A DNA stretch of 6,633 bases from an uncultured delta proteobacterium (GTDB lineage Bacteria; RBG-13-61-14; DRUE01), in contig CAIYYW010000059.1 in assembly GCA_903930515.1 (NCBI GenBank), forward strand, positions 1 through 6,633. Direction: 5' to 3'. The translations under genes were made by a program, and so were the position numbers. The notes below the pieces were generated by a model. The model was not told the DNA's origin, ran no database searches, and saw only the letters and a list, made by a program, of their open reading frames with translations. Shown piece after piece: positions 1 to 6,633 of this stretch (positions within the stretch are counted from its first letter, which is position 1; each line of letters starts with the position of its first letter).

Positions 1-250
1 TCCCATTACCAAGTTCACCACCCGCATTATACCCCCAGCACTTTACTCCGCCGCCAGAGGTTATGGCGCAGGTGTGATTATGACCAGCCGAGATTGCGCT
101 TACCCCTGAAGATAGGCCGGAAACATTAACCGGAACATTGCTATTAACAGTTGTCCCATTACCAAGTGCACCATAATCATTTCTCCCCCAGCACTTTACT
201 CCGCCGCTAGAGGTAAGGGCACAAGTACGATCAGAGCCAGCCGAGATTGC
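1..250. repeat. Direct DNA repeat of period 153 bp inside the RCC1-like gene
   Basis: Bases 1-97 and 154-250 are closely similar: both begin TCCCATTACCAAGT and end CCAGCCGAGATTGC, offset by exactly 153 bp (51 codons). This is the DNA footprint of consecutive RCC1-type protein units. The high nucleotide identity between units suggests recent duplication or gene conversion. More copies probably lie beyond the left edge. Confidence 0.85.
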
Positions 251-796
251 AGAGCCTCCACAATCCACATCAGCGCCACTGCAATCCTGGTCTATTCCGT
301 CTCCACAAATTTCAGTCGCTCCGGGATAAATCGTATTATCCGCGTCATCGCAATCCGGCGTAGGGCTGCATTCGCTAAAGATGTCTCCGTCATTATCCAT
401 ACCTACGGTCCAGTTTTGTTGCGCCGGCGTGCGGTCAACCCTGCCCGTGGCATCTATGGCCTTGACCTTAAAGGCATGATCTCCCTCAGCCAACCCAATA
501 TAAGTCTTTCCAGGCTTGCATCCTTTCCATTTGCCATCATCCAGCTTGCATTTGAAGGTGCAAGGGGCCGAGGTGCATTTAAATTTAAAATTAGCCGTGG
601 TTGTGTCTGAACACAGGGGAGGTCCTGCCGTGATTTTGGTGTTGAGACCTCCGACATAACTTTCCACCCTGTCAAATACCTGTTCTTGTCCGGCTTGATT
701 TTGTCCGGCCCCTGATTGTTCCTGGCCGCAAGCCGTGAAAATCTGAAAAAGGATAATTACTGAAACCGCGCCGAATGTCTTCCCGATTCCCCTCAT
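1..796 (-). CDS. Partial RCC1-repeat surface lipoprotein with Ig-like domain and MopE-like motif (C-terminus beyond window)
   Basis: Reading from an ATG at 796 down to the window edge gives 265 codons with no stop. Residues 1-23 form a lipoprotein signal peptide ending in IFTAC, with C23 the likely lipidated Cys. A Gln/Gly-rich linker follows (about 24-40). Residues about 55-131 resemble the bacterial Ig-like domain, with the pattern [13 protein letters not shown], then [15 protein letters not shown] and a closing NWTV. Residues 134-179 match the MopE-like putative metal-binding motif: [29 protein letters not shown]. From about 183 come RCC1-type repeats, each with ISAG..xTCA, GGVKCWG and LGNG; one whole unit and the start of a second are visible. 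The start is supported by the GGGAGG ribosome site 7 bases upstream and the signal peptide. RCC1 repeats form beta-propeller blades, so more repeats should follow. Function is unknown; an extracellular binding or adhesion role is inference. Its base composition is visibly more AT-rich than the operon to the right. Confidence 0.9.
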
Positions 797-801
797 TGGA
801 T

Positions 802-811
802 CCCCTCCCTT
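802..811 (-). promoter_or_regulatory. Ribosome binding site of the RCC1-like lipoprotein
   Basis: On the minus strand the bases just upstream of the ATG at 796 read AAGGGAGGGG. The GGGAGG core sits 7 bases before the start, which fixes this ATG as the start codon. Confidence 0.8.
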
Positions 812-862
812 ATTCCGTTGTTTATACCTCTATCCTTTCCTCTGATTCAAAAGCTAATATTA

Positions 863-891
863 TATCTACCAAATCCTTTATCTCCTGTCAA
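863..891 (-). promoter_or_regulatory. Sigma-70-type promoter of the RCC1-like lipoprotein
   Basis: On the minus strand a perfect TTGACA (-35, bases 891-886) is followed after 17 bases by TAGATA (-10, bases 868-863). That -10 box runs on into an AT-rich TAGATATAATATT. A TATAAT is also present, but 21 bases from the -35, which is too far. Transcription would begin near 856 and leave a leader of about 60 bases before the ATG at 796. Confidence 0.65.
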
Positions 892-899
892 GCAACAAG

Positions 900-1077
900 G
901 GTCGCGGACCCGTGCCATCGCCATAGCGGCTTCCAGCCTTCGTAGCCATAGCTACTACGGCGGAGTAGGCTTGGCGCGCCGGCGACTGGACCCAATTTTG
1001 GGCGTATGCCATACGCCCCTACCCCAAGAAATAAATTCTCCGCGTCCTTCTTGTCCTTCGCAGCCTTAGGCCAAATC
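900..1077. repeat. Gene-free intergenic stretch with clustered short inverted repeats
   Basis: No convincing gene lies here. The stretch holds several compact palindromes. GCCATAGC occurs at 920-927 and 945-952, the second copy inside GTAGC-CATA-GCTAC (942-955). CCAGCCT (933-939) can pair with AGGCTTGG (967-974) with one bulged base, enclosing that hairpin. GGCGCGCC lies at 973-980. CCCAA-TT-TTGGG begins at 991. GGGCGTATG-C-CATACGCCC lies at 1000-1018. GTCCTTC occurs twice, 9 bases apart (1044 and 1053). This looks like a nest of dispersed intergenic repeats, or the remnant of a small non-autonomous element. No transposase or clear target duplication is visible. Confidence 0.6.
1000..1018. 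repeat. Near-perfect 19-bp palindrome
   Basis: GGGCGTATG and CATACGCCC are exact reverse complements separated by a single C. As RNA it would fold as a 7-bp stem with a 5-base loop. No T-run follows on either strand, so it does not look like an intrinsic terminator. It lies downstream of the tRNA and could be a REP-like element or an RNA 3'-end stabiliser. Confidence 0.75.
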
Positions 1078-1163
1078 TGGTGCCCAGGGAGGGAATTGAA
1101 CCCTCACGGAGTAACCTCCAGGGGATTTTAAGTCCCCTGCGTCTACCATTCCGCCACCCAGGC
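1078..1163 (-). tRNA. tRNA-Leu (anticodon UAA)
   Basis: The minus strand folds into a complete class II (long variable arm) tRNA of 86 bases including an encoded CCA (1080-1078). The acceptor stem pairs GCCTGGG with CCTGGGC, including two G-T wobbles, and the discriminator base is A. The D-stem is GCG/CGC and the D-loop contains GG. The anticodon stem is GGGGA/TCCCC around the loop CTTAAAA, which places TAA at the anticodon. The long variable arm has the stem GGAG-GTTA-CTCC. The T-arm is GAGGG-TTCAATT-CCCTC. The long variable arm, A discriminator and UAA anticodon all fit leucine, so it should read UUA and, by wobble, UUG codons. It has its own promoter and is not linked to the divergent operon. 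Confidence 0.96.
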
Positions 1164-1181
1164 ATTGCTTTTGATTTCAAT

Positions 1182-1209
1182 ATGCTAACACAATTGATGA
1201 GCGAGTCAA
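1182..1209 (-). promoter_or_regulatory. Promoter of tRNA-Leu
   Basis: On the minus strand TTGACT (1209-1204) and TAGCAT (1187-1182) are separated by 16 bases. The -10 box ends 18 bases before the first base of the mature tRNA, leaving a short 5' leader for RNase P to remove. The spacing and both boxes fit a sigma-70-type promoter. Confidence 0.6.
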
Positions 1210-1228
1210 TTTTTTTGCCGGTTTTGCC

Positions 1229-1258
1229 TTGACAAGGCCGGCCGCAGAATGCTAGGCT
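1229..1258 (+). promoter_or_regulatory. Promoter of the three-gene hydrolase operon
   Basis: A perfect TTGACA (1229-1234) is followed after 18 bases by TAGGCT (1253-1258), which has TG one base upstream (TGC-TAGGCT), as in extended -10 promoters. Transcription would begin near 1265, about 40 bases before the ATG at 1305. The -35 box lies within the inverted repeat GCCTT-GAC-AAGGC and is followed by the palindrome GGCCGGCC (1236-1243). Either could be an operator, though neither is proof of one. Confidence 0.6.
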
Positions 1259-1292
1259 GGTGTCCAAGAAACCCGGGGGCGATGCACGGATC

Positions 1293-1300
1293 AAAGGAGG
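1293..1300 (+). promoter_or_regulatory. Strong ribosome binding site deciding the start of the M28-like gene
   Basis: AAAGGAGG ends 4 bases before the ATG at 1305. It selects that ATG over the in-frame GTG at 1260, which lies upstream of the predicted transcription start. Confidence 0.85.
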
Positions 1301-1304
1301 TTTT

Positions 1305-2915
1305 ATGAAGACAGAAATCAAGGAAAAAACAACGAAGATTCCCGGCCGGAAAATCGCAGGATTAATGACCTGGTTTTTGGTCTTAATTTTTGCCGCGGCG
1401 ATCTCGGTCCCAGCCGTTCCGGCCTTTGCCTCAGCTCAGATTATTTTCAATCCCTCGGTTAAGAATTTGCCTTCAAACGAGGAGATCTTCGGCTGGATCA
1501 AAGATATCTGCAATTTCGGATACCGGCGGCCGGGCACGGCTGAAGACCGGAAAACGGTTGAATACATCCTGAAGAAATTTCAGGAGTTCGGGCTCAAGGA
1601 CGCGCGCCTGGAGCCGATCAATATGCCGCTCTGGACTGCGGAGAAATGGAGCCTTTCGGTCAACGGCAAAGGAATCCCCTGTTTTTATATAAACCATTCT
1701 TACTGGATCAAGGAGCACGAGGGGTTCACCGCGGGTCCCCGGGGAATCACCGCGGAAATCGTTTACATTGGAGAAGGGTCGGAGAAGGACTTCTCAAAGG
1801 TGGATGTCAAGGGAAAAATCGTGCTCAGCGATGTGCGCTTCACTGAACTTTATCAGTCCGATTCCGAGCGGGTCGCGTATTTTTCCTATGACCCGGACCA
1901 TACCGTGGCTAAGGGCTGGCGCCAGTCCAATCCCTATTCTCCGAACAATTTCCCGTCCAATTTCTCCAGAGCCGCTCAACACGGGGCAGTTGGGTTTGTG
2001 GGAATCCTCACCGACTATTTTGACCGCAACACCTTTTACAACGAACTCTACGAGGAGAAACCTTGTTTGTGGCCGATCCCGGGATTATGGCTGAGCAAGT
2101 CCGACGGCGCCAGGCTCAAGGAAATGCTCAAGGCCGGTTCCGCAAACCAGGCCACCCTGGTCCTGGACGGAACCATCAAACCGGCCACCGCCTACAATGT
2201 GATCGGCTGCCTGCCCGGAAAATCAAAGGACATAATTATGGTCCATTCCCACCACGACGCGCCCTGGGCGAGCGCGGTGGAAGACGCATCCGGCGTTTCC
2301 GAGGTCCTTGCCCTGGCCAAATATTTCGGATCGCTCCCTCCCGAGAAGCGCGAAAAAACCCTGATGTTCGTCAGCCTTGATACCCACTTTTCAATGTATC
2401 AGGGACACCTGGACCTGATCCGTCAGGTCCGCGAAAAAAATATGAAGGTCCTGGTTGACATCGTGATTGAGCATATCGGCAAGGAGGTCGTGGAAAAGGA
2501 CGGCCGGGTGGTTGAAACCGGGTTTGAAGAGCCGCGGGGTATTTTTGTGACCGAGAACCCATACCTGATTTCCATCACCAAGCAGGCGGTGGAAAAAAAC
2601 CATTTGGGCCGCACCGTGATCCTGCCCACTTACACCATCCTGGGGGTGCCCACGGACGCGGGCGATTTCAACCGCGAGGGATTCACCATCATCAGCTACA
2701 TCAGCCCGCCCCAATATATTTACGACCCGATTGACACCCCGGAGATGGTGGCATTCAACCAGCTTAACCCGGTGGCATCCACTTTTGCCGACATCATAGA
2801 GTCAATGGACCAGACCCCGTCGCAGACCGTCACCAAAAAGTGGTGGATCCCGAAATACCGGTTCCATTATTATTACCAGGTGGTGGACTATATCGTTGAC
2901 ATGCTCCGGGAATAG
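1305..2915 (+). CDS. Exported M28-family (Zn-peptidase-like) protein with PA-like insert and altered active site
   Basis: The protein has 536 residues. Residues 1-44 are a Sec signal peptide: a basic N-terminus, a hydrophobic core at about 18-40, and a probable cut after AFASA. The front part of the catalytic domain (about 55-130) includes RRPGTAEDRKTVEYI. A PA-like insert spans about 140-290, with VKGKIVLSD and RAAQHGAVGFVGI. The M28 core then resumes at about 296 (AYNVIGCLPG). Metal-site signatures visible are HxD at H316/D318, the bridging Asp in EDASG (D327), D385 in VDIVIEHIG, and the TDAGDF segment before the last motif. The usual Glu-Glu pair aligns with H361-F362 in LDTHFSMYQGH. The final zinc His aligns with Y473 in YIYDPIDTP. 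It is therefore M28-like by fold but may be inactive or use other ligands. The C-terminal 26 residues form a Trp/Tyr-rich tail. First gene of the operon; the penicillin-acylase gene starts 41 bases after its stop. Natural substrate unknown. Confidence 0.85.
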   Translation: MKTEIKEKTTKIPGRKIAGLMTWFLVLIFAAAISVPAVPAFASAQIIFNPSVKNLPSNEEIFGWIKDICNFGYRRPGTAEDRKTVEYILKKFQEFGLKDARLEPINMPLWTAEKWSLSVNGKGIPCFYINHSYWIKEHEGFTAGPRGITAEIVYIGEGSEKDFSKVDVKGKIVLSDVRFTELYQSDSERVAYFSYDPDHTVAKGWRQSNPYSPNNFPSNFSRAAQHGAVGFVGILTDYFDRNTFYNELYEEKPCLWPIPGLWLSKSDGARLKEMLKAGSANQATLVLDGTIKPATAYNVIGCLPGKSKDIIMVHSHHDAPWASAVEDASGVSEVLALAKYFGSLPPEKREKTLMFVSLDTHFSMYQGHLDLIRQVREKNMKVLVDIVIEHIGKEVVEKDGRVVETGFEEPRGIFVTENPYLISITKQAVEKNHLGRTVILPTYTILGVPTDAGDFNREGFTIISYISPPQYIYDPIDTPEMVAFNQLNPVASTFADIIESMDQTPSQTVTKKWWIPKYRFHYYYQVVDYIVDMLRE

Positions 2916-2937
2916 CCGCGCGTTTTCACGCGCCGGC
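2915..2937 (+). other. Intergenic hairpin between the first and second operon genes
   Basis: GCCGCGCGT, loop TTTC, then ACGCGC-C-GGC can form a 9-bp GC-rich stem with one bulged C. It begins at the last base of the stop codon and ends 4 bases before the next ribosome site. No T-run follows, so it is not an intrinsic terminator. It may affect RNA processing or relative expression of the two genes (inference). Confidence 0.5.
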
Positions 2938-2941
2938 AAAG

Positions 2942-2947
2942 AGGAGG
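2942..2947 (+). promoter_or_regulatory. Ribosome binding site of the penicillin-acylase-family gene
   Basis: AGGAGG lies 9 bases before the ATG at 2957, directly after the intergenic hairpin. Confidence 0.8.
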
Positions 2948-2956
2948 AAGGGTTAA

Positions 2957-5608
2957 ATGCGGAATAAATTAAGCCTGATCCAGGGGTTTTATATTTTGCT
3001 GGTCCTGGCCGCGGCCGCGGGCTGCGCGATCCGGTCCATGCCCGGTTATGAAAAGCGCCCTACCCTGCCCCAGGTGAGCGGAGACCTGGCCGTGCCCGGC
3101 TTGAACGGCCCGGTCCAGGTATATCGCGACCATTACGGCATCCCCCATATTATCACGCCGGACGAGCACGACCTGTTCTTCGCCGACGGATATGTCCAGG
3201 CCCAGGACCGCCTCTGGCAGATCGTGCTGTTCCGCGCCGTGGCCATCGGGACCCTCAGCGAGATTTTCGGAAATGTCGGAGTGCCGGGAATGACCCTTGA
3301 GGGCATGAACCTGTCCACCCTGGAGATGGACCGCCACGAGCGCGTGCTGGGCATCAATTTCCTGGGGCAGGCCGGCGAGATCATGCTCGCTAAAAAGGAC
3401 CCGCGCGTCCTGGCCCAGCTCCAGGCCTATTGCGACGGCATCAACGCCTTCATCAAGCAGAACCAGGGCCATCTGCCCATTGAGTTCCAGGTCCTATATT
3501 ACCAACCCGAGCCGTTCCGGCCCGCGGACATCATCGGCCTCTCCCGCTTCTACGGACTCGTGCTCACCGGCAATATGAACACGGAACTGACCCGCTACGC
3601 GATCGCGCAAAAATACGGAGAGGACCTGGCCTGGAAACTTTTGCCCCTTGATCCCTCCCTGGGCCCGACCATCGTTCCCAAAGAGATGCTCAAAAACCGG
3701 TTGCCAAAGCCGCGTCCGCTCCCGCCCGGCGGCCGGCCCGACCCTTCGCTCACCGGACTCAGCCCGGAAGCGGCTATGAACATCGCGCAGGCCGATCAGG
3801 CGTTTCGCTCGGCGTCATTTTTCCCGAGTATATGGGCCAGCAACAATTGGATGGTCGGCCCCAAACTCACCGCCACCGGCGCCGCCATGCTCGCCAATGA
3901 CTCGCACCTCTATCATATGGAGCCGTCCTTGTGCTACCTCCTCCACCTCCAGGGCGCCGGGTTTGATACCTACGGCGCGGTCCTGCCCGGAATGCCCTAT
4001 GTCATTTTCGGGCACAACCGCAAACTGTCCTGGGGCATCACGGTCTCGGGCGCGGATGTCCAGGACCTGTTCATGGAAAAAACCGACCCGTCGCATCCGG
4101 GAAAATATTTTTATCGGGGGGAGTGGAAGGATTTCACGGTTAGGAAAGAAACGATCCGGGTGCGGCCCGGGCTTGTCCAACTCGGCCCGACCCGGCGCTT
4201 CCGCGAGGAAGTGATTGAAATCCGGTCCACCATCCACGGCCCGATCATCAACGACGCAGTCCCCAAACTCCCGGCCAACACCCCCCTGCTCGCCCTGCGC
4301 TGGACCGGGTATGATTTCTCGGACGACCCGGTTATGTCCGAACTCCTGACCGGTTCCGCCAGCCCGGAACAGTTCCGGGAAAAACTTGAACGGATGGACC
4401 TGACCAAAATAAACATGCTCAACAACGGCGCTATGTTTGACCTCTTGAACCGCGCCCAAAACATCCAGGAATTTGTCCAGGCCATGCAGCTCAACGATGT
4501 GACCAATATGAACTTCGGCGCCGCGGACGCCGACGGGCATATCGCCTATTTTCTCAGCGGCCTGGTGCCCATCCGCAAAAAAGGGTTCGGCGCCATGCCC
4601 GTGCCCGGCGAGAACGGCGATTACGACTGGACCGGGTTTGTGCCCTCGCTTGAACACCCTTATGCGATTGACCCGGAGCGCGGCTTCCTCGCCACCGCCA
4701 ACAACCGCGTGGTGGATATGCAATGGTATCCATACCTGATCGCCACCAACTACTCCGATGGGTGGCGCGCCTGGCGGATTGAAGACCTGATCAAGCGGAA
4801 CCAGCCGCTCACCGTGGACAAAATGGAAAAGATCCAGAACGATATTTATGTCAAGCAGGCCGAAATTTTTGTGCCCCTGATCCTCAAGGCGGTGGACAGC
4901 AAAAAAGTCACGGATAAAAAAATCCTCGCCGCCGCGGAAATCCTCCGGAAATGGGACCTGGAGGCGAGCATGGACAGCCTTGCCCCCGCCATTTATTACG
5001 AGACCATCCGTCACCTGACCGACCGCGTGCTCAAGGATGAGTTAGACGCCAAGGATTACGGCCTGGTTAAGGGCGCCGCGTTCCAGGCCGTGGAGTCATG
5101 GGTGGTGCAGGGCAAGTCGGAATTTTTTGATGACAAGAAAACCCCGGACCGGGTGGAGGATGTCAACGATGTTTTGGTCGCCTGCCTCGGAGACGCCGTG
5201 CAATGGCTGACCAAGGCCATGGGCAAGGATATGGACCAGTGGCAGTGGGGCAAAATCCATACCCTCAAGTGGTATCACCCGATGGGGTTTATGGCCCTGA
5301 AAGAGATGAGCATAGGCCCCTTCCCCCACTCGGGCGGGGACCAGACCGTGCGCGCGGCCAAGCCCATTGTGATCGGCAAGCGATACCTCACCATTCACGG
5401 CCCGGTCGTCCGCCATATTATGGATATGAACGACCCCGACCATGCCCGGATTATGATTGACGGCTCCGAGTCCGGACAATGGCTCTCGCCCCATTACCAG
5501 GATATGCACCGTCTCTTTTACCAGAGCCAATACCTGACCGCGGACTTAAACCTGGACCGGATCAAGGCCTCTGCCGAGTCCGTGCTTACCCTTACCCCCG
5601 GGAAATAA
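2957..5608 (+). CDS. Penicillin acylase family (Ntn-hydrolase) lipoprotein
   Basis: The precursor is 883 residues, a typical size for the family. Residues 1-23 form a lipoprotein signal ending in AAGC, so the protein should be anchored by C23 in the envelope. The alpha-chain signature follows: VYRDHYGIPHI (55-65) and FADGYVQAQDRLWQ (75-88). A Pro-rich stretch at about 250-265 leads into the probable spacer peptide. The nucleophile is S295 in ASNNW; the precursor should cut itself before this Ser, leaving an N-terminal catalytic Ser on the beta chain. Then come TGAAMLANDSHL (307-318) and GITVSGADVQDLF. N582 (ATANNR) and R604 (GWRAWRI) lie 22 residues apart, the same spacing as catalytic Asn241 and Arg263 of the E. 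coli penicillin G acylase beta chain. The C-terminal ESGQWLSPHYQD is also typical. The family hydrolyses amide bonds of acylated compounds (beta-lactams, acyl-homoserine lactones, other N-acyl amides). Which of these it uses cannot be read here. Residue -1 to the cut is Ala instead of the common Gly. It sits between the M28-like and esterase genes. Confidence 0.93.
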   Translation: MRNKLSLIQGFYILLVLAAAAGCAIRSMPGYEKRPTLPQVSGDLAVPGLNGPVQVYRDHYGIPHIITPDEHDLFFADGYVQAQDRLWQIVLFRAVAIGTLSEIFGNVGVPGMTLEGMNLSTLEMDRHERVLGINFLGQAGEIMLAKKDPRVLAQLQAYCDGINAFIKQNQGHLPIEFQVLYYQPEPFRPADIIGLSRFYGLVLTGNMNTELTRYAIAQKYGEDLAWKLLPLDPSLGPTIVPKEMLKNRLPKPRPLPPGGRPDPSLTGLSPEAAMNIAQADQAFRSASFFPSIWASNNWMVGPKLTATGAAMLANDSHLYHMEPSLCYLLHLQGAGFDTYGAVLPGMPYVIFGHNRKLSWGITVSGADVQDLFMEKTDPSHPGKYFYRGEWKDFTVRKETIRVRPGLVQLGPTRRFREEVIEIRSTIHGPIINDAVPKLPANTPLLALRWTGYDFSDDPVMSELLTGSASPEQFREKLERMDLTKINMLNNGAMFDLLNRAQNIQEFVQAMQLNDVTNMNFGAADADGHIAYFLSGLVPIRKKGFGAMPVPGENGDYDWTGFVPSLEHPYAIDPERGFLATANNRVVDMQWYPYLIATNYSDGWRAWRIEDLIKRNQPLTVDKMEKIQNDIYVKQAEIFVPLILKAVDSKKVTDKKILAAAEILRKWDLEASMDSLAPAIYYETIRHLTDRVLKDELDAKDYGLVKGAAFQAVESWVVQGKSEFFDDKKTPDRVEDVNDVLVACLGDAVQWLTKAMGKDMDQWQWGKIHTLKWYHPMGFMALKEMSIGPFPHSGGDQTVRAAKPIVIGKRYLTIHGPVVRHIMDMNDPDHARIMIDGSESGQWLSPHYQDMHRLFYQSQYLTADLNLDRIKASAESVLTLTPGK

Positions 5609-5624
5609 ACAGAGGCCCGATCCG

Positions 5625-5639
5625 ATGCCCGGAAAATAG
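5625..5639 (+). other. Four-codon mini-ORF (MPGK) just before the carboxylesterase gene
   Basis: ATG CCC GGA AAA TAG lies in the same frame as the carboxylesterase, and its stop is 3 bases before that gene's ATG. AGAGGC at 5611-5616 is a possible weak ribosome site for it, whereas the carboxylesterase ATG lacks a well-spaced site of its own. It could support stop-and-restart translation. It could equally be chance. Confidence 0.3.
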
Positions 5640-5642
5640 AGA

Positions 5643-6633
5643 ATGCCGCGCAAAGAAATTTATCTAGCGCTTATGGCCGCGCTCCTGTGCCTGGCCGCCG
5701 CGCCCGGAACCTTTGCCGGCCAAAACGATTGCAGCGCGCCGGTCTTGACCGCTTACGGACCGGTGAGCGGGATCAGCGAACCTGCGGCCGCGGCTTGCGG
5801 ATTTAAAGGCATTCCCTTTGCAGCGCCCCCGGTCGGAAACCTCCGCTTCCGGCCCCCCCAGCCGCCTTTGCTCCATCACGAAGTTTTTAAAGCCGACGCG
5901 TTCCCGCCCTGGTGCCCGCAAAAATTTGATCCCACCATCCTGGGTATGAACCAGCGCAACACCCGGTCCAGCGAGGACTGCCTGTATTTGAACATCTGGC
6001 GGCCGAAAAACCCGGGCCAGGGGCCAATGCCGGTAATGTTCTTCATCCACGGAGGAGGGTTCCTGGCCGGGTCAGGCGCCACCGGGATGTACCACGGCGA
6101 ACGGCTGTCCGCCAAGGAAAAGGTGGTGGCGGTCACCATCAACTACCGCCTGGGCGTGCTCGGGTTCCTGAGCCTGCCCGCGCTTTCCGCCGAAGACCCG
6201 CGCCACAGCTCCGGCAATTACGGCATGCTTGACCAACTGGCCGCGCTTGAATGGGTGAAACAGAACATCGCCGCGTTCGGAGGCGACCCCGGCAATATCA
6301 CCGTCTTCGGCGAGTCCGCCGGCGGTTGGAGCGTGTGCAACCTGCTCGTATCCCCGCTCTCGGCAGGTCTTTTTTCCAAAGCCGCGATCCAAAGCGGCGG
6401 TTGTGATACCACCAAGACCCTTGAGGAGGGCTATCAGGACGGAGATCGGTTCGCGTCAATACTGGGGTGCTCGGGAGAGCATCTCCTCTCCTGCCTGCGC
6501 GGCAAGAGTGCGGAGGAAATCCTGGCGGCCCAGAACCGGGGACCGAAGGGCAGCGTGTGGGACTTGAAGGGCATGCTCAAATATACCTGGATCCCGAAGG
6601 AGGACGGCTGGCTGCTCAAAGAGTCTCCGATCA
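5643..6633 (+). CDS. Partial exported type B carboxylesterase (C-terminus beyond window)
   Basis: An open frame runs from the ATG at 5643 to the right edge, giving 330 residues of a family usually about 500-550 long. Residues 1-26 form a Sec signal peptide with a probable cut near TFAG. Type B carboxylesterase (alpha/beta hydrolase) signatures follow in order: FKGIPFAAPPVGNLRFRPP (54-72), SEDCLYLNIW (110-119), the oxyanion-hole HGGGF (136-140), VAVTINYRLGVLGFL (162-176), GNYGMLDQLAALEWVKQNI (191-209) and the nucleophile elbow GESAGG with S225. C91 and C113 fit the first conserved disulfide of the family, and C254 and C276 may form the second. The catalytic Glu (or Asp) and His lie beyond the edge. 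It hydrolyses carboxylic esters outside the cytoplasm; the substrate is unknown. It follows the acylase gene by 34 bases and probably shares its transcript. Its ribosome site is weak, so translation may depend on the gene before it. Confidence 0.93.
   Translation, partial: MPRKEIYLALMAALLCLAAAPGTFAGQNDCSAPVLTAYGPVSGISEPAAAACGFKGIPFAAPPVGNLRFRPPQPPLLHHEVFKADAFPPWCPQKFDPTILGMNQRNTRSSEDCLYLNIWRPKNPGQGPMPVMFFIHGGGFLAGSGATGMYHGERLSAKEKVVAVTINYRLGVLGFLSLPALSAEDPRHSSGNYGMLDQLAALEWVKQNIAAFGGDPGNITVFGESAGGWSVCNLLVSPLSAGLFSKAAIQSGGCDTTKTLEEGYQDGDRFASILGCSGEHLLSCLRGKSAEEILAAQNRGPKGSVWDLKGMLKYTWIPKEDGWLLKESPI

Follow-up and report, generated by a model that had tools for sequence, protein, structure and literature searches.

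A putatively exported M28-fold protein from a conserved subfamily with an apparently rebuilt active site that may hold a single metal

Genes at the locus

The window, i.e. the whole stretch of 6,633 nucleotides analyzed here, carries the following genes and features:

2-796, - strand: gene truncated at the contig end, whose exported product contains RCC1 repeats and a metal-binding motif of the MopE type
1078-1163, - strand: tRNA-Leu (taa), flanked by the RCC1 gene and the M28 gene
1292-1300, + strand: Shine-Dalgarno-like AAAGGAGG, by direct reading; a strong site 5' of the ATG at 1305
1305-2915, + strand: gene for an M28-fold protein with a remodelled active site, by open reading frame and translation; 536 amino acids plus stop
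2957-5608, + strand: lipoprotein-like gene of the penicillin amidase family (Ntn hydrolase); PF01804, E 7.6e-196
5643-6633, + strand: gene for an exported type-B carboxylesterase that runs off the contig end; PF00135, E 1.3e-92

The 536 amino acids of the M28-fold protein, hereafter the window protein, are encoded at 1305-2912 on the + strand, and the stop codon ends at 2915. A signal peptide-like segment near the N-terminus (residues ~16-43, ...PAFASA) suggests that this protein is exported. The penicillin amidase gene starts 41 bp downstream of the M28-fold gene. A search of the three window genes against the PADLOC defence families gave no match.

Fold and family of the window protein

M28 is a textbook family of two-zinc peptidases. 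The window protein reached the gathering score of PF04389 (24.0 vs 21.3 bits, E 3.6e-5) with a match limited to residues 298-359; relatives belonging to group II, as described below, scored 36-39 bits. An AlphaFold2 model built from 16 relatives had a pTM of 0.84 and a mean pLDDT of 81. The closest fold match of this metal-free model was BSAP 6hc6 (VIA-align Z 32.1, rmsd 3.0, 377 residues aligned), followed by a match to 2ek8 with Z 31.3. Two AlphaFold2 models were compared; Z for 6hc6 ranged from 32 to 34, and the matches of the first model were similar. Furthermore, 2ek8, 3iib and 6hc6 were the top solved sequences for a profile of six relatives. The window protein thus clearly has the complete fold of the M28/PA-domain aminopeptidases, and the M28 fold that an earlier note on this DNA had recognized from the sequence was borne out by model, fold match and Pfam cut-off; its motifs were all found in place.

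The transferrin receptor also appeared among the structural and profile matches. Since its Z of 26-29 lies below that of the PA-domain zinc aminopeptidases, it was rejected as a close relative and regarded as a fold relative only. Weak Pfam matches to Alpha-amylase (E 0.003) and PEP_mutase were under the cut-off and were read as chance. The window protein did not reach any curated NCBIfam cut-off, a single chance match falling far below, and NCBIfam returned no family for L002, L017 and L032.

Mapping of the active site

Active-site residues were assigned with reference to the Aeromonas aminopeptidase (AAP) by two mappings. The first was a profile alignment with the solved M28 enzymes 2ek8, 3iib and 6hc6; the second, independent one was a MAFFT alignment with canonical M28 proteins of the window's own and related genomes. 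Both mappings agreed. The motifs, as read from the translation, and the assigned residues are as follows:

From 2244, + strand: HSHHD, residues 314-318
2250-2258, + strand: H316-x-D318, the first zinc His (AAP H97, site 1) and the second-shell Asp, both retained
From 2280, + strand: EDASG, residues 326-330
2280-2285, + strand: E326-D327, with E326 for the bridging Asp (AAP D117, site 2) and D327 corresponding to AAP D118
From 2376, + strand: LDTHF, residues 358-362
2385-2390, + strand: H361-F362, with H361 for the general base (AAP E151) and F362 for a Zn1 ligand (AAP E152, site 3)
From 2469, + strand: EHIG, residues 389-392
2469-2474, + strand: E389-H390, with E389 for the Asp that binds Zn2 (AAP D179, site 4) and H390 corresponding to AAP M180
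From 2652, + strand: TDAGDF, residues 450-455
From 2715, + strand: YIYD, residues 471-474
2721-2723, + strand: Y473 for the last zinc His (AAP H256, site 5); relatives have Tyr or Leu here
From 2733, + strand: DTPE, residues 477-480

In the profile alignment 'ghf' fell on 'GAEE', and H361 and F362 therefore replace the Glu-Glu pair; Y473 fell on the last zinc His of 'WYHTPNDT'. Active M28 peptidases have the five zinc ligands H, D, E, D and H, at which the window protein has H316, E326, F362, E389 and Y473; where a general-base Glu precedes the third ligand, H361 is found instead. Only H316 is retained; of the six positions with a catalytic or ligand role, five rather than three are altered, because E326 and E389 also replace Asp ligands.

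The earlier note had proposed that the Glu-Glu pair and the last zinc His are replaced; an alignment with solved M28 members, which it had suggested, upheld both replacements, and the MAFFT mapping agreed. Its assignment of D327 and D385 as kept metal ligands was rejected: the alignment with the three solved enzymes gave E326 and E389 at these ligand positions, D327 corresponds to AAP D118, and D385 varies within the family. H368, listed there among possible substitute ligands, lies outside the positions invariant in group II.

Conservation among relatives

Group II comprises eight proteins, including the window protein, from at least two phyla, with pairwise identities down to 28%. Members from the window's phylum, among them a paralogue from the same genome, are 74% and about 34-36% identical to the window protein. 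A protein from a proteobacterial metagenome contig shows 43% identity, and those from two genomes of another phylum show 39-42% identity and carry DTHF, VEHIA or IEHIA, and YLYDNxDT. Viral contigs yielded no confirmed relatives.

E326, H361, F362, E389 and H390 are invariant in all eight group II proteins. Invariant core columns number only 31 of 204, and the probability that five given core columns are all invariant is about 6e-5. When group II was compared with six canonical M28 proteins over the whole alignment, exactly four columns were invariant within each set but differed between the two, all of them catalytic (326, 361, 362 and 389), in line with the clustering of changes that had been read from the single sequence. 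Comparison with the 74% homologue gave a dN/dS of ~0.12 (dN 0.17, dS 1.37), a ratio that is only approximate because dS is high.

The swaps are fixed across group II and dN/dS is low, which argues strongly against decay and for an M28-fold subfamily with a conserved rebuilt site. The homologue search proposed in the earlier note thus found the catalytic swaps kept in relatives, including the DTHF...YLYDNxDT form in another phylum, and its preference for a distinct subfamily over decay was substantiated.

Sister groups and a possible order of changes

Two further groups were distinguished. Group I (G311, G173 and G026) has all five zinc ligands intact, with only the general base changed to His (motifs HPGHELL, LDGxG and WYHTExDT). 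Group III (G320, the G332 genus, G053 and G598) carries GHF, or QHY in one case, together with EHLG, and has lost further motifs. Alignment A3 contains 16 proteins from groups I-III, every one of which has H316, D318 and H361. The tandem M28 gene next to the closest homologue of the window protein (L003:7551-9095) likewise reads SHE, its C-terminus being partly masked. At L012, L013 and L016, M28 proteins with intact zinc ligands were found in which the general-base Glu is replaced by His (PGHELL); the L012 protein has a C-terminal PKD domain fused to the M28 part. These three proteins and group I are natural counterparts of the AAP mutant E151H. On the - strand at L038:8941-11291, an M28-like gene of group III abuts an APH-type phosphotransferase gene.

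Sister lineages seem intermediate, some having the base changed to His with the ligands kept and others having His-Phe with other changes. Replacement of the base Glu by His may have come first, followed by loss of the Zn1 ligands with the Asp-to-Glu changes. This order is only a suggestion because groups I and II are weakly supported in the tree (74/87 for group II); group III forms a single clade with support of 100/99.

Gene neighbourhood

COesterase or CocE genes adjoin five of the eight group II loci. The window carboxylesterase is 58% identical to the one beside the closest relative, where a second M28 gene and then the carboxylesterase lie downstream (L003). At L028 the homologue lies 12 bp behind three COesterases. 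In two genomes of the other phylum, G726 and G1012, a CocE/NonD-type S15 hydrolase adjoins the M28 variant on opposite sides, with a gap of 0 bp where the M28 variant lies behind CocE and of 18 bp where it lies before; the whole genomes hold only three and two S15 genes, respectively. The CocE/NonD hydrolases at L035:6537-10247 and L036:8825-12520 are 63% identical, and the M28 variant is paired with them in opposite gene order. The open literature yielded no paper describing a pairing of M28 and CocE genes. Signal-like N-termini suggest that the CocE enzymes and the window enzymes are exported.

Nineteen COesterase matches were counted in the window's genome, and the families of the neighbours are numerous in its phylum. 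G000, G001 and G002 each have 14-19 type-B carboxylesterase and 5-8 penicillin amidase matches. The lineage of the window seems rich in exported acyl/ester hydrolases. Three of the eight group II loci (L002, L004 and L006) have no esterase or CocE neighbour. Because the neighbour families are numerous and these three loci are without such a neighbour, a shared breakdown of acylated or esterified small molecules by the neighbours and the M28 variant is suggestive only.

Proposed metal site and activity

In M28 enzymes, sites 2, 3 and 5 bind the Zn1 ion, whereas the ligands of the Zn2 ion are sites 1, 2 and 4 (PMC7522609 Table 1; PMC11312887). Both ligands that serve Zn1 only (AAP E152 and H256) are gone from group II, being F362 and Y473 or Leu, and the Zn2 ligand positions remain, with H316/E326/E389 for His/Asp/Asp; the simplest reading would therefore be one Zn2-type metal. 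A single divalent metal may be held by H316, E326 and E389, with H390, the second conserved His beside E389, or H361 as a possible fourth ligand. The strictly conserved H361 at the general-base position could act as the base that activates water. We know of no solved M28 precedent for His/Glu/Glu at the Zn2 site. An E151H mutant of AAP is reportedly functional, as Bzymek et al. described in 2005, and His can thus serve at the base position. The title of PDB entry 2anp also names a functional E151H mutant. Searches of the open-access literature returned no account of an M28 subfamily in which His replaces the base Glu.

The window protein is probably a working enzyme with a one-metal or metal-free rebuilt site, because identical swaps persist in at least two unrelated bacterial groups. 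Ordinary aminopeptidase action appears unlikely, since one metal and the canonical site would be lost. The recurrent serine-esterase/acylase neighbours, taken together with the lost canonical site, point to an ester, a carbamate or a non-peptide amide as the substrate. It would be hydrolysed in the periplasm or extracellularly, as part of a pathway that the M28-fold protein may share with its esterase and acylase neighbours. Judged from sequence and predicted structure, the window protein most likely hydrolyses non-peptide amides or esters by means of a single metal or a His-based mechanism, and it may carry out a new chemistry. The leading reading, to which we give close to an even chance, is that of an exported hydrolase with the M28 fold, from a conserved subfamily in which the two-zinc site was rebuilt to hold one metal. 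The more detailed proposal of one metal in a Zn2-type His/Glu/Glu site, a His base, non-peptide amides or esters as substrates and CocE or carboxylesterase enzymes as partners is tentative and rather doubtful as a whole.

The main rival, somewhat unlikely in our judgement, is a non-catalytic M28 fold that uses its cleft to bind a peptide or small molecule, or to tether a partner hydrolase, the conserved His and Glu residues forming the binding site. M28 folds lacking ligands can be pure binding proteins, e.g. the transferrin receptor, which is among the structural and profile matches, and most catalytic residues of the window protein are replaced. However, the replacing His and Glu are themselves potential ligands or acid-base groups, and in a pure binder the lost positions would be expected to drift, whereas here the replacements are invariant at 28-74% identity across two phyla with so few invariant core columns.

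An enzyme that still holds two metals, with H361 and H390 standing in for the lost Zn1 ligands in a shifted arrangement, is improbable. New invariant His residues do occur at the positions of AAP E151 and M180, adjoining old ligand positions, and both the bridging and the Zn2 acid have become the longer Glu, as would suit a displacement of the metals; yet with Phe at E152 and Tyr or Leu at H256 no ordinary Zn1 ligand is left beyond the shared bridging acid. A metal-free hydrolase using H361 with H390, E389 or E326 as an acid-base pair appears about as improbable, if not slightly more so. Although two ligands of one zinc are gone and two new invariant His residues lie in the site, the invariance of the classical zinc His H316 and the second-shell D318 in all 16 proteins fits metal binding better. 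Gene decay with loss of function in one lineage would account for the lost catalytic residues, but it has almost no chance of being correct and was ruled out by the conservation pattern, i.e. identical substitutions in all group II relatives at a dN/dS of ~0.12, and by an intact exported reading frame with a strong ribosome site and intact relatives in several other genomes.

If the one-metal or a metal-free reading holds, the concerted swap at five of six catalytic positions, together with the sister lineages, could be used to test how a site for two metals turns into one for a single metal or for none. If active, a natural M28 enzyme with a His base would be the evolutionary counterpart of the engineered E151H aminopeptidase. 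Furthermore, the automatic label 'M28 peptidase' is likely wrong for proteins of the group II type.

Comparison with known systems

The residue combination of the window protein is absent from glutaminyl cyclase, DUF4910, GPAA1 and AAP E151H. The closest systems are BSAP/YwaD (6hc6), the Aneurinibacillus aminopeptidase (2ek8), AAP (1amp) and SGAP, which have in common with it the fold, HxD and the closing DT; a PA-like insert precedes the catalytic part in the window protein as it does in 6hc6 and 2ek8. In contrast to these two-zinc M28 aminopeptidases, the window protein has E326 for D, H361 for the base, F362 and E389 for ligands, and Y/L for His.

Glutaminyl cyclase is an M28 protein that binds one zinc, in the Zn1 site only (sites 2, 3 and 5), although its five ligands are all intact (PMC11312887, PMC7522609). 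It resembles the window protein in its M28 fold and in the single metal expected there, but the window protein reverses the arrangement, sites 3 and 5 being lost and sites 1, 2 and 4 remaining. At the Zn1 ligands D159, E202 and H330 of glutaminyl cyclase (PMC11312887), the window protein has E326, F362 and Y473.

DUF4910 (CA_C2195) is an M28-like protein with lost catalytic residues and a single zinc, for which a non-peptidase role was proposed; its zinc ligands are H189, D195 and H324, Ser/Pro replace the active-site Asp/Glu, and it has a wHTH domain (PMC4000134). It differs from the window protein in the retained ligands and in the wHTH domain, and PF16254 (DUF4910) did not match the window protein in the Pfam listing to E 1. 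The M28-like GPI transamidase subunit GPAA1 has Tyr at site 5, Glu at site 4, Pro at site 1 and Asp at site 3 (PMC7522609 Table 1). The first two of these residues are shared with the window protein, which differs in having H316 rather than Pro at site 1, and F362 at site 3 where GPAA1 is acidic.

In the AAP mutant E151H (2anp), His occupies the general-base position, as it does in the window protein. The mutant is changed at the base only and in this respect resembles group I, whereas in the window protein four zinc ligands are lost or changed in addition.
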